From NCBI RefSeq assembly GCF_028728065.1, contig NZ_CP117811.1:868001-932000 (forward strand): a stretch of 64,000 bases of DNA, read 5' to 3'. This document shows, one piece after another, positions 1-64,000 of this stretch. A program made the position numbers and the translations under genes. How positions within the stretch are numbered: the stretch's first letter is position 1; each line of letters begins with the position of its first letter. The stretch comes from Lentisphaera profundi (GTDB taxonomy: Bacteria; Verrucomicrobiota; Lentisphaeria; Lentisphaerales; Lentisphaeraceae). The notes beneath the pieces are model-generated. The model saw only the letters and a list, made by a program, of their open reading frames with translations, had not been told where the DNA came from and searched no databases.

Positions 1-68
1 TGTCTTGAAGGTAATGCTAGCTAAAGAGCTTTCAATTACTCAATACTGATATAAAGCAAAAGAGTGTT

Positions 69-1238
69 TTATTTGTCTGCAGGGGGTACTTCTAAACTTA
101 CTTGGGCAGCTCGATATTCGTCAATGGTTTCAATAAGGAATTCGTCTGTAAGAGCTTTGGTATAGGAGCCATTCTCAAAAGTTTTCATTGAGCCGATACC
201 ATCCATCAGTACAAAGCGGATTTGACCTGAGCGAACTTTTTTGTCGGTGTACATTTTTTCGACGAGTTTGGCAGTGGTGATTTCTTCTGGTACAATCGTA
301 GGAAGGCCACATAAGGCAATGAGGGCATCAATGCGTTGGTGTTCTTCATCACTGATGAGTTCGAGCTTGTTAGCGAGCAGCGCTTGGATAGAAAGGCCTA
401 CGGCAACGCATTCGCCATGGAGCAGTTGGTATTCAAAGAGAGTTTCCATTGCGCGGCCTGCAGTATGACCGAGATTAAGAATCTGACGTAAGTTGGCTTC
501 TTTTTCATCGCGGCTAACCACATCATATTTGATGCGACAGTTAGCTTCAGCAATGAATTCACAGGCTTCGGCATCGAGCTTCGCGTCTTTGGTAGAAGCA
601 ATGCGGGTAATATTTTCTTCTAACCAAGTGAAAAATGCGGAGTCAGCAAGGCAGGCATGCTTAATCGTCTCGGCAAGGCCTGCACGGACTTCACGATCTG
701 GAAGTGTGCTCCAAGTAGCGATATCAATATAGACTTTTTGTGGCTGATTAAAGAGGCCAATGAGATTGGTTGCATGGGGAGTATCAACGGCGGTTTTTCC
801 ACCTACGGAAGCATCCGCAGCCGAGAGCAGGGTGGTGGAATAATTGATGAAGGGAATACCACGACCGAAAGTTCCGGCAAGGTAACCGGCTAAGTCAGAG
901 ACAACGCCGCCACCGAGTGCAATGATTGCGGAATCACGTCCGAAGCCCTTGTCGAGCATTTCGTCTTCAATGCGAATTTTAGTTTCACGAGTTTTTGAGT
1001 GTTCGCCCGCAGGCATATCAAAAAGTTCGATATTGAAGCCTTCTTCTTTGATGGCAAGGATGACATTGCTCGCATAGAGGGGGAGGACATTTGAGTCGGT
1101 AATGAGTGCGAGTTTATTGGCTTTTGGAAAGAGGCCATTTTTCAAATCATTGATGAGAGTAGAAAAGAGATTGAAGCCGATTTCGATGTCATAGGAATCA
1201 TCAACGGTTTTCTTGAGGGGTACGTGAAAAGTAGCCAT
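69..1238 (-). CDS. aroB: 3-dehydroquinate synthase (AroB family)
   Basis: Second step of the shikimate pathway: NAD-dependent cyclisation of DAHP to 3-dehydroquinate in the cytosol. The 389 residues are near the usual 350-390. Seen: the NAD-binding GGGVVSDLAGY stretch (109-119), ADASVGGKTAVD (141-152), the metal-ligand Glu in GLAETIKH (E190), the LNLGHT His (H258) and the HGE His (H274), plus K237, R251 and N255 at expected active-site positions. The second His of the usual GHTxGHxxE motif is Arg here (R262). The ATG start lies in a clear intergenic gap. It has no operon partner; a shikimate kinase-like gene is about 25 kb away. Another sugar-phosphate cyclase is possible because of the His-to-Arg change, but the remaining residues favour AroB. 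Confidence 0.88.
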   Translation of the reverse strand: MATFHVPLKKTVDDSYDIEIGFNLFSTLINDLKNGLFPKANKLALITDSNVLPLYASNVILAIKEEGFNIELFDMPAGEHSKTRETKIRIEDEMLDKGFGRDSAIIALGGGVVSDLAGYLAGTFGRGIPFINYSTTLLSAADASVGGKTAVDTPHATNLIGLFNQPQKVYIDIATWSTLPDREVRAGLAETIKHACLADSAFFTWLEENITRIASTKDAKLDAEACEFIAEANCRIKYDVVSRDEKEANLRQILNLGHTAGRAMETLFEYQLLHGECVAVGLSIQALLANKLELISDEEHQRIDALIALCGLPTIVPEEITTAKLVEKMYTDKKVRSGQIRFVLMDGIGSMKTFENGSYTKALTDEFLIETIDEYRAAQVSLEVPPADK

Positions 1239-1378
1239 GGTTTAGTGCTCCGAAATTTATTTGCCTTAAGTAAGACAATATGGCTATTTTTTCAAGTGTT
1301 AGAGGATTAAGGAGCGGGACTTTACTTGATGAAATTTACGGTGGAGCCATATTATCTAAATAATTAAAGGGAGAAGAA

Positions 1379-1576
1379 ATGAAGTGTCCACATTGTGAGA
1401 GCCAGAAGTTAGCTCACCTAACGCCTATTACTGATAGTAAAAACGTTACAAAATTTTATCATGCTTTTTGTGAATCCTGTGAGCAGGAAGTTCGCATTGA
1501 TTTGGATGGAAGTGTGAAGAAAGAAGTTGAGCACGATAAGACTTGGTTAGATGACCTCAGTAAGATCATTGAGTAA
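1379..1576 (+). CDS. Small zinc-ribbon protein, function unknown
   Basis: A 65-residue protein with two CxxC pairs (CPHC near residue 3 and CESC near residue 31), as in a single zinc ribbon, followed by an acidic tail. A good ribosome binding site (GGGAGAAG) sits just before the ATG, which supports it as a real small gene. It lies alone between aroB (opposite strand) and the repeat array. No family is recognised beyond the metal-binding fold; nucleic-acid or protein binding is only a guess. Confidence 0.65.
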   Translation: MKCPHCESQKLAHLTPITDSKNVTKFYHAFCESCEQEVRIDLDGSVKKEVEHDKTWLDDLSKIIE

Positions 1577-1597
1577 ATAGATTTAGGATTATAATCC

Positions 1598-2425
1598 TCA
1601 GCTAAAAAGCTGCTTCGCAGAGTTAAGCGAGCGGTTACCTTTTTTAGTATGGCTCCGAGGGCTCCTCGGCCACCGGAGGTATTTATACAGCTGCTTCGCA
1701 GAGTTAAGCGAGCGGTTACCTTTTTTAGTAGGGCCCCGAGGGCTCCTCGGCCACCGGAGGTATTTATACTGCTGCTTCGCAGATGAATATGCTGCTTCGC
1801 AGATGAGAGGACTCCGTCCCTTCAAACTCCCCTGCCAGATACTGCCGTATGGGCAAATGCTTTTTATCCGCCTGTCTGGCAAGACCCTGGACCAGGCGGA
1901 TATTGTGCTTCGCACAGTTAATGAGCTGCTTCGCAGAGTTAACGAGCTGCTAGCTTTTTTAGTATGGCTCCGAGGGCTCCTCGGCCACCGGAGGTATTTA
2001 TACTGGTGCTTCGCAGATGAAAAAGCTGCTTCGCAGATGAGAGGACTCCGTCCCCTCAAACTCCCCTGTAAGGACTTGCCAGTCCTGGACCAGGCGGATA
2101 TAAAAGCCGTTTCGCACAGGTGAGATGCTGCTTCGCAGATGAAAAAGCTGCTTCGCAGATGAGAGGACTCCGTCCCCTCAAACTCCCCTGTAAGGACTTG
2201 CCAGTCCTTAACCAGGCGGATATAAAAGCAGCTTCGCAGATGAAAATGCTGCTTCGCAGATGAAAAAGCTGCTTCGCAGGTGAGAGGACTCCGTCCCCTC
2301 AAACTCCCCTGCCAGGACTTGCCAGTCCTGGACCAGGCGGATATAAAAGCCGTTTCGCAGATGAAAAAGCTGCTTCGCAGGTGAAAAAGCAGCTTCGCAC
2401 GACTAAATGCTGCTTCGCAGATTAA
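1598..2425. repeat. Interspersed hairpin-repeat array (three repeat modules)
   Basis: This gene-free stretch is built from three recurring modules. Module A, GCTGCTTCGCAG plus spacers such as atgaaaaa, occurs about 19 times including variants (for example 1609, 1690, 1771, 1791, 1925, 2025, 2147, 2268, 2369, 2409) and folds as CTGC-TTC-GCAG. Module C (about 1646-1687, 1727-1768, 1961-2002) contains CCGAGG-GCT-CCTCGG. Module B (about 1805-1902, 2040-2100, 2161-2221, 2282-2342) contains a stem with a TGCC loop whose arms change together between copies. The 234-codon minus-strand frame across it is an artefact of repeats whose lengths keep a frame open. No transposase or CRISPR-like unique spacers are seen. 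Confidence 0.9.
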
Positions 2426-2428
2426 GTC

Positions 2429-3421
2429 TTAATGACGGATAATGAGTTCTTTGATTTGCCAGGGAGCCTTCTCGACAACTTTTCGAGCTTGAGGCTGATT
2501 AGCCAGAGCCCAGCTCTGATCTAAATCCATTTTGATTTTGACTTGTACTTGGCCTTCACGGCTCCAGATTTTAAGAATTTCTTGGGTGTCTTTGAGTTCT
2601 TTTCCCTGAGGGCGGAGCTTTTCGTCGGGGCATAACTCAAGGCAGGCAAGGAGTCCACTACTGAGGTCATCAAATTGCCAAGCGGATAATTGGTTGCCAT
2701 GATACCAAGGGGATTCTTCTTGAACGCGTTCATTGAGGGCCATGAAATGGGTGCTCATGGCAGTAGCTTGAGCCCATTGTTCTAAGGCAGTGGGAGCAGC
2801 AGTAAAAGTGTAGGTACATTTATAGGTTACGGGGAAACGCAGTGGAGTAATCCAGCCATCATTTAAAGTCACTTCGGTTTTATTATCTTCTAAGGCATGA
2901 AGGATTTCATTGAAGTGATCGGGACGATAGTGGATTTTATCGACCCAGCCCCAGTTCTCTTTATAATACATGAGGCCCTTGGAGATATGTTTTTTCTTAT
3001 ATTGAAAAAGCATTTTATCGGTGACGGGAGAGTAGTTGAGCAGGGTGAGGGAAATGATGCAGATTATATAGAGGGCTAGGCAGAGACCATCACTGAGGAA
3101 GTAAAAGTAAGCATTCATGACTTTGGATTTTTTGCACAAAAGTTTTTGACGCCAGTAAGCTAAAGGTAAGAAAAGGATGAGTCCTGGGCCAAGCCAAATC
3201 CAGAAAGCTGAACGCTTGAGTAGGATATGATCTTCTTTTTTTAGAAAGTAGAAATGAAGGAGGAAGAGCCCACTTATACTGATGATTAGGAGTGAGAACA
3301 GCCGTGGGAAGCTGACGAGGTAAGCGGTAGGTTGCCAAGTATAATCAATGCAGAAAGCAAAAATGAGCAATGCAGGTAAAAGCATGAGTGCACTGGATAA
3401 GATAAGTAAAGTTTTTTTCAT
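2429..3421 (-). CDS. Membrane protein of unknown function
   Basis: A 330-residue protein I do not recognise. The N-terminal 150 residues hold about four hydrophobic helices (roughly 5-26, 38-58, 72-90, 110-130); the rest is a soluble domain with several Trp residues, probably on one face of the membrane. The start MKKTLLILSS has a signal-anchor look. It lies directly beside the repeat array, whose last unit ends a few bases from its stop codon, and has no operon partner. Confidence 0.55.
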   Translation of the reverse strand: MKKTLLILSSALMLLPALLIFAFCIDYTWQPTAYLVSFPRLFSLLIISISGLFLLHFYFLKKEDHILLKRSAFWIWLGPGLILFLPLAYWRQKLLCKKSKVMNAYFYFLSDGLCLALYIICIISLTLLNYSPVTDKMLFQYKKKHISKGLMYYKENWGWVDKIHYRPDHFNEILHALEDNKTEVTLNDGWITPLRFPVTYKCTYTFTAAPTALEQWAQATAMSTHFMALNERVQEESPWYHGNQLSAWQFDDLSSGLLACLELCPDEKLRPQGKELKDTQEILKIWSREGQVQVKIKMDLDQSWALANQPQARKVVEKAPWQIKELIIRH

Positions 3422-3530
3422 GTAGATCCCAATTTTTCAGTGCGCACATTAGCACAGGCTTTTATGAGGTAAAGTTTCTTAGTGAGGGAATTGTCATATA
3501 TCGCTGTTAGTAGGGCTTTAAAGTGCTGGG

Positions 3531-3743
3531 GGGAACTTAAGTACATGCCGAAGGTATGTTGTATGGTAGCCACCGGCTTTATCCGGTGGGTATTGTTTAA
3601 AAAATGATATTAATGCCGAAGGTATGAAGGTAAATCTCTACAGCGTACCTTCAGCACGCACGATTCTGTTATTCAAACACCACGGACTTACGTCCATGGC
3701 TACATTCCTAAGCTCTTCGAGCTCAAATATCTCTTAAGTTCCC
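3531..3743. repeat. 213-bp element with perfect 11-bp terminal inverted repeats
   Basis: The ends are GGGAACTTAAG (3531-3541) and CTTAAGTTCCC (3733-3743), exact reverse complements. Inside are two hairpins, CCACCGGC-ttta-tCCGGTGG (about 3571-3591) and CCACGGAC-ttac-GTCCATGG (about 3680-3700), linked by GTAGCCA/TGGCTAC in opposite orientation, and two direct copies of atgccgaaggtatg. There is no open reading frame. The layout is that of a MITE or a composite repetitive extragenic palindrome; which one cannot be told from a single copy. Confidence 0.6.
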
Positions 3744-3805
3744 TACCATTAGTTCGAGACGATGGGGAGAGGATGGGGGATATTATTGTTAAGCTTAGTG
3801 TCTAC

Positions 3806-3841
3806 ACAAAAAAACCGAGCAATGAGCTCGGCTTTTTTGTG
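3806..3841. terminator. Bidirectional rho-independent terminator
   Basis: The stem CCGAGC (3815-3820) pairs with GCTCGG (3826-3831) around loop AATGA, with an A-run before and a T-run after it, so it works in both directions. It sits just past the stop of the minus-strand PQQ-type lipoprotein gene and most likely ends that transcript. Confidence 0.8.
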
Positions 3842-3861
3842 ACTTGTTTATCTAAAAGAAC

Positions 3862-5433
3862 TTATTTTTTGTCTTCTTCGATACAAATGAGTTGCTTCAG
3901 GGTACGATGATAAAGCTTACCATTGGCAAAGGATGGGGTATTGAGTGACCAAGTTTGACCTGCTTCACCTAGGTCACTAATGCTTAGGAGGGCCGTTTGG
4001 TCAAATTTCTCTGCTTTAGCATCGATAACGTAGACGCGTCCATTTTGTAAAGTGTAATAAATTTTGTTATTAACACAAATGGGATTGCCATTGAAAACCC
4101 AGCTCCAACCATCGCGTTTTGAACGTTTATCGCCGGCAATGTCGAGATCGCGATTGTTAATGGTGCTTGCAGGAATGTTTTCTAACCAAGTTTTTTTATT
4201 GTCGACTAAGCTAGTGGGGAACTGAACGTATTCGACTTTATTAGTTTTTAGGTCGACACGTGCGAAGGCATTGATGGGGCCGGCCTTTTTGACGGGGCCA
4301 TAACGTTCGGGGCCAAAGCACATGAAATAGAGTTTATCGTCAATAAGCATGGTGCTGAACCATGCGGGAAAAATGGTGATGCCCACCGATTTTGTGATGT
4401 TGAAATCTTTGTGTTGAATAAGTTTTCTTTGTTTTTTGTCATAGATTTCAGCATCAACGTTTTCTGTGATAGAAATTTTCTTGATGAGTTTACCCGTCTT
4501 AGAATCTAATAGGTGAATAATGCCATCATAAGTCATCCAGATAGCGTATTTATCGTTCCAAGAGGATTGATAGAGACACATTCCTGCATCAGCTTCGTAT
4601 TCCCAAATGGATTTACCCGTTTGAGCATCAATCATGCTATAACCTCTTGGCGCCTCTGGAACTCTGTGGTGGCCGCCGCGACCAATGAGGATAGCATCTT
4701 TGCCTTCAGCAGTTTTTGACAAGAAAGGAGTATTATAATGAGTGAGTGCACCCTCGGAGACCCAAACTTTTTCGCCGGTTAATTTATTAAAGGCAAAGAG
4801 GTAATTCCAACCATAAGTACGTTCGCCATCTTTTTCGTAGTAAGGTTCGACGTTAATGATTAGGTTGCCAGAGATGATGGGTTCGTATTGCTTGTTGAAA
4901 GGAAATTTAACGCCATCAAGTTTTTCGATTGGATCCCAATTGCGTTCCCACACTTTTTCGCCCTTAGTTGTGTAGCAAGCTATTTGGCCAGAAGCATTAA
5001 AGAACCAGACGTTTTTTCCATCAGTCACAGGAGTTGGCGTCGTGCTATCGCTAAAGCCGTAGAGGTAGTTGGCTTTAACTTTACCCGTTAATTTGCATTG
5101 CCAGAGAATTTTTCGACTCGAGAGATCAATGCATAAGCCACGTATATTAGAACCTGTCTTGACGTAGTTTTCTTTGGTGACGGGTTCAATGATGGTGAGA
5201 AAGGCTTTATTGCCATGAATGGCAATGCCGCTTTGTCCAGCCTCAGGTAAGTCCATGGTCCATTTAATATTAGTACCATCGCTGACACTGAAGTTTTTAG
5301 GAGCGTCATGTTTAGTGTCAGTGACTTCATAGGAGCTATTGGGGCCGCCTGCCGAGGGCCATTGTTGTACAGGATCACTAGATGCACAAGAGAAGAACAT
5401 AGCGGAGGCTAAGGGGAGGATGAGTTTTTTCAT
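3862..5433 (-). CDS. PQQ-type beta-propeller lipoprotein
   Basis: A 523-residue exported lipoprotein: the signal peptide ends in a lipobox FFSC (Cys16), and the mature part is a run of propeller blades with repeated W and G-K-x-I/V-W motifs (for example RKILWQC, GEKVWE, TGEKVWV, TGKSIWE), as in PQQ-like/BamB-like propellers. It is the last gene of the DUF1592-DUF1552 block but is separated from DUF1552 by a strong hairpin, so it may be transcribed separately. Such proteins in planctomycete relatives are usually annotated only as PQQ-like. Whether it binds PQQ and has dehydrogenase activity, or is a scaffold, is not shown. No haem motif is seen. Confidence 0.75.
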   Translation of the reverse strand: MKKLILPLASAMFFSCASSDPVQQWPSAGGPNSSYEVTDTKHDAPKNFSVSDGTNIKWTMDLPEAGQSGIAIHGNKAFLTIIEPVTKENYVKTGSNIRGLCIDLSSRKILWQCKLTGKVKANYLYGFSDSTTPTPVTDGKNVWFFNASGQIACYTTKGEKVWERNWDPIEKLDGVKFPFNKQYEPIISGNLIINVEPYYEKDGERTYGWNYLFAFNKLTGEKVWVSEGALTHYNTPFLSKTAEGKDAILIGRGGHHRVPEAPRGYSMIDAQTGKSIWEYEADAGMCLYQSSWNDKYAIWMTYDGIIHLLDSKTGKLIKKISITENVDAEIYDKKQRKLIQHKDFNITKSVGITIFPAWFSTMLIDDKLYFMCFGPERYGPVKKAGPINAFARVDLKTNKVEYVQFPTSLVDNKKTWLENIPASTINNRDLDIAGDKRSKRDGWSWVFNGNPICVNNKIYYTLQNGRVYVIDAKAEKFDQTALLSISDLGEAGQTWSLNTPSFANGKLYHRTLKQLICIEEDKK

Positions 5434-5482
5434 TTACAAAAATTACCTTGTCTTATTAATAATGGAGAATAACAATAAAAAA

Positions 5483-5519
5483 ACTCAGGCACTAAAAGTA
5501 AAGTTTTTAGTGCCTGAGT
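5483..5519 (-). terminator. Strong intrinsic terminator after the DUF1552 gene
   Basis: A perfect 15-bp stem (5483-5497 with 5505-5519) with a 7-base loop, followed on the minus strand by a run of T. It lies between the DUF1552 stop and the start of the propeller lipoprotein, so it should uncouple, or allow partial read-through between, these two genes. Confidence 0.8.
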
Positions 5520-5537
5520 GAGATAGAAATATGATAA

Positions 5538-6866
5538 TTAGCTAAAAATTTCTCCTGGGAGCTTACCCGTGCTATCAGAGAATTTACTGCGCTTGATGCC
5601 CGCAGCATTAAGCATGCTTACAAAGAGGTTAGTCATAGGAGTTTTTTCTTCAAATCTTTGGTAAGACCCATGTTTGATTCCCATGTTTTTACCACCAGCA
5701 AGTACGAGAGGCAGGTTACGAGCATTATGTGTGTGTGCTTGTGAACTACCATAGAGTACTTGAGTGTTATCCAAGATTGAACCATGCTCATCCTTGACTT
5801 CTTTCATACGACCTAAGAAGTAAGCGTATTGTTGAGAGAGCCAGTTATCCCAGCTTGACCAAAGCATGGCGTCATTGGAATGAGAGATACCATGAATACC
5901 TTTCTTGGCATTTAAGGCAAGTTTAGGGAAATTCTCGCCAAAGCCCATGCCATCTTCACGAGCAATTTGATAAGTGACAACACGTGTTAGATCCATTTCA
6001 TAAGCAAGTACAATGAGGTCATACATTGAACGTATGTATGTTTCAGCATTTTTTGTTGGATCTAAATCGAAGTTCAATTTACTAAAATCAGCATTTTTGA
6101 GTGGGATATCTAGCCACTCTTCGTTTTTAATAATTTGTTTTTCAACGGAATTAAGAGAAGTGAGGTATTGATCCATTTTGTCTTGATCACCTTTACCAAG
6201 CTTCCGCTGAAGTTCTTTACTATTGCCATAAACGAGGTCAACAATTTTACGACCGCGTTGAAGTTCCTTGCGTCGTGCTTCCGTAGAACCACCACCAGTG
6301 GGATTAAAGTAACGCTCAAAAATCTCTCTATGACGATGCTCAGTAGGAATGGCGTTACCAATGGAGTTAAAAGAGAGTGAAGTGACACGTGATTTATAAC
6401 CTACGCCACCATCTGCGGAGAGTGCAAATGAGGGGTAGCGGGAATCTTTGCCAATGTGGCCGGCAGCTACTTGGTCAATAGAAATATTATTCTTGTAAGT
6501 GTTGCGAACATCGCCACCCGTTAACCAAGTATCGCCCGCAATATGACCCAGTAATTGACGTGAACGTGGGTGCGAGAGCCCACCGAGGATCGTCATGTCA
6601 TCTCTGAAGTCATTGAGAGGCTCAAGCGAGTGATTATTTTTGTAATCACGGCCTTCTTGATCAGGGAAGAAACGGTATTTTTTAGTTTCTTCTTTAATTT
6701 TACCAGGTTCACAGGCGCCATTGGGGAAGTAGAGGAAGCACATGCGCTTGGGATCTTCGCCTTTAGGTTTGGTAGCACTCATGGCTTCCAAATAAGGAAG
6801 TGCGCAGGCTACGCCTGTGCCGCGGAGGAAAGTACGTCGATCTAAATGCCAGGATTTTTTGCTCAT
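5538..6866 (-). CDS. DUF1552 family protein, Tat-exported
   Basis: A 442-residue secreted protein of the DUF1552 family, typical of planctomycetes and verrucomicrobia. The N terminus carries a twin-arginine motif (DRRTFLRGTG, about residues 9-18) followed by a moderately hydrophobic stretch. Family-typical segments include FLYFPNGACEPG, ILGGLSHPRS, GDTWLTGG and a region near QVLYGSSQAHTHNARNLP. DUF1552 genes are usually paired with DUF1592 genes, as here: the DUF1592 gene ends 12 bp upstream. The biochemical role is unknown; Tat export suggests a folded or cofactor-bearing protein outside the cytoplasm. Confidence 0.9.
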   Translation of the reverse strand: MSKKSWHLDRRTFLRGTGVACALPYLEAMSATKPKGEDPKRMCFLYFPNGACEPGKIKEETKKYRFFPDQEGRDYKNNHSLEPLNDFRDDMTILGGLSHPRSRQLLGHIAGDTWLTGGDVRNTYKNNISIDQVAAGHIGKDSRYPSFALSADGGVGYKSRVTSLSFNSIGNAIPTEHRHREIFERYFNPTGGGSTEARRKELQRGRKIVDLVYGNSKELQRKLGKGDQDKMDQYLTSLNSVEKQIIKNEEWLDIPLKNADFSKLNFDLDPTKNAETYIRSMYDLIVLAYEMDLTRVVTYQIAREDGMGFGENFPKLALNAKKGIHGISHSNDAMLWSSWDNWLSQQYAYFLGRMKEVKDEHGSILDNTQVLYGSSQAHTHNARNLPLVLAGGKNMGIKHGSYQRFEEKTPMTNLFVSMLNAAGIKRSKFSDSTGKLPGEIFS

Positions 6867-6878
6867 TTTTCTGTTTCC

Positions 6879-9800
6879 TTATCTTCTAGTAAAAATATCG
6901 TGAGAAATAATGTTTTTAACAAGGTCTTTAAAGCCATATTTTTGCTCCATTGTCTTGTGAACGATTTGGTCAATATCTTCATTGTCCATGTAGGATAGGT
7001 CGCGCCCTAGCGAGTAGGCTAAGAGGTGTTTTGTAACGGCGCGAGTCACATTTTCTTGCTTGTTTTCTTTGATGTATTTTTTGAGTTCATTGATGCCATT
7101 GAGTTTTGTTCCGTCAAGGAGTTCTGTTTTTGAGTCAGCTTTGGCATTGAATTTACCAACGGCATCGTAGTTTTCGAAGACAACGCCCCAAGGGTCAATT
7201 TTCAAGTGACAGTCAATACATGAAGATTTTTCGCGGTGCAATTCGAGTTGTTGTTTAATAGTTAAACCTTTGAAGCTGGGTTCATCGGCATCGAGTGCAG
7301 GTACATTTGGCGGTGGGGGTGGGGGCTCATCATCCAGAAGTTTTTCCATTAGCCAGACACCACGTTTGATCGGGTGGGCTTGGTTGCCGTCTGAGTGACC
7401 GGTCAAGAAGCTTGCTTGGGTAATAAGGCCGCCGCGATTGTACTCTGGCTTCAGTTTAACAGGACGGAAATTCGTTCCTTGCACGCCTTTGATACCATAG
7501 AATTCAGCTAAGTTTTGGTTGAGCATAGCGAAGTCCGAGTCGATGAAATTTTCAATACTCATGTTGTTTTTAAGGACGTGAGTTAAGAAAGTACGGGTTT
7601 CTTTTGCCATGTCCGCTTTTACAAAACGATTATAATTTTGGTACTTCTTGAAATCGGTACTGATGCTTTCGAGGCGATCCATGCGCAACCATTCACGAGA
7701 GAAAGTTTCGATGAATTGATCGCTCTTTGGATCTTGAACCATGCGGTCGATTTCTTTGTCCAAATTAGTGGATAAGCGAAAGGAATAAGCGAGATCAAGA
7801 AGGCGTTTATCTGGTGGTTGATTCCAAAGGAAATAAGATAAACGATTGGCGAGTTGGAATTCATTAACTCTTGGTGTCCCTTTTGATTCCTGCTTGGGTT
7901 CAGCCATAAAAAGGAATTCAGGTGAGCAGAGTACGGCGACCAAAGCTTCTTTCACACCATCTTCGTAACGTGGGAATTCAGCTTTGATTGATTTCCAGAA
8001 GTTATAGTAAATATTAATTGTATGCGCATCCACTTTTTTGCGGAAGGCGCGATTAATGAATTTACTTATGACTTCCTTAGTATAAAGATCTTTGTTGGCT
8101 TTATTTTTTGAGTCAAAGAAAATGTTTTTATAGGAGAGCATGGGCCACTGGGGTATGTAAGGGGCTTCAAATTCTAAGCGTTCAATTTTCACAGGTGGGC
8201 CTGAGAGGTCTTTATCTTTGACCAAGTGATCATTATATATACCCAAAATCATAATGTTGGCTAGCGGGTTTTTTGTATTGGGGTTAATAACTGGAACAGG
8301 CAGGTTCTCTAAGCGCCCTTTAAATACTTGTGTTTGTGATTTACCAATAGGTGAATTAAAGGCTTTTGATCCATCATATAGCTTGTGATCCATACCGTCA
8401 TCTGCACGTGTTCCTAAGAAAGCTTGTAAAGAACCGGAGATGTTTTTGTATTTTTCTTTGCTAGCAAGGTATTTATTATAAGTGTTTTCTTTTGCTCGAA
8501 TATCGCCTGTTTTATCACTTGCGGGGATAATACTTAATTCATGAAATTCTACAAAATCATTGGCTTTGAGGTTAAGGGTGTAGGTGCCAGATTTTAGTTT
8601 ACCAAAAGCTACAGTTGAATTGATGAGTGTAGGTTTATGTTTGTTATCATCTAATGCTCGTTTAAGGACAAGGCGTTGACCTTGATAATATGAGAATTCG
8701 GCACCATAAAAACGTTTTTCGTAGCCTATGCGGTTATATACCTTTAAAGACTCTATTATTTGGGGCTTATTGAATTCTATTTTAATCCAAGGATTATCTT
8801 TGTTTAGTAGTGTATGAGTCAAATTTTTCTTATTGCCATCCATCAGGGTTTTAGGTCCCATACTATCGTCGTACGTAGAACTCATAGTGATTAGAGCATT
8901 TTCAATTTTTTTGTTTTTAGGACCATAGATTTCTAATTCCATTAAGTTGATGGTACGCTTTTTACCTGGAATTTGAATCAATAGTGAATTCACCTTTTTA
9001 TTCTCTGAGCCCTTGATTGAGATCACATCGGCAACATTTCCCTCATTTTTCTCATTTTTATGATGAAAGTGTTGGAGGATATAGTAATTGTTAAGATTAA
9101 AAGCGAAGTTGCTTTTTTTCTCTTTTTCACTGATGGGCTTTCGAGTAATATTAAAATGGTAGTAGCCGTCTTTAGGGATATTAACTTGTACGTTAGCAGT
9201 AGAGACGGATCCGCGGTCGTCAGCAACTAACTTGTTGCCGTCGAGTTTAAAGTTTTTAATCATTCTAAAGTCTTTTGCTTTGAATGTTTGTGTGCCATCG
9301 CCTGCCGTTGGATGGGCTTTGGATTTTTGATTAGTTTTATTGAGGAAGAATTCGCTGACTGGAATAGGTAGAGAATTGCTAGCCGTCACACGGAAGACAA
9401 AATCACCTTCAGAGGGGAAGTCTTTGCGGATGAGCATTTTCAGGTTGGGGTTAGCTCCCTGCCATGACTTAGGTGCTTTTTCAACATGTGGAACAGACCC
9501 ATGCATGACCATGCCATCCTCGACCATACCCCAACGACTACGATCATCTGAGCCACGGAAGCCGACCATGATATTTTTTTTGATCTCTTCTACTTTTAAG
9601 CCATTAGGAGCAATTTCATTATCGGTTAAAACTTTGTCGTTTTCATCGAGTATCGAGATTTTGTAGTTTTTACCGTCGAGGTTAATCGATTGGTAGCCAC
9701 CGATTTTGGCATACACTTTTTTACTGGCGTTTTGAGCGAAATCCAAACGGTATTTACTCACCGCAGGTTTTTCTTTTGGCCCAATAGCTTTATCTAAAGC

Positions 9801-10340
9801 ATTGCGCGCAATTTTTTGATAATACTCAATATGCAGTGGAGAAATCGTCATGCTCTCACCCGCGTTAGTGAAGCCCATGTGGGATTTAGCTTCGGGAGGA
9901 AGAGTGTTGCTGAAGTCAATCGAGAGACCAAGAAGTTTTTGGAGTGAGTTATTATATTGATCTTTGGTAAGGCGGCGAACTACCGTCTTTGCCTCGCCGC
10001 GCTTCTTTTCTTTGGCGAGTTTGAGGTTGCCAGTCATCCAATCAACAATTTTTCTGCGTTCTGCATCAGAAGGTTGTTTAACGTCATCAGGGGGCATGTC
10101 CGCGGTGTTAATAACGTCGAGAGCGGCATGCCATTTTTCGCCGTCTTTACCGTTGATGATATCGGGATCTAGTATATCTAAGCGAACTTCACCTTTCTGT
10201 TTTTTTACGCCATGACAGCGAATACAAAACTTTTCTAGAAGGGGTTTGATTTCACCTTTGAAATCATGCGAGGCTTCTGCGGCGGGTAGAGCAGGGCTCG
10301 CCAAGAGTAAGGTGAAGAGAGCGTAAAGATGTTTTTTCAT
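6879..10340 (-). CDS. DUF1592-family planctomycete-type cytochrome protein
   Basis: A 1153-residue secreted multidomain protein. After a signal peptide (about 1-23) comes a planctomycete-type cytochrome c domain with haem motif CIRCH (39-43) and a DUF1587-like segment near GLSIDFSNTLPPEA. Sandwich regions follow, one resembling an F5/8 (discoidin-like) fold around TLMDGNKKN...WIKIEF. The C-terminal half carries the DUF1595/1592/1588/1585 set (for example RLSYFLWNQPPD, GVWLMEKLLDDEPPPPPP, DPWGVVFENYDAVG) and a second CxxCH (CIDCH, 1041-1045). Function is unproven; a periplasmic electron-transfer role is suggested by the two haem sites. First gene of a DUF1592-DUF1552 operon. Confidence 0.92.
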   Translation of the reverse strand: MKKHLYALFTLLLASPALPAAEASHDFKGEIKPLLEKFCIRCHGVKKQKGEVRLDILDPDIINGKDGEKWHAALDVINTADMPPDDVKQPSDAERRKIVDWMTGNLKLAKEKKRGEAKTVVRRLTKDQYNNSLQKLLGLSIDFSNTLPPEAKSHMGFTNAGESMTISPLHIEYYQKIARNALDKAIGPKEKPAVSKYRLDFAQNASKKVYAKIGGYQSINLDGKNYKISILDENDKVLTDNEIAPNGLKVEEIKKNIMVGFRGSDDRSRWGMVEDGMVMHGSVPHVEKAPKSWQGANPNLKMLIRKDFPSEGDFVFRVTASNSLPIPVSEFFLNKTNQKSKAHPTAGDGTQTFKAKDFRMIKNFKLDGNKLVADDRGSVSTANVQVNIPKDGYYHFNITRKPISEKEKKSNFAFNLNNYYILQHFHHKNEKNEGNVADVISIKGSENKKVNSLLIQIPGKKRTINLMELEIYGPKNKKIENALITMSSTYDDSMGPKTLMDGNKKNLTHTLLNKDNPWIKIEFNKPQIIESLKVYNRIGYEKRFYGAEFSYYQGQRLVLKRALDDNKHKPTLINSTVAFGKLKSGTYTLNLKANDFVEFHELSIIPASDKTGDIRAKENTYNKYLASKEKYKNISGSLQAFLGTRADDGMDHKLYDGSKAFNSPIGKSQTQVFKGRLENLPVPVINPNTKNPLANIMILGIYNDHLVKDKDLSGPPVKIERLEFEAPYIPQWPMLSYKNIFFDSKNKANKDLYTKEVISKFINRAFRKKVDAHTINIYYNFWKSIKAEFPRYEDGVKEALVAVLCSPEFLFMAEPKQESKGTPRVNEFQLANRLSYFLWNQPPDKRLLDLAYSFRLSTNLDKEIDRMVQDPKSDQFIETFSREWLRMDRLESISTDFKKYQNYNRFVKADMAKETRTFLTHVLKNNMSIENFIDSDFAMLNQNLAEFYGIKGVQGTNFRPVKLKPEYNRGGLITQASFLTGHSDGNQAHPIKRGVWLMEKLLDDEPPPPPPNVPALDADEPSFKGLTIKQQLELHREKSSCIDCHLKIDPWGVVFENYDAVGKFNAKADSKTELLDGTKLNGINELKKYIKENKQENVTRAVTKHLLAYSLGRDLSYMDNEDIDQIVHKTMEQKYGFKDLVKNIISHDIFTRR

Positions 10341-10441
10341 TCAGAATCCTAATTTTATCAAAATTATTAATAAGTTCAATAAAGGTTTATGACCGAATGT
10401 GTGTCGGGTTAACAGTTTATTTTAAGATAAATGAAAAAAAC

Positions 10442-12508
10442 TCAAAAATTGTTTATGGAGACGTGAAGGTTAGAAGGGATTTTTAATTTTTGTATTTCTT
10501 TAAATTGCTTTTCTGAAAGGATGAGGTTTTTGAGCTGCTTCATGTTCAGAACTTCTTGAGTGATACTTATGGGTGAAAGGCTTAGGTCGAGATCGGATAC
10601 ACCAATGGATTCAAAGTGCTGAGGGAATTTTTTCATGCCCATGATTTTCAAATAATTAATGGGGAGGAAATTAAAGTAAGTTTGAGTTACTTTCATCCTA
10701 GTTCTGGGGTTTCCGAATGTGTAGCCAATGTTCTTTAAGTTTTTACCACTTATCTCTAAAGCTTTGACTTCTGAGTGGTATTTGAAGTTTTCATGGTCCC
10801 AGTTTGGGTTTGAAGCCTGAATGAGATTTTGGATAAAACTTAATTTGTCATTGAGGCTAGGCTTGGTTATGAGATAACAATTGAGAACTTTATATTTAAC
10901 ATAATGGTCTCTGAGTGCGGTAAGATCTTTGGTAAAATCAGGAATTAAGTTCTCGGGTATTTTTTGACCCTCTGGAATGAGATTCGAGTATTTTTCACTG
11001 AGTTTTTGTATTTCGGTATTTTTTGTATCTGTTGCTTGGGCTATATCAAAATCACGCTTGGATTGACTGAAGTTTTGTATCATGAAGTGAGCCCGCGCCC
11101 GCTTAGAATAAAGTTTTTTATTGTTGGGGTCCGCTTCAATAAGTCTATCTAAATAAAGGAAAGTTCTTTCCATGTGTTCCGTGGGGTCTTTGTCGAGTGA
11201 AGAGTGGAAGAGGTAGCTTAATACATCACTCTCTAAGCGGTTTGAGTGGTCGTGGATAACGTGATTGCGCCATTCGCGTTCTTTTTCTAAAAGAGCCAAA
11301 GCTTGATCCGTGCGTTCTTTTTCAGTTTGAAGCTGTAATTGTTTTTTCTCTGCTAGTTCTCTTGCTATTTCTGCTTCTTTACGGCGTTCTTCAATATTTA
11401 AGAAGTAGACTGTTGTCAAAACAGCAATGATGATAATAAATGATAAGACGATGTGGCATTGGGCTTTATTACGGCGGTAAAGGAGTTTGGCTTGACGTAA
11501 AAAAGAGGGCTTGTCTGCGGAAGGTGAGAAGCCCAATAAATATTTTTGAATATCTTTTCGAATTAAATCCACACTTTGATAGCGTTCGTAGCTATTGAAC
11601 TTCATGGCCTTATATATAATGGATTTTAAACCATCTGAGATGCCTTGGTTTGGAAAATCAAACTTCCCTTCAAGGTTATTCTGTATGATTTGTTTATCTG
11701 AGCCATCATCAAATGGGGATTCAAAAAAAAGAATAGTGTAAAGCAGGCAACCTAAGGCATAGATGTCAGCTGCTTCAGTTATGTCATCTTCCCTATGGAT
11801 TTGTTCCGGAGCCATAAAGCCAGGAGTGCCTTTGATTTCCCCTTGGTGAGTTATGTTGTTGAGGAAGTCTGGGTTAAACATGAGGCCATCGAAGCTATCA
11901 AAGTCCTTAGAACCAATGACTTTTCCCAGGCCCCAATCGCAGACGAGTACTTCGCCGAAATTTCCGACCTGAATGTTGTCCGGTTTTAAATCGAGATGAA
12001 CAACTTTATGTGAATGGGCATAAGCGATGGCATCACAAATTTTTAAAAAGATGTTGAGTAAGACTTCTTGGGAATATTTTTGTGTGTAGCCAGGATGCTC
12101 GTCTTTAAGTTTATTAATTATTTTTTTTAATGAGTCGCCTTCTTTCAACTCCATGGTAAAAAAAGGTGCGCCCATGGGGCCAATTCCCACATCGTAGACG
12201 GGTATTATATTGGGGTGAGTAAGCAAAGCAGTAAGGTGAGCCTCACGAATGAAGGGGTCATAAAGTTCTTGAGAGGCTCTTTTTATGAGCCGTGCCATGG
12301 CGACATTTCTTTTGGTAAGTTGGTCATAGACTTTCGAAATGCGTTTCATGCCGCCTTCGGCAACAAAAGATTCTTTACAATAACGCTGATTATTTTCTAA
12401 AAGTTCTTGATAGAGTGGGGGCAGTTCTTCGCCTTCTACGATTTCATCATTATCCTCAAAGAGGTCGAGGAGTTTTTTAGAACGTGCTGAAATGTCTTGC
12501 TCACTCAT
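10442..12508 (-). CDS. Transmembrane Ser/Thr protein kinase, atypical ATP site
   Basis: The 688 residues hold a cytosolic kinase domain (about 45-325), one membrane helix (about 352-370), a coiled coil (375-415), a TPR-like stretch (about 445-490) and a C-terminal leucine-rich tail. Catalytic loop HLDLKPDN (171-178), DWG in place of DFG (191-193) and APE (233-235) are present, with the GEVLVxDWGL pattern seen in planctomycete kinases. The glycine loop reads EGGMKR, and the VAxK lysine position is Ala (VAMA, 69-72, followed by Arg73), so ATP binding may be altered. It overlaps the upstream sigma factor gene by 4 bp (ATGA), so the two are co-translated. Such kinases are thought to control their linked sigma factor; the target is inferred. 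Confidence 0.85.
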   Translation of the reverse strand: MSEQDISARSKKLLDLFEDNDEIVEGEELPPLYQELLENNQRYCKESFVAEGGMKRISKVYDQLTKRNVAMARLIKRASQELYDPFIREAHLTALLTHPNIIPVYDVGIGPMGAPFFTMELKEGDSLKKIINKLKDEHPGYTQKYSQEVLLNIFLKICDAIAYAHSHKVVHLDLKPDNIQVGNFGEVLVCDWGLGKVIGSKDFDSFDGLMFNPDFLNNITHQGEIKGTPGFMAPEQIHREDDITEAADIYALGCLLYTILFFESPFDDGSDKQIIQNNLEGKFDFPNQGISDGLKSIIYKAMKFNSYERYQSVDLIRKDIQKYLLGFSPSADKPSFLRQAKLLYRRNKAQCHIVLSFIIIIAVLTTVYFLNIEERRKEAEIARELAEKKQLQLQTEKERTDQALALLEKEREWRNHVIHDHSNRLESDVLSYLFHSSLDKDPTEHMERTFLYLDRLIEADPNNKKLYSKRARAHFMIQNFSQSKRDFDIAQATDTKNTEIQKLSEKYSNLIPEGQKIPENLIPDFTKDLTALRDHYVKYKVLNCYLITKPSLNDKLSFIQNLIQASNPNWDHENFKYHSEVKALEISGKNLKNIGYTFGNPRTRMKVTQTYFNFLPINYLKIMGMKKFPQHFESIGVSDLDLSLSPISITQEVLNMKQLKNLILSEKQFKEIQKLKIPSNLHVSINNF

Positions 12509-13092
12509 GATCGTTCCATGCTTCTAGTGAGTTTGCGCATTTCGCTAATAAAGCATGACTTAACTCTAGCTTTGAGCACTTTTACGGAAGGAATAGCGAT
12601 GTCGAGTTTTTCGGCGATTTGAGTGTTTGAAAGTCCGTCTAAGCTCATTAAAAAGGCTTCGACTGCTTTGCCAGAGAAGACTTCTTTAACTCGTTTGATG
12701 GCTTCGTCGGTGAGGTAGTTTTCCCACTCGCTTTGAATCATGAGGTCTAGATCGTTTTTGTCGCAAATTTGATTTTCTTCTCCTTCGAAGAAGGCGTGTT
12801 CTTGACGTCTATTTTCTTTACGGTAATGCTCGTTAACAGAGTTGCGTATGACCGTGCTGAGCCAAGGGCGAAAACTACCTTTTGAGCTGTCGTAGGTATT
12901 GATCTTTTTCCAGAGTTTAAGGACTATCTGTTGTGCGACATCATCTGAACTCGACTTGTTCACGCCCATTTTTAAAATGATGAAATAAATGAAGCGGCCA
13001 TAGTAATCGATAAATTCTTTCCAGGCCGATTCATCATCGGGGTCGACCGCTCGTAAGAGAAGAGTCTTTCTGGTAATCCATTGATCAGTCAT
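12505..13092 (-). CDS. ECF-type RNA polymerase sigma factor linked to kinase
   Basis: A 195-residue sigma-70 family protein of the extracytoplasmic-function type. Region 2 spans roughly 20-90 (YGRFIYFIILKMG, DDVAQQIVLKLW, FRPWLSTVIRNSV). Region 4, a helix-turn-helix, is near 145-190 (LDGLSNTQIAEKLDIAIPSV). Its stop overlaps the start of the kinase gene. This is the ECF-plus-kinase arrangement described for planctomycetes, so it probably responds to a signal sensed through the kinase. The regulon cannot be read here; the DUF1592 cluster immediately downstream on the same strand is the nearest candidate. Confidence 0.88.
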   Translation of the reverse strand: MTDQWITRKTLLLRAVDPDDESAWKEFIDYYGRFIYFIILKMGVNKSSSDDVAQQIVLKLWKKINTYDSSKGSFRPWLSTVIRNSVNEHYRKENRRQEHAFFEGEENQICDKNDLDLMIQSEWENYLTDEAIKRVKEVFSGKAVEAFLMSLDGLSNTQIAEKLDIAIPSVKVLKARVKSCFISEMRKLTRSMERS

Positions 13093-13200
13093 GAGTAAGC
13101 CTAGTTGTAAAGAAAAGAATACTGATAATAGAAAGCTCTTTGGAAGGCTTTTTCAAATGAATCAGAAGGGTGATTGAGTAAAAACTATCAAAACTTGTCT

Positions 13201-13377
13201 TAGCAGCCTGTCGGACTTCTCTCTGTTCGACACCAAGATTGTTGAGTTTCGCCGAGTTTTTTACCGAGTTATTGCCCGAAAATCGTTAAATAGGTCAAAT
13301 GTCCGCCTCATGTCGGACAAAAACCGTCTTTATTCACATACTTTTTCGCAAGGAAGCTCAAGGCCCGACAGGCTACT
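13201..13377. repeat. 177-bp inverted-repeat element (MITE-like)
   Basis: The left end tagcAGCCTGTCGG (13201-13214) is matched on the opposite strand by the right end CCGACAGGCTacta (13364-13377), with the pairing nearly continuing for several more bases. The interior has no ORF and contains further partial copies of the tcggac/gtccga text. It sits in the 376-bp gap between the sigma factor start and the DUF2314 stop. The form suggests a MITE or the remnant of an insertion sequence; no clear target-site duplication is seen. Confidence 0.5.
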
Positions 13378-13468
13378 ATTAATTTGGCGACAATAGAGAT
13401 TGAATCTATGAGCCCAATTAAAGGTCATCATCTCACTCTAATTCAATGTCGGATTAATAGCTCAGATC

Positions 13469-14143
13469 TTATTCCATGTATTGCAGGACACCTAACTGTT
13501 TATCGAAATCATTTTTCTCTTCTTTATTCATGCTTTGTCTAAGTTCTTTTAATGAATAGGCACCATAAATATATCCATCAACATTAACCATCCAGTCGAG
13601 AACTTCTGAGTCACGGAGGTAAATAGTTTCGCCAATTTCGTGATCGCTAAAACCAGGGGGTAGATTGATGACTTGAGCATTGAAGCCTGTTTCTGAAACA
13701 TTTTGCAGCGAGAGCCATGTATGAGTTTTTGATTCATGATCACTGAGTGTGTACTTTAAGACGGCTTTTGCATGCTCTTCAGTTGCTATCAGTTGACGCA
13801 GTTCATAAAGACTTTTTTGTGCGGTGTGAATGGTGGCCTGCATATGCAGATCTTCGTAACTCAAATTAAATGAATTATTGAAATCGGGATCTAAATCTGG
13901 TTTATAGCCTAGCGAACGTCGAAGAAGCTGCCAGTCATGCCAGCAGTTTTCAGGGTCAATATCGTGCTCATCTTGATCACCAGGGATATTTTGTTCTAGA
14001 CCTTTTTTAATAATAACCACGACAGCACTATTTTTGATGGAGAGTACCTCATTGAGGCTGAGTGGTCCACCCTTTTTATTTTCGGCATTAATGAAAACTC
14101 GTGAAAGAGGGGGGGTGAATACGGATTTAAATTTATTAGTCAT
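13469..14143 (-). CDS. DUF2314 domain protein
   Basis: A 224-residue cytosolic protein. The C-terminal third (about 120-217) fits DUF2314: a strand-rich segment with HTWLSLQNV, a turn with ETIYLRDSEVLDWMV (the family's conserved DWM), and GYIYGAYSLKELRQ leading to a short helix. The N-terminal part, with PENCWHDWQLLRRSLGY, is unassigned. DUF2314 has no established function; members often occur in polymorphic toxin-immunity or stress settings, but no toxin gene is adjacent. It is monocistronic, between the inverted-repeat element and the divergent map gene. Confidence 0.65.
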   Translation of the reverse strand: MTNKFKSVFTPPLSRVFINAENKKGGPLSLNEVLSIKNSAVVVIIKKGLEQNIPGDQDEHDIDPENCWHDWQLLRRSLGYKPDLDPDFNNSFNLSYEDLHMQATIHTAQKSLYELRQLIATEEHAKAVLKYTLSDHESKTHTWLSLQNVSETGFNAQVINLPPGFSDHEIGETIYLRDSEVLDWMVNVDGYIYGAYSLKELRQSMNKEEKNDFDKQLGVLQYME

Positions 14144-14462
14144 GTCAAGCTCACTTATTAAACCTAGCTAATTGCTATTATAAGAATTTACATTTATATC
14201 ACCTATAAAAGCAATTTTTATGTAAAAAAATGAGCCCTTAAAAATAGAATATTCATGGTTTTTTTATTTTTTGAATGAAAATAGAGATATGAAAACTGCA
14301 TCGAAAAAGCCTTTATTTGACTATCTTATTGAAAAGGAATGAAAAAGGCCACAATTTTTTAAGTTGATTAGCGTGTGCTTGAATGGAAAAAAAGCACGAG
14401 TGGGTATACTCTACAAACTTTCATAAAATATTTTAAACTACAGATTATCAGGAGTTTCTCTT
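14144..14462. other. AT-rich divergent intergenic region upstream of map
   Basis: A 319-bp gap between two divergent genes that must hold both promoters. A TATACT at 14405-14410 is a candidate -10 for map, but its best -35-like match (TTGAAT at 14379) is 20 bp away, longer than usual. A loose dyad TTTACAT/ATGTAAA about 27 bp apart lies nearer the DUF2314 start. No RNA gene or small ORF with a ribosome binding site is seen. Confidence 0.35.
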
Positions 14463-15233
14463 TTGAGTAGAAAACCCAAGAAAATGACATTGGACGAAAT
14501 CAAAAAGATGGAAGCTGTATGTCGTTTGGCTGCGGAAGCGTTACAAATGGCGGGTAAGATGGTCAAGCCAGGTGTGACTAGTCAGGAAATTAATGACGCA
14601 GTTCATGAATTCACTTTATCAAAAGGCTGCCTAAGTGCGCCCTTAAATTACCATGGCTTTCCCAAGTCAATTTGTACGAGCATTAATGATGTAGTTTGTC
14701 ACGGTGTTCCTAAAGAGGGAGAGGTGCTTAATAATGGCGATATCATTAATGTTGATGTTACTTTGATAAAAGAAGGATTTTTTGGAGATACCTCAAGAAC
14801 TTTTTTTGTGGGAGACGTTAGTGATGAAGCTAAGCGTATCACACAAGCAGCGCAAGAATCTATGTATGCAGGTATTGATCAGGTGAAAGCCAAAGCAAGA
14901 ACCCACGATATTGGTGCGGCATCTGAAAAAGTTGCTAAATCCTATGGTTACTTTCCGGTAAGAGATATTGGTGGACATGGTATTGGCAAAGCTTTTCATC
15001 TAGATCCGTTTGTCCCTGCAATGGGCCCAAAAGGCACAGGTCCACGGATTATGGAAAATACTTGTCTTACAGTAGAGCCCATGATAAATGCAACTAGCCA
15101 CCGTTATGAAACTTTCCAAATTCCTAATTCGAATATCACCTATTTTAGGACTTTAGATGGAAGCCTTTCAGCTCAATTTGAACACACAATTTTAGTCACC
15201 TCAGATGGACGCCACGTCCTCACCGAGTGGTAA
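14463..15233 (+). CDS. map: Methionine aminopeptidase, type I
   Basis: Removes the initiator methionine from nascent proteins. The 256 residues match type Ia enzymes. All five dinuclear metal ligands are visible: D98 (INVDVT), D109 (GDTSRT), H172 (GHGIG), E205 (TVEPMI) and E240 (QFEHT), with catalytic H80 in VCHGVP. The start is TTG: GGAG at 14451-14454 is 8 bp upstream of it, whereas the first in-frame ATG (residue 8) is poorly spaced from that site. It is the first gene of a plus-strand run, with ffh 20 bp downstream, so maturation and targeting of new proteins are genetically close. Confidence 0.95.
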   Translation: MSRKPKKMTLDEIKKMEAVCRLAAEALQMAGKMVKPGVTSQEINDAVHEFTLSKGCLSAPLNYHGFPKSICTSINDVVCHGVPKEGEVLNNGDIINVDVTLIKEGFFGDTSRTFFVGDVSDEAKRITQAAQESMYAGIDQVKAKARTHDIGAASEKVAKSYGYFPVRDIGGHGIGKAFHLDPFVPAMGPKGTGPRIMENTCLTVEPMINATSHRYETFQIPNSNITYFRTLDGSLSAQFEHTILVTSDGRHVLTEW

Positions 15234-15253
15234 GTAAATTTTAAGGAGATTCA

Positions 15254-16663
15254 ATGTTTAACAATCTTAGTGATGCACTAGCAAACACATTCAAAACAAT
15301 TACAGGTAAATCTGTACTAACAGAGAACAATGTAAAAGAAGCCATGGAACAGGTGCGTTTGGCACTTTTGTCTGCGGATGTTCATTACGATACCGTTAAT
15401 GATTTTGTCGGAGAAGTTACCCGCCAATGTTTAGGTGAGAAAGTTCTAAAAAGTGTTAAACCAAGTGAACAAGTTGTCAAAGTTGTTCACGAAGAGCTGA
15501 CTCGCTTGATGGGTACAGAAGAAGCCGAAGTCGATGTTAGTGGCAAACCCGCCATTATCATGATGGTTGGTTTACATGGTGCGGGTAAAACCACAACATG
15601 TGCGAAACTCGCAAATTTTTATAAGAACCAAAAGAAAAAGGTTCTTTTAGCAGCATGTGATGTTTACCGTCCTGCCGCTATTGACCAATTAGAGGCACTC
15701 GGCGAAAGTATCAATGTACCAGTTTTCTCTGATCGCAGTACACCTGATGTTGTTCAAATCGCTCAAAATGCCATAAACACTGCTAAATCTGAAGGGCAAG
15801 ACATTGTTATCTTGGATATGGCGGGACGTCTTCAGATTGATCAAGACATGGTACAAGAACTCATTCGAGTTAAAGAACGTTTTCAGCCAGGTGAAATTCT
15901 CCTTACAGCAGATGCAGCTTTAGGTCAAGAAGCCGTCTCGGTAGCGACACACTTTGATAAGGCTTTAAATATTAGCGGAATTGTCTTAACAAAACTCGAT
16001 GGTGATGCTCGCGGTGGTGCGGCACTTTCCATGAGAAAAGTGACTGGCAAGCCTATTAAATTCATCACTTCAGGTGAGAAAGTAACGGACTTAGAAAAAT
16101 TCCGTCCAGAAGGTATGGCATCTCGAATTCTTGGCATGGGTGATATTGTTCAGCTCGTCCGTGAAGCAGAAATGCACCTCGAAGAAGATGAGTCTGCGCG
16201 CATTGAAGAGAAAATGCGTAAAAATACTTTTGATCTAAATGATTTTGTTGGCCAATTAAGTATGCTCAAGAAAATGGGTGGCTTCGGTCGTATCCTCGAT
16301 TTTATCCCTGGTGGTAAAGCGATGAAAGATATGGTCAATTTTGATGAGAAACAAGTTGGGAAAATCGAAGCTCTAATATCTTCAATGACAGAAGTAGAAA
16401 AGCAACAGCCTGAGCTCATTAACATGTCTCGCCGCAATCGTATTGCGAAAGGTGCTGGAGCTGATGCAAGTGATGTTTCTCAACTATTAAAACGTTTTCA
16501 GATGGCCCGTGAAATGATGGGTAAAGTGACTCGTGGTGAGCAAGCTTTTGTACCAGGCGTACCCGGTATGAGTGCGACTCGAGGAAAAGCCCCTACGAAA
16601 GATGATAAAAAGAAAAAACGTCAGCAACAAAAAGCTGCTAGAAAGAAAAATAAACGTAAATAG
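15254..16663 (+). CDS. ffh: Signal recognition particle GTPase Ffh
   Basis: The protein subunit of SRP, binding signal sequences and 4.5S RNA and delivering ribosomes to FtsY. The 469 residues are in order N domain (1-95), G domain (about 100-295) and M domain (about 325-430). Seen: G1 GLHGAGKTTT (106-115), DVYRPAA, DMAGR (188-192, usually DTAGR), TKLDGDARGG (246-255) and the M-domain RNA-binding region SRRNRIAKGAG. The C-terminal tail is very basic (Lys/Arg-rich from about 445). It lies 20 bp after map and 2 bp before the CDC123-like gene. The 4.5S RNA gene itself is not seen in the window. Confidence 0.96.
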   Translation: MFNNLSDALANTFKTITGKSVLTENNVKEAMEQVRLALLSADVHYDTVNDFVGEVTRQCLGEKVLKSVKPSEQVVKVVHEELTRLMGTEEAEVDVSGKPAIIMMVGLHGAGKTTTCAKLANFYKNQKKKVLLAACDVYRPAAIDQLEALGESINVPVFSDRSTPDVVQIAQNAINTAKSEGQDIVILDMAGRLQIDQDMVQELIRVKERFQPGEILLTADAALGQEAVSVATHFDKALNISGIVLTKLDGDARGGAALSMRKVTGKPIKFITSGEKVTDLEKFRPEGMASRILGMGDIVQLVREAEMHLEEDESARIEEKMRKNTFDLNDFVGQLSMLKKMGGFGRILDFIPGGKAMKDMVNFDEKQVGKIEALISSMTEVEKQQPELINMSRRNRIAKGAGADASDVSQLLKRFQMAREMMGKVTRGEQAFVPGVPGMSATRGKAPTKDDKKKKRQQQKAARKKNKRK

Positions 16664-16665
16664 AA

Positions 16666-17349
16666 ATGAACAAAATTTCCGAGTGGTATCCTTTTTTAGG
16701 TCACTTGACCTTTCCAACTGTATTCTTGGCTTTAAATCCGGAAGAATGTACGGCCATAAAAGATTCTAGTTCACTGGCAAGTTTAGAGGAACGCATTACG
16801 CGAGCAATTGCTTCCTTACCTGGATCTTGTGTGGTAGGGCTGGACTCATGTATGCCTACGGATTCATCGAATTTTCAGAAAGGAAAGTCACTTAAAAGCG
16901 GTAAATTAGCCTTGAAAACTTTCTTCGAAAGTGACAAAGTTAAGCAGGCACTTGAAGCAGGCGAAAAGACGATTACGGTGCGTCCTTATCGTCGTATGGA
17001 TAAGACGAGAGAATTTCGCTTGTTTGTCAAATCAGGTGATCTGAAAGCCATGAGTCAGCGCCATTTAGAACGTCATTTTAAACGTTTAGAAGCGCGTCGT
17101 GAACTTTACTGGCAAAAAGGTCTTGATTTTGTTCAAGAAATCAAAAAGTATATTAATGAGCAAGATTATGTGGTCGATATATATTTCACTTCTACTGCGG
17201 ATGTGATGATTATAGATTTTAACTCTTGGGGTGAGCCTACTTTACCATTACTTATGAAAACATGGGATCGTGAATGGGGCCAAGAAGAAGGCTTGAAACT
17301 GATTGCTGAACCCATTCAGTTGGGTGGAGATATAAAGGTTTCGTTCTAA
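16666..17349 (+). CDS. CDC123/D123-like ATP-grasp protein
   Basis: A 227-residue protein resembling the eukaryotic CDC123 (D123) family, a divergent ATP-grasp fold. Key text: TVRPYRRMDKTREFRLFVK (105-122), then DLKAMSQRH (125-133), DIYFTS (171-176) and IIDFNSWGEPT (182-192), matching the D123 pattern of an EFR strand, a SQR turn and a metal-binding DxN. Eukaryotic CDC123 assembles translation factor eIF2; the bacterial role is unknown, and a ligase or chaperone activity has been proposed for the clade. It sits 2 bp after ffh and shares a TAATG stop-start with the next ligase gene, so it is tightly co-translated. Confidence 0.7.
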   Translation: MNKISEWYPFLGHLTFPTVFLALNPEECTAIKDSSSLASLEERITRAIASLPGSCVVGLDSCMPTDSSNFQKGKSLKSGKLALKTFFESDKVKQALEAGEKTITVRPYRRMDKTREFRLFVKSGDLKAMSQRHLERHFKRLEARRELYWQKGLDFVQEIKKYINEQDYVVDIYFTSTADVMIIDFNSWGEPTLPLLMKTWDREWGQEEGLKLIAEPIQLGGDIKVSF

Positions 17350-19037
17350 TGAATAATCTTTATGATATTTTAAATTTTTCTGCAAAAGAAGCAGGTGATA
17401 ATGTATTTCTCAATGTTCCTGACGGAACTGAAGAACGCAAAACGATCACTTATAATGAGACTCTGCACTTAGTGCAAGAACAAAGTCAAGTACTTAAAGT
17501 TGAATATGATATAAGGCTTGGTGACCGTGTGGCTATCATCGCTCCCAAGTGTTACGAACAAGTTATTTTGTACTACGCTTTGTGGCAATTAGGCGCGATA
17601 ATCGTTCCTGTGAGTGAAGGTTTAGGCAGTGACGAAGTCAGTTTTATTTTAGCAGATGCCGAGCCCAAAATGATCTTTGCTCATGATGCTTTTATTGAGA
17701 AGGTATCGAGCTGTAGTGATTTAATTCCTCTGAGTTTTAAGGCATTAAAGAAAAGCCTTGGGAAATGTGATCAAGAAGCTCCTGATTGTTATGATCAAAC
17801 AGCGGCTTTGATATATACTTCGGGTTCTACTGGTCGTCCTAAGGGCGTTATTTTAAGTCATCGAAATCTTATGGTCAATGGAATTTCGGCTGCAGATAAA
17901 CTTCCCGTTACTGAGGCTGATAAAGTGGCGTCATTACTGCCGTATTGGCATAGTTTTGCCCTGTCAACAGAAATCGTGATGATCTGTTTTTTACAAGCCA
18001 GTTTAATTTTCGCACGTGACATGAAAGATTTCTCAAAAAATCTCGCTACTTGGAAGCCAAGTATTGTCATGGCCGTGCCGAGAATGTTAGCGATGTATCG
18101 CGATCAAATATTTAAAGGTATTGAAGGCAAAGGCGAAGCTATTGCCCAAGTATTCAATGACTGTTTAATTACCGGAGAAAGCTTTTTCAATGCGAATGGG
18201 CTGAAGAATCCCGATCCACGTTTACGCCTTAAGCGCCTCAAGCAAGAACAGACTATACTCAAGCAAATTGGATTAATGTTGGGCGGAGACTTACGTTTCT
18301 TTGTTTCTGGTGGCGCGCCAATTGCAGCTGATTTACAAGATTTTTTCCGTGATATAAATATGCCTGTTTATCAAGGTTATGGCTTAACAGAATCATCACC
18401 CGTGATTTCATGTAATACCCCTGGTTTTTCACGTACAGGAAGTTCGGGAACGATGCTTTCATGGTTGGATCCAGCCTATGGTGGGGATTGGACTTTTCTT
18501 AATGCCGCAGGAGAAAAGGGTAAAGATTTAGAAGGAGAACTATTAGTCAAAGGCGATTGCGTGATGCAGGGCTATTGGAAATACTCTGATACGAGTGCAA
18601 AAACTTTGAATAATGGCTGGCTTCATACAGGTGATATGGGGAAAGTTACGGATGGCTTCCTTTATCTGAGTGGTCGCGCTTCGAATTTAATTGTCTTACG
18701 CGGCGGAGAAAAAGTTCACCCTGAGCATATAGAAGATTTGATTAGAGAATTAGATGAAGTTAATGAAGTGATGATGATAGGGGATAACTGTAAAAATATT
18801 TATGCCTTGATTAATAAAGTTGACGAAGATTTAGATGATAAAATGATTGCGAAGAAAATGGCTGCGATTTGTTCAGATTTAGCCAATTTTCAAAAACCCA
18901 AGGGGCTTTTGTCTTTAACCCCATTTAGTCCAGAAGATGGCACTCTAACGCCCACTTTAAAAATCCGCCGTAAGAATATTTGGCAGCGTTCAGAAATTCA
19001 AATTAATGCTTTTCTTAAAGCGCACAAAGAAATTTAA
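17349..19037 (+). CDS. AMP-forming acyl-CoA synthetase/ligase
   Basis: A 562-residue member of the ANL superfamily, activating a carboxylic acid as acyl-AMP and then probably forming acyl-CoA. Motifs: YTSGSTGRPKGV (about 155-166), the YGLTESSPVISCN motif (about 340-352), GWLHTGDMGKV (about 420-430) and the C-terminal hinge/cap region. Overall it is closest in style to long-chain fatty-acyl-CoA ligases of the FadD15/AAS type, but the substrate cannot be read. The start codon overlaps the stop of the CDC123-like gene, and pdxJ begins 13 bp after its stop. Confidence 0.85.
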   Translation: MNNLYDILNFSAKEAGDNVFLNVPDGTEERKTITYNETLHLVQEQSQVLKVEYDIRLGDRVAIIAPKCYEQVILYYALWQLGAIIVPVSEGLGSDEVSFILADAEPKMIFAHDAFIEKVSSCSDLIPLSFKALKKSLGKCDQEAPDCYDQTAALIYTSGSTGRPKGVILSHRNLMVNGISAADKLPVTEADKVASLLPYWHSFALSTEIVMICFLQASLIFARDMKDFSKNLATWKPSIVMAVPRMLAMYRDQIFKGIEGKGEAIAQVFNDCLITGESFFNANGLKNPDPRLRLKRLKQEQTILKQIGLMLGGDLRFFVSGGAPIAADLQDFFRDINMPVYQGYGLTESSPVISCNTPGFSRTGSSGTMLSWLDPAYGGDWTFLNAAGEKGKDLEGELLVKGDCVMQGYWKYSDTSAKTLNNGWLHTGDMGKVTDGFLYLSGRASNLIVLRGGEKVHPEHIEDLIRELDEVNEVMMIGDNCKNIYALINKVDEDLDDKMIAKKMAAICSDLANFQKPKGLLSLTPFSPEDGTLTPTLKIRRKNIWQRSEIQINAFLKAHKEI

Positions 19038-19050
19038 TTTTAGGAAAATT

Positions 19051-19767
19051 ATGACTGCCCTAAGCGTGAATATAAATAAAATTGCCTTGTTGAGAAATTC
19101 GCGAGGCTGTGATGAACCCAATGTTCTTCAGTTTAGCAAAGATCTAATAAAACATGGTGCACAGGGGATAACCCTACATCCTCGTCCAGATGGACGGCAT
19201 GCTCTTTATTCGGATGTGACTGAGCTTAAAAAAAATATTGATGTCGAACTTAATGTAGAAGGTTATCCCTCGGAAGATTTTTTGCAGATGGTATGTGAAG
19301 CGAAGCCGGATCAGTGTACTCTTGTTCCCGATCCGCCAGGTGCGTTGACTTCTGATTCAGGTTGGGACTGCGAAAAAAATATGGATTTCCTAGAATCCGT
19401 AGTGGCACGTTTAAAAGCAGAGGGGATTCGCGTTAGTATTTTTCTTAATCCTGATCCAGTACAAGTAAATTTTGCAATGAAAACGGGTACAGATCGAATT
19501 GAACTTTATACTCAAGCTTATGCAGAAACTTATGGTACAGATGCATTTGATAGAACTTTTGCAGGGTACTTTGCAGCTGCCGCAAGAGCGGTTGAATTAG
19601 GCCTGGTAGTGAACGCTGGTCATGATTTAAATCAAGAGAACTTAACTTACCTAAGAAATAACCTTCCTGGCTTAGCGGAAGTCTCCATTGGTCATGCCTT
19701 GATTTCAGAAATGTTGTACCAAGGTATGGAGACAACAATTAAAAATTACCTTGATTGTTTAAGCTAA
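19051..19767 (+). CDS. pdxJ: Pyridoxine 5'-phosphate synthase
   Basis: Last ring-closing step of DXP-dependent vitamin B6 synthesis: condenses 3-amino-2-oxopropyl phosphate with deoxyxylulose 5-phosphate. I place the start at the ATG at 19051, which has AGGA at 19042-19045 and gives 238 residues, the usual length; an upstream in-frame start would lie inside the previous gene. Family text: LSVNINKIALLRNSRG, ITLHPRPDGRH, LNVEGYPSEDF, QCTLVPDPPGALTSDSGWD, RIELYTQAYA and LVVNAGHDLN. No other pdx gene is nearby. Confidence 0.95.
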   Translation: MTALSVNINKIALLRNSRGCDEPNVLQFSKDLIKHGAQGITLHPRPDGRHALYSDVTELKKNIDVELNVEGYPSEDFLQMVCEAKPDQCTLVPDPPGALTSDSGWDCEKNMDFLESVVARLKAEGIRVSIFLNPDPVQVNFAMKTGTDRIELYTQAYAETYGTDAFDRTFAGYFAAAARAVELGLVVNAGHDLNQENLTYLRNNLPGLAEVSIGHALISEMLYQGMETTIKNYLDCLS

Positions 19768-19784
19768 AGCTATTATAGATAATT

Positions 19785-20219
19785 ATGATAAATTTATTTA
19801 GGCGCAATACAACAAGTGCAGTTGTTATAGATATACCCAAGAGGCCTTTGACAATAGGCATAGACTTTGATGGTACTTGTGTTGAACATAAATATCCAGA
19901 AATTGGTCGTGATATGCCTGGTGCTGCATTGGCGTTAAGATCTTTAGCTTTACGTGAGCACAGACTTATTTTATGGACTTGCCGAGAAGATAGCTTAGGA
20001 GATCCTTCGGCCCAGTACTTAAGCGATGCAGTGGCATGGTTTAAAGAGCGAGAAATCCCACTTGCGGGTATTAATGAAGTTCCCTCCGAGTTTGATTTTC
20101 GTGGTGAAATAGGGGGAAGGAAGCCTGTTTTTGATATGGTGATCGATGATACCAACTTTGGCGGCTTTGCGGGTTGGTCAATGATTCACTATACTTTAAC
20201 TGGAATGCCATTAATTTAG
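19785..20219 (+). CDS. HAD-like phosphatase of the BT0820 type
   Basis: A 144-residue minimal HAD-fold protein with no large cap domain. The nucleophile motif IDFDGT (26-31) is followed by CVEHKYPEIG, then LILWTCRED (motif II region) and VIDDTNFGG (motif IV acidic pair) near 121-130. This matches the compact BT0820-like group found in many bacteria. The substrate is unknown. It starts 17 bp after pdxJ; pyridoxal phosphate chemistry is one possible link but is only positional. Confidence 0.75.
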   Translation: MINLFRRNTTSAVVIDIPKRPLTIGIDFDGTCVEHKYPEIGRDMPGAALALRSLALREHRLILWTCREDSLGDPSAQYLSDAVAWFKEREIPLAGINEVPSEFDFRGEIGGRKPVFDMVIDDTNFGGFAGWSMIHYTLTGMPLI

Positions 20220-20266
20220 TCTTATTACGCAGTCATTTATTAAATAAAGGATGAGGGATTTTTTTC

Positions 20267-20923
20267 ATGTCGAATTGTCAAAATTGTGGAGCCGCACTCC
20301 CTCCGAATAATTCCGTATGTACGTATTGCGAAACACGCAATTTTGTCGATTTTAATTCTTATGAAAAAGTCGGTGCTCAGACACAAATGAGTCAACGTAA
20401 GTGCTCACTTTGTAAGAGCATAATGGAAACGATTGATGTAGGCGCGACTTCGAAGTCTTTACAGATAGAAAAGTGTAATGCTTGTCATAGTTTATTTTTT
20501 GATAATGGCGAAGTGGAACTGATGCTAGAGATGTATGGCAAAGATCCTCTTTCGATTAATCGTCAGCGCCTCCAGAATTTATGTGAATTAGCCGTTGAGA
20601 GCGGAGATCGCAAAGCCTATATTCCTTGTCCGGTATGTCAGCAACTGATGAATAAGCAACTCTTTGGTGCGAAAAGTGCCGTAGTCGTTGACATATGCCA
20701 TGATCATGGCCTCTTTTTTGAGCCTGGCGAAATTCGCCACCTGATTGAATGGAAACGAGCTGGAGGAAAGATTCTTGATGAGAATGTTAAGGCAAGTACT
20801 CCCAAGCAAAAAATAAAAAGGACGCCTTCAAGTCACGAGTTTGATATGTCAAACCAGCGTTATGAACGTAATGGGGGTTTTCTCGGTTCGGCAATTGAAA
20901 TGTTTATTGATATTTTCAATTAA
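20267..20923 (+). CDS. Zinc-ribbon protein with two TFIIB-like modules
   Basis: A 218-residue soluble protein with an N-terminal zinc ribbon (C4, C7, C18, C21) and two modules of the zf-TFIIB type: CSLC...CNAC followed by GEVELML (46-86), and CPVC...CHDH followed by FEPGEIRHLI (121-160). The tail is basic and ends in a short hydrophobic helix. Modules of this kind occur in uncharacterised bacterial proteins that may contact nucleic acid. AAAGGATGAGGG about 15 bp upstream of the ATG is a plausible ribosome binding site, somewhat far. Confidence 0.7.
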   Translation: MSNCQNCGAALPPNNSVCTYCETRNFVDFNSYEKVGAQTQMSQRKCSLCKSIMETIDVGATSKSLQIEKCNACHSLFFDNGEVELMLEMYGKDPLSINRQRLQNLCELAVESGDRKAYIPCPVCQQLMNKQLFGAKSAVVVDICHDHGLFFEPGEIRHLIEWKRAGGKILDENVKASTPKQKIKRTPSSHEFDMSNQRYERNGGFLGSAIEMFIDIFN

Positions 20924-20984
20924 AAAACTTGCTTAGCTTTTCTTAATCTCCTACTTTTTAAGTAGATGGATAAAGGAGAAGTAT

Positions 20985-22268
20985 ATGCAAGTGAACGAGA
21001 CTGAAATAAAAGAAGTGTATCTACAGGCACTCTGGAATGAACAAGATTTTTGTAGAAAGCTCATTAGTCAACAAGCTGAAAAAATCGAGGTCATTTACCC
21101 CGGGAAATGGAATACAGGCGCGGGCCCCGATTTTTTAAATGCGCATTTAATTATTGATGGAAAAGAAATTTCAGGTGATGTGGAAATCCACTTTTCGCCT
21201 CAAGATTGGCTATGTCATGGTCATCAAAATGATCCCCGATATGATAATGTGATTTTACATGCAGTTTGGCAAAATAGCGCTAAAGATGACCCCAGTGGTA
21301 AAAGCTTATTATTAATGGATGAAATTTGTTCAATGAGCTTATGTGACTTGGAAGAGCGCTATCAAAATTATTCTCAGCAAGCCAAGCATAAACCCGTGGA
21401 AGGGGTGATAGAATTTTCATCTTTAAGTGATGAACAAATGAAAAGCTTTTTAGAGAAAATGGCTTTTTTACGTTTAGCGCAAAAAGCATCCCATCTAGAG
21501 GAACAAATCAAAGTTTATGGAGTCGAGCAAGCTATTTATCAAGATTTGATGGAGGCTTTTGGCTATACTCAGAATCGCCAAGCTTTTTTGATTTTAGCTA
21601 AATCTATTAGCTTGAAACGATTGCAAGAATGTGATGACCCAGAAGCGATTTTATGGGGTGAATCATCCTTATTAAAAGACTCAAGTCAAAGTGAAGTGCA
21701 TGAAGACTTAAAAGCCTGGCATCAAAAAAAATGGAATGCGTGGGCTAAGTTTAGGTCGACCTATCAAGCGGAGATTAATTGGAGTCGCCGAGTACGACCA
21801 CAGAATACGCCTGAAAGACGTTTAGCGGGAGCTACACTATTCTTAAAAAATATTAATTGGAATTTAGAAATATTTCTTAATGATTTAGCTGAAAATATTA
21901 CGAGCTTGGAAAGCTATTACCAAGGAGATGATTTAATGGAGTCCTTTACTTGTTTCTCAAAAAAGTTAAGTAAGGCGATTTCTTTGGTGGGAGAATCTCG
22001 TCAAAGAGAGATTCGGCTCAATGTTTTTTATCCCTACTTATTTTTATCCCTTAAAGGAGAAAATGAACTTGAGCTCGTGAAGAAAAGTTATTTAGCTGAA
22101 AAGAAAGGAGATGAAACAGGCTTGTTAAGGGAGGCCTCATGCCGTTTTTTCTTACCGCCTTCACGGATGAAAAATGTAGTGAAAAAATTCGTACATCAAC
22201 AAGGTTTATATTTTTTGTTGAAAAATCCTGAATGGCTAAAAGAATGCCGAGATTACACGACTAGCTAA
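20985..22268 (+). CDS. DUF2851 family protein
   Basis: A 427-residue protein of the DUF2851 family. The diagnostic N-terminal stretch is clear: YPGKWNTGAGPDFLNAHL, GDVEIHFSPQDWLCHGH and YDNVILHAVW (about 36-90), a pattern resembling a nuclease-like fold with conserved His and Asp, although no activity has been shown for the family. The rest is helical. A good AAAGGAGAAG ribosome binding site precedes the ATG. It stands alone after the zinc-ribbon gene. Confidence 0.88.
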   Translation: MQVNETEIKEVYLQALWNEQDFCRKLISQQAEKIEVIYPGKWNTGAGPDFLNAHLIIDGKEISGDVEIHFSPQDWLCHGHQNDPRYDNVILHAVWQNSAKDDPSGKSLLLMDEICSMSLCDLEERYQNYSQQAKHKPVEGVIEFSSLSDEQMKSFLEKMAFLRLAQKASHLEEQIKVYGVEQAIYQDLMEAFGYTQNRQAFLILAKSISLKRLQECDDPEAILWGESSLLKDSSQSEVHEDLKAWHQKKWNAWAKFRSTYQAEINWSRRVRPQNTPERRLAGATLFLKNINWNLEIFLNDLAENITSLESYYQGDDLMESFTCFSKKLSKAISLVGESRQREIRLNVFYPYLFLSLKGENELELVKKSYLAEKKGDETGLLREASCRFFLPPSRMKNVVKKFVHQQGLYFLLKNPEWLKECRDYTTS

Positions 22269-22373
22269 TTCTTCTAAACTTAGCTCAGGCCTTCAGCTTA
22301 TAGCTAGCCTCAAAGGAGAGATTTGAGTTATTAGACGAGAGGGATAAATTTAAGAGAAACTAAGGATTCTATT

Positions 22374-23291
22374 TTGCGCTGTATAATGCTCTTGCTTTCA
22401 CTGATGCTTTTCTCCTGTAGTGATACTCCCACAAAAACACACTTAAAATATAATGAGTTAAGTAAAGCAGAAGCTCATGTGCTCTTGGAGAAAGGGACTG
22501 AGAGGCCTTTTTCAGGTGAGTATAATAAACACTATGACAAAGGCGTTTATACTTGTCGTCAATGCGATTCAATTCTATTTAAATCTGAAAGTAAATTCGA
22601 TTCGGGTTCGGGCTGGCCGAGTTTTGATGATTTTGTGAAAGGAGCTGTAGTCATTCAATCGGATTTTACGCGTGAAGAAATTATTTGTGCGACTTGTGAG
22701 GGGCATTTAGGTCACGTTTTCAAAGGGGAGGAGTTTACTCCCAAAGATACACGCCATTGTGTGAACTCACTCGCCATAAAATTTATTTCCAAACAAGGTC
22801 TTAGCAAAGCTATTTTCGCCTCCGGTTGTTTCTGGGGGACGGATTATTGGATGAGGAGTATTCCTGGAGTTATCAGTACACGAAGCGGTTATATTGGTGG
22901 TCAAGTTAGTGATCCTAGTTATGAAGACGTATGTACAGGCAGTACGGGTCATTATGAAGCCGTTGAAGTGACTTATGATAATCGAATCGTCAATTACGAA
23001 AGTATTGCTAAAATGTATTTTAATACTCACAACCCTGAACAAGCTAATGGTCAGGGGAACGATATTGGCTCACAGTATTTACCCGCGGTATTCTATGGGA
23101 ATGATGAAGAGAAGCGTACGATTGAAAAATTGATTGCACAATTGAAATCTAAAGGCTATAGACCCGCAACAGACTTAATCTCGGCAAGTGAGTTTTGGCC
23201 TGCAGAAGATTATCATCAAGACTATTACTTGAAAAAGGGCGAAAAACCTTACTGTCACTTTTATAAACCTTTGTTTGATGAAAAAGACTAA
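22374..23291 (+). CDS. msrBA: Lipoprotein methionine sulfoxide reductase, MsrB-MsrA fusion
   Basis: Repairs both epimers of methionine sulfoxide, here at the cell envelope. A short signal peptide with lipobox LFSC (Cys15) precedes an MsrB domain (about 27-137; zinc Cys pairs C61/C64 and C106/C109, catalytic C129 in RHCVNS) and an MsrA domain (about 146-300; GCFW with C152, then GYIGG and GHYEAVEV). The domain order is B-A, the reverse of the better-known PilB-type A-B order. The TTG start has AAGGA 7 bp upstream; an ATG four codons later would also keep the lipobox. A small membrane protein follows 3 bp later. Confidence 0.92.
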   Translation: MRCIMLLLSLMLFSCSDTPTKTHLKYNELSKAEAHVLLEKGTERPFSGEYNKHYDKGVYTCRQCDSILFKSESKFDSGSGWPSFDDFVKGAVVIQSDFTREEIICATCEGHLGHVFKGEEFTPKDTRHCVNSLAIKFISKQGLSKAIFASGCFWGTDYWMRSIPGVISTRSGYIGGQVSDPSYEDVCTGSTGHYEAVEVTYDNRIVNYESIAKMYFNTHNPEQANGQGNDIGSQYLPAVFYGNDEEKRTIEKLIAQLKSKGYRPATDLISASEFWPAEDYHQDYYLKKGEKPYCHFYKPLFDEKD

Positions 23292-23294
23292 TAG

Positions 23295-23639
23295 ATGAAT
23301 CTAAAAAACCTTATTTTTGTACTCATGTATTTAGGTAGCTTTCATTTATGGAAAGTGTTAGCTGAGTCATATGTCATTTATTCTGGTCTCGTTATTTTTG
23401 TCGTTTGGTGTGGACTCATCCGCTTTTTCAGGAAGGATTTTATTAATTCTTATGAGCGCTTCTTTTATTATTTAATCGGATTCGATTTACTCATAGAATC
23501 CTTCCTGCAGCCCTTAGCGGGCTACGGTTTTTATTTATGTGCCTTGGCATTTGCTATGGTGATTTTTTTGTATCATCATTTCTCGAAAAACACAAAATGT
23601 AAAAAGTGCCTTTTGACGGGCAAGGATTTAAGTGAGTAA
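23295..23639 (+). CDS. Small membrane protein, unknown
   Basis: A 114-residue protein with about three hydrophobic helices (roughly 5-20, 27-44, 58-95) and a short polar tail with a CKKC pair (residues about 101-104). It begins 3 bp after the msrBA stop, so it is probably co-transcribed with it. The Cys pair next to a secreted redox enzyme hints at electron delivery to the reductase, as MsrQ does for MsrP, but no haem ligands or homology are recognised. Confidence 0.5.
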   Translation: MNLKNLIFVLMYLGSFHLWKVLAESYVIYSGLVIFVVWCGLIRFFRKDFINSYERFFYYLIGFDLLIESFLQPLAGYGFYLCALAFAMVIFLYHHFSKNTKCKKCLLTGKDLSE

Positions 23640-23675
23640 AGCATACTCGTCAAAAGTTATAAAAAGCTTATTAAT

Positions 23676-24317
23676 TTAGGCTTTGATAAATGGGTTTTGT
23701 TTTTTCTCTTCTCCAATAATTGTATTGGGGCCATGGCCAGGGATAACTTGGGTATCAATATCCAGTGTATAGAGTTTCTCTTTAATTGATTTTGCGATCA
23801 CTCTTGAATCACCAGTAGGCAAATCCGTACGACCAACTCCACGCTTAAAGAGTGTGTCGCCACTAAAGAGCAATTGCTCATCACCATTCTCGATTTTAAA
23901 GCAAGTGCTGCCAGCGGAATGTCCAGGTGTGTGGATGGCCTCTAGTTTGAATTCACCAAAATGGAAGCTTTGTGAGTCTTCGATAAAATGATCAATATTG
24001 GCATGAGGGCATTTTGGTAAGCCTAGCATTTCAGCTTGTAAATCAGCTATATCCCAGAGTTGTTTATCATCTTTGTGTAAGTAAACCTCTGACTTAGTGC
24101 TTTGACTAACTTCATGAGTTGCCCCAAAATGATCGAGGTGGGCATGGGTATGAATGACGGCCTTAATACTCAGTCCGCGGTCGTTGATCTTTTTTAAAAT
24201 TACCTCAGCTTCAGATCCTGGATCAATAAGTATCGCTTCTTTAGTTTCAGAGCAATAAATTATACTACAGTTACATTGATAGAGTCCTACGGGGAAAGTA
24301 ATGATTTTTGCTTTCAT
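23676..24317 (-). CDS. MBL-fold hydrolase (glyoxalase II-like)
   Basis: A 213-residue metallo-beta-lactamase-fold protein. Zinc motif THAHLDH (57-63), then HTPGHSAGST (His about 137), FSGDTLF (Asp) and PGHGP (His) give the full two-zinc set. Length and text match the YcbL/glyoxalase II-like group of single-domain hydrolases, but without the C-terminal glutathione-binding helices of true GloB, so the thioester substrate is open. The start is 1 bp after the LD-carboxypeptidase stop; it is the last gene of a three-gene minus-strand operon. Confidence 0.85.
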   Translation of the reverse strand: MKAKIITFPVGLYQCNCSIIYCSETKEAILIDPGSEAEVILKKINDRGLSIKAVIHTHAHLDHFGATHEVSQSTKSEVYLHKDDKQLWDIADLQAEMLGLPKCPHANIDHFIEDSQSFHFGEFKLEAIHTPGHSAGSTCFKIENGDEQLLFSGDTLFKRGVGRTDLPTGDSRVIAKSIKEKLYTLDIDTQVIPGHGPNTIIGEEKKQNPFIKA

Positions 24318-24318
24318 A

Positions 24319-25194
24319 TTAATACCTAGTGATTGTTAAAGTAGCTTCTTTATTTGTTTCGAGTTCTAGCATTGCTTCTGCTCCCACGGGAAGGTTTAAG
24401 CGTGGCAAGCAGTGTCCGAAGGGGAGGTTGTCTATTATGGGGAAAGAAAAATCTTTTGCGAAGTCCGCAAAAACTTCATGAAGTTCATGTTCTTGGCCAC
24501 AGTTATTAAAATCCCCCATGACTATAGCGGATACTGAGTCAATTAATTGCGATTGTTTTAATTGGTGGAGCATGCGATCAATTTTATAAGGAGCCTCATT
24601 AATATCTTCTAAAATAAGAATAGAATTTTCAAAGTCAGGTAAATGTTGACTTCCTATTAGTGAAGTTAAGACCGAGAGCGTTACGGGAATGAGTTTACCT
24701 GAGACTTTAAAGCTTTCTTGAGTAGAGAAAGCAGGGGACCAAGTATGAGAGAATAATTCTCCTCTAAGGCATTGGTCAAAACTTTTTAAGGTGAGTTTGG
24801 TATCGGGTGAACGTGTAAATTCAGCTGCGGCCATAATCCCAGAAATAGTTCTCTTGAGGCCATGCTTTAAAAAGGCTAAATGAAGAGCAGTGATATCACT
24901 ATGACCAATAAGTATATTTTGCGAAGATCGCAAAGAATCCCAATCAATCATATCAAGTAAGCGTGCACAGCCATATCCGCCTCTGAGACAGATTAAGGGG
25001 TCGTTCCCAAGCCACGCATCCGTAAGTGATTCGGCTCTCTGCTTATCTGGTGCGGCTAAATAGGAGAGAGGAGAATAATAAAAATAATCTTTTTTTAAGT
25101 GATAATCGAAAGCTTCCATTGCAGGGCTCGCGGCTGCTAGCTTATCATCACTCGCTTTTCCTGCGGGTGCAATGAGTTGGAATTCGGATTTCAT
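24319..25194 (-). CDS. LD-carboxypeptidase, peptidase family S66
   Basis: Trims the terminal D-alanine from tetrapeptides during murein recycling. 291 residues; the S66 signature is present as RGGYGCARLLD (71-81) and the nucleophile elbow GHSDIT (Ser99), with the later Glu and His region near LILEDINEAPYKIDRML and FGHC. No signal peptide, so cytosolic as is usual for the family. It overlaps the upstream DUF2237 gene by 4 bp (ATGA) and is followed 1 bp later by the MBL hydrolase. A microcin-immunity (MccF-like) role is the alternative within this family. Confidence 0.88.
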   Translation of the reverse strand: MKSEFQLIAPAGKASDDKLAAASPAMEAFDYHLKKDYFYYSPLSYLAAPDKQRAESLTDAWLGNDPLICLRGGYGCARLLDMIDWDSLRSSQNILIGHSDITALHLAFLKHGLKRTISGIMAAAEFTRSPDTKLTLKSFDQCLRGELFSHTWSPAFSTQESFKVSGKLIPVTLSVLTSLIGSQHLPDFENSILILEDINEAPYKIDRMLHQLKQSQLIDSVSAIVMGDFNNCGQEHELHEVFADFAKDFSFPIIDNLPFGHCLPRLNLPVGAEAMLELETNKEATLTITRY

Positions 25195-25559
25195 TTTTTA
25201 TACGCGTAAAGTTTTATGAGCTCTAGCGAAATAACTTCAAGGCAGCGCGCGTTACTTGCTTCGAGAATAATGGGTGGCGCTTTCTCTGTTTCCTCAGCTT
25301 GGAGCCAGCGGAGTGCACAGACACACCACTTATCTCCAGGACTTAAACCCGGAAAATTGTATTCAGGAACGGCAGTAGATAAGTCATTGCCAGCATTTTT
25401 TGAATATTCTAAAAATTCTTGGGTGATATAACAACAGACCGTATGTGAGCCCATATCCATAGGGCCGGTATAACAATAGCCATCACGATAAAAGCCGGTG
25501 TGATTACTTGTGCAACAGGCTTCGAGGGCGGTTCCTAGTACATTTAATTGATTGCTCAT
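25191..25559 (-). CDS. DUF2237 family protein
   Basis: A 122-residue protein matching DUF2237 along its full length: NVLGTALEACC near the start, GFYRDGYCYTGPMDMGSHTVC, FSKNAGNDLSTA-type text, PGLSPGDKWCVCALRW and a C-terminal LEVISLELIKLYA. Several conserved Cys and His (Cys15/16, Cys29, Cys42/43, Cys78, Cys80) could bind metal. No function is established. First gene of the DUF2237-S66-MBL operon; its stop overlaps the start of the S66 gene. Confidence 0.9.
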   Translation of the reverse strand: MSNQLNVLGTALEACCTSNHTGFYRDGYCYTGPMDMGSHTVCCYITQEFLEYSKNAGNDLSTAVPEYNFPGLSPGDKWCVCALRWLQAEETEKAPPIILEASNARCLEVISLELIKLYAYKK

Positions 25560-25679
25560 AGATTTCCTTGATTGATTTATTAAAACTACGTAAAACTATG
25601 AGAAAGTCAACGAGGGAGGAAGATTGAAAAAGCGAAGCTTCGATTTACTTTGTAGAAAAATCTATTTAAGGGCTGAAAA

Positions 25680-26213
25680 ATGAATATTTCCCAAGATAAG
25701 TTTCCCAGAAAATCAAATATTGTTATGGTGGGAATGCCCGGTGCTGGAAAAAGTACTATTGGTGTATTGTTGGCAAAAGAGACCAGTTTTGATTTTCTTG
25801 ATGTCGACGTCTATATCCAAGGACAAGAGCATCGACGTCTTCAGGAAATTATTGACCTTGAGGGAATAGAAGTTTTTAAAGGCTTAGAAGAAAAATACCT
25901 TTGCCAGATAGATTCAGATGGCGTCATTGTCTCCACAGGTGGAAGTGCGATTTATTCATCAAAGGGAATTCAGTCACTTTCTCAAAAAGGTTTAATTATC
26001 TTTCTCAAGATTAATATGCAAACACTTGAAGATCGTTTAGGTGATTTTAGTACGCGTGGCGTGGTAATTGCACCTGGTCAAACTTTTGAGGAGCTCTTTG
26101 CTGAGCGTAATTCACTTTATAGTGCGGCCGCGGATTTAGTAATCGAATGTGATGGCAAAACCCAAGATCAATTAGTGGATGATATTGTGGCGAAAGTCTT
26201 TATCGGCAAGTAA
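25680..26213 (+). CDS. aroK: Shikimate kinase family protein
   Basis: Probably phosphorylates shikimate at O3 using ATP. 177 residues with Walker A GMPGAGKST (18-26), a DVD pair (41-43), GG (87-88, in STGGSAIY), a lid segment STRGVV and ERNSLY near the C terminus. The Arg that usually binds shikimate in the FRxLE segment is Lys here (K67 in FKGLEE), and the lid lacks the usual RPLL, so the substrate could be a related polyol or the enzyme a divergent AroK. aroB is elsewhere in the window, not adjacent. Divergent from the DUF2237 operon. Confidence 0.72.
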   Translation: MNISQDKFPRKSNIVMVGMPGAGKSTIGVLLAKETSFDFLDVDVYIQGQEHRRLQEIIDLEGIEVFKGLEEKYLCQIDSDGVIVSTGGSAIYSSKGIQSLSQKGLIIFLKINMQTLEDRLGDFSTRGVVIAPGQTFEELFAERNSLYSAAADLVIECDGKTQDQLVDDIVAKVFIGK

Positions 26214-26223
26214 AAAATGATGC

Positions 26224-26997
26224 TTAATTTTTCAATCGAGCTTTAGTAACGGTTTTTTGGTTTAGAGCAAAGGAAGAACTAATAACTTCTTGCTTTTCTA
26301 CTATTGAGCCACACCAGCTTGGCTCAATTTTTTTCATCATTATGGCATGATCAAATTCGATATCTTTTTCATCAAAATTATCTTCAAAAAATTGCGAAGT
26401 AAATTCTTTTATATGTAGGGCCTGGCAGGTCCATTGTCCCTCAGCAAGTGATTGAAAAAATCTGTCAGTATTCTGATTGCTCGAATGTTGATGAATGAGT
26501 GACTCTTGAAAAAAGTTACCCGCTTCACGCGCGGAAGTAAAAAAGGATTCTTTTGAAAAGTGCGGTTCCATGCCTGCTTGTAAGTAGATCTCGTGTTTTT
26601 GGGCATTTACTTTGAATTGATAGGAGGTGAAATGTTCGTCAGCTTCAAATTGGGTATAAAGGCATTTTATAGGGTAAGTTTTCTTCGATAAAAAAGCCGC
26701 CACTCTTGATGAATTATGAAGTGCTAAGATAGCTAAGCCATTTTTTGTTTCATCACTTTCATCCCATTCAATAGCGATGCTATGTAAGATGACTTCATAG
26801 GGGTAACCCATAAGGTAAGCAGTAATGTCATATTTCTGACAGTTATAATTTTTTATGGTGACGCCACCAAAGGCACGGCCATTGTGAATCCTGGCGCGAG
26901 TTCCGTGTGGTAGTAGGTGTTCAAGAGCATCTGGCTTAATGCGATAATTACAGAGGATTAGCCTGTCTGCCTGTTTGGTGTGTTTCCAAAGAGGCAT
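26224..26997 (-). CDS. DUF2071-like protein
   Basis: A 257-residue soluble protein resembling DUF2071 (YqjF-like, acetoacetate decarboxylase-like fold): an N-terminal helix LEHLLPHGTRAR, then GRAFGGVTI and a run of strands. Similarity is modest and some conserved positions are unclear. It follows the zinc-ribbon/tail-anchor gene by 9 bp on the same strand, with a weak AAGG ribosome binding site, so the two are probably co-transcribed. No catalytic role can be assigned. Confidence 0.45.
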   Translation of the reverse strand: MPLWKHTKQADRLILCNYRIKPDALEHLLPHGTRARIHNGRAFGGVTIKNYNCQKYDITAYLMGYPYEVILHSIAIEWDESDETKNGLAILALHNSSRVAAFLSKKTYPIKCLYTQFEADEHFTSYQFKVNAQKHEIYLQAGMEPHFSKESFFTSAREAGNFFQESLIHQHSSNQNTDRFFQSLAEGQWTCQALHIKEFTSQFFEDNFDEKDIEFDHAIMMKKIEPSWCGSIVEKQEVISSSFALNQKTVTKARLKN

Positions 26998-27006
26998 AAG
27001 AAAACC

Positions 27007-27549
27007 TTATTTAGCACCAAGGATGAAAATGATGATGATAATAACAAAGGCTAAAACAATCCCACCAATTAAGAGATAGCGGTTGAAGTTACTTACTTCA
27101 GAGCGAGCATGTTTAGCATTCTCAATAGCTTGATTAAGACTCATTTTTTTCTTGGAGGCATTTTTCTTAGAAGTGTACTCATCTAGAACTTTCGTAGGGT
27201 CAAAACTCAAGTTGATAACCTGAGTATGAGATGATTTTCCATCGTCGTCGTCAGTATTAAAAGTGGGTTCAGATACTTCCTCTATTTCAATGTCGGGATC
27301 TTCAGTCATCTCTTGAAAGGAAAGGCTTAAGCCTTCTTTTCTTGTGCCATCAACAAATTCGTTGACAGAATTTTCGATAACTTCTAAATCCTTAAGTTTG
27401 CCATTGGCATACGCTTCTAAGAAATTATGGGAGTCGTTAATAAATATTTTAAAATGACAGCGAGAGCACTCATAATCAGTTTTCTTAAGCTGTATTTTAA
27501 CTACTGTATCGCAACGAGGACAAGATAAATTGAATAGATGTTTAGACAT
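27007..27549 (-). CDS. Zinc-ribbon protein with C-terminal membrane anchor
   Basis: A 180-residue protein: an N-terminal zinc ribbon (CPRC at 10-13, CSRC at about 28-31), an acidic middle with a run of Asp near 100, a basic stretch (KKNASKKKM) and one membrane helix at about 160-178 with only two or three residues after it. It would be tail-anchored, with the zinc ribbon in the cytosol. Function is unknown. It is the first gene of a two-gene minus-strand operon with the DUF2071-like gene. Confidence 0.6.
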   Translation of the reverse strand: MSKHLFNLSCPRCDTVVKIQLKKTDYECSRCHFKIFINDSHNFLEAYANGKLKDLEVIENSVNEFVDGTRKEGLSLSFQEMTEDPDIEIEEVSEPTFNTDDDDGKSSHTQVINLSFDPTKVLDEYTSKKNASKKKMSLNQAIENAKHARSEVSNFNRYLLIGGIVLAFVIIIIIFILGAK

Positions 27550-27708
27550 AGTCTTACTATTTTGTAATTAATATATAATTAAGATTAAGCATTTTGTAGT
27601 GGGATTCAATATGAAAAGTGATCAACTTCGATAGTTTTTTCTCAAAAAAAATTTATACCGTAGGAAAATAGGCTATTGTTGTTGAAAAAAAAGAGGGATT
27701 TAATTTAG

Positions 27709-29523
27709 GTGTATACAAGTACAAAAGACTTAGTGGAAGCTCTAGAAACTCAAGGACGATTAATTCGAATAAAAGAAGAGGTTGACCCGTATCTTGAAAT
27801 GGCATATATCCAGAGACGCGTTTATGCCCAAAAGGCGGGGGCGGTACTTTTCGAAAATGTGAAGGGATCTAAATTCCCATGTGTATCGAATTTATTCGGT
27901 AGTATAGAGCAGACCGAAGCGATTTTTCAGGGGCGATGTGAAACAGTAAAAGAACTATTGTCTTATAAAGCTGATAAAGAAAAAGCTCAAGGGCTAATGA
28001 AAAAGCCCTGGAAAATCATCCCTTTATTAAAAGAAGCTCTGTATACTCTACCAAAAAAAATCAAGAATGCTCCAGTAATGGAGTGTGAAGCCAAGCTTAG
28101 CGAACTGCCTCAGATTGTGTGCTGGGAAAAAGATGGTGGAGCCTTTGTTACTCTTCCACAAGTTTATAGTGAAGGAGTCCATAAGCCAGGACCAATGAAT
28201 TCTAATCTGGGCATGTACCGTATTCAACTATCAGGTGAGTCTTATGAAAAAGATAGTGAGATTGGTCTTCATTACCAAATACATCGTGGAATTGGGGTTC
28301 ATCATGAGGCCCATCGAAAAGTAAAAAAACCTTTTCGTGTAGCTATTTTTGTGGGGGGGCCACCCTCAATGACTTTTTCTGCAGTGATGCCTTTGCCAGA
28401 AGGTTTGCCAGAAGTTGTTTTTTCAGGTCTTTTACAGGGGAGGCGATGGCGCTATTCCAAGTATAAAGAATGGACAGTAGCCGCCGAAGCTGATTTTTGT
28501 ATTTTAGGTACAGTAGATGAAAATGACCTAAAAGCAGAAGGCCCTTTTGGCGACCACTTGGGCTATTATAGCTTAGTACATGAATTGCCCTATATGAAAG
28601 TTGAAAAAGTTTTTCACCGTAAAGATGCAATATGGCCCTTTACCGTTGTTGGGCGACCCCCTCAAGAAGACACCTCTTTCGGAGATGTGATTCATCAATT
28701 AACAGGTGATGTCCTTCCTTCTGAATTACCTGGATTAAGAGAACTCAACGCAGTAGATGAAGCAGGAGTCCACCCTTTGTTATTAGCTACGGCAGAAGAT
28801 CGTTATTTGCCTTATTGTGATGATGGCGAACCTTATGAATTACATACAATTGCCCATGCAATACTCGGAAAAGGCCAATTGTCTTTGGCCAAGTACCTTT
28901 TTCTTTTGGGAGATGGTGACGAAAAGGCGCCTCATGTACATGATTACGAAAAATTCTTCAAGTACGCACTTGAGCGCTTAGATTTTTCCCGTGACCTGCA
29001 TTTTCACACTTGCACGACCATGGATACGCTCGATTATTCAGGAACAGAACTCAACAAGGGGTCGAAACTCGTACTCATTGCTTGCGGAAAGCGCAAAAGA
29101 GCTTTAGCTAAAAAAATACCAGAGCTTTTTAAAAGCCCTTTTGATGGGCAAGCTCACATGGTTATGGATGGAGTGGTTTCATTAGATATAGGTAATTGGG
29201 AGAGTCGTGAGAAGGCGCGTGAGGAAGGCGAAGTCTTATCAAATGAATTGAAAGTAGGTGAGGGCATTGCACTCATTATTCTTACTGAAGAGGCTGAGTT
29301 CTGTGCTCAATCAATTGAAAATTTCTTGTGGTTAACTTTTACTCGTTCAGATCCTGCGGCAGATATATATGGACTTAGATCCAGATATCTCGATAAGCAT
29401 TGGAGCTGTGATGCCCCCATGATTATAGATGCACGTGTAAAAAAACATCATGCCCCAGTCTTGGAAGAAGATCCTTCGATTGCTAAAAGAGCGGATGAAA
29501 TTCTTGCTAAGTACTTAAGATAA
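27709..29523 (+). CDS. UbiD family decarboxylase
   Basis: A 604-residue prenylated-FMN-dependent (de)carboxylase. The UbiD start text (LEALETQGRLIRIKEEVDP), the VKGSKFPCVSNLFGS segment and the central VVGRPPQEDTSFGD and GLRELNAVDEAGVHPLLL regions are typical; the length is that of the longer UbiD branch. GTG start with AGAGGGA about 10 bp upstream. UbiX, which makes the cofactor, is not in the window. Roles in quinone synthesis (ubiquinone or futalosine-menaquinone type) are the likely choices; aromatic acid breakdown cannot be excluded. Confidence 0.88.
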   Translation: MYTSTKDLVEALETQGRLIRIKEEVDPYLEMAYIQRRVYAQKAGAVLFENVKGSKFPCVSNLFGSIEQTEAIFQGRCETVKELLSYKADKEKAQGLMKKPWKIIPLLKEALYTLPKKIKNAPVMECEAKLSELPQIVCWEKDGGAFVTLPQVYSEGVHKPGPMNSNLGMYRIQLSGESYEKDSEIGLHYQIHRGIGVHHEAHRKVKKPFRVAIFVGGPPSMTFSAVMPLPEGLPEVVFSGLLQGRRWRYSKYKEWTVAAEADFCILGTVDENDLKAEGPFGDHLGYYSLVHELPYMKVEKVFHRKDAIWPFTVVGRPPQEDTSFGDVIHQLTGDVLPSELPGLRELNAVDEAGVHPLLLATAEDRYLPYCDDGEPYELHTIAHAILGKGQLSLAKYLFLLGDGDEKAPHVHDYEKFFKYALERLDFSRDLHFHTCTTMDTLDYSGTELNKGSKLVLIACGKRKRALAKKIPELFKSPFDGQAHMVMDGVVSLDIGNWESREKAREEGEVLSNELKVGEGIALIILTEEAEFCAQSIENFLWLTFTRSDPAADIYGLRSRYLDKHWSCDAPMIIDARVKKHHAPVLEEDPSIAKRADEILAKYLR

Positions 29524-29616
29524 AAAGGCTTATTTTTCGAATGCTAAAAAACTCGCCATGTATGCATGACGATAAGTATAGATTTATCTTAAAAAACGGT
29601 AAAAACTAATAGGTTT

Positions 29617-29645
29617 TTGTATAGAGCGGTTTATTTTAGTAAAAT
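29617..29645 (+). promoter_or_regulatory. Candidate sigma-70-type promoter of serS
   Basis: TTGTAT (29617-29622) and TAAAAT (29640-29645) are separated by 17 bp, 28 bp before the serS start. The fit to the -35/-10 consensus is moderate and AT-rich background raises the chance of a false match. No T-box or other leader structure is visible. Confidence 0.35.
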
Positions 29646-29672
29646 TTTATAAAATATACGAGAGTTTGTAGC

Positions 29673-30950
29673 ATGATTGATATCAAAAAATTCAGAGAAA
29701 ATGCTGATTTCTTTAAGAAAAAATGGGCAGATCGCGGCCTAGAAGTTGATGTAAACGAAATTTTAGCCTGGGATACTGACTGGCGTAAAAGTATGGTGGC
29801 AGTGGAAGACTTGAAATCAAAGAGAAAACTTGAGTCAAAGCAAATTGGTATCATGAAAAAGAATGGCGAGGATGCAGCTCCAGCTATGGAAGCCGTTCGT
29901 CTTATTGGTGATCAAATAAAAGAACTGGATGCAAAAGCAGCTGAATTATCTAATAAAGTTAATTCTAAACTTCTTTCTTTGCCCAATCCACCATCAGAAT
30001 TTACTCCTGTTGGCTTTACTGAGGACGACAATCCTGAAGTTCGCCGTTGGGGTACTAAACCTGAATTCGATTTTGAACCCCAAGCACACTGGGATTTAGG
30101 TCAACAGTTAGATATTTTAGACTTGCCTCGCGCAGCTAAGATGTCTGGATCGGGATTTTATCTATGGAAGGGTGCAGGCGCACGCTTGGAAAGAGCTTTG
30201 ATTAACTTTTTCTTGGATCAAAATACCGAGAATGGTTATAAAGAAGCTTGGGTTCCTTTTATGGTCAATCCAAAAGCTATGACTGGTACAGGTCAATTGC
30301 CAAAATTTGCGGAAGAGATTTATCACGCTACAGAAGATGATCTTTATTTAGTTCCCACTGCAGAAGTACCGCTAACTAATATCCATGCCGATGAAATATT
30401 GGATGCTAAGGATTTGCCTATTGCGTATACAGCTTATACACCATGTTTCCGTCGTGAAGCAGGAGCTGCAGGCAAAGATTCAAGAGGTATTTTACGCGTT
30501 CACCAATTCTCTAAAGTTGAAATGGTGAAAATAGTTGAGCCTTCAACATCTTATACTGAGTTAGAAATGCTATTAGCTGATGCTGAGCACCTCTTACAGC
30601 AATTAGGACTTCATTATCGCGTCATTGAATTATGCTCAGGTGACTTAGGCTTCTCAGCCGCGCGTTGTTACGATATAGAAGTGTGGGCTCCTGGTACAGA
30701 TCGTTACCTCGAAGTTTCTTCATGTTCTAACTTCGAAGACTTTCAATCACGTCGTTGTAAGATTCGTTATAAAGAAGATATGGAGAAAAAAGCTGAACTC
30801 GTTCATACAATTAATGGTTCTGGTTTAGCATTGCCTCGTTGTATTGTGGCACTTATGGAAACTTATCAGCGTGCTGATGGCTCTATCGAGGTTCCAGATC
30901 TTCTTGTTCCTTATATGGGTGGTTTAACTGAGATAACTGCAGAGGGCTAG
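29673..30950 (+). CDS. serS: Seryl-tRNA synthetase
   Basis: Charges tRNA-Ser (and tRNA-Sec where present). 425 residues: N-terminal coiled-coil arm (about 1-105; MIDIKKFRENADFFKKK), then the class II catalytic core with motif 2 PCFRREAGAAGKDSRG and motif 3 GSGLALPRCIVALMETYQ. The length is normal. The following sigma factor gene starts 5 bp later, which suggests co-transcription. The stretch 29524-29672 before it holds only a weak promoter candidate. Confidence 0.97.
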   Translation: MIDIKKFRENADFFKKKWADRGLEVDVNEILAWDTDWRKSMVAVEDLKSKRKLESKQIGIMKKNGEDAAPAMEAVRLIGDQIKELDAKAAELSNKVNSKLLSLPNPPSEFTPVGFTEDDNPEVRRWGTKPEFDFEPQAHWDLGQQLDILDLPRAAKMSGSGFYLWKGAGARLERALINFFLDQNTENGYKEAWVPFMVNPKAMTGTGQLPKFAEEIYHATEDDLYLVPTAEVPLTNIHADEILDAKDLPIAYTAYTPCFRREAGAAGKDSRGILRVHQFSKVEMVKIVEPSTSYTELEMLLADAEHLLQQLGLHYRVIELCSGDLGFSAARCYDIEVWAPGTDRYLEVSSCSNFEDFQSRRCKIRYKEDMEKKAELVHTINGSGLALPRCIVALMETYQRADGSIEVPDLLVPYMGGLTEITAEG

Positions 30951-30955
30951 GCAAA

Positions 30956-31561
30956 GTGAACAAACATTCTGCAAATGATCCTTATAAAACAAGGGAAAGT
31001 TTGATTGAAAGAATTCAGAATGAAAATACGACGGCGAGCACTTGGGAAGATTTTTCCGATGCGTACCGACGTTTTATCTACATTGCTCTTCGCAATAATG
31101 GTTTGAATCACCATGATTGCGAAGAAGTTGTTCAGCGTGTTATGATCAAAGTATGGGAAAAAATTGCCCGCTTTAAATACAATCCAGGAAGAGGGAAATT
31201 TAGGTATTGGTTGTATCGCGTTTCTAGAAACGAAATGATTGACTTTGTCCGTGCTCAGCAGGCTTATGAAAAGAGAAATGCCGCTTTATTAGAACTTAGT
31301 CCAGAGATTGAAGAATCAGATCTTCGTAAAGCAGTGGATAACGAATGGCGCAACTATATCGCGAATATGGCTCTAGAGCGTATAAAAGGTGAGTTTAAAT
31401 CACATACAATAGAAAGTTTTTTGATGCACAGTAAAGGCATTGCTCCAGAGGAAATTGCTCAGCAACTTGGGATGACGGTTAATAGTGTTTATTTATCTAA
31501 GCGCCGAATTCTCGAACGTTTAAAAGAAGAAGTACGTCGTTTAGAGCATGAGCTGGGTTAA
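30956..31561 (+). CDS. ECF-type RNA polymerase sigma factor (second copy)
   Basis: A 201-residue sigma factor of the same group as the kinase-linked one at 12.5-13.1 kb: FRRFIYIALRNNG-like region 2 core (about 37-60), CEEVVQRVMIKVW, KFRYWLYRVSRNEMIDFVR, and a region 4 helix-turn-helix (IAPEEIAQQLGMTVNSVYLSKRRIL). GTG start; the GAGG at the end of serS serves as its ribosome binding site, 5 bp past the serS stop. There is no kinase or anti-sigma gene beside it, so how it is controlled is unclear. Confidence 0.85.
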   Translation: MNKHSANDPYKTRESLIERIQNENTTASTWEDFSDAYRRFIYIALRNNGLNHHDCEEVVQRVMIKVWEKIARFKYNPGRGKFRYWLYRVSRNEMIDFVRAQQAYEKRNAALLELSPEIEESDLRKAVDNEWRNYIANMALERIKGEFKSHTIESFLMHSKGIAPEEIAQQLGMTVNSVYLSKRRILERLKEEVRRLEHELG

Positions 31562-31628
31562 GCCTTTTCTGAAAAATTAATAAAAATAATCTATTTAAGT
31601 CAGTAAAAGCCTTATTTAAGATAGAAAA

Positions 31629-31647
31629 TTTACTAAATCTTAGTAAA
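31629..31647. promoter_or_regulatory. Perfect 8-bp dyad upstream of the 57-codon gene
   Basis: TTTACTAA (31629-31636) and TTAGTAAA (31640-31647) are exact inverted repeats with 3 bp between, ending 38 bp before the start of the small gene. The size and spacing fit a repressor or activator operator; the lack of a T-run after it makes a terminator unlikely. No second copy of the half-site was noticed nearby. Confidence 0.4.
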
Positions 31648-31685
31648 ATAATAAACCTAACATTATAAACAACAAGGAAGACCTT

Positions 31686-31859
31686 ATGAACGTTGACCAA
31701 CACCTTAAAGTAGCTCAGTGGCACATGGAACAAGCAAGATTACACGCAACACAAGATCATGCATGTGGTTGCCCAATTTCTGACGAGTACAGCAGAATTA
31801 TTGACATCATCGAAGATGGTCTCGAGATTGCTGAAGAAGTTACTTGCGACCTTAAGTAA
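31686..31859 (+). CDS. 57-residue Cys/His-containing protein, unknown
   Basis: A short gene with strong expression signals: AAGGAAG 6 bp before the ATG, a dyad upstream and an intrinsic terminator 20 bp after the stop. The product has His at 6, 13, 20 and 25 and Cys at 27, 29 (HACGC) and 54, then a predicted amphipathic acidic helix (about 32-52). A metal-binding or redox role is possible but nothing is recognised. It has no signal peptide. The convergent neighbour is the ferritin-like/ATP-grasp fusion; whether they act together is unknown. Confidence 0.7.
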   Translation: MNVDQHLKVAQWHMEQARLHATQDHACGCPISDEYSRIIDIIEDGLEIAEEVTCDLK

Positions 31860-31880
31860 GTTTAAACTTATTTGGTTCTA

Positions 31881-31909
31881 AAAAGCTCGGTTTATACCGG
31901 GCTTTTTTA
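31881..31909. terminator. Rho-independent terminator between convergent genes
   Basis: AGCTCGG pairs with CCGGGCT (one G-T pair) around loop TTTATA, followed by TTTTTT. It ends the 57-codon gene; with an A-run on the other side it may also stop transcripts of the minus-strand fusion gene. Confidence 0.8.
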
Positions 31910-31913
31910 TTGC

Positions 31914-33866
31914 TTATATGATTTTGAAATGAGCAAAAAACTGTTGCGCATCAGGTGTGAGTATAATATCGGCAGCCTTTATTTTGCCTTGGGGATTCAT
32001 TTGAGATGTGTTGCTCACTAAAGAGCTTTCAGTTTTGTTAATAATAGATAAGCGGCTAATAGAAGATCCCTGGCAGGCACGATTGAGTTCGAGCGCAATT
32101 CTACCCATTGTGATACGTGGATTTAGTTCACAGATGGGACGGAAGTAAAGAGTCTCAAATTCTTTCCAAATGAATCCATCGAGTGCAAATGGCCCAGAGA
32201 AATCCATTTCAATCATTTCTTTAGCCCAGAGTTGAGCCACTTTATCAAAACCTTCTTTGATGCAGTTACCTCCATTGGCAAATACGAATTTCTTCAGTTC
32301 TTTTGACCAGTGCTGATGAAAGGGCCCGCATATATTTGCGGTATTCGCAAAGGCTTGGGTTTCAATTTGTGTGAGGCCGTAGAATTTAAGTTTTCCATTA
32401 GCTAAAAGCTCGTATTGAGCGGAGAAATCAGCCAGTCTTTCTCGATGAGCTTCAGCTAAAATCCCCCCTTGACGTTTTATATTGCCGTTGATCCAATTGA
32501 GATCATCATTTTGAAGGTTTTTTAGTGAGACCCTACGGCAGCCTCTTCCTGTTGTGGCTAAGGGAGCTTTCAATAAAATGTCTGAAGAAAGATTGGATTC
32601 GAGAAGCGATTCAATGGTTTTAAAAAAGCTTGCAGGCTTTAAATCAAAGAAATCGTTCTCTGATATGAGCTGCCTATATATTTCTGCCTGGAATTTTTTT
32701 GAGTATAAGTTTTTCCAAGGCTCTTGCCAAAGCGTTTGTTTGAAGCTAGTGGATTGAAGTTTTGTGATCGCAGTAGTCTTTTTTTCTGCCACAGGACTTT
32801 TTCCCCAAGCTTTAATGAAGCCAGGCTTATGCTTTTTAAGCAGTTGAGGTATTTGCTGGAAGTCAAAATTCTCGGGTAAAGGGAATTTTAACTTATAAAA
32901 ACGTTCAAGAGTACTGAGTGATATTTTTTTGTTGCTAAGTAAAATATCATCTTTTTTACATAGAGATATAAGCAAGGGGCAAAGATCGTCTTCCGCTATG
33001 GTATTGTTTTTTCGAGGAGATATTTTATGAGACTCAAGCTCAGCTCCAGGGTTGAATGTCCATATATTAGGACTTCTTCCTTTGCTGCTATTATGAAGCT
33101 TAAATTGTAGGATAGTCGCTTCGTCCATTTGGGCGCTAAGGCGGCCGCTCATATCAAAGTATTTATTTGATTTAGCTCGACTCGGATCAAGAGCCGTAGG
33201 TAAATGTCGAAGGTAATAGTCCCAGAAACTGCTGTCCTTATTCCATTTATTCATCCAGTCGACACCAAATTGGACATGACGGATTTCATCTTCATAAACA
33301 AGCTTCAGGATATCGGCAGTTTTTTTGTCTCCTGCTTGAGTAAATAATGTCTTGTAGTAGCAGGTGAAATCTAAGTTAGCTTGCTCAAGCGTAAGGCTCA
33401 TTCCCGCAAGGTAGGCTTGAGGTGTTTCAACTTTGGAAAGACAATCCCAAAAGAAACTACTTAGTGGGAGGTCACCTGCTTGACAAGATAATTCTTTGAG
33501 CCGATTGAGATATAATCGGCAATGCTTTTGTTCGTCAATAAGAGTTTGGACTAAGCCACGTTGGAATTCTTCGGGTACTGAATTTGAGAATTTAATGAGC
33601 GCATGCGCCATGAGTTCAATAGCGACTAATTCATGATTCATAAACATGAGCAAGAGCAGGCCGCGGTCACGGTCAGAATTTAGTTCGCCCAATTGCAGTT
33701 TTTTACTGTCTTTTTTACCAAATGAATAAGCATCGGAACGCTCAGGTGCACTTTTTAAAGATAAATTCTCCTTGAGCGGAGAATAATCAATTTTACCTGG
33801 ATGTCGTAGTTTATCTTCGATATGAGGTGATTCGAGAATGTTCTGAGCAAAATGATATAAATTCAT
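31914..33866 (-). CDS. Ferritin-like (DUF455-type) and ATP-grasp fusion protein
   Basis: A 650-residue two-part enzyme. Residues about 60-235 look like a DUF455 ferritin-like four-helix bundle with all six expected iron ligands: E79/E84 (NHELVAIE), E112-H115 (DEQKH), E161 (TLEQ) and E194-H197 (DEIRH). Residues about 400-600 look like an ATP-grasp domain: K433 in LKAPLATTGRG, AEAHRERLADFSAQYEL, LDGFIW and the metal-binding ELNPRITMGR (E580, N582, R584). So an oxidase/hydroxylase-type half is joined to a ligase-type half. The substrate is unknown; tRNA modification or peptide tailoring are guesses. Divergent from clpS. Confidence 0.65.
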   Translation of the reverse strand: MNLYHFAQNILESPHIEDKLRHPGKIDYSPLKENLSLKSAPERSDAYSFGKKDSKKLQLGELNSDRDRGLLLLMFMNHELVAIELMAHALIKFSNSVPEEFQRGLVQTLIDEQKHCRLYLNRLKELSCQAGDLPLSSFFWDCLSKVETPQAYLAGMSLTLEQANLDFTCYYKTLFTQAGDKKTADILKLVYEDEIRHVQFGVDWMNKWNKDSSFWDYYLRHLPTALDPSRAKSNKYFDMSGRLSAQMDEATILQFKLHNSSKGRSPNIWTFNPGAELESHKISPRKNNTIAEDDLCPLLISLCKKDDILLSNKKISLSTLERFYKLKFPLPENFDFQQIPQLLKKHKPGFIKAWGKSPVAEKKTTAITKLQSTSFKQTLWQEPWKNLYSKKFQAEIYRQLISENDFFDLKPASFFKTIESLLESNLSSDILLKAPLATTGRGCRRVSLKNLQNDDLNWINGNIKRQGGILAEAHRERLADFSAQYELLANGKLKFYGLTQIETQAFANTANICGPFHQHWSKELKKFVFANGGNCIKEGFDKVAQLWAKEMIEMDFSGPFALDGFIWKEFETLYFRPICELNPRITMGRIALELNRACQGSSISRLSIINKTESSLVSNTSQMNPQGKIKAADIILTPDAQQFFAHFKII

Positions 33867-33945
33867 GATTTTTGGTATCGTAAAAAATTAGTCAAAAGAG
33901 TAAACGCCTTCATATTATATTAATTGTAAAAATTGTGAAGTGGAT

Positions 33946-34257
33946 ATGTCAGAAAAAATTTCAATTGAGGGCGACACAGCTCTGTTAGAAAAGCGCAAAG
34001 TAAAACGACCGAGCTTATTTAAAGTGATTTTACACAATGATGATTATACTCCCATGGATTTTGTCGTCATGCTCATTAAAGGTGTTTTTCATAAAACAGA
34101 TGATGAGGCCGTACAAATTATGTTAACTGTACATGTGAAAGGTAAAGCTATTTGTGGTGTTTACCCCAAGGATGTTGCAGAGAACAAAGTGGACAAAGCT
34201 ATGAACATGTCAAAAAAAGAAGGTCACCCCTTGCTTTGTACTATGCAAAAGGAATAA
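33946..34257 (+). CDS. clpS: ATP-dependent Clp protease adaptor ClpS
   Basis: Adaptor that delivers N-degron substrates to ClpAP. About 103 residues with the hallmark HNDDYTPMDFVV segment, which forms the N-degron pocket, and VHVKGKAICGVYPKDVAE. I prefer the ATG at 33946, with a weak GAAGTGG in front; a GTG six bases upstream is the alternative. It is 58 bp before clpA, its usual partner. Confidence 0.95.
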   Translation: MSEKISIEGDTALLEKRKVKRPSLFKVILHNDDYTPMDFVVMLIKGVFHKTDDEAVQIMLTVHVKGKAICGVYPKDVAENKVDKAMNMSKKEGHPLLCTMQKE

Positions 34258-34315
34258 AAATTCGTTTTTCGGATTTTTGGAAGATATTTTAGCTTAAGAA
34301 AAACTAGAGAGAAAA

Positions 34316-36580
34316 ATGTATAGTAAAGAATTTCAAATCACATTTATGTTGGCCTTTAAAACAGCTCAACAGTACCATCACGAATTTGTGTTGCCAGAAC
34401 ACATCCTTTTTGCTCTGATTCACGACCCTGAATCGCGTAATGTTTTAGAAGTTTGCGGTGCCGATATCAATCGTTTAAGAGCGGATCTATTAGAGTACTT
34501 TGAGAACGAATTACCTGACCTTCCCGATGAAGAAGATTACCTGCCAGATGAATCACTTGCACTTCAGCGAGTGATCAAACGCGCGTCGGATCATGCCATC
34601 AGTTCTGAGATTGATAAGATTAGTGGAGTTCACATTCTAGTCGCACTCTTCAGTGAAGAGGATTCTCATGCGGTTTTCTTTCTTCAAAATCAAGATATTG
34701 ATCGCTATGATATAGTGAGCTACCTCTCTCATGGAGCCGAAGCTGAAGAAGAAGGCGACTTGATGTATGATGACGATGACGAGGAAGATGATTTTGAGGA
34801 TATCTTTGGTGAATCGGAATCGTCAAAAGGCAGTATGCTCGATCGTTATACAGTGAATTTAACTGAAAGAGCTAAAAATGGCGAATTAGATAATATTATT
34901 GGTCGTAAAAGTGAACTTAAGCGCGTGGTTCAAACTCTTTGTCGACGCCGTAAGAATAATCCGATTTTAGTGGGTGAGCCTGGTGTAGGTAAAACTGCGG
35001 TTGTAGAAGGCTTAGCTTTGTTAATTGCTTTGGGAAAAGTACCTGAACGTTTGCTCAATGCGCAAATTTTTGCTTTAGATTTAGGATCTCTTGTAGCGGG
35101 AACTAAATTTCGTGGTGATTTTGAAGAGCGTTTAAAAAACTTAGTCAGTGATTTAAAAGCTCGACCTGGAGCCATATTATTTATTGATGAACTTCATACT
35201 ATTGTAGGTGCAGGTTCTACTAGTGGAGGCACAATGGATGCTTCAAATCTTTTGAAGCCTGCTTTATCAAGTGGTGAAATTCGCTGTGTGGGTGCAACTA
35301 CTTATGGTGAATATAAAAATCATATTTTAAAAGATCGTGCTTTAGCAAGACGTTTCCAGAAAATAGATGTGAAGGAACCTAGTGTAAAGGAAACCGTGTC
35401 TATTCTCAAGGGCATCAAGTCTTATTATGAAAAGCATCACGAAGTTCAATACCCTTTAAGTGCTTTGCAGTCGGCTGCAGAGTTAGCTAACCGTTTCATT
35501 AATGATCGTTTCTTACCCGATAAAGCGATAGACGTCTTAGATGAAGCAGGCGCCTCACTAGCGTTACTTCCCCCTTCACAAAAGCGCAAGACTGTGAATA
35601 AAGCGGTTATTGAAGAAGTGATTGCGGCCATGGCAATGATTCCATCCGCGAAAATTAATTCTAATGATAAGCATAAATTACTGACCTTAGCAGATGATCT
35701 TAAAAAAGTAGTTTATGGTCAGGAAAAAGCAGTTGAAGCCGTAGTGAAAGCCGTTAAAACAGCTCGTTCTGGTTTAGGAGATGAAGAAAAACCCTATGGT
35801 TCATTCTTGTTTACCGGACCTACTGGTGTTGGTAAAACTGAATTGGCAAAACAATTATCTAATTTACTGGGTGTGAAATTTTTACGCTTTGATATGAGTG
35901 AATACAGCGAGAAACACAGTATATCCAGACTTATTGGTTCTCCTCCAGGTTATGTCGGTTTTGAGCAGGGTGGATTACTCACTGAAGCGGTTACGAAAAA
36001 TCCTTATAGTGTGGTTCTCTTAGATGAAATAGAGAAAGCACATCAAGAGATTTATAATATCTTACTTCAAGTAATGGATCACGGTAAATTGACTGATAAT
36101 AATGGTCACGAAGCAGATTTTCGTAATGTGATTATTATCATGACTTCAAATATTGGTGCTCGAGAAGCATCCGCTAAAATGATAGGTTTTGAAAATATTG
36201 AAAACCTCAATGCGAGTGATACGGCAGTTGAAAAATACTTTTCACCAGAATTTCGCAATAGACTTGATGGCATAGTGAGGTTCAATCCACTAACGCAAGA
36301 ACTCATGCTCAAGGTAGTCGATAAGTTCCTTTCAGATTTGGAGCTCAAGCTACGAGCGAAAAAAATGCGTCTCAAAGTGAGTAGTCGTGCAAGAAAATGG
36401 TTAGCTCATAAGGGTTTTGATCCTGTTATGGGTGCCCGACCTTTGACCCGACTCATTGATAATAAAATAAAGCATCAATTAACTGACCTTATTTTAGAAG
36501 AGAAGCTGTCGGAAGGGCATGAAGTCTTTGTGGACTATGTAGAAAATAAAATGACTCTCAAGGTTAGTGCTTTAGCTTAA
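34316..36580 (+). CDS. clpA: ATP-dependent Clp protease ATPase subunit ClpA
   Basis: Unfoldase of the ClpAP protease. 754 residues: N domain with two Clp repeats (1-140, binds ClpS), an acidic linker (142-170), then AAA modules with Walker A GEPGVGKT (220-227) and GPTGVGKT (501-508). The MIGFE text near residue 622 is the IGF-type loop that docks on ClpP; no ClpP gene is in the window. It directly follows clpS, and a MATE transporter starts 5 bp after its stop. Confidence 0.96.
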   Translation: MYSKEFQITFMLAFKTAQQYHHEFVLPEHILFALIHDPESRNVLEVCGADINRLRADLLEYFENELPDLPDEEDYLPDESLALQRVIKRASDHAISSEIDKISGVHILVALFSEEDSHAVFFLQNQDIDRYDIVSYLSHGAEAEEEGDLMYDDDDEEDDFEDIFGESESSKGSMLDRYTVNLTERAKNGELDNIIGRKSELKRVVQTLCRRRKNNPILVGEPGVGKTAVVEGLALLIALGKVPERLLNAQIFALDLGSLVAGTKFRGDFEERLKNLVSDLKARPGAILFIDELHTIVGAGSTSGGTMDASNLLKPALSSGEIRCVGATTYGEYKNHILKDRALARRFQKIDVKEPSVKETVSILKGIKSYYEKHHEVQYPLSALQSAAELANRFINDRFLPDKAIDVLDEAGASLALLPPSQKRKTVNKAVIEEVIAAMAMIPSAKINSNDKHKLLTLADDLKKVVYGQEKAVEAVVKAVKTARSGLGDEEKPYGSFLFTGPTGVGKTELAKQLSNLLGVKFLRFDMSEYSEKHSISRLIGSPPGYVGFEQGGLLTEAVTKNPYSVVLLDEIEKAHQEIYNILLQVMDHGKLTDNNGHEADFRNVIIIMTSNIGAREASAKMIGFENIENLNASDTAVEKYFSPEFRNRLDGIVRFNPLTQELMLKVVDKFLSDLELKLRAKKMRLKVSSRARKWLAHKGFDPVMGARPLTRLIDNKIKHQLTDLILEEKLSEGHEVFVDYVENKMTLKVSALA

Positions 36581-36585
36581 TTGAA

Positions 36586-37887
36586 ATGTCTTTAAATCGA
36601 GATTTTCTAAAGTTAGCCATCCCTAATGTACTCAGTAATCTTGCGGTTCCTGCCTTAAGTATTACTGATACAGCACTGATGGGGCATATGCCCGATCCTG
36701 TAATGTTAGGCGCGGTAGCCATCTCGGCGCAGGTGTTTACTTGTTTATATTGGAGTTTTGGTTTTTTACGAATGGGGACCACGGGCTTGACGGCTCAGGC
36801 TCATGGTAAGAAAAGTGGTGAGGAACTGGTCTTTTTACGAGCACTATTGAGTGCGGTGATTTTATCATCACTTATCCTGCTCTTTCAGGTTCCTCTGGCG
36901 CGATTAGCTTTTTCAATTCTGGATTTGGATTCAGATTTACTGCATCATGCAAAAACGTATTTTGATATTAGGATTTTTGCGGCCCCGGCAACTTTAATGC
37001 TCTATGTGTTTCACGGCTGGTTTTTGGGGATGCAGAATTCTTGGTTCCCCTTATTGCTCGCTTATCTAGGGAACATTATCAATATATGTGTGAGTATATA
37101 TTTAGTGCGCTATAAAAATATGGATGTGGCGGGAGTCGCTTGGGGAACTTTGATAGCTCAGTATATGACTTTATTATTGAGTATAATACTCGCTCGAAAA
37201 TATTTTAAATCGTGGCCGAAAATTCAATGGGAGGAAGTTTTTCGTTGGCAGGAGCTCAAAGTTTTTTTAAGCTTGAATCGTGATCTTTTCATACGGACGG
37301 GATTTTTGCTTGCCGTGGTATCATCTTTTACTTTTATTAGCGAACGCTTTGGAAGTTTAACTCTAGGGGCCAATGCAATTTTATTGAGTTTAGCGACATG
37401 CTTAGCTTATATGGTAGACGGTTATGCCTTCGCCGCTGAAAGTCTTTGCGGGAAACTATTTGGGCAAAAAAATGTGGAGGGCTTAAAGAAGCTTCTTAGC
37501 TTATCTTTTAATTGGAGCATTATCAGTGGACTCACTTTTCTGCTGATTTTTTATTTATTTGATGAACAAATTTTAAGCGTGTTTACATCTCAAAAAGATG
37601 TAATTATGGAAGCGAAAAAATATTATCCATGGTTGTTATTAGCTTGTGTTCTAAATCCTATAGCCTTCATTATAGATGGGATATTTATAGGTTTAGCGAA
37701 GGCCGCAATTATGCGGCGCGTGATGATTGGCTGTGCTTTGTTTGTCTATTTGCCAAGTCTTTATATTTTTTGGTCTTTTGATAATCACGGTCTTTGGTTA
37801 TCAATGAGCTTGTTCATGCTCATGAGAAGTCTCTACATGAGCTATGAACTGAAGAAGATGAAATTAACCTCGGAAGTAAATCGCTGA
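36586..37887 (+). CDS. MATE family efflux transporter, DinF-like
   Basis: A 433-residue membrane protein with about 12 hydrophobic helices in two MATE repeats. Typical text: AIPNVLSNLAVPALSITDTALMG at the start of the first repeat and GWFLGMQNSW near residue 144, as in the DinF branch. It probably exports organic cations or other toxic compounds by Na+ or H+ antiport; the substrate cannot be read. It starts 5 bp after clpA, so it is likely in the clpS-clpA transcript. Its 3' end overlaps the convergent queD gene by 24 bp. Confidence 0.9.
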   Translation: MSLNRDFLKLAIPNVLSNLAVPALSITDTALMGHMPDPVMLGAVAISAQVFTCLYWSFGFLRMGTTGLTAQAHGKKSGEELVFLRALLSAVILSSLILLFQVPLARLAFSILDLDSDLLHHAKTYFDIRIFAAPATLMLYVFHGWFLGMQNSWFPLLLAYLGNIINICVSIYLVRYKNMDVAGVAWGTLIAQYMTLLLSIILARKYFKSWPKIQWEEVFRWQELKVFLSLNRDLFIRTGFLLAVVSSFTFISERFGSLTLGANAILLSLATCLAYMVDGYAFAAESLCGKLFGQKNVEGLKKLLSLSFNWSIISGLTFLLIFYLFDEQILSVFTSQKDVIMEAKKYYPWLLLACVLNPIAFIIDGIFIGLAKAAIMRRVMIGCALFVYLPSLYIFWSFDNHGLWLSMSLFMLMRSLYMSYELKKMKLTSEVNR

Positions 37888-38298
37888 GTTCTTCTCGTTT
37901 TCCTTAGATTCGACAGAGAAAATTCTTACACGACCATTTGTTTGCTCTTGTACCCATGGATCAACATAATCAAATATATACTTGGCAGAGCCTTCCATTC
38001 CAATATTTGGTAAGACGCGCAAACGACAAAGTCCTTTTTTGTCCATGTCTACGAAAAAAGCCATTTCAGGGTCATCTTCGTTGATAAGCAGAGTGTGATC
38101 AAACTTATCTTCAAGCCAAGCTTTAATGTGTTTTAAACCACCAAAATCCATAACCCAGCATTTGTCATCTAGGGAATCTGATTCAAAAACAAAGTGGACG
38201 GAGCGATCGTAGCCATGTACGAGCTGACAGTCACCATCATCGCGCCATTGTCTATGAGCACAGGGGAGGTGGAAGAAGCTTTTAGTTGAACGATACAT
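37864..38298 (-). CDS. queD: 6-carboxytetrahydropterin synthase-like protein (QueD family)
   Basis: Converts dihydroneopterin triphosphate on the way to queuosine (or to another pterin). 144 residues with PCAHRQWR, DCQLVHGYDRSVHF, WVMDFGGLKHIKAWL and FDHTLLINEDDPEM. In most relatives the zinc site uses HGH; here it is HGY, as in a known subgroup with a longer N-terminal loop, so zinc coordination must differ. It starts 2 bp after the folE stop, pairing GTP cyclohydrolase with the next pterin step. Confidence 0.82.
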   Translation of the reverse strand: MYRSTKSFFHLPCAHRQWRDDGDCQLVHGYDRSVHFVFESDSLDDKCWVMDFGGLKHIKAWLEDKFDHTLLINEDDPEMAFFVDMDKKGLCRLRVLPNIGMEGSAKYIFDYVDPWVQEQTNGRVRIFSVESKENEKNSAIYFRG

Positions 38299-38300
38299 AA

Positions 38301-38972
38301 TTAGTTCTTGTTGATCTGTGAAAAGAATTCAGCGCGTGTAGCTACGCTACGTTTAAATTGTCCACCAATCTTTGAGGTATAAGTTTTTGAGCTAGCATCT
38401 TGGACTCCACGTGATTTCACACAGTAATGAGTGGCGTTGATAACAACGGCAACATCTTGTGTGTCTAAGATATAACATAAGGTGTGGAAGATTTGATGAG
38501 TCAAACGTTCTTGAACCTGTGGACGGCGACTGAAGTAATCAACGATACGGTTGATCTTACTCAGGCCAATAACTTTTTTGTTTGGAATATAAGAGACGTG
38601 AGCAAAACCATCGATAACAACAAAATGATGTTCGCAATTCGACATGACTTTTATGTCTGAAACAGTGACCATTTCATCGTAGGCCATTTTATTCTCGATG
38701 GTAGTACACTTAGGGAAATTATTGGGATCAAGACCCCAGAAAACTTCGTTGACATACATTTTTGCGACTCGACTGGGGCTATCTATAAGGCTATCATCGC
38801 GTAGGTCGAGTCCGAGTGTTTCCATAATCTCACTAAAAAGAGATTCGATTTTTTGGATTTTCTGCTTAGAATCTAAATTGTTTTTTACAAGAGGAGTCGA
38901 TTGACCCTTACTTGACAAGTAGGCTTCTACTTCATGGCCAAGGCTTGTATCTGTTTTGCTAGTATCCAACAT
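38301..38972 (-). CDS. folE: GTP cyclohydrolase I
   Basis: Makes 7,8-dihydroneopterin triphosphate from GTP, the common precursor of folate and queuosine. 223 residues with the zinc site SNCEHHF, FAHVSYIPNKKVIGLSKINRIVDYFSRRPQVQE-type core, and the THYCVKSRGVQD segment carrying the third zinc Cys. First gene of a two-gene operon with queD, which suggests the queuosine branch; no queC, queE or queF is seen here. Confidence 0.95.
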   Translation of the reverse strand: MLDTSKTDTSLGHEVEAYLSSKGQSTPLVKNNLDSKQKIQKIESLFSEIMETLGLDLRDDSLIDSPSRVAKMYVNEVFWGLDPNNFPKCTTIENKMAYDEMVTVSDIKVMSNCEHHFVVIDGFAHVSYIPNKKVIGLSKINRIVDYFSRRPQVQERLTHQIFHTLCYILDTQDVAVVINATHYCVKSRGVQDASSKTYTSKIGGQFKRSVATRAEFFSQINKN

Positions 38973-39033
38973 ACTAAATTCCTGATTTATTTTAATTATA
39001 TTTAATATGTGTTCAAAATCAATGTTTTCAAAA

Positions 39034-39056
39034 AATAAGTCGAAAATTAACTTATT
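39034..39056 (-). terminator. Weak AT-rich terminator-like hairpin after tatD
   Basis: On the minus strand AATAAGT pairs with ACTTATT across nine bases and is followed by a T-run. It overlaps the tatD stop codon, has an all-AT-heavy stem and so is only a tentative terminator for the cdaA-ybbR-nitroreductase-tatD transcript. Confidence 0.35.
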
Positions 39057-39822
39057 ACTTTTTTGAACTCAATTTAAATATATTCTTAGCATTTTGACTG
39101 GTGAGTTCGCTTAAGTCTTCTGGGCTCATATTCAGTAAATCGGCAACTTTATCTCTAACGTGGACAACGTATGCGGGTTGATTGCGCTTGCCTCGCATGG
39201 GTACAGGTGCGAGATAAGGCGAGTCAGTTTCAATAAGTATGCGATCTTTGGGGACTTTGCTTAAACTTTTTCGAAGTGATTCGGCATTTTTAAAGGTAAC
39301 GATTCCTGAATAGGATATATAGCCACCTGCATCAATGAATTCACTCACCCATTTTTCATCTCCAGTATAGCAATGAAGGATAAAGTCCTGTTTGTTCTGA
39401 AGGGTGTTTTTTAGGCAAGAAAGTGTTTCAGGAAAAGCTTCTCTACTATGAATAATAGCAGGCTTTGCAAGTTCTACTGACTTCTCTAGGAAGGTTTCAA
39501 AAATCTCTAGCTGTTTATTTTGTATCTCTTTATCTTTGTCGTAGTAGAAATCTAAACCAATTTCTCCGACCGCAACATTATTTGAGTCTTGGTAATATTT
39601 ATCAAAGTCTGTGATATTGCCTTTGAAGTCTTTTACGTAAAGAGGATGAACTCCTGCAGAGAAATACATATTATCGAATTTTTGTGCAGTAGTCAGGGCT
39701 CGGTCGCATGACTCTGGATCACAGCCAATTAAGGTCATGTTGTTAACGCCAGCGGCGCGTGCAGCTAAATATATCTCTTCCGGGTTATCCTCCGGATCGA
39801 GGTGGAAGTGGGTGTCAAACAT
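39055..39822 (-). CDS. tatD: TatD family metal-dependent hydrolase
   Basis: Metal-dependent deoxyribonuclease/hydrolase of the TIM-barrel amidohydrolase type. 255 residues with all ligands visible: DTHFHLD (H5, H7), VGEIGLDFYY, IIHSREA, LHCYTG and LIETDSPYLAPVPMRGKRN. The start codon overlaps the stop of the nitroreductase-like gene by one base, so it ends the cdaA operon. In many bacteria a tatD gene accompanies housekeeping operons without a clear functional tie. Confidence 0.94.
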   Translation of the reverse strand: MFDTHFHLDPEDNPEEIYLAARAAGVNNMTLIGCDPESCDRALTTAQKFDNMYFSAGVHPLYVKDFKGNITDFDKYYQDSNNVAVGEIGLDFYYDKDKEIQNKQLEIFETFLEKSVELAKPAIIHSREAFPETLSCLKNTLQNKQDFILHCYTGDEKWVSEFIDAGGYISYSGIVTFKNAESLRKSLSKVPKDRILIETDSPYLAPVPMRGKRNQPAYVVHVRDKVADLLNMSPEDLSELTSQNAKNIFKLSSKK

Positions 39823-40397
39823 TATTCAATCCAGCTAGTTATTTGTGAGGCTCTAAGTTTAGGAATTTGAATGATGCGTGAATCTGTCGGGTTTTCAATA
39901 TGTGTGGGTAGAGTTTCTGCATTATAAGCAACGGAACTTTCGGCGGCGGAGCCAATTGCAAATACGGCGAGGATTTGATGATTATGTGGGAGTTCAAATA
40001 GTCGCGTTAGTTCAGTCTTATCAAATTGAGTGATAAAGCACATGGATAACTTTTCAGTCATGGCCGCTAAGGACATATTTTGAAAGGCGGCACCAAGATC
40101 AGCAAAGTGAGAAGGGGAGTCGCCTTCGGGGCCAATACAGATTATATAAGCAGGAGCAGAGGCAGGATTTTCTTGATTCATAGAATCATCAATATTGCTA
40201 GCCAGAGAAATGAAATCACTAATAACAAGACTCTTTACTTTGTTGAGACAAACTAAGTAACGCAAGACTTGCCTATTGGCAATGGAATGAGCGAATCTAG
40301 CAGCTTCCATTATGGGTAAAACTTGCTCTCTCTCAGGTGATTGAGCAAGGAATTTTCTGGCACTGCGACGTCTATTTATGGCGTTGATTAATTCCAT
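39822..40397 (-). CDS. Nitroreductase family protein
   Basis: FMN-dependent oxidoreductase of the nitroreductase fold, about 191 residues. Start text MELINAINRRRSARKF carries the family's RRSxRxF motif for FMN phosphate, with a later DLGAAFQNMSLAA helix. I place the start at the ATG (40397), 2 bp after the ybbR stop; an in-frame TTG 15 bp upstream lies inside ybbR. The substrate is unknown. It is embedded in the cdaA operon and overlaps tatD by one base. Confidence 0.78.
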   Translation of the reverse strand: MELINAINRRRSARKFLAQSPEREQVLPIMEAARFAHSIANRQVLRYLVCLNKVKSLVISDFISLASNIDDSMNQENPASAPAYIICIGPEGDSPSHFADLGAAFQNMSLAAMTEKLSMCFITQFDKTELTRLFELPHNHQILAVFAIGSAAESSVAYNAETLPTHIENPTDSRIIQIPKLRASQITSWIE

Positions 40398-40399
40398 AT

Positions 40400-41320
40400 T
40401 TATTTTTTCCAAGGATTCGAAATATATTCAGGCATTACAGATTGAAGGTGAACGCTATCGTAGGGGCACCAAAAATGTACTTTGAGTTTGTCTTCTTCTC
40501 CGTATTCAATGAAAAATTTCATTTCATTTGCTTGGATCTTTTCTAGAATAGTAGGAGGTCCACTAATGACAGCATCCACAAAGGGAAGTGGGGTGGATGA
40601 ATGTACGCCTTGGCTCATCATGGAGAGTGCTTGACGACGCATGGGAAGGAGTTTGGAAGCGGTTTCTATATCAACAATGACTTTGACTTTGTCAAATTCA
40701 GTTCTAACTCCAGAAGGAATACTAAGTGAAACGGAACTCACAAAAGCTTTATTTCTCGAGCTATCGATTAAGAAAGGTTTAGTTGTTAAATAGTTAATGG
40801 ATTCAAGACGCTTACTTGGACCGTTAATTAACTTAGTTTTTGGTTCAATATGAGGGGTGTTTATCAGGCGGTATTTATCGGAAAGGGCGTTATTAAAGAG
40901 TAAACGTACAGGGACTTCTTTTTCCTGCATTTCATCAACTTCTACAATGATAGTTTCACTCACAATATTTTCTATTTGAGTGATGCCCGGGATAGTTATG
41001 TCATCTCTAGTTAATAAGAGTTTTAAAGATCCCGAACGAACCCCCTCGGGGATAACTAGTCGTACCGAGATGTCTTTACTCTTCAGCGATTGGAGTATTT
41101 TTGCAGGGCCACGTAAAATGATGTTGGCAGTAGGGCGATTTGTTTTTGATATGATAATATTGCTATTAGGATTAATCAGCTCAATCGGGATGCCTGAAAA
41201 GGTTTGAACTTCACTGATTCTTTGATTGACAATAAACCAGATAAGCAAAGCGAAAAACATCGCAATGAGTTTGCGCTGAAAGTCCTTGGTGAAAAATTTT
41301 ATAATCAAGTTAGACTTCAT
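40400..41320 (-). CDS. ybbR: YbbR-domain membrane protein (CdaR-like)
   Basis: A 306-residue protein with an N-terminal membrane helix (about 16-33) and YbbR-type domains outside, seen as repeats of the form V(P)VxLxxxNxxsdkyrl... with residues such as IVEVDEMQEKEVPVRL. In Firmicutes the equivalent CdaR binds and regulates the diadenylate cyclase CdaA. Its start overlaps the end of the cdaA gene by 11 bp, so the pair is made together, as elsewhere. Confidence 0.85.
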   Translation of the reverse strand: MKSNLIIKFFTKDFQRKLIAMFFALLIWFIVNQRISEVQTFSGIPIELINPNSNIIISKTNRPTANIILRGPAKILQSLKSKDISVRLVIPEGVRSGSLKLLLTRDDITIPGITQIENIVSETIIVEVDEMQEKEVPVRLLFNNALSDKYRLINTPHIEPKTKLINGPSKRLESINYLTTKPFLIDSSRNKAFVSSVSLSIPSGVRTEFDKVKVIVDIETASKLLPMRRQALSMMSQGVHSSTPLPFVDAVISGPPTILEKIQANEMKFFIEYGEEDKLKVHFWCPYDSVHLQSVMPEYISNPWKK

Positions 41321-42164
41321 CTTGATTGTCCTCCGATTGACTAACAGCTTTTTTGAAGCGTTCTACATTGTCAGAGACACTGAAATTCTTATTTTCTTTA
41401 GAATTGAGCAGGAAGTTATTCAAATGTCGTAAAAGTCTTTGTTCATCGACGCCACGGGCAAGGCGCCCTCTGTATGAAATAGATATTCCACCTGTTTCTT
41501 CCGAAACAATAATGCAGATACAATCAGTTTCTTCTGTTACACCAACACCAGCACGATGCCTACTTCCCAAGCTTTTTATAATGCCGTCGTCTTGGGAGAG
41601 AGGGAAGAAGCAAGCGGAGGCATTGATTTTATCGCCAGAAATAATCACTCCACCATCGTGTAGAGGTGTGTTTGGATAGAAAATTGTACATAACAATTCA
41701 CGACTTAATTCTGAGTTGATTTGAACACCAGACTCAGCTAAAAAACGCATGCCAATATTTCTTTCAATAGCAATGAGTGCACCGATTTTTCGTTCAGCTA
41801 AATAATGAGCGCTTTCATTCAGTATTTGAATGACTTCTTTGGTTTTTGCCTGGTTATTATTGCGGAGGCGCCCTTTGCCAAGTTCAGCAAATGCACGACG
41901 TATTTCAGGTTGAAAAATAACGATAGCTAAGAATGCGACTAATGTGGAGATCTGTGCCGTTATCCAGCCTAATACAGCAAGGTCTAGAACGGATGAGATT
42001 AACCATGAGATGAGGAAGATGAAGGCCGCGCCGGCTAAGATAGGAGCCGCACGAGTTCCTTTGATAAAAAGTAATACCGTGTAAATAACAACAGAAAGCA
42101 GGGCGATTTCAAAGCCCATCTTTATGCTAATTATCCACAAATTTATATCAAATAGAAAGTCCAT
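41310..42164 (-). CDS. cdaA: Diadenylate cyclase CdaA (c-di-AMP synthase)
   Basis: Synthesises the second messenger c-di-AMP from two ATP. 284 residues: three membrane helices (about 10-32, 38-58, 62-85), then the DAC domain with PLHDGGVII (DGG at 170-172 where DGA is usual) and GSRHRAGVGV (RHR at 202-204), followed by VSEETGGISISYRG. The Ala-to-Gly change in the DGA motif is small and also occurs in relatives. First gene of cdaA-ybbR-nitroreductase-tatD; c-di-AMP usually sets turgor, potassium and wall balance. Confidence 0.93.
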   Translation of the reverse strand: MDFLFDINLWIISIKMGFEIALLSVVIYTVLLFIKGTRAAPILAGAAFIFLISWLISSVLDLAVLGWITAQISTLVAFLAIVIFQPEIRRAFAELGKGRLRNNNQAKTKEVIQILNESAHYLAERKIGALIAIERNIGMRFLAESGVQINSELSRELLCTIFYPNTPLHDGGVIISGDKINASACFFPLSQDDGIIKSLGSRHRAGVGVTEETDCICIIVSEETGGISISYRGRLARGVDEQRLLRHLNNFLLNSKENKNFSVSDNVERFKKAVSQSEDNQDEV

Positions 42165-42311
42165 TGTCCACTCAGTAAGCTAATCAAATATATTCTTTAC
42201 CCATGTAAGAAAATTCAAGATTTGTCTTTAAAGTGAAGTTCTTGTCTAGGAAAGGATTAAAAATTATTAAAACTTAGCTCAAGTAAAGAAGAAAAGCTAT
42301 TCATTTTATCT

Positions 42312-43055
42312 TTATGGAGCTTGAAAAACAGCTAAAAATTCAACATTTCCTTTGGGACCTGCCAAAGGGGAGTCGATTTGTTCTAAAAGCTCCCAATTGA
42401 GGGTGTCTTGACAGAATGTACAGACTTGGCTTAAAGCTTGTTGTCTTAGGGCTTCATCACGAACGACTCCGTCGCCCACTAAGTCTTTTCTTAACTCAAA
42501 TTGAGGCTTTACTAAAATGAATGCTAAAGCTTTACTTTTAAGACGACTGGCGGCAGCGGAAAGTATTTTTGTGACAGAAATAAAAGAAACGTCACAGGTC
42601 ATCAAATCTACGAGTTCGGGGATTTCTTTGTCAGTGATATTTTTTGCATTAAAGTTTTCACGGCAGACAACTCGTTCATCACTACGTATTTTATAATGAA
42701 GTTGGTTGGTTCCTGAGTCAATGGTGTACACTTTTTTGACGCCAAATTGGAGCATGAGATCAGTGAAACCACCGGTGGAAGCCCCGACATCCATAGCGAC
42801 TTGATTACTGAGGTCTGGAGCAAATTTTCGGAGAGATTTTTTGAGTTTGAAAGCACCACGACTCACATAAGGAGAGGGGCGATCGACACTCATTTCGGAA
42901 TCTATGGGATAAGTTTCGGTTGTTTTTCTAACGATGTGATCAGGGCGTGAACGTACTAAGCCTAGTAGGATCAACTTTTTTGCTTCTTCAGTTGATTCTA
43001 CTAAACCTTGCTCAATCAGTAGTTGATCAGCCCGTTTTTTCTTGATCTTTGGCAT
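42312..43055 (-). CDS. tlyA: TlyA family rRNA methyltransferase
   Basis: A 247-residue protein with an N-terminal S4 RNA-binding domain (about 7-65, RADQLLIEQGLV) and an FtsJ-like Rossmann methyltransferase domain, with the SAM motif MDVGASTGGFTDLML (88-102), DVSFIS, VKPQFELRKD and C-terminal GPKGNVEF. TlyA-type enzymes 2'-O-methylate 16S and 23S rRNA and were once called haemolysins. The start overlaps the proA stop by one base, tying it to the proline genes with no obvious metabolic link. Confidence 0.92.
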   Translation of the reverse strand: MPKIKKKRADQLLIEQGLVESTEEAKKLILLGLVRSRPDHIVRKTTETYPIDSEMSVDRPSPYVSRGAFKLKKSLRKFAPDLSNQVAMDVGASTGGFTDLMLQFGVKKVYTIDSGTNQLHYKIRSDERVVCRENFNAKNITDKEIPELVDLMTCDVSFISVTKILSAAASRLKSKALAFILVKPQFELRKDLVGDGVVRDEALRQQALSQVCTFCQDTLNWELLEQIDSPLAGPKGNVEFLAVFQAP

Positions 43056-44311
43056 TAGCCTTTAAGCTGACCACTACCATTAATGATGTACTTATAGGTA
43101 GTTAGCTCTTCTAAGCCCATAGGGCCACGAGCATGAAGTTTATCAGTACTTATACCTATTTCTGCGCCCATGCCGAATTCAGCGCCATCAGTGAAGCGAG
43201 TGGATGAATTTGAATAGACCGCAGCTGAATCGATTTCCATTTGAAAACGACGACATGATTCTTTGTTGGTACTCACAATAGATTCACTATGGCCAGAGCT
43301 GTATTCATTAATATAATCAATGGCTTCATCGAGAGAATCCACAACGGTAGCTGAAATTATATAGTCAAGGAATTCCTCTCCGCGGTCAGATTCTTGTAAA
43401 ATCGTGGATTCTGGTGCATAACGACGGAATGGCTCATCTGCGCGAACTTCGCAATTCGCTTCGTGTAATGCTTTGTAAACTTTAGGAATGAACTCAGCGG
43501 CAATAGCAGAATGGACAATGACCGCTTCAGCAGAGTTACAGACGCTGGGTCTTTGGCATTTAGCATTGACGACGATTTTTTCAGCGAGTTCTAGGTCAGC
43601 GTCTTTATCGACATAAATATGGCAGACACCTTTATAATTCTTGATAACTGGAATTGTGCTCTCGCGCATCACGGCTTCAATGAGGCCTTCTCCGCCACGA
43701 GGAATAATTAAGTGGATATATTTATTGAGCTTGAGCATGATATTTACAGCTTCACGATCCGTCCAAGGGATGACTTGCATAAAGTGTTCCGGTAAACCGT
43801 TCTCGATCCCTGCGTCATAAAGAACTTTCGCAATGGCCTTGCTTGAGTTCAGAGCTTCACGGCCACCGCGCAAAATAGATGCATTACCCGATTTAAGGCA
43901 TAAGCCTGCGGCATCTGCAGTTACATTTGGGCGGGCTTCGAAAATGATGCCAATGACACCAATCGGAACTTTGATCTTTTCAATAACTAAGCCATTAGGA
44001 CGATGAAAAGTTGATTCGTTTCTTCCCACGGGATCAGTGAGTGAAGCGACGCCAATTAGGCCTTTGGCGATATCTTTTATTCGTTCAGGTGTGAGGGTGA
44101 GTCGATCGAGTAAAGATTCGCTCATGTCCGCATCGCGACCATTCTGCAAATCTATTTCATTAGCTTTTAAAATTTCTTCAGTTTGCTTTTCGAGTGCACC
44201 ACCCATGGCTTCTAAAGCACGGTTTTTCACGCGGCAACTGAGTATGGAGAGAGCGAGTGACGCTTTTTTAGCACGTTTGCCCATGATCTCTAGTTCTGCT
44301 TGGTAATTCAT
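43055..44311 (-). CDS. proA: Glutamate-5-semialdehyde dehydrogenase
   Basis: NADPH-dependent reduction of gamma-glutamyl phosphate, the second step of proline synthesis. 418 residues with the aldehyde dehydrogenase fold: PIGVIGIIFEARPNVTADAAGLCLKSGN-type core, IPRGGEGLI, CNSAEAVIVH with the catalytic Cys, and EFGMGAEIGIST. Lies 2 bp after proB and overlaps tlyA by one base. The length is normal. Confidence 0.97.
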   Translation of the reverse strand: MNYQAELEIMGKRAKKASLALSILSCRVKNRALEAMGGALEKQTEEILKANEIDLQNGRDADMSESLLDRLTLTPERIKDIAKGLIGVASLTDPVGRNESTFHRPNGLVIEKIKVPIGVIGIIFEARPNVTADAAGLCLKSGNASILRGGREALNSSKAIAKVLYDAGIENGLPEHFMQVIPWTDREAVNIMLKLNKYIHLIIPRGGEGLIEAVMRESTIPVIKNYKGVCHIYVDKDADLELAEKIVVNAKCQRPSVCNSAEAVIVHSAIAAEFIPKVYKALHEANCEVRADEPFRRYAPESTILQESDRGEEFLDYIISATVVDSLDEAIDYINEYSSGHSESIVSTNKESCRRFQMEIDSAAVYSNSSTRFTDGAEFGMGAEIGISTDKLHARGPMGLEELTTYKYIINGSGQLKG

Positions 44312-44313
44312 TC

Positions 44314-45456
44314 TTAGGTCTCCTCTTTTAAAATCACTAAATTGTCTCGATGAATGGCTTCGGCATAATTTGCGCTGCCACCGAGTAGCTCATCAATGTC
44401 AGATGATTGATGACCCTTTATTATATTTAAATCTAAGTTGCTGTAATTACTTTGGCCACGAGCAATGATGTCGCCTTGTGGATTGAGAATGTCGACAATG
44501 TCACCTTTTTCAAAAGTCCCACAAACACTAATGAGCCCACCAGGCAAGAGGCTTTTTCCGCGATAGCAAAGTGCTTTCTCGGCACCTAGGTCAACGCCAA
44601 GACTTCCTTGTGTTTCCGGAAAGAAACCCAACCATCGTTTTAAGGATGACATTTTATCTAGGCTAGCGGGAAATAAAGTGCCTATATCATCACCATGAGC
44701 TAATCGATCGAGGGCAGAAAAATCTTGTCCATCAATAATCCATAAACTTTCACCCACTTGGTTTAGTATAGTCGCAGCATTGAGTTTGGTGTGCATACCT
44801 CCAGTAGAGAGTTGGTTGCCATCGGTATCTCCCGCGAGTGAACGAATATCATCATTCATGTCATTAACGATGGAAATTCTTTTGTCGGGTTGTCCTGATG
44901 AATCAAGTGTATGTAAGCCATTAATGGAAGTCATTAATACAGTGAGATCTGATTTTGACATGATGCCAACAAGTGCGGCAAGTTCATCATTTTCCCCAAA
45001 ACGAATTTCTTTTACACTGAGTGAGTCGTTCTCATTAATAATAGGCATGACGCCCTTTCTGAGCATTGTATTTAAGCAATTGCTCAGATTTAAATGGCGG
45101 TGGCGGTCCCTTACGTCATCAGCTAGTAAAAGTAATTGAGCGCAATGGAAGCCGCGCTTAACGCATGCTTGTTCGTAATAGCTCATAAGTCGACTTTGGC
45201 CTGCAGCCGCGCAAACCTGTAGTTCTGGTAGATGTTTTGGTCTCTGTTCCATTCCCAGTAAACTCATTCCTGAGGCAATGGCCCCTGAGCTGACGAGGAT
45301 GATTTCCTTCCCTTTTTGACGTAGTTTATATAAGGCTTCGACGAGTTCTTCGATTCGTTGAGCCGAAGGTACTCCCTGATCATCGACCAGTAGACGACTG
45401 CCTACTTTGACAACAATTCTTTGGGATGAGGTGAATACTTTTTTTCTAGGTGTCAT
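44314..45456 (-). CDS. proB: Glutamate 5-kinase
   Basis: Phosphorylates glutamate, committing it to proline synthesis. 380 residues: amino-acid kinase domain (about 10-265; VVKVGSRLLVD, LVSSGAIASGM, FGENDELAALV, STGGMHTKLNAA) and a C-terminal PUA domain (about 285-370). The length indicates the two-domain bacterial form. It begins the proB-proA-tlyA operon and is divergent from murD, with a short shared intergenic region of about 84 bp. Confidence 0.97.
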   Translation of the reverse strand: MTPRKKVFTSSQRIVVKVGSRLLVDDQGVPSAQRIEELVEALYKLRQKGKEIILVSSGAIASGMSLLGMEQRPKHLPELQVCAAAGQSRLMSYYEQACVKRGFHCAQLLLLADDVRDRHRHLNLSNCLNTMLRKGVMPIINENDSLSVKEIRFGENDELAALVGIMSKSDLTVLMTSINGLHTLDSSGQPDKRISIVNDMNDDIRSLAGDTDGNQLSTGGMHTKLNAATILNQVGESLWIIDGQDFSALDRLAHGDDIGTLFPASLDKMSSLKRWLGFFPETQGSLGVDLGAEKALCYRGKSLLPGGLISVCGTFEKGDIVDILNPQGDIIARGQSNYSNLDLNIIKGHQSSDIDELLGGSANYAEAIHRDNLVILKEET

Positions 45457-45540
45457 ATATCATCCTAAATTTAACTGGAACTTATCAAAGGGCGCAAATA
45501 TAGTGGAGTTCTTAAAAAAAACGAGCTAAAGTGGGTGTAG

Positions 45541-46857
45541 ATGGTATCAAGGAAAACAAAAAAAAATGAAGTTCTAGTCTGTGGATTAGGTAAAAGTGGT
45601 GTGGCCACGGCAAGGCTCGCACTGGCTAAAGGGCTTAAGGTGAGTTTGTGTGATAGTGCTTCAGGAGCTTTCGATCGTAAAGAAGTCAAAGACCTGCTTA
45701 AGGCTGGAGCACAAGCTCAATTTTTACCGATTTTAGCGGAACAAAGATTCGAAGTTTGTGTGATGAGCCCGGGTGTAAATCCCCTTAATGAAATTTTTAA
45801 AGAAGCGAAAAAATATTCAGAACTAATTATGGGAGACTTAGATTTTGCGGCACAATTTATGCCCAATACTAAGTTTTTAGCCATCACGGGCACCAATGGT
45901 AAAACGACTTGTGCCGAAATGTTGGAGTATAGCTTGCTCAATTTAGGGCTAAATGCCCGTGCCTGTGGCAATATAGGTATTCCCTTAGCAGAACTAGCCT
46001 TGTTGGATAATCAACCTGAATATGCACTCATAGAAATCAGTTCTTATCAAATTGATTTGCTTTATTCTTTGGAGTTTGAGGCTGCCGTTATTTTAAATAT
46101 AAGTGAGGATCACATCGATCGTTACGGAGATTTTAAAACTTATTATCAATCCAAAATGAATATTGAAAAATTCAGTAAAATTTTAATTTTACAAGAAGGC
46201 TTAAAGTCTTCAAAACAGGCTCAATACTTTTCAAATCAAAATGAAATTGCGGACTTCGCAATCATTGGTGATGATCTCTCTATTAATAAAGAGCAATATA
46301 AACTTCCTCATTTATCGTTTTATGGCGCACATAATCGGGAAAACGCTCTTGCCGCACTTGCTTTAATGAGTAATCAAAAAATCAATATTCCTGCCGCTTT
46401 GCAAGCTTTAAGTACTTTTACTTGTTCAGAGCATCGTTTAGAAGAATGTGGTCAATATTCAGAAGTCCTTTATATCAATGATTCTAAATCGACTAATCCC
46501 GCATCTTTAGCTGTCGCACTCGAGAGTTTTGCCGCTAAAAATAAGAAAATTGTTTTAATAGCTGGAGGAAGGGATAAAAATATGGATTTATCAGTTGTTA
46601 ATCCACTGATTTCTAAGTATGTTAGAAAAGTTTTTTCCTATGGTGAATGTAAGAATAAATTAAAAACCCTTTGGCAGGCGTTCAGCCCAGTGAAATCATG
46701 TAGTGATTTTGACACGGCAGTTCTAGAAGCGATTAAATGCTCTACGAGGGGTGATGTTGTCTTACTTTCACCAGGGTGTTCAAGTCTGGATCTCTTTAAA
46801 TCCTATGAGGAAAGAGGGAGAAAGTTTAAAAGTTTAGTTCAAAAGGTTAATGAATGA
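45541..46857 (+). CDS. murD: UDP-N-acetylmuramoylalanine-D-glutamate ligase
   Basis: Adds D-glutamate in peptidoglycan precursor synthesis. 438 residues: N-terminal Rossmann-type UDP-binding domain (VCGLGKSGVATARLAL), ATP-binding Mur domain with P-loop ITGTNGKTT (about 115-123), EISSYQID, NISEDHIDRYG, EHRLEECG and IAGGRDKN. It stands first in a two-gene unit; the next gene, a LysM lipoprotein, overlaps its stop (ATGA), linking wall precursor synthesis and a wall-binding protein. Confidence 0.95.
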   Translation: MVSRKTKKNEVLVCGLGKSGVATARLALAKGLKVSLCDSASGAFDRKEVKDLLKAGAQAQFLPILAEQRFEVCVMSPGVNPLNEIFKEAKKYSELIMGDLDFAAQFMPNTKFLAITGTNGKTTCAEMLEYSLLNLGLNARACGNIGIPLAELALLDNQPEYALIEISSYQIDLLYSLEFEAAVILNISEDHIDRYGDFKTYYQSKMNIEKFSKILILQEGLKSSKQAQYFSNQNEIADFAIIGDDLSINKEQYKLPHLSFYGAHNRENALAALALMSNQKINIPAALQALSTFTCSEHRLEECGQYSEVLYINDSKSTNPASLAVALESFAAKNKKIVLIAGGRDKNMDLSVVNPLISKYVRKVFSYGECKNKLKTLWQAFSPVKSCSDFDTAVLEAIKCSTRGDVVLLSPGCSSLDLFKSYEERGRKFKSLVQKVNE

Positions 46858-48200
46858 ATTTTAAAAAGTTTTTTATCACAGGCGGCTCCGTATTAGGTGC
46901 TGTTATTTTAAGCGGTTGTCAATCAAGTAGCTATGGCAATAATCAGAATCCCTATCTTCTCAGGCCCCATGAAGATCTTCCTCCAGTATCTGTCAATCCC
47001 AAAGAAGCGGCACCAGAAGTAGACACTAGTCTAGTTATCGAAGAGCCTGCAGATCAAGAGACGACTGGAATTAATATTGGTGAAGCAGAAGTAGATGAGG
47101 TTATCATAGATGAGGTTATCATAGAGGATGTCCTCATCGAAGAACCACTTGTTATTGAAGAGCCCATTGAGGACAGTCCTGTAGCTCAAGATCCTGCTGA
47201 AGAACGCTTTTACTCCGTACTAAGAGGCGATAGCGTATGGAAAATCGCCACTAAATACGGTATTTCTCAGCAAGCATTGGTTAAAGAAAATAACTTAGAT
47301 ATCAAGAAACCACTACTTATTGGTCAAAAGCTTAAGTTACCAGCCGGTGCTTTGGTAGAAGCTGACTCTATGCTCATTGATGAGGCAAGGAAAAAGCAAG
47401 TAAAAAAGTCCTCCAAAACAGGCTCAGGCAAGACCGCGAAAGGCGGAGTCTACACCGTAGTCAAAGGCGATAATCTTTGGTCCATCCCCAAAAAGTTTGG
47501 TGTTAAGCGTAGTGAATTCATGAGTGCGAATGGTTTTAACAAAGACTCAGTTATTTACATCGGTCAAAAAGTGACTGTTCCTGGAAAGTCAGGAAACTTA
47601 AATAAATCGACTTCAAGTTCTGCTAGCCCTAAGAAAGCTCCCAGTACTTATTCAAGTGATGCAGTGGCGACAGGTGATACCTATGCCGTTCAGAAAGGCG
47701 ATAATTTGTGGACTATCCCGAAGAAACTTAAAGTGAAACGCGCTGATTTCATGTCAGTGAACAACTTTGATTCTTCTACAGTTTTACAGATTGGTCAAAA
47801 AGTAAAAATTCCTGGTAAAGGTAATAATACTGTAAGTGAAACTGCAGTAGCTGCGAATACGCAAAATGAAGGCTTATTTGATGCTCCAAAAACTGAAGAG
47901 CCGGGATTAAAGGGAATTGCTGCTGAGCCTACAGCCTTTGAAGCAACAAGTCCTAATACTGAATCGACACCAGCACTTATAGCTAGTGATGATCCTACCG
48001 CTCAATCTGCGCCTGCGATTGCGCCGGCAAATTTAAGTCATAATACTTATACCTTAGAAGTAAGTGATGGAGAAACTTTAGAGAGTATCTCATTAATTTA
48101 TTCCACAACGCCAGCAGAGATCATAAAGTACAATTCTTCTGTAAAATCCAATGCGGATCTAAAGCCAGGAATGAAGATAACACTTCCATTCAAAGAATAA
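46854..48200 (+). CDS. LysM-repeat lipoprotein
   Basis: A 448-residue exported lipoprotein: lipobox LSGC at about residue 22, a low-complexity acidic stretch (residues about 60-105, Glu/Ile/Val-rich with EVIIDEVIIE-type repeats), then LysM domains near 120-165, 200-245 and 275-320, and a more divergent fourth at 400-446. LysM domains bind the glycan strands of peptidoglycan, so it is probably anchored in the outer membrane and tethered to the wall. No catalytic domain is seen. It overlaps murD by 4 bp. Confidence 0.85.
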   Translation: MNFKKFFITGGSVLGAVILSGCQSSSYGNNQNPYLLRPHEDLPPVSVNPKEAAPEVDTSLVIEEPADQETTGINIGEAEVDEVIIDEVIIEDVLIEEPLVIEEPIEDSPVAQDPAEERFYSVLRGDSVWKIATKYGISQQALVKENNLDIKKPLLIGQKLKLPAGALVEADSMLIDEARKKQVKKSSKTGSGKTAKGGVYTVVKGDNLWSIPKKFGVKRSEFMSANGFNKDSVIYIGQKVTVPGKSGNLNKSTSSSASPKKAPSTYSSDAVATGDTYAVQKGDNLWTIPKKLKVKRADFMSVNNFDSSTVLQIGQKVKIPGKGNNTVSETAVAANTQNEGLFDAPKTEEPGLKGIAAEPTAFEATSPNTESTPALIASDDPTAQSAPAIAPANLSHNTYTLEVSDGETLESISLIYSTTPAEIIKYNSSVKSNADLKPGMKITLPFKE

Positions 48201-48220
48201 TTTTTTATTAATCTTTATAA

Positions 48221-48248
48221 AAGGTAAGCTTCGGCTTACCTTTTTTTT
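48221..48248 (+). terminator. Rho-independent terminator after the LysM gene
   Basis: GGTAAGC (48223-48229) pairs with GCTTACC (48234-48240) around a TTCG tetraloop and is followed by eight T. A classic terminator 20 bp after the stop codon of the LysM lipoprotein gene. Confidence 0.9.
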
Positions 48249-48277
48249 ATACCCAAATACTTAACAGGATATATAAC

Positions 48278-49096
48278 ATGAAAAAATTGCTACTACTTTC
48301 TTTGTTTGCGCTGTGCGCAAATGCAGCTGATTACGAAGTTCTAGATGAGAATATTAGAAACCCCAAACAGACTGACCTTAATGGCTTTAAAAATACTCCG
48401 ATGCAACCTGCGCCAAATGAAAAATGGCATGTTCATGATCCCGATAGAACTCAGCCACCAGTAGCTGAAGCTAAATACGATGGTAAAGAACTTGCTATGC
48501 CATCCGATGGAACAATGCTTTTTGATGGTTCCAACCTAGATAATTTCAAAAATAAAAAATGGAAACTTGTTGATGGCGCGATGCAGGTGGCACGCAAGGG
48601 AGGCTCCCAGGTCAGTAAAGAAAAGTATGGAGATATTCACCTTCACGTAGAATGGATGGTTCCCCAAGGAATGAAGGGTTGGCACCAACAACAAGGAAAT
48701 AGTGGTGTATTCCTCATGGGACGTTACGAGGTCCAGGTACTTAATTGCTGGGCGAATAGAACTTACCCCGATGGCATGACTGGAGCTATTTATGCACAAC
48801 AACCACCAAAGTTTAATGTTTGCCGTAAACCCGGTGAATGGAATTCCTATGATATTTATTTTAAAGCGCCCGTCTTCGAAGGTAAAGAGCTTAAATCACC
48901 AGCTTATATTACGGTGATTTTTAATGGTGTCAAAATTCACGATAATTATGAGATTAAAGGTTCAACTCATTATCGCAAAATTGCTTCATATAGTGCTCAT
49001 GGCGCAAAAGATCATTTTAAACTTCAAAATCACGGTAACCCTAATATGTTTCGCAATATTTGGGTTGCGCCTCTAAAAATGAAATTGGGTAAATAA
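48278..49096 (+). CDS. Secreted DUF1080 (3-keto-disaccharide hydrolase-like) protein
   Basis: A 272-residue exported protein: signal peptide MKKLLLLSLFALCANA, then a DUF1080 jelly-roll domain with TMLFDGSNLDNFKN, DIHLHVEWMVP, GNSGVFLMGRYEVQVLN, YDIYFKAP and RNIWVAPL. DUF1080 proteins are abundant in planctomycetes and relatives and some act on 3-keto sugars; the substrate here is open. It is monocistronic, flanked by two terminators. Confidence 0.88.
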   Translation: MKKLLLLSLFALCANAADYEVLDENIRNPKQTDLNGFKNTPMQPAPNEKWHVHDPDRTQPPVAEAKYDGKELAMPSDGTMLFDGSNLDNFKNKKWKLVDGAMQVARKGGSQVSKEKYGDIHLHVEWMVPQGMKGWHQQQGNSGVFLMGRYEVQVLNCWANRTYPDGMTGAIYAQQPPKFNVCRKPGEWNSYDIYFKAPVFEGKELKSPAYITVIFNGVKIHDNYEIKGSTHYRKIASYSAHGAKDHFKLQNHGNPNMFRNIWVAPLKMKLGK

Positions 49097-49130
49097 AATA
49101 CTTAAATTTCACAAGACTTAAGTCATAAAT

Positions 49131-49166
49131 AAAAAAACCTTTGCGGATTCCGCAAAGGTTTTTTTG
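49131..49166. terminator. Bidirectional terminator between convergent genes
   Basis: CCTTTGCGG (49138-49146) pairs with CCGCAAAGG (49150-49158) around ATT, with seven A before and eight T after. It ends both the DUF1080 gene and the minus-strand glucan locus. Confidence 0.9.
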
Positions 49167-49183
49167 TCGGCTAATGAAAGAGC

Positions 49184-51154
49184 TTATTGCTTGAAAGGCT
49201 GAAAAGAGAAATCTTTGATTTCGATTTTTAGTTGACCTTCTAAGGATTGGATGCTGATTTTTTCTAAATCCTGAAGGCTGGCTACAGCGGGGAGATTAAC
49301 CGCAATAGTTTGATACTGATCATTCGTATTTTTTAGGCTAAGATAAATTTCGTCACTCATTTCATTAAGACCAAATCTGCTATTGGGACTACGCTGAAAA
49401 GTCAAAACAGCTTTTGTTGCACTTGCAGATTTATAGTTCAGAATAAGTTGGCCATTGCTTAAACTGGAGTTTTTATCCAAGATGAAATTAATAGACTGAT
49501 TTTGTGGTGCTGAAATCATTTTGTTTTGAGCGAAAATGGCTTTTTCTCCTGGAGCATAAAGTTTAGTTAAAGCTTTGTTGAGTTGACGGTGATCGAGGTA
49601 GCGCTGCATATTTTCGGGAGCTGAATTAATCAGTCCCAAGATAAGTGCAAGGGTATGTGCCGAGGTTTGAAACTCGATGACTTTTTTCTGTGTGGTATTG
49701 TAGCCTTCCCATGGACCGTGATCAGTAAGTAAGAGTGAAATAGTTTCCCAATTGCGCTTTAAGAGTTGTTCAACTTCACGAGGACGGTACATACTGGCAA
49801 CACCCAGTGAGTAAAGCGATGCAGCATCAGTAATGCGGTCTTGATCTGAGAGGCAATTTGTAGGGAGACCGATATGTCCAGTATATTCTGTTTTATTACC
49901 GGTATATGATTCGGACAGAAAGCCAGGGAGTTGATTTTGCTCAGCAAAATCAAGGTGGGCATCAACGGCGGTTTGCATAAGTGAATTCCAAGCAGGAGTT
50001 TCTTGGTCTTTCATAAAGTTAGTTAAGCCAAAAAATTGAAACGCGGAGCCATCCCAAGTAGCGAGTGAATATAAATCTTTACCAGAGCTATGTGGATAAG
50101 GCTTGATTTTGAAGGCGGCATTTGCGAGTGCCGCAATATCTAAATTATAATTGAGTACAGTGAAAGTCCATGGCCCGCGAAATTCATTAATGAAAGAATT
50201 CATGTGGGCTTCTTTGAAAACGCCATTGACGTCCCAACCCGTATAAGTATCATTAGTCGCATCCCAGCCAAAGAGGAATGATTGAGTTTTTTTATCCAGC
50301 ATGAAATCATAACCTGCTGCTTGATTATCGAGAAAAACTTGTAGCTCTTGACGCATTTTAATAGCTTCAGATCTTTCTTTAATACTAGGGTGGAGTAGGG
50401 CACCAATAGCTTTTGCTACTGAGGCCGTTAGATTGACATTGTCACCAAAAATAATATTCACTACACGCTGATCAAGAATTTCCATGATGCGGTACTTATC
50501 TTGTTCATACTTGGCTAAATTATCTTTAAAATGCTCAGTTCCGTACTTTTCCGAACGGCGAATATTTGCCCATGAGCCATCTGACGAAGCTTCGAGCCAG
50601 CTGGCAGCGACAAGATCATTCCAAATAGCTTCACCATCGAGACCATCTAGTGCTTTGATGAATTTGGCTTTGCCGGCTTTTTCACCCAAAGGACCGACGC
50701 GCTTACCTGAGCCATTGCCAAGGTCTAAGAAATTCACCAGAAGGCCTTTTGCGGAAAGCGCAGGATTTTTTTGATCAGCCAAAAGGCTCGCCGTTGTTTT
50801 TTGCAGGGCTATGAGTGCTTGCTCACGACTCAAATAATCCGAATCACAATAACCAGCACTAATTGATGCGCTAAGTTCCAACCATTCGCCAATAGCGGAG
50901 AGTTGAGTAAAACTTCTTAAAAAGAGGCCTCTCTCGGGATCTTGATTCCATCCTTCAAGGGGATAACCAGAATCTTTATCAATCATAGCATTTTCAGTTT
51001 TGATAAACTTGAGAGAGTTATCTAGCAGTGCGTGGGTATGATTGTGCTTCGATGATATTTTTGGGGCATGAGTACTTGTTCTAGTTTCGGTACGAGTGTG
51101 TACACAGGAACTAGCAAGCATTAGGCAAGAGCTAAGTAAAAGGATTTTTTTCAT
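49184..51154 (-). CDS. Lipoprotein with glucoamylase-like (PF10091-type) domain
   Basis: A 656-residue lipoprotein (lipobox ASSC, Cys17). The mature part looks like an alpha/alpha-toroid of the glucoamylase-like family: RSFTQLSAIGEW, GLLVNFLDLG, a WDGSAFQFFGL motif (comparable to the WxGSxFE motif), a SESYTG turn, then DHGPWEGYNT and TSAHTLALILGL...NMQRYL. A beta-sandwich follows near 560-650. Families of this fold include endo-beta-1,2-glucanases, which fits the neighbouring GH94 gene, but the catalytic acid is not identified here. It is the third gene of the locus, 32 bp after the membrane protein (in its corrected frame). Confidence 0.5.
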   Translation of the reverse strand: MKKILLLSSCLMLASSCVHTRTETRTSTHAPKISSKHNHTHALLDNSLKFIKTENAMIDKDSGYPLEGWNQDPERGLFLRSFTQLSAIGEWLELSASISAGYCDSDYLSREQALIALQKTTASLLADQKNPALSAKGLLVNFLDLGNGSGKRVGPLGEKAGKAKFIKALDGLDGEAIWNDLVAASWLEASSDGSWANIRRSEKYGTEHFKDNLAKYEQDKYRIMEILDQRVVNIIFGDNVNLTASVAKAIGALLHPSIKERSEAIKMRQELQVFLDNQAAGYDFMLDKKTQSFLFGWDATNDTYTGWDVNGVFKEAHMNSFINEFRGPWTFTVLNYNLDIAALANAAFKIKPYPHSSGKDLYSLATWDGSAFQFFGLTNFMKDQETPAWNSLMQTAVDAHLDFAEQNQLPGFLSESYTGNKTEYTGHIGLPTNCLSDQDRITDAASLYSLGVASMYRPREVEQLLKRNWETISLLLTDHGPWEGYNTTQKKVIEFQTSAHTLALILGLINSAPENMQRYLDHRQLNKALTKLYAPGEKAIFAQNKMISAPQNQSINFILDKNSSLSNGQLILNYKSASATKAVLTFQRSPNSRFGLNEMSDEIYLSLKNTNDQYQTIAVNLPAVASLQDLEKISIQSLEGQLKIEIKDFSFQPFKQ

Positions 51155-51186
51155 AAATGAGATTCTGTTTTTGAGTTAAAAGAAAT

Positions 51187-51369
51187 TTATAATTGTGGCT
51201 TGAGATAAGATTTGACTAAATTTTTCGCTTCAGCTTCATAAAAGGCACAGCCCAAAACATAGCTTAAACTTACAGTAGAGTTTTCAGTGAAAGTGAGTTC
51301 ATGCAGTAATCCGCTAGCGGGATCATGATGCCATTGTCGTTGTTTGCTAGGATTTTCAAATAAGGGGGC
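51187..51369 (-). other. Out-of-frame C-terminal tail of the giant membrane protein
   Basis: In the frame one base back, this stretch encodes about 59 residues that continue the GH94-like sandwich (PLFENPSKQRQWHH, LLHELTFTENSTVSLSYVLG, AEAKNLVKSYL) and end in TAA at 51187-51189. In the frame of the upstream gene it gives a meaningless 30-residue end instead. The shift point is probably the five-base G run at 51364-51368 (C run on the coding strand). Confidence 0.7.
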
Positions 51370-54300
51370 ATCGATAATTTGTGCCTAAGATATTTATCTG
51401 GCGCTGATTTTGAAGCGAGGAAACCGACCATTGAAGTTGTGGGCTGTAAGGCATAAAGTGCATTAGAACCAGGTTCTAAGAGTACTTCTTGGGATTCACG
51501 TTGCTCTGCCTGACGAAGTAAATCTTCTTTCATATTATCTAAACACCACTCAAAATACGGCATCAGTCGGAGGCTTCTGTCTTGATTTTTTAAGTTCTTG
51601 ATTTTTAGATTCATAAAGCATACCGCATCTTCTTTAACGGGGATATCTAGAGTCAATTCAAAAGTAAATTCATTAGAGGATTGTGTAGCAATAATCGTTC
51701 CATTTTCTTTTTTGATTTCGGCCTTATCAAACAGTTTAAACCAGCGCTCACCTTCTTGAATTAAAAATGATGAGGCTTGTGATTTGTGATCTATGTTTTG
51801 GTGACGACTCACAGTGATGTTAGAACGAACACCATGCGTTGAGGACAAAATCTGCCCATGTGAATTCAATGAGACCTGAAATTGTTGATTAGAAATGGAT
51901 TGAGCTTTTTCTGAACGTCTCTTTTTGAAACAAGAGAAAAGAAAAAGAATAACTGTCAACAAAGTAATGAGTAGAATTATTTGAGGGATTGAGATAGAGG
52001 CGGCCACAAGTGGCTGAGCTTTATCTTGAATGCCCAAAGCAGTAGTCCAGGCATAATCCCAGTCTTGGCCAGAACGAGGGATATAATAGGGGATCAAGAG
52101 TGGAGCCCAAGTCATAAAGCGTTTTACGCCCTCAGGAATGACTGAACCCGCCTTTCCTGTTTTATCTATAAAACGACTAAAGCGTGTATCTAAGTCATCC
52201 ATACCAATAAAACTGAGGTTCACTAAAGTGGCAACCCGAAGGCCCATGTGATCTAACCAAATGAGGATTCTAAAACCTTCATAGGCCATGATCCACATAA
52301 AGATTTCTAGGCTCCAGCTATGAAATTGATCCGAAGACATAGTGAGGTCGGCGCCGATACAAAACAAAGTGTGAACGGCTCCATCTTGATTATACCAAGT
52401 CGCTTCGGGCATCTGACGTAGGAAAGTGAAAATAATGGGTGACATCCACAGTCCCCAACGCAAAACTCTGATGGTGCCTTCTGCTAATTCAATGGCGCCT
52501 TCTCGTGAAGCTAAACGTTTAAGGTGAATGGAGTTCTTTTTAAAGATGGCAGTTAAGAGTGATTGATTTAGGGCAAAGAGCCACGCCGCAACACCCCAGC
52601 CAATAACACCATTGAGGGCCTGATTAAACAAGAGCTTGGAGCCACCTGTATAATCACCTAAACTAATATGACCCCATTTGGAAAGCAGGTTATCGAATTG
52701 ATAGGCTTGCGGAGCTATACCAAAAGTATTGTACTTATTAAAACGCTCTAGGACCACAGGAATTTGTCCCGCATCGAGATAAAAAGCGATTGCGGCACCA
52801 ATAAAACCACCTTGAATTGCGGCAATAAGTGATGATTTTATACTCTCGCCACCTTTCTTGTTGAGCTTGTTTATACCTGCAAAAGCCAAGGCTCCAGCGA
52901 CTAATCCAAATAAAGCTCGGATACCAGTATGCTGTTCACTGATTTGCCAATGAATGGCTAAAGCTAGGGCGATACCCACAATTAAGCCACGCATGTAAAG
53001 TGATTTATCTTTATAGGAATCTCTGCTTCTCTGCAGGAAGCTATGGCTGCCATCAAAACTTTCTATGATAGTTTTGATTAAAGGATAGAGCAGCGACAGA
53101 GAAAGACTTAATACGAGGAGAGGGGCAAAATTATAGAAATCGATAAATAACTGCCAGTGACCAAAGATATGTAAGATTTGGATAAGCAACATTAATGACC
53201 CTGCGTACATGCGACCATTGCCACGTCCTGTTGCGGCGTGGTCATGAATAGTGTGAGCCGCGGGTCCTTGTCCTTTGATGGCATCGAGTAAGACACCCGT
53301 AATCATGAAAACAAATGCCCATAACATGCCTTGGGAAAAAGCGGTCGTAATCACAGCGAAGGCAGCTTGCACGAGTCGTGGGAAATTAAGTAGGAAATCT
53401 GCAGAACCCAAATCAGCGATAAAAGGAGAGAGGCCCAAGGAGAAGCATAGGTAAATAAGTTTTTTATGAGCATTACGATCATAGATCACATGTTTATTAG
53501 TGATATAGGAAAGTGCATTTATCGTAAATTCAACAATGAAGAATACTATGCCAAAGCGTAGTAGGGCGAGGGCAATGGGATTGTAGTAGGACCAGCTTTT
53601 TAGTTTATCGGGTAAATCGCTGGCTAAACTCAGTAAGAGATCGGCATTTTGTAAGCTTAATAAGAGCGAAAAAATGATGGGTAGAGAAATAATGACTGCA
53701 GAAGAAAAACTGGAAAGGGATTTCTTAAAAGTTTTAATCAGGTATAAATGACTACAGTGATAAAGCACTAATAAAATAGCGGCCCCAAAACCTCCAATTT
53801 TAAATAAATCCGACCAAGAATTTGGCGTGTGCCAAACGGGGTTTGAGCTTATGGAAATAATAATAAAGCCAGGGAATAAAGTGTGGGTGAACGTTTCTTT
53901 GAAATTCGGAAGTCGCGATTGATAAGTGATTTTTAACAAGATTAAGATCGCTGCGTTCATAGCAAAGAGTGCAAGCATATAAGGAGCGCGTTGAAGAGCA
54001 ATAAAATCAGATAAGCCATAGCCAAGAAATGCGCAAGAAATGATTAAAGCAAGAATTAAACTATGAGTAAAAACTTGTGCTCTTTGACTCAATTTTGAAA
54101 AAGGTATTTTCTTCAAGAGCTTAAACAATACTGCCATTATAAATACAAATATGAGTAGAGAAATGAATTTATTTTTTGTGGCTAAGTTTTCTGGAATCGT
54201 CAAAGCTTGAAAATGTATATCAAAGCTAAGCTCTTGGGTGATCAATTTTGAAGAAGGATTGTGTATAAGAAAGACGAGCTCATTTAACTCACCCACGTGA

Positions 54301-55088
54301 TTCCAATCGATTAATATTTCTTCATGTGCACGACTTAGATTAAGGATTTGTGTCGTTTTACTTCCTTTGAGTTCTAAGCTAAAACTGAGTCCATCTAATT
54401 CATGGTGTTCACTACGAGTGAAACTGAGTATCTGACTTTTATTAATTGTCTGGGGGTATTGCTTTGACCAGAAACCTGCAATCGAATTAGCTGGTAGCGC
54501 GAATTGTAAACTTTGTGAATTATCGGCTGGCTCTACAGCATAGCAAGTGGCGCCATCCATAGCGAGAGCGCCAGATTCTTGAGCATTTGCCAAGCGGGTG
54601 ATTACATCCCTTTGATAGGATGCTTGCTTGAGTTCTGTACTAGGCCAATTAGCTAAAGAAAAATCAAAATTAAGTTGGCCTTTACTAGTCGTTTCTGAAT
54701 TGTTATAAGCGAGAAAAACAAGCTCTCGTAATTCTCCTAAAGTATCTTCATCAATGAGTATTTTTTGACTTTGGCTACTAATGGGGATGGATTGAATTCC
54801 GCGAGTGCCTTTAAGTTCAATTTTTAATTGTAAAGCATCTAAATTCTGTTTCGATTCTAAGTGAAATACTAAATAATCTTTTACGGGATTTTTGCTGAGT
54901 TTATACCAAGTGCCGATACTTGAGTGTTTAGGTAAAGTGTAATCAAGAATATGAGAATCATTACTTTGATAAGCTTGCCCTTGAGCGCCATCCATATGCA
55001 GTATGCCCGAATCCACTTGATTAAGAGCATAAGAACTAGCGGCCTGTGAAAAGACTAAGAGAAAAAGAATCTGTTTGAGTAAATGCAT
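51270..55088 (-). CDS. Giant membrane protein with N-terminal tandem sandwiches and GH94-like C-terminal domain, frameshifted
   Basis: 1272 residues as read. After a signal peptide (about 1-22) come two homologous beta-sandwich domains (about 24-150 and 172-297, each starting SGxLxMDGA), then about 14-16 membrane helices (300-1090) with conserved text WYNQDGAVHTL, LIWLDHMGLRVATLVNLSFIGMDDLD-type region and IPEGVKRFMTWAPLLIPYYIP. A C-terminal GH94 N-terminal-type sandwich follows (about 1110-1260). The last 30 codons are out of frame; the real end is probably TAA at 51187. Relatives in this bacterial group join a membrane part like this to full GH94 domains. A glucan synthesis or export role is inferred from context. 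Confidence 0.6.
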   Translation of the reverse strand: MHLLKQILFLLVFSQAASSYALNQVDSGILHMDGAQGQAYQSNDSHILDYTLPKHSSIGTWYKLSKNPVKDYLVFHLESKQNLDALQLKIELKGTRGIQSIPISSQSQKILIDEDTLGELRELVFLAYNNSETTSKGQLNFDFSLANWPSTELKQASYQRDVITRLANAQESGALAMDGATCYAVEPADNSQSLQFALPANSIAGFWSKQYPQTINKSQILSFTRSEHHELDGLSFSLELKGSKTTQILNLSRAHEEILIDWNHVGELNELVFLIHNPSSKLITQELSFDIHFQALTIPENLATKNKFISLLIFVFIMAVLFKLLKKIPFSKLSQRAQVFTHSLILALIISCAFLGYGLSDFIALQRAPYMLALFAMNAAILILLKITYQSRLPNFKETFTHTLFPGFIIISISSNPVWHTPNSWSDLFKIGGFGAAILLVLYHCSHLYLIKTFKKSLSSFSSAVIISLPIIFSLLLSLQNADLLLSLASDLPDKLKSWSYYNPIALALLRFGIVFFIVEFTINALSYITNKHVIYDRNAHKKLIYLCFSLGLSPFIADLGSADFLLNFPRLVQAAFAVITTAFSQGMLWAFVFMITGVLLDAIKGQGPAAHTIHDHAATGRGNGRMYAGSLMLLIQILHIFGHWQLFIDFYNFAPLLVLSLSLSLLYPLIKTIIESFDGSHSFLQRSRDSYKDKSLYMRGLIVGIALALAIHWQISEQHTGIRALFGLVAGALAFAGINKLNKKGGESIKSSLIAAIQGGFIGAAIAFYLDAGQIPVVLERFNKYNTFGIAPQAYQFDNLLSKWGHISLGDYTGGSKLLFNQALNGVIGWGVAAWLFALNQSLLTAIFKKNSIHLKRLASREGAIELAEGTIRVLRWGLWMSPIIFTFLRQMPEATWYNQDGAVHTLFCIGADLTMSSDQFHSWSLEIFMWIMAYEGFRILIWLDHMGLRVATLVNLSFIGMDDLDTRFSRFIDKTGKAGSVIPEGVKRFMTWAPLLIPYYIPRSGQDWDYAWTTALGIQDKAQPLVAASISIPQIILLITLLTVILFLFSCFKKRRSEKAQSISNQQFQVSLNSHGQILSSTHGVRSNITVSRHQNIDHKSQASSFLIQEGERWFKLFDKAEIKKENGTIIATQSSNEFTFELTLDIPVKEDAVCFMNLKIKNLKNQDRSLRLMPYFEWCLDNMKEDLLRQAEQRESQEVLLEPGSNALYALQPTTSMVGFLASKSAPDKYLRHKLSMPPYLKILANNDNGIMIPLADYCMNSLSLKTLL

Positions 55089-55115
55089 ATAAACTTGATT
55101 GGATTAAGAGTTAAT

Positions 55116-55142
55116 AGAGGGCCTACTTGTCGTAGACCCTCT
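55116..55142 (-). other. Intercistronic hairpin in the glucan locus
   Basis: AGAGGG-C-CTAC (55116-55126) pairs with GTAG-A-CCCTCT (55132-55142) apart from one internal mismatch, in the 63-bp gap between the phosphorylase and the membrane protein genes. There is no T-run on the minus strand, so it is more likely an mRNA processing or stability element than a terminator. Confidence 0.45.
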
Positions 55143-55151
55143 AGGATTTAT

Positions 55152-58100
55152 TTAGCTATAAACTTCAACGATATTGGACTCATCATTGAGTAAAGATCTG
55201 AACTTGGACCATTTAGTTTTTAATCCCCCATCACGGTAGGGATTATCGCTAGAGGTATTTAACTGAAGTTCTTGACCATTGAGTATAACTTTCTTCTCTG
55301 TGGCTTTGTTGTATTGGAAAACAACGGGCTTGCCATCAATATCGAAATTGAAGTTTAAGCCATCGAGTTCGGCAGGCAATACTGGATCAATAACAAAATC
55401 TTCGTAGAAACGACGAATGCCTAGTACGCGAGTGATCAAGAGGTTTACATAGATACCAGGGCCTGATGAATATATTCTCCATCCACCCTTAGACTTTACT
55501 TGACCTGAGCGCAGTTCTTCCACAGTATCTTGAGCTTCATAGCGATCGTTATAATCGGCATCAGAACTAGAGAAATAACAGTTGGACTGACGGATTTCGG
55601 CCGATTCAAAAGAATCTTGAATGTTGACGGGATTCACCACTTGCATAGCGGTCATCAATTCTTCGGCTTTGCCGAGCTTTGCCATGGCTTCCATGTACCG
55701 TAAATGAGCGTGGACATAGTGATTGCCAATTTCGCGACCGACAAAAGTTGCGGTTTCCGCACGTTGGAAAGATTTGGAAATGCCCCCAGTATACTGTGGT
55801 GGAGGATCCATGAGATGAACGCCATCAGCAAAAAGAAGTTTGTCGGCAATCATTTCGCTGTGATTTTCAGCTTGCTCAGGATCAAATATTTCAGAGATGA
55901 TACCGCGTATAGCAGGTAAAAGTCTATACTTCACACCCGTGCTCTTATCTTGTGGGTGAAGTAGTAATTCAACATCATCAGGAGAATTAAAGAAGGCAAA
56001 ACCCGCGGTGAGATCATCCTTTACGAGGTACTCATTGAAATCAATTTTCATTTGAGCGCAGATTTGAGCGAGTTCTTCGGCAAGTTCTGTTTTGCCAGCT
56101 TTCTCACAAACGACTGTGTAGCGACTGAGTGTTTGGTAAAGTAATTCTACGGTCCAAACCGAAACGAGTTTTTCGCGCATCTCTGGATTAGCAGGCTGAA
56201 GTGAATCATTCCAGTCACCATCGCCGTAACTTATGAGCTTGGTATCACCTATAAAAGACTTGCGAATATTATCGAGTTCTTTATTAATATGCTCAAAAAG
56301 AGTTTCTTCTTTATCAGTGAAGTTAAAGCCTTCAATATTAGTATAAGCAATTTTCTCATCGAGAATACTGAAGTCATTTGAGTACTCCACATAGTCGCAA
56401 AGGGCTTTTAGAGGCCATACAATGATATCACCATGAGCGTGTGCCTGTTGAATATCAAAGAATTTATCAAACATGAACCATTGTGGCCATTCGCCATTTT
56501 GCTCATACTGATGCTTGTAAACTTCGAGGATGACATCTTTTACCGCATCAGTTTTCCCAAAGGCTAAAAGGAGTTCTACGGGTCCTTGGCAAACATCTCT
56601 AGTTCCCCAGGCCGCCCCTGAATATTGCTCAAGTCCATAGGGCTTAGTGTAGTGAATCATGGCATTGTGCTGCAACCATGGGATTAGCTCGGATATTTTT
56701 TCTACAGCAGGGTTTTTATTGCCAAAGAGGCGGGCGTTATTATTGAGTTTGCTCCAATAAGCATCGGCTTCTTTGGAAAAAATACTGGTGTCAAAATCTG
56801 CCGCGGTGTATTTCTTGGCATTGGCATCGGCTTTAATGTCATCAGTAATTGTACCCGTGAGCACTATTTCAAAAGAATTTGTAGCGTCAGTCGAAATACT
56901 GGCATAGGGATAGTTTTTAAATTCGCCATCATTAAAGAGCACTTGATCACCCTTAAATTGGCTCGCGACTTGTCCATCTTTTACCGATATATCAAAACGG
57001 CTTTTTGGGTACTTATTTTTACCAAAGTAATCGTGTCCAGGAAATAAAGTGAGGCGACCTTCTGCTTGGCGTCCCACCGTTTCATTGGCGTATTCATTAA
57101 CACCCATGATAATATTGTTACTTATAATGAACTCTAGGTCACGTCCGGATTCGACTTCAATATTAGTCACCACAACTGCATCGGAAATAGCAGACTGAGT
57201 TGTTACAATAATAGTTTCTTCTGCACTCTTATATATCCAGCGACAAGCATTCAAACGTATTTCGAAAGCGGATGGCATGCGCAATTGCTGCCAGTTATCA
57301 TTGACTTTAACAAAAATTCGCTGACCCGAAGCGCGTTGTATATTGAGCCAACCACGAACAATGCCAATAGCTTTATTAAATGAGGTATTACCAAAAGTAA
57401 CCTGTGAGTTAAAGACACCTGCCATCCAGCAAGTTGAAGCAATGGCTTCATCTGATGGGGCGAGTTCTTCGCCAGAACGGATGATGTGACCATGAGGGCG
57501 TTCGCAATGGATTTCTTTGTGTTTTAAGACAACGTGACGGCTATCCTCACCATAGAAAAAGGCGGCTTTTTTGCCATTGATATTTTCTAGATTACGGAGG
57601 TCTGAAGAAAAGTATTTTTCAATATCATCATCATTGAGATCTTCACTTGGGAAGAAATCTCCACGATCAAAAATGTTTTGATGAGAAGTACTTTTATGAT
57701 CTTCTAAATGAACTTCACTTAGTTTGGCGAACTCTTCTTGTGCTGAAGTGAATAAAGCTAAATCCGCATCGGAACATATTTCTGGATGATCCACTGAAAA
57801 GGAGGCGAAGAAAGTACAACTAGCACTCGTATTGGCTTCAATAGAATAAGTTTTTGACTGTAGTCCATGAAGTGAAAATTCACCTTGTTTGCGAATGGAT
57901 GCTAATTTTTTCTGACTGAGGGCGGCAGGCTGACTACTTTCTTTGTACTCGAGGCCAAAGAACTGCATACCGTCGGTAATGAAGCTTTCTGCACCATCTA
58001 AGGCACCAGACATAAGGAAAGGAAAACCGGTGTGTTGCTTAAGGTTTTGTCTTGAGCAAATTAATTGACCCGTATTTTCGTCACTGATGATGGTGTGATC

Positions 58101-58568
58101 TATGTATTGAGAAACATAGGCCTCGTTATTAAGTGATGCGCCTTTGGCCGCGACGCCCGCATCTTGGATATAGATGAAGTCGATATCTTTCTTTGTTGAA
58201 CCGGTATTTTCTACTGTTGCGGTCCAGAACCATTGATTGCTTTGTGGCGCGAGACGGAAATCTAAGTGATACTTACAGCCCAAGGCGGAACCTGTATAGG
58301 AAATGGCATTATCACTTGTCGACTGTGCTAATAAGGCATCTTTATTGATTAAAGGCTTACTTGTGATCGTGGAACCTTCTTTTACACGGAGATAAATATT
58401 GTTAATCGATCCATCGAAAACGTTGCCCATAAATAGATTGACCATGACATCATCATTTTCAATACTATAGAAACTGCCATCTTGGAGTAAACGTAGGTGC
58501 ATGCCTGTTTCATTGCGGAATTCGCTAAATCCCAAAGTGTGTTCGTAGCGATATTTGATTTCTTTCAT
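55152..58568 (-). CDS. GH94 family glycoside phosphorylase, probably acting on beta-glucan
   Basis: An inverting phosphorylase-type enzyme of about 1138 residues. Two N-terminal sandwich regions (about 1-280 and 340-620) precede an alpha/alpha-barrel with SGAAWGTRDVCQGPVE, GEWPQWFMFDKF, GDIIVWPLKALCDYVEYSND and the acid-bearing YGDGDWNDSLQPA (about 781-793). The length and two-sandwich form point to 1,2-beta-oligoglucan phosphorylase rather than cellobiose phosphorylase, but the specificity is not proved. There is no signal peptide, so it should work in the cytosol. I use the ATG at 58568, which opens MKEIKYRYEHTLG; a TTG 39 bases upstream is the other option. First gene of the locus. Confidence 0.78.
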   Translation of the reverse strand: MKEIKYRYEHTLGFSEFRNETGMHLRLLQDGSFYSIENDDVMVNLFMGNVFDGSINNIYLRVKEGSTITSKPLINKDALLAQSTSDNAISYTGSALGCKYHLDFRLAPQSNQWFWTATVENTGSTKKDIDFIYIQDAGVAAKGASLNNEAYVSQYIDHTIISDENTGQLICSRQNLKQHTGFPFLMSGALDGAESFITDGMQFFGLEYKESSQPAALSQKKLASIRKQGEFSLHGLQSKTYSIEANTSASCTFFASFSVDHPEICSDADLALFTSAQEEFAKLSEVHLEDHKSTSHQNIFDRGDFFPSEDLNDDDIEKYFSSDLRNLENINGKKAAFFYGEDSRHVVLKHKEIHCERPHGHIIRSGEELAPSDEAIASTCWMAGVFNSQVTFGNTSFNKAIGIVRGWLNIQRASGQRIFVKVNDNWQQLRMPSAFEIRLNACRWIYKSAEETIIVTTQSAISDAVVVTNIEVESGRDLEFIISNNIIMGVNEYANETVGRQAEGRLTLFPGHDYFGKNKYPKSRFDISVKDGQVASQFKGDQVLFNDGEFKNYPYASISTDATNSFEIVLTGTITDDIKADANAKKYTAADFDTSIFSKEADAYWSKLNNNARLFGNKNPAVEKISELIPWLQHNAMIHYTKPYGLEQYSGAAWGTRDVCQGPVELLLAFGKTDAVKDVILEVYKHQYEQNGEWPQWFMFDKFFDIQQAHAHGDIIVWPLKALCDYVEYSNDFSILDEKIAYTNIEGFNFTDKEETLFEHINKELDNIRKSFIGDTKLISYGDGDWNDSLQPANPEMREKLVSVWTVELLYQTLSRYTVVCEKAGKTELAEELAQICAQMKIDFNEYLVKDDLTAGFAFFNSPDDVELLLHPQDKSTGVKYRLLPAIRGIISEIFDPEQAENHSEMIADKLLFADGVHLMDPPPQYTGGISKSFQRAETATFVGREIGNHYVHAHLRYMEAMAKLGKAEELMTAMQVVNPVNIQDSFESAEIRQSNCYFSSSDADYNDRYEAQDTVEELRSGQVKSKGGWRIYSSGPGIYVNLLITRVLGIRRFYEDFVIDPVLPAELDGLNFNFDIDGKPVVFQYNKATEKKVILNGQELQLNTSSDNPYRDGGLKTKWSKFRSLLNDESNIVEVYS

Positions 58569-58832
58569 GTGAGTGAATAGGTCCTTGTGTTTTATGTATT
58601 TACACAAACTACGAATGATTAGGGTAGGGTTTTGACATCTAAGGTCAGAATAAAGTGAAGAAAAATGTCGTGACTTTAGATAATAAGTTCATAATGCAGG
58701 GCCTTCAGGAATCTGTAAAAAAGTAAAATAGAGTGACTTACTACGTAAAATTTTAGAAAAATGTGCAAAGACACTTCACGGATGAATTAAAGGTGTTAAG
58801 CTATGAAAAATTAATTTAAAACTGAGATTTTC

Positions 58833-59720
58833 ATGAAATACGACTTCTTTTTAATTACCCCTTTCAATGATTCAGCCTCCTCAAAATCAGCAGTAGAATA
58901 TTTTTTCCAATCGAGAGAAATGGATTTTACTTTAGCGGAAGAAAAAAATAACGATATTTACAACTGCTTTATCTATCATCTCGAACTAGAAGACGAGAAA
59001 ATTAAAATCCTTCAAGAGCAATTGCTTACAAAGCTCCAGGAAAATTCTAAATCGGATGGAGTTATCCTGCCGAGAGATTATTTCAAAAACCAAAGTGGCT
59101 TTATTGCTTTTGATATGGATTCAACTTTAATTGAATGCGAATGCATTGATGAACTCGCGGTAAAAGCTGGTGTTGGTGACGAAGTGAAAAAAGTTACTGC
59201 TGCTGCCATGCGTGGGGAACTCGATTTTTCAGAAAGTTTCGTGAAACGTTTAAGTCTTTTAGATGGCTTGAAACTCTCCGCCTTAGATGAATTAAAAGAT
59301 GAGCTCCCGCTAATGGCAGGAATGGAAAGCTTGGTGACAAAACTTGTGGCAAGTCCTTGGAAAACGGCTGTTTTTTCTGGTGGCTTCACTTATTTTGCGG
59401 ATTCTTTACAAGAGCGTTTTGGTTTTGATTATGTACGAGCCAATGTCTTAGAGTGTGGCCCAGAAGCTCTCACAGGTAAGCACATTGGTGGCATTGTCGA
59501 TAGCCAAGTCAAAAAAGAAAGTTTGCTCGAGCTTGCAGCTAAAGAAAATATTGATCCTGCTTTTACTGTAGCAGTGGGCGATGGCGCCAATGACTTACCC
59601 ATGATTCATACTTCAGGTCAAGGTTTTGCCTTCCATGCAAAACCTATAGTTTGCGCGGAAGCTCCAAATGCTGTGAAAAATTGTGACCTTTCTGCCTTGG
59701 AGTTCATTTTAAATCTCTAA
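58833..59720 (+). CDS. serB: Phosphoserine phosphatase
   Basis: Last step of serine synthesis. 295 residues: a poorly conserved N-terminal domain (about 1-85), in the place of the ACT-like domain of long SerB, and a HAD core with AFDMDSTLIECECIDELA (nucleophile Asp near 94), FSGGFTYF (motif II), and VAVGDGANDLPM (motif IV). The 225-bp gap upstream, shared with the divergent phosphorylase gene, shows no RNA gene. The following gene starts 71 bp later. Confidence 0.94.
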   Translation: MKYDFFLITPFNDSASSKSAVEYFFQSREMDFTLAEEKNNDIYNCFIYHLELEDEKIKILQEQLLTKLQENSKSDGVILPRDYFKNQSGFIAFDMDSTLIECECIDELAVKAGVGDEVKKVTAAAMRGELDFSESFVKRLSLLDGLKLSALDELKDELPLMAGMESLVTKLVASPWKTAVFSGGFTYFADSLQERFGFDYVRANVLECGPEALTGKHIGGIVDSQVKKESLLELAAKENIDPAFTVAVGDGANDLPMIHTSGQGFAFHAKPIVCAEAPNAVKNCDLSALEFILNL

Positions 59721-59791
59721 ATGATTTTGCACTAACGAACAATAAAGTTTAGCGTGTAGCGTTATGAAAAATAAAACTTTCTAGGAAACCT

Positions 59792-60907
59792 ATGCGCGTA
59801 CTTTTACTTCTCCTTGTTTCACTCACAGTTATTTCTCAAGAAGATTTAAGTCATTATAAAAAAGCAATGACTTTTAAATCATCGTGGACTCTCTATAAAA
59901 ATGCTCCTGATAACTATGCCTCATACAAAGCCTTTTCAAAAAGTATTGAAGACTTAGAAGCATCTGAAATAAAAGCTGCTGCTTATGCTTATTCTATACT
60001 CGGTGCCTACTTCCAAAACAAAGTTGAATACGGGGCTATTACTCATCAGAAACTGAGTGACTTGAGTCAGGAAATTGGTGATGATAAATGGCAAGGATTC
60101 TGTCGCGTCGAGCAATTTGGCGATGAGTGTTCTGTTTGTGAAGGCTCATCAGAAAAGAAACGAGCCTGTAAAAAATGCAATGGCACAAAAACCTGTCGAA
60201 ATGGTGAGTGTCGTAAGGGGCAGATTATTAGCCTAGAAAAAATAGATGGCAAATTTGAGGAAGTGAGTACGGATTGCTCCATTTGTGAAGCTTCGGGTTT
60301 TTGCCAAGCATGTGGGGGTAGTGGGGTATATAAGATCCCATGTAATATTTGCCGTGGTTTTGGTTACTTGCTCAATAAAATGAAAGTGAGAGAGAAGTTT
60401 AAAGATGGTTTAGTCGATATGGATGCCCTCGTAGCGAATCACATTCTTGAAGGTTTTTCCCAAGATCAGTTAGCCAAAGGCAAAATCAAACGCGGTGATC
60501 GTTGGTACACGCTGGAAGAAATTAATAAAATGGATAAGAGCTCGCAACTTAAAGCTGAACGAAGCATGCTGGAGCAGCGTAAGCGCGAGCAAAATCAACG
60601 CACTGGTGAACTTCGTGCGAAAAGAGATAAAAAATTTAACTCCCTCGAAAATGATTCGATCCTAGAACCTGAAAAAGCTAAAAAAATAATTGAGAATGAT
60701 TTTTCTGACGAGGCCGATCCAGTTAAAATCAATTTGCTCAATATTTATCTTAAACAGGCAAACCTAATTATTAAGGCTACGGAGTCAGAAAATAAAGGGC
60801 TTGAATTAGAAGCCATTAAATTATTAAAAGAAGCTCAAAAAATCCGCGATCACGAAGTTTTACGGAGCAGAATAAGAAAACTTAAATTGGAGAATTTGGG
60901 ACTATGA
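59792..60907 (+). CDS. Exported protein with DnaJ-type cysteine-rich zinc fingers
   Basis: A 371-residue protein with a probable signal peptide (1-15, VSLTVIS). Residues 113-190 carry pairs like those of the DnaJ zinc-finger region: CSVC (113-116), CKKC (126-129), CSIC (162-165), CQACGGSG (171-178) and CNICRGFG (184-191), with CxxCxGxG spacing in the later ones. No J domain is present. The C-terminal half is charged and helical (about 250-370), possibly a coiled coil. It probably binds zinc outside the cytoplasm; the client is unknown. It overlaps the next gene by 4 bp (ATGA), starting an envelope operon. Confidence 0.65.
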   Translation: MRVLLLLLVSLTVISQEDLSHYKKAMTFKSSWTLYKNAPDNYASYKAFSKSIEDLEASEIKAAAYAYSILGAYFQNKVEYGAITHQKLSDLSQEIGDDKWQGFCRVEQFGDECSVCEGSSEKKRACKKCNGTKTCRNGECRKGQIISLEKIDGKFEEVSTDCSICEASGFCQACGGSGVYKIPCNICRGFGYLLNKMKVREKFKDGLVDMDALVANHILEGFSQDQLAKGKIKRGDRWYTLEEINKMDKSSQLKAERSMLEQRKREQNQRTGELRAKRDKKFNSLENDSILEPEKAKKIIENDFSDEADPVKINLLNIYLKQANLIIKATESENKGLELEAIKLLKEAQKIRDHEVLRSRIRKLKLENLGL

Positions 60908-61881
60908 AAAATTTAAATACCCTGAATTTTTATACGCGGAATATAAAAGTTCTAAGTTCACTCATGTTCTTATTTGGACTGATTCTCTCTGGTCTCGAAA
61001 TCGCCAATTATATCAGTAAACTTAAAGCGAGTGCTTATGCAACGAGTCATCAATTAGGTAATGAAAGCGAAAAACTTCATACAGAGCTAAAAGCTGTAGA
61101 GCATAATATAAGTGGAATTTTAAAACAGTTTGGAGAAGAACAAGTCAGCTTTCGAAAAGTAAATCTCTATAAATCATATAGGAACTTAAACGAATTAGAA
61201 GGCTTAAATAAAGAACTTAAGAAAATTGATAAAGATCTCCTTAAGTATAAAGATCTTTTTATCTCGGCATTAAATAAAGATTTGGAAGAAATACTTTCAC
61301 GTATAGAAAAACTTATTGTGACTTACAAAGACGAAGGACTTATTGAAGATAAGCCGGGGGTGATCATTGATAAAGATTTTCAGCCTGTTTATGGCCCCAA
61401 AGCTTTAGAGAAGCTTAGTCAAACTCGTGCAAATATCGATACAGCTTATACTTATGTTGAAGAGCTTGCCGCTCAAATGGATATCCAAGAGAACCGGGCC
61501 TTGGCGGAATCTTACATGGCTAAGTTAGCGGTTTTAAAAAATTTCGTAGGCTCCCACGAGAAGTCAGTGGATGAAAAAGAAGAAAACATGAATATCAAAG
61601 TTCTACAAGTTAGAAATGATCTCTTGCAGATGAAAAACGAATTGCGCTTGAGCTTAAGTAGTCACTGGGTGATAGAGGATCAACAAGAGAAATTAAAAGA
61701 ACTCCTGAGCTTAGAACTTAATAAAGCTGAACAATCCAAGAAAGAGCTCAAGAATTTGAGCTTTCGTTACTTAAAAGGGGTGCTAATGTTGCTCGCTTTA
61801 AGTTTCATTTTACCTTTTATAATGATGCTTATAGCAGATTATATGAGACTAAAAATTGGAGAGAGCTCGAATGGAGCATGA
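60904..61881 (+). CDS. Coiled-coil membrane protein, unknown
   Basis: A 325-residue protein with a membrane helix near each end (about 16-36 and 288-310) and about 250 residues of helical, Glu/Lys-rich sequence between them, probably one long coiled-coil loop outside the membrane. No family is recognised. Its start overlaps the zinc-finger gene (ATGA), and the next gene starts 11 bp before its stop, so the three are made together. Confidence 0.55.
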   Translation: MKNLNTLNFYTRNIKVLSSLMFLFGLILSGLEIANYISKLKASAYATSHQLGNESEKLHTELKAVEHNISGILKQFGEEQVSFRKVNLYKSYRNLNELEGLNKELKKIDKDLLKYKDLFISALNKDLEEILSRIEKLIVTYKDEGLIEDKPGVIIDKDFQPVYGPKALEKLSQTRANIDTAYTYVEELAAQMDIQENRALAESYMAKLAVLKNFVGSHEKSVDEKEENMNIKVLQVRNDLLQMKNELRLSLSSHWVIEDQQEKLKELLSLELNKAEQSKKELKNLSFRYLKGVLMLLALSFILPFIMMLIADYMRLKIGESSNGA

Positions 61882-62737
61882 TGGGCAAGCCCAAGTACTG
61901 ACACAACAAGAAATTATTCTATCGGCTTTAGATAGAGTTATTAAAAGAGAAAGCAGCCTCAGTTTATTGAAGGGGGGCTTAAAGTTATTTTCTCGCGATA
62001 AACAATTATTTGCCAAATACGCATTTGGTGTGACGATTTGTTTATTCGCCTCCGTATCCTTAGCATTTGCTTTTTACTTTGCCTTTCAATTCTTTGGCAA
62101 AGAATCATTAGAAGCCATGGTCCAGGGACAAATTAATTGGCCTAAATGGTTGTCCTGGCTCAGTACCCCAGAGCAATGGATACGTGATTTTGGTGAACTC
62201 ATAATCCTCGCTATTACTTATTTGCTCATCGTTTATTTTTCTGTACGCCTAGCTTTTTTATTCATGATTTACTGGACGGATGAAATGGTGGCCTCGGTGA
62301 TGAAAATTAGTCGAAATCGACCGCCAACGCCCTTTAGTTTTAAATGGTTGTTTCGCCTATTAAAAACAGGTATGCGCTTAACTTTGAGAACTCTTGGTGT
62401 GGGCTTACTCTTCTTTTGTTTAAGTTGGATTCCCTTTATTGGTTACCCGATATTTTTATTGGGTGTGGCTTGGAGTTCGGGTAAGGATATTATGGCAACA
62501 GTCGTGATGGTTTACGCAGAGGAAGAAATAGAAGTACCTAAACTCTGTGAAATGCGCTTCAAAGATTCAGCCCGACTAGGCTGGTTATTTTGCCTGGTCT
62601 ATTCAATTCCACTCATAGGCATACTCTTTATGCCTTTGCTATATATGCTACAGGTTTGCGCCTTTACTTTTGCAGTGGAATGTGAGATGCGTTCTATTGC
62701 AGGTGTTAATGATGAGGGGCAAAAACTCTTGAAGTAA
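61871..62737 (+). CDS. EI24/CysZ-like polytopic membrane protein
   Basis: About 288 residues with six hydrophobic segments (roughly 40-65, 95-125, 165-195, 200-215, 235-260). The arrangement, with a helical hairpin, PFIGYP and YSIPLIGILFMPLL, resembles the EI24/CysZ domain. CysZ takes up sulfate, but similarity here is weak and substrate prediction is not justified. I choose the ATG at 61871, with GGAGAG 7 bp upstream, over an in-frame TTG at 61856. Overlaps the previous gene by 11 bp; a DUF3592 gene follows 42 bp later. Confidence 0.55.
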   Translation: MEHDGQAQVLTQQEIILSALDRVIKRESSLSLLKGGLKLFSRDKQLFAKYAFGVTICLFASVSLAFAFYFAFQFFGKESLEAMVQGQINWPKWLSWLSTPEQWIRDFGELIILAITYLLIVYFSVRLAFLFMIYWTDEMVASVMKISRNRPPTPFSFKWLFRLLKTGMRLTLRTLGVGLLFFCLSWIPFIGYPIFLLGVAWSSGKDIMATVVMVYAEEEIEVPKLCEMRFKDSARLGWLFCLVYSIPLIGILFMPLLYMLQVCAFTFAVECEMRSIAGVNDEGQKLLK

Positions 62738-62779
62738 ACAAGATACTTTAAGGATACAATAAAGGGAGTAGGGAGCTTT

Positions 62780-64000
62780 ATGAGTAAAAAAAACAGCACG
62801 TTTGGAAATATATTTTTAGCGATTTTTGGTTTGCCATTTTTAGCGGCAGGCTTATTTGTGATGTTCTTAGGGATTAAGCCGGCTTATCAAAATCATCTCG
62901 CTAAAGACTGGCTAGAAGTTCCTGCCGTACTTACGGAGCTCAAATTAGATGGCCATGGTGATTCGGTGAAAGTGGTAGCTGAATATACTTATGAATATCA
63001 AGGTAAAAGCTACTCATCTGACAAAGTGGCCTTTAATATGACTACGGGCAATGTCTCGAAGTATCATCAAGAATTATACGCAACATTAAATAATGCTAAT
63101 GCCGGGCAAGTAAGTTGCTACATAAATCCAGATAACCCTCAAGAAGTTATTCTCGATCGTAGTCTTCGCCTCAAAATGTTGCTCTTTATGATTCCCTTTG
63201 GTTTAGTTTTTGCTCTTGTGGGTGGTGGCATAATTTGTGCTGCGATTTTCTCTGGGAAAAAAAGTAAGAAAGAGCAATTATTAGCCGCACAATTCCCCGA
63301 CGAACCCTGGAAAAAGAATAAAAAATGGCATAGCTCCATTATTTTGGCTGATAGTTCATCTGGTGTATGGGTCTTATTTTGCATAGCAGTCTTCATGAAT
63401 CTTTTTATGATGCCTTTTTGGGCAGGTATACTCAATTCAGATAAAAAAGTTCCTTGGTTTGCCTACGGGATTATCGGACTTTTTCAGTTAATTGCCTTTG
63501 GCCTAGTAGGCACTTTTATTTACCATTTCATAAGAAATAAAAAGTATGGTAAAGTGAATTTTCACATGGAAACTTACCCAGGAGTCATTGGAGGTGCATG
63601 CAAAGGCCTCATCAAAATACCTATGGAAGTCCAAGCAATGGATGGCTTTAAAATCACTTTGAAAAATATTCATCAGTACACGACGGGATCAGGAAAAAAT
63701 AGAAGCACACATAAAGACGTCTTATGGGAAGATAGCAAAATCATAAAAGCTAATAATAACACAAATAGCTACTTTAGTACGGAACTTCCCGTTGAATTTG
63801 AAATCCCTAGTGGTGGACGAATATCTCAATCCGATGGCGATACAAAATATTGGGAACTGAAGGCGACGGCAGATACTCCTGGGGTAGATTTCTCAGAAGA
63901 ATTTAAAATTCCTGTTTATGTAACTGAAGAATCTGAAGATCGACCTGTAGAAGTGTTTGAAGAAAAGAGATTAGCTGAATCAGATTATGATTTGGAGACT
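62780..64000 (+). CDS. DUF3592 membrane protein, partial (runs off window)
   Basis: The frame is open from the ATG at 62780, with GGGAG 6 bp upstream, to the last base, giving 407 codons with no stop. A membrane helix (about 9-32) is followed by a DUF3592-type extracytoplasmic segment (LEVPAVLTELKLD...YTYEYQGKSYSSDKVAF, ending CYINPDNPQEVIL) and a second helix (about 132-157), then two more (about 190-210 and 220-245) and a soluble C-terminal part. Function is unknown. Last visible gene of the envelope operon. Confidence 0.75.
   Translation, partial: MSKKNSTFGNIFLAIFGLPFLAAGLFVMFLGIKPAYQNHLAKDWLEVPAVLTELKLDGHGDSVKVVAEYTYEYQGKSYSSDKVAFNMTTGNVSKYHQELYATLNNANAGQVSCYINPDNPQEVILDRSLRLKMLLFMIPFGLVFALVGGGIICAAIFSGKKSKKEQLLAAQFPDEPWKKNKKWHSSIILADSSSGVWVLFCIAVFMNLFMMPFWAGILNSDKKVPWFAYGIIGLFQLIAFGLVGTFIYHFIRNKKYGKVNFHMETYPGVIGGACKGLIKIPMEVQAMDGFKITLKNIHQYTTGSGKNRSTHKDVLWEDSKIIKANNNTNSYFSTELPVEFEIPSGGRISQSDGDTKYWELKATADTPGVDFSEEFKIPVYVTEESEDRPVEVFEEKRLAESDYDLET

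Follow-up and report, generated by a model that had tools for sequence, protein, structure and literature searches.

What usually ties di-iron oxidases to ATP-grasp ligases is gene clustering and nothing more. In Lentisphaera profundi, one open reading frame, read from the letters of the DNA, appeared to place both on a single polypeptide. The locus raises the questions of whether the two domains are real, whether they have been inherited as a unit, and what one chain with both sites might make. Here, we report a computational analysis of this gene and of its relatives in several bacterial phyla. The window is the whole stretch of DNA that was analyzed (64,000 nucleotides; contig NZ_CP117811.1, positions 868,001 to 932,000).

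Results

The gene occupies positions 31914 to 33866 of the window. The original prediction had its extent and its 650 residues right and gave no strand, which we add here as minus. Its features are as follows.

31914..33866, minus strand: whole gene, 650-residue DUF455/ATP-grasp fusion (single open reading frame, ATG start, stop included)
33114..33761, minus strand: DUF455 (PF04305) ferritin-like domain, residues 36 to 251 (E 1.8e-40)
33243..33674, minus strand: four-helix region with putative di-iron ligands, residues 65 to 208 (AlphaFold helices, ligand invariance)
33066..33113, minus strand: fusion-specific linker, residues 252 to 267 (near-invariant S261, G263, and R264)
31962..33065, minus strand: predicted pre-ATP-grasp and ATP-grasp domain, residues 268 to 635 (Foldseek; colinear with a stand-alone Bacteroidales protein)
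32079..32582, minus strand: putative ATP-grasp catalytic core, residues 429 to 596 (K433, glycine-rich loop 437 to 442, hinge E472, D563, E580-x-N582-x-R584)

Judged by comparison of homologs, this reading frame is a real gene, because both other genomes of the genus have an ortholog (69% and 68% identity, one frame), as do more distant families of the class (30 to 36% identity, nearly full length, no internal stops).

The first half of the protein matched DUF455 (PF04305, presumably the same family as COG2833) with 139.6 bits against a Pfam cut-off of 34.3, and in NCBIfam the window protein had a single match, an insignificant one in its N-terminal half to an R2-like oxidase. Modeled by AlphaFold with 76 aligned fusions, the protein reached a mean pLDDT of 93.7 and a pTM of 0.90, with no residue below 50 (a model made without an alignment, pLDDT 35.7, was discarded). 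The original proposal of one chain with both a ferritin-like di-iron domain and an ATP-grasp domain is borne out by the PF04305 match, this model, and Foldseek, and neither of the two outcomes named beforehand as refuting it was seen. Four long helices are predicted within residues 65 to 208 (65 to 92, 99 to 125, 149 to 177, and 181 to 208), where a di-iron bundle had been expected, and the alpha/beta region that forms the second half of the model (residues 268 to 635) has the expected ATP-grasp fold. Fixed packing of the two domains is suggested by the pTM of the model, which is the sole hint of it.

The best 50 matches listed by Foldseek against the PDB were all ATP-grasp enzymes, and they share only 9 to 13% identity with the window protein. 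They were headed by a Streptomyces peptide ligase (8ynd, E 2.6e-11); further leading matches were 3wvq/3wvr, which we take to be PGM1, and LdmS (7r8q/7r8p, E 2.4e-9), with BesA (8yi6) slightly lower. In the model, the C-terminal half is thus structurally closest to amino-acid and peptide ligases. Structures of PurK, PurT, and biotin carboxylase were also among the matches, with E-values only slightly worse; the ligase assignment therefore rests on rank together with an independent sequence match, that of the C-half profile to LdmS (E 1.8e-4, the sole meaningful one). Amide formation is not certain, because identity to the matched structures is so low and the PurK-like carboxylases follow so closely.

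For the di-iron site, carboxylate and histidine ligands had been proposed at DUF455-like spacing, with E79 and E84 offered as a pair. Six of these residues (E79, E112, H115, E161, E194, and H197) are invariant in 118 aligned fusions, a set assembled from the relatives found in a contig scan and from whole-genome DUF455 searches of several groups, and the same six are present in 8/8 stand-alone DUF455 proteins, of which seven come from alphaproteobacteria and one from Geobacillus. E84 is the part of the proposal that calls for correction: it is invariant in the fusions too, but position 84 is Asp in 7/8 stand-alone proteins, all of which keep E79. E79 is therefore the likely ligand of the pair and E84 probably a second-sphere residue, and the six residues form the likely ligand set (E / ExxH / E / ExxH). 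E79 and E112 lie 33 residues apart, as do E161 and E194; bacterioferritin has the same equal spacing of 33 residues. The ligands are flanked by N77, H78, Q113, Q162, and N164, which are invariant in the fusions, whereas H, I, A, A, and G predominate there in the eight stand-alone proteins. Because the flanking residues differ in this way, we read the di-iron half of the fusion as having an altered pocket, and hence a substrate unlike that of ordinary DUF455 proteins.

In the C-terminal half of the window protein, which no Pfam model matched, the ATP-grasp motifs (LKAPLATTGRG, LDGFIW, and ELNPR) sit where they had been placed: LLKAPLATTGRG at residues 431 to 442, LDGFIW at 562 to 567, and ELNPR at 580 to 584. 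All 118 fusions have K433, D563, E580, N582, and R584; the hinge E472 occurs in 116 of them and G440 in 108. The catalytic residues are likewise kept in five stand-alone Bacteroidales proteins. Their roles (phosphate-binding Lys; Mg-binding Asp, Glu, and Asn; Arg) were assigned by analogy. G263 and R264 of the linker, each present in 117/118 fusions, are not conserved in the stand-alone ATP-grasp relatives. Sequence and model together thus place on one chain a ferritin-like domain with an intact putative ligand set and a complete pre-ATP-grasp/ATP-grasp domain.

The original prediction had called for a search for the same fusion in other genomes, and the search revealed a family spread over several phyla, not a local oddity. 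A scan of genome contigs yielded at least 462 relatives, of which 80, each matching across both halves, were kept; these came from Verrucomicrobiota, Latescibacterota/Gemmatimonadota, Planctomycetota, and Oligoflexia. No viral or phage relatives of the protein were found. In whole genomes, a fusion was called from a strong DUF455 match (E < ~1e-40) in a frame of ~600 to 850 codons. By this measure, fusion-length matches occur in 10/241 genomes of the window's phylum and in 21/64 of the Latescibacterota/Gemmatimonadota group, and 40/58 genomes of the Oligoflexia/Bdellovibrionota group were positive, nearly all with a fusion-length frame (one additional strong match lay in a 341-codon frame).

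Mean pairwise identity is 53% in the DUF455 half and 33% in the ligase half, and the pairwise distances of the two halves correlate (r = 0.90). On the tree of each half, built with few outgroups, the fusions cluster together and the stand-alone relatives fall outside them. These two observations are best explained by a single ancient fusion, after which the halves would have been inherited jointly. As far as sequence conservation can tell, both active sites are under selection together, since six putative ligands and five ATP-grasp residues are invariant in all 118 fusions. Each domain also occurs alone in other bacteria, without its partner; the two activities would therefore be separable in principle.

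Verrucomicrobiota also contain a second DUF455-like group of ~450 to 550 amino acids (L177:354-1724, L178:520-1950, L179:1162-2505 on the minus strand, and L182:817-2472). In these proteins, only the second half is matched by DUF455 (E 1e-13 and 4e-10); the first appears helical as well and has ExxH-type motifs, as though two ferritin-like units stood in tandem. The group was considered as another fusion and set aside, as the two examples scanned had no ATP-grasp match.

An O2-activating di-iron site leads one to expect aerobic carriers. A heme-copper oxidase (PF00115) was found in 73/74 fusion-carrying genomes, the exception being G337, in which none was detected. In a set of 40 relatives, the oxidase was present in 6/6 carriers (12/40 overall); in the phylum sample, in 10/10 carriers (84/241 overall, above cut-off); in the Latescibacterota/Gemmatimonadota group (G251), in 21/21 carriers (46/64 overall); and in the Oligoflexia/Bdellovibrionota group (G250), in 39/40 carriers (53/58 overall). 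Three genomes common to the first two sets were counted once in the total. Hypergeometric probabilities for the first three sets, in that order, were ~2e-4, 2e-5, and 2e-4 (kinship ignored); the fourth set is uninformative because nearly all of its genomes have the oxidase. Nearly all carriers thus have the heme-copper oxidase, as expected of an enzyme that uses O2.

In the window and in the genus, the gene is flanked by an ECF sigma factor gene and by clpS-clpA, an arrangement not seen when two further families of the class were compared. When up to 10 kb to either side of the gene was compared in 111 loci, no neighbor was conserved at a fixed position beyond close relatives, and there was no obvious electron-transfer or amino-acid pathway gene at a fixed position. 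The neighbor clusters were mostly lineage specific (Latescibacterota/Gemmatimonadota, Akkermansiaceae/Roseibacillus) or made up of common families whose positions varied. With no conserved neighbors, the function seems self-contained; no operon points to a pathway, and the main functional link is therefore the joining of the two domains.

Elsewhere in the window, positions 55152 to 58607 (minus strand) encode a 1,151-residue glycoside phosphorylase of the SOGP/GH94 type. Positions 6879 to 10340 (minus strand) encode a 1,153-residue protein with planctomycete-type PSD2-PSD5/PSCyt and cytochrome c domains, adjoined by a protein kinase gene (10442 to 12508), and positions 49184 to 51154 (minus strand) hold a 656-residue reading frame with no Pfam match at E 0.001.

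Discussion

Each half of the protein resembles a known system that lacks the other. Stand-alone DUF455 proteins of Proteobacteria and Bacillota share the domain and the putative ligands and have no ATP-grasp domain; they differ from the fusions at position 84 and in the flanking residues described above. In three alphaproteobacterial loci (L100, L169, and L171), the stand-alone DUF455 gene directly follows a peroxiredoxin gene, and in two of the three, an M23 peptidase gene lies downstream, a neighborhood that is a possible clue to DUF455 function.

The whole C-terminal half of the fusion is colinear (E 2e-16) with stand-alone ATP-grasp-like proteins of Bacteroidales (~370 to 400 amino acids), which, unlike the fusion, have neither a di-iron domain nor a di-iron gene annotated nearby; where annotated, they are called "hypothetical protein" only. 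Four such loci come from gut and oral Bacteroidales (L097:5992-7200, L098:5485-6594, L173:3986-5191, and L174:4995-6110). In three of the four, the gene adjoins that of an AAA-family ATPase, and the family shows weak similarity to LdmS.

LdmS itself (L-aspartate--L-methionine ligase of Staphylococcus aureus, SAOUHSC_02373) has the same fold as the C-terminal half and a weakly similar ATP-grasp core sequence but no di-iron domain. The fusion was not assigned to this family: the NCBIfam LdmS model (NF047900) did not match the window protein and matched 6/27 relatives, the best at 31.4 bits against a cut-off of 475. The best fold matches, PGM1 (3wvq) and the Streptomyces ligase 8ynd, are separate proteins without a di-iron domain. 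The PreAtp-grasp model PF18604 was tried as a mark of PGM1-type membership; it did not match the window protein and matched 3/27 relatives (best E 5.9e-4).

The same two chemistries are paired in another form elsewhere. The oxidase BesC is paired with the ligase BesA in the beta-ethynylserine pathway. At least 25 unique gene clusters, among them that of mangotoxin (MboA with MboC/MboD), have a di-iron HDO oxidase close to an ATP-grasp ligase, and the products are derived from amino acids (PMC13185094). In the HDO systems, the oxidase has a heme-oxygenase-like fold and is a separate, clustered protein, whereas the oxidase half of the fusion has a DUF455 match and ExxH-type ligands, stands on the same chain as the ligase, and has no conserved neighbors in 111 loci that would form a biosynthetic gene cluster.

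We consider the protein a candidate soluble bifunctional enzyme, an ATP-dependent amide (amino-acid) ligase and an O2-dependent di-iron oxidase that would act on the same small molecule, and give this reading a probability of about one in two. The domain architecture is well supported; the substrate and the shared pathway are what we infer. The ATP-grasp half would use Mg-ATP to turn a carboxylate, probably that of an amino acid, into an acyl phosphate, which would then be joined to an amine to give an amide, with release of ADP and phosphate. The di-iron half would activate O2 and, either ahead of the ligation step or following it, use it to hydroxylate, desaturate, or N-oxygenate the same molecule. 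What results would be a small oxidized metabolite of the amide or dipeptide type, made by aerobic bacteria without other dedicated clustered enzymes. The suggestion that oxidation and ligation act on one substrate, already part of the original prediction, gained from the strict joint conservation of the active sites and from their co-inheritance; no substrate, product, or conserved pathway neighbor was found. A bolder form of this reading, which we regard as somewhat short of probable, is that the proteins form an undescribed class of one-chain oxidase-ligases, each encoded by a lone gene in aerobes of several phyla, that make an oxidized amide or peptide and pass an intermediate between the two sites.

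The modified molecule could instead be a macromolecule, with the ATP-grasp half adding an amino acid to a protein (in the manner of RimK or tubulin-tyrosine ligase) or to an RNA-linked group, and the di-iron half oxidizing the same site, in the way that MiaE acts on tRNA. RimK-type models gave stray weak matches in single relatives, the solved MiaE (8fhc) was one among many weak di-iron matches (profile E 0.36), and a single gene outside any cluster would suit a housekeeping modification. Nonetheless, we think this unlikely, as the best matches in structure and in sequence are to ligases that act on small amino-acid substrates, and Pfam and NCBIfam recognized no nucleic-acid- or protein-binding domain. 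Less likely again is a di-iron domain that regulates the ligase, either as a sensor of iron, O2, peroxide, or NO or as a ferroxidase. Ferritin-like folds do include sensors and iron-storage proteins, the carriers are mostly aerobes, and conservation is higher in the di-iron half; however, the invariant ligand-flanking residues that set the fusions apart from stand-alone DUF455 look like a substrate pocket, and DUF455 also occurs alone, with no ligase to regulate.

That both halves are found alone in other bacteria would suit an ordinary fusion of two independent enzymes with no common substrate. We hold this to be improbable, because neither site has decayed and the halves have never been exchanged among the 118 fusions, G263 and R264 of the linker hardly vary, and the pTM suggests fixed packing. 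The alternative to which we give least weight is that the ATP-grasp half would catalyze, in place of amide formation, another acyl-phosphate reaction (such as carboxylation or phosphate ester formation). The close E-values of PurK, PurT, and biotin carboxylase speak for it, but Foldseek ranks and TM-scores favor the peptide-ligase group, and at the level of sequence only LdmS gave matches worth noting. The bifunctional oxidase-ligase acting on a small molecule thus remains our preferred reading.

A literature search returned no publication on a DUF455/ATP-grasp fusion; an earlier mention in a domain survey is possible. For DUF455/COG2833, no function was given in the titles or abstracts of the papers retrieved, and DUF455 has been related to a known fold only (PMC4520260). 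The mangotoxin paper (PMC13185094) contains ATP-grasp and "ferritin-like" but not the words "fused" or "fusion," and a paper on NTP-processing enzymes that combines the same two terms was judged, by its title and the opening of its abstract, not to describe the fusion. What we report is thus apparently undescribed: a conserved one-chain combination whose domains and chemistries are each known.

The fusion brings onto one polypeptide two active sites usually linked by gene clustering alone, with both sites invariant in 118 sequences and with hundreds of carrier genomes, most of them from groups that are uncultured or have been little studied. The function of DUF455 is thereby opened to direct testing, as the ligase half hints at the class of molecule involved (amino acids, carboxylates, and amines). 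The fusion also points to an apparently common, novel metabolite of aerobic Verrucomicrobiota and Bdellovibrionota.

Follow-up and report, generated by a model that had tools for sequence, protein, structure and literature searches.

A probable assembly indel near the 3' end of a gene for a GH94-type membrane protein in Lentisphaera profundi

A gene for a large polytopic membrane protein of L. profundi loses its reading frame near its 3' end, and the remainder of the coding sequence continues in the -1 frame. Comparison with related sequences indicates that the native state is one continuous protein, ending at the TAA of the -1 frame. We consider the frame break most likely to be an artefact, namely an assembly indel in a gene that would be whole in the organism. 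The window analysed (the whole stretch of 64,000 nucleotides) comprises bases 868001-932000 of contig 1 of the L. profundi genome (two contigs, 5.46-Mb). The features concerned are the following, in window coordinates.

51270..55088, minus strand: 0-frame ORF, 1272 aa, a polytopic membrane protein with a GH94-type supersandwich domain at its end; the last 30-odd codons lie outside the native frame
51187..51384, minus strand: -1-frame tail, 65 codons plus TAA, the native C-terminus
51351..51381, minus strand: zone containing the frame change; junctions throughout fit the congeners about equally (680-690)
51364..51368, minus strand: run of five C named in the first-pass annotation, inside the zone and without distinction from its neighbours
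49184..51154, minus strand: downstream gene, 656 aa, lipoprotein-like start, a distant relative of beta-1,2-glucanases
55152..58607, minus strand: upstream gene, a predicted SOGP-type phosphorylase (SOGP_N E 1.7e-72, SOGP_2nd 9e-64, Glyco_hydro_94 4e-21, SOGP_4th 3.1e-11)

The frame break and the C-terminus of the protein

The 0-frame ORF runs on the minus strand from 55088 to 51270, with its stop at 51270-51272, whereas the -1 frame contains no stop from 51384 down to the TAA at 51187-51189. The run is GGGGG on the plus strand and thus CCCCC on the coding strand, and all the coordinates given for it and for both frame ends by the first-pass annotation are correct. The 59 residues that it counted in the -1 frame are reproduced when counting starts at the C run (junction at 51366). 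It had also regarded the -1 frame as meaningful sequence, and this is confirmed: the 65-residue tail finds the end of the gene in both congeners, and the codon usage fits. Over the overlap the codon-usage log-odds are 9.98 for the -1 frame versus 0.87 for the 0 frame; within the window, true frames have a mean of 8.2 (sd 3.8) and shifted frames of -3.4 (sd 3.6). The description of the sequence as GH94-sandwich-like agrees with a match (E 4.7e-8) of the Pfam model GH94_b-supersand (PF06165), which covers residues 1064-1217 of the protein read in the 0 frame. The 0-frame protein alone scores 33.3 bits, against a gathering cut-off of 23, and nothing but this domain was found in a Pfam search of the window protein.

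The homologue search with the 1272-aa protein covered 59 genomes (its own, those of two congeners, three others of the family and the rest of the same class). A homologue was present in three, the genome itself and both congeners (L. marina and G002), and in each congener a single ORF, 1262 or 1264 aa long (intact frames of 1265-1267 codons), encodes both the body and the tail. The tail alone matches the ends of these ORFs with E 7e-14 (48% identity) and E 2e-14 (51%). Tail and body are equally conserved, with identities to the congeners of 48-53% versus 50-52% (by BLASTP 50 and 53% for the tail, 50% for the body). The remaining tail matches, 14 sites in 11 genomes from outside the genus, are at chance level (E 0.05-0.97).

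A collection of species genomes was scanned with the alignment of the three sequences, and the best 80 of 119 relatives were kept, L. marina included; they come from Omnitrophota, Elusimicrobia, Planctomycetota, Verrucomicrobia, Desulfobacterota-type bacteria and others. Relatives with an ORF aligned beyond residue 1195 of L. marina number 65 of the 80 and are examinable at the break point; in the other 15 the alignment ends earlier, through a contig end or divergence, and is uninformative there. Among these 65 (of the best 80 of 119), 64 read through the break point in frame. The exception (L044) might pass for another break very close to this position, and was set aside since an undetermined base (N) sits there. 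The alignment reaches L. marina position 1241 or beyond in 63 of the 65; the other two are L044 and L026, the ORF of the latter running on in frame for another 805 residues. At least 300 residues follow the aligned part in 60 of the 65. Two of the 15 uninformative relatives (L022 and L067) have their stop codon before the C-terminal domain (near L. marina residue 1040) and not at the break position; only 17 and 99 bases separate these stops from the locus end.

Orthologues that end with the shorter frame were thus found neither in the congeners nor among the wider relatives. The first-pass annotation had proposed that one missing C would restore a single protein. The single protein is upheld by both congeners and by 64 of the 65 relatives, but restoration by one C specifically is not, the zone of possible junctions being wider than the run. 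The idea that the truncation merely reflects the missing GH94 catalytic part in Lentisphaera was rejected, because the congener proteins still hold the tail.

Other irregularities were seen elsewhere in the family. In four relatives (L046, L068, L072 and L086) the N-terminal and membrane parts occupy two ORFs that differ in frame, as though they belonged to two genes, and in one Elusimicrobia locus (L056, 4299-10633) the GH94 part is split across two ORFs in different frames.

The position of the change was examined by joining the 0-frame and -1-frame peptides at every codon and scoring each junction against both congeners (summed). All junctions from 51381 to 51351 score 680-690, compared with 422 for the 0 frame alone, and the top plateau of 690 extends over 51372-51363. 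The C run, the longest mononucleotide run in the zone, falls within this plateau and equals its neighbours. The earlier placement of the shift at the run is therefore an assumption: the run does lie inside the zone, but it is not singled out among equally good junctions. An alternative site at 51389-51383, CTT AGG C, of the type used in yeast +1 frameshifting, was ruled out, as a +1 shift leads into the wrong frame.

Other frame breaks in the L. profundi assembly

As a control on assembly quality, 1.064 Mb of L. profundi was compared with stretches of L. marina (1.6 Mb) and G002 (0.2 Mb). The L. profundi stretch has homologues of 272 L. marina genes, of which four are split there by a net -1 change (modulo 3), the net change at the membrane-protein gene being -10 (modulo 3 = -1). 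Conversely, none of 272 L. profundi genes finds a split homologue in L. marina. Neither this difference (Fisher p = 0.062) nor the pooled one (5/365 vs 1/462, p = 0.063) is significant, and the excess of frame breaks in the L. profundi assembly is suggestive only. Within the window no further gene was split among those with a homologue in the compared stretches. The further cases lie on contig 1, the names of the first three being read from the sequences.

555429-556342, contig 1: epimerase-like gene, net -1 break, A6 in the zone
734037-734974, contig 1: AraC-like regulator, net -1 break, G6; 89-93% identical to its homologue
970405-971168, contig 1: CobS-like gene, net -1 break, T6 in the zone
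647370-648340, contig 1: transposase-like gene, net -1 (modulo 3) in one of two control runs
199120-200831, contig 1: sulfatase-like gene, versus G002, net -55 (-1 modulo 3)

Absence of the transposase-like case from the other control run is perhaps due to another copy being the best match. Mononucleotide runs of at least five occur in 25% of random genic zones of 38 bases, the size of the membrane-protein case, and runs of at least six in 5%, 9% and 13% of zones of 23, 37 and 56 bases, the sizes of the other three; the comparison is only suggestive, because the thresholds were picked after the cases had been seen. A general undercalling of homopolymers is not apparent from run-length counts, because long homopolymers are not rarer in L. 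profundi than in the congeners.

Several candidates were dropped from the count of frame breaks. Two regions (162272-162883 and 201758-202204, joined coordinates) are antisense-like ORF matches. At 594923-595617 the frame differs (net +8) ahead of the likely start codon, and 740637-741260 is an in-frame stop (net +69). The two rows at 841780-842160 represent an in-frame stop in a 127-aa ORF that is 97-100% identical and probably not protein-coding. Another in-frame stop, at 201085-201831 (two rows), lies in a gene that shares 84-86% identity with its homologue, and in view of it true pseudogenes may exist in the L. profundi genome. The congeners yielded four rows in the same control. Three belong to G002: a frame break within the final 28 residues of a gene of 367 aa, an in-frame stop in an ORF of 132 aa, and one near a gene start; the fourth is an in-frame stop near a gene start in L. 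marina. By gene count, G002 shows one frame break, near a gene end, when 47 L. marina genes are compared with it, and none for 99 L. profundi genes.

Explanations of the break

The first-pass annotation had listed a sequencing error, real inactivation, phase variation and programmed slippage as possible causes. We favour a technical indel because the tail is undecayed, the break is unique, its -1 direction is shared with other breaks and like cases occur in the same assembly. The assembly, but not the cell, would then have an indel (net -1 modulo 3) somewhere within 51351-51381; the gene would be intact in the organism, and the real protein, polytopic in the membrane and with a GH94-type supersandwich domain at its C-terminus, would end at 51187 like its congeners. 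The break is absent from both congeners and, with the exception of L044, from the 65 examinable relatives (of the best 80 of 119). The GeneTack survey of prokaryotic genomes expects singleton frame breaks that BLAST has validated to be sequencing errors (PMC3711429); the L. profundi break is like these in that homologues read through and no examined relative shares it, and we found no point of difference from the singletons described there. PMC12007338 describes a long-read assembly whose main indel error is false deletion at short homopolymers, mostly after four to five identical bases. The gene-fragmenting errors described there resemble the present case as net -1 breaks of single genes, in or near mononucleotide runs and several per assembly; L. 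profundi differs in that the cases are few, their excess is not significant and long runs are undepleted.

The undepleted homopolymers speak for a genuine indel in the sequenced strain, either a strain-level inactivation or a mutation in culture, which truncates the C-terminal domain. The assembled sequence as it stands shows just such a truncation; moreover, the genome has other breaks, an in-frame stop among them, and none of the other broken genes is obviously essential, as would be the case for true pseudogenes. In a structure model of the L. marina C-terminal domain the equivalent of the tail (residues ~176-229) comprises strands 183-185, 189-198 and 203-213 and a helix at 216-227, so that the 0-frame protein would be without the end of its domain. 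However, the sequence past the break has not decayed relative to the body, the operon genes upstream and downstream are intact, and none of the relatives examined has the break in common. Given the undecayed tail and the intact flanking genes, such an indel would have to be very recent, and we regard it as a possible but rather unlikely origin of the break.

Both remaining causes on that list are without positive support as regulated events. Phase variation would have a tract in the zone, for example the five C, vary between cells and toggle the C-terminal domain. Among random genic zones of such size only 1.6% contain a run of at least five C or G, but five C would make a short contingency tract; the junction is not bound to the run, and the aligned stretch of both congeners lacks a comparable C run. 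We think variation of this kind very improbable. Programmed -1 frameshifting, by which some of the ribosomes would slip within the zone and continue into the tail, seems to us the least probable of all. The 0-frame codons ATG CCC CCT hold the tetramer C_CC.U and TAT TTG holds U_UU.G, the former of which is ranked as shift-prone in E. coli, with a range of 0.26-5.6% given (PMC4066793). Their presence means little, because the gene contains Z_ZZN tetramers in 134 of its 1271 codon pairs and C_CCY in 10. An X_XXZ_ZZN heptamer was sought and not found among the 0-frame codons of the zone, the two tetramers being all that was present, and RNA folding is no better than that of shuffles in three downstream stretches (z = -0.77, 0.00 and +0.89). 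A run of five C is also short for slippage. Slippage of RNA polymerase often needs at least eight identical bases or two shorter runs acting jointly (PMC3711429). A conserved frame transition, finally, is seen in neither congener, both of which read the whole protein without any shift, nor in the 65 examinable relatives, where the one that does not read through breaks at an N. A break that truly exists in the cell and is regulated, be it by a varying tract or by inefficient -1 recoding at a C-rich site, would give two protein forms, one of them without the end of the GH94-type domain; we consider this most doubtful.

Domain composition, neighbourhood and family

The C-terminal domain of the protein resembles cyclic glucan synthases (CGS). 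Its profile matches 8rf9 (E 2.8e-32), and the L. marina model (37/63 sequences used, pLDDT 79.2, pTM 0.81) gives a TM-score of 0.79 by query length; this model also resembles other GH94 supersandwich domains, e.g. that of cellobiose phosphorylase 8hob (E 7.3e-12). Further likeness to CGS is found in three of three full-length relatives, which carry a second supersandwich stretch and a catalytic GH94 domain beyond the aligned part; no glycosyltransferase or glycoamylase-type match was found in them with Pfam. The Lentisphaera proteins differ from CGS in having no catalytic GH94 part. They end after the first supersandwich, with the SOGP-type gene separate upstream, and most of the relatives examined (e.g. 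L003, L004 and L021) have the catalytic GH94 domain fused.

A second difference from CGS is the membrane domain, which has no Pfam match other than to GH94 and no PDB match by profile or fold. This polytopic domain of ~640 aa (window ~52010-53950, minus strand; 7063-8985 in L021) is strongly conserved in many phyla, and in other phyla it is fused to a CGS-like GH94 part. Searches with it gave no convincing match in Pfam or NCBIfam and none in the PDB by profile at E <= 1; its model from L. marina (641 aa, 26/57 sequences, pLDDT 75.7) gave none by fold at E <= 0.001. Our guess is that it forms part of a glucan transporter or synthase.

The upstream gene is above the Pfam cut-off for all four SOGP models (N-terminal, supersandwich, catalytic and C-terminal). 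The 656-aa downstream gene has no Pfam match; its family profile matches the beta-1,2-glucanase EeSGL1 (8xuj, E 1.1e-6) and, weakly, the CGS transglycosylase domain 8wy1 (E 0.16). Because the membrane-protein gene sits between an SOGP-type phosphorylase gene and a beta-1,2-glucanase-like gene, the operon probably serves beta-1,2-glucan utilisation or processing, as is also suggested by the neighbourhood of the same three genes, which are adjacent and kept in this order in L. marina. Homologues of the 656-aa gene adjoin the membrane-protein gene in several other phyla as well.

If the break were real and switchable, L. profundi would have an unusual phase-variable glucan-processing membrane protein. 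With an assembly indel as the favoured cause, reads are needed before this gene or the few others broken in the assembly are labelled as pseudogenes or as recoded. The gene belongs to a widespread family, and the conserved membrane domain of that family, unmatched in Pfam and the PDB, is a better lead than the frame break.
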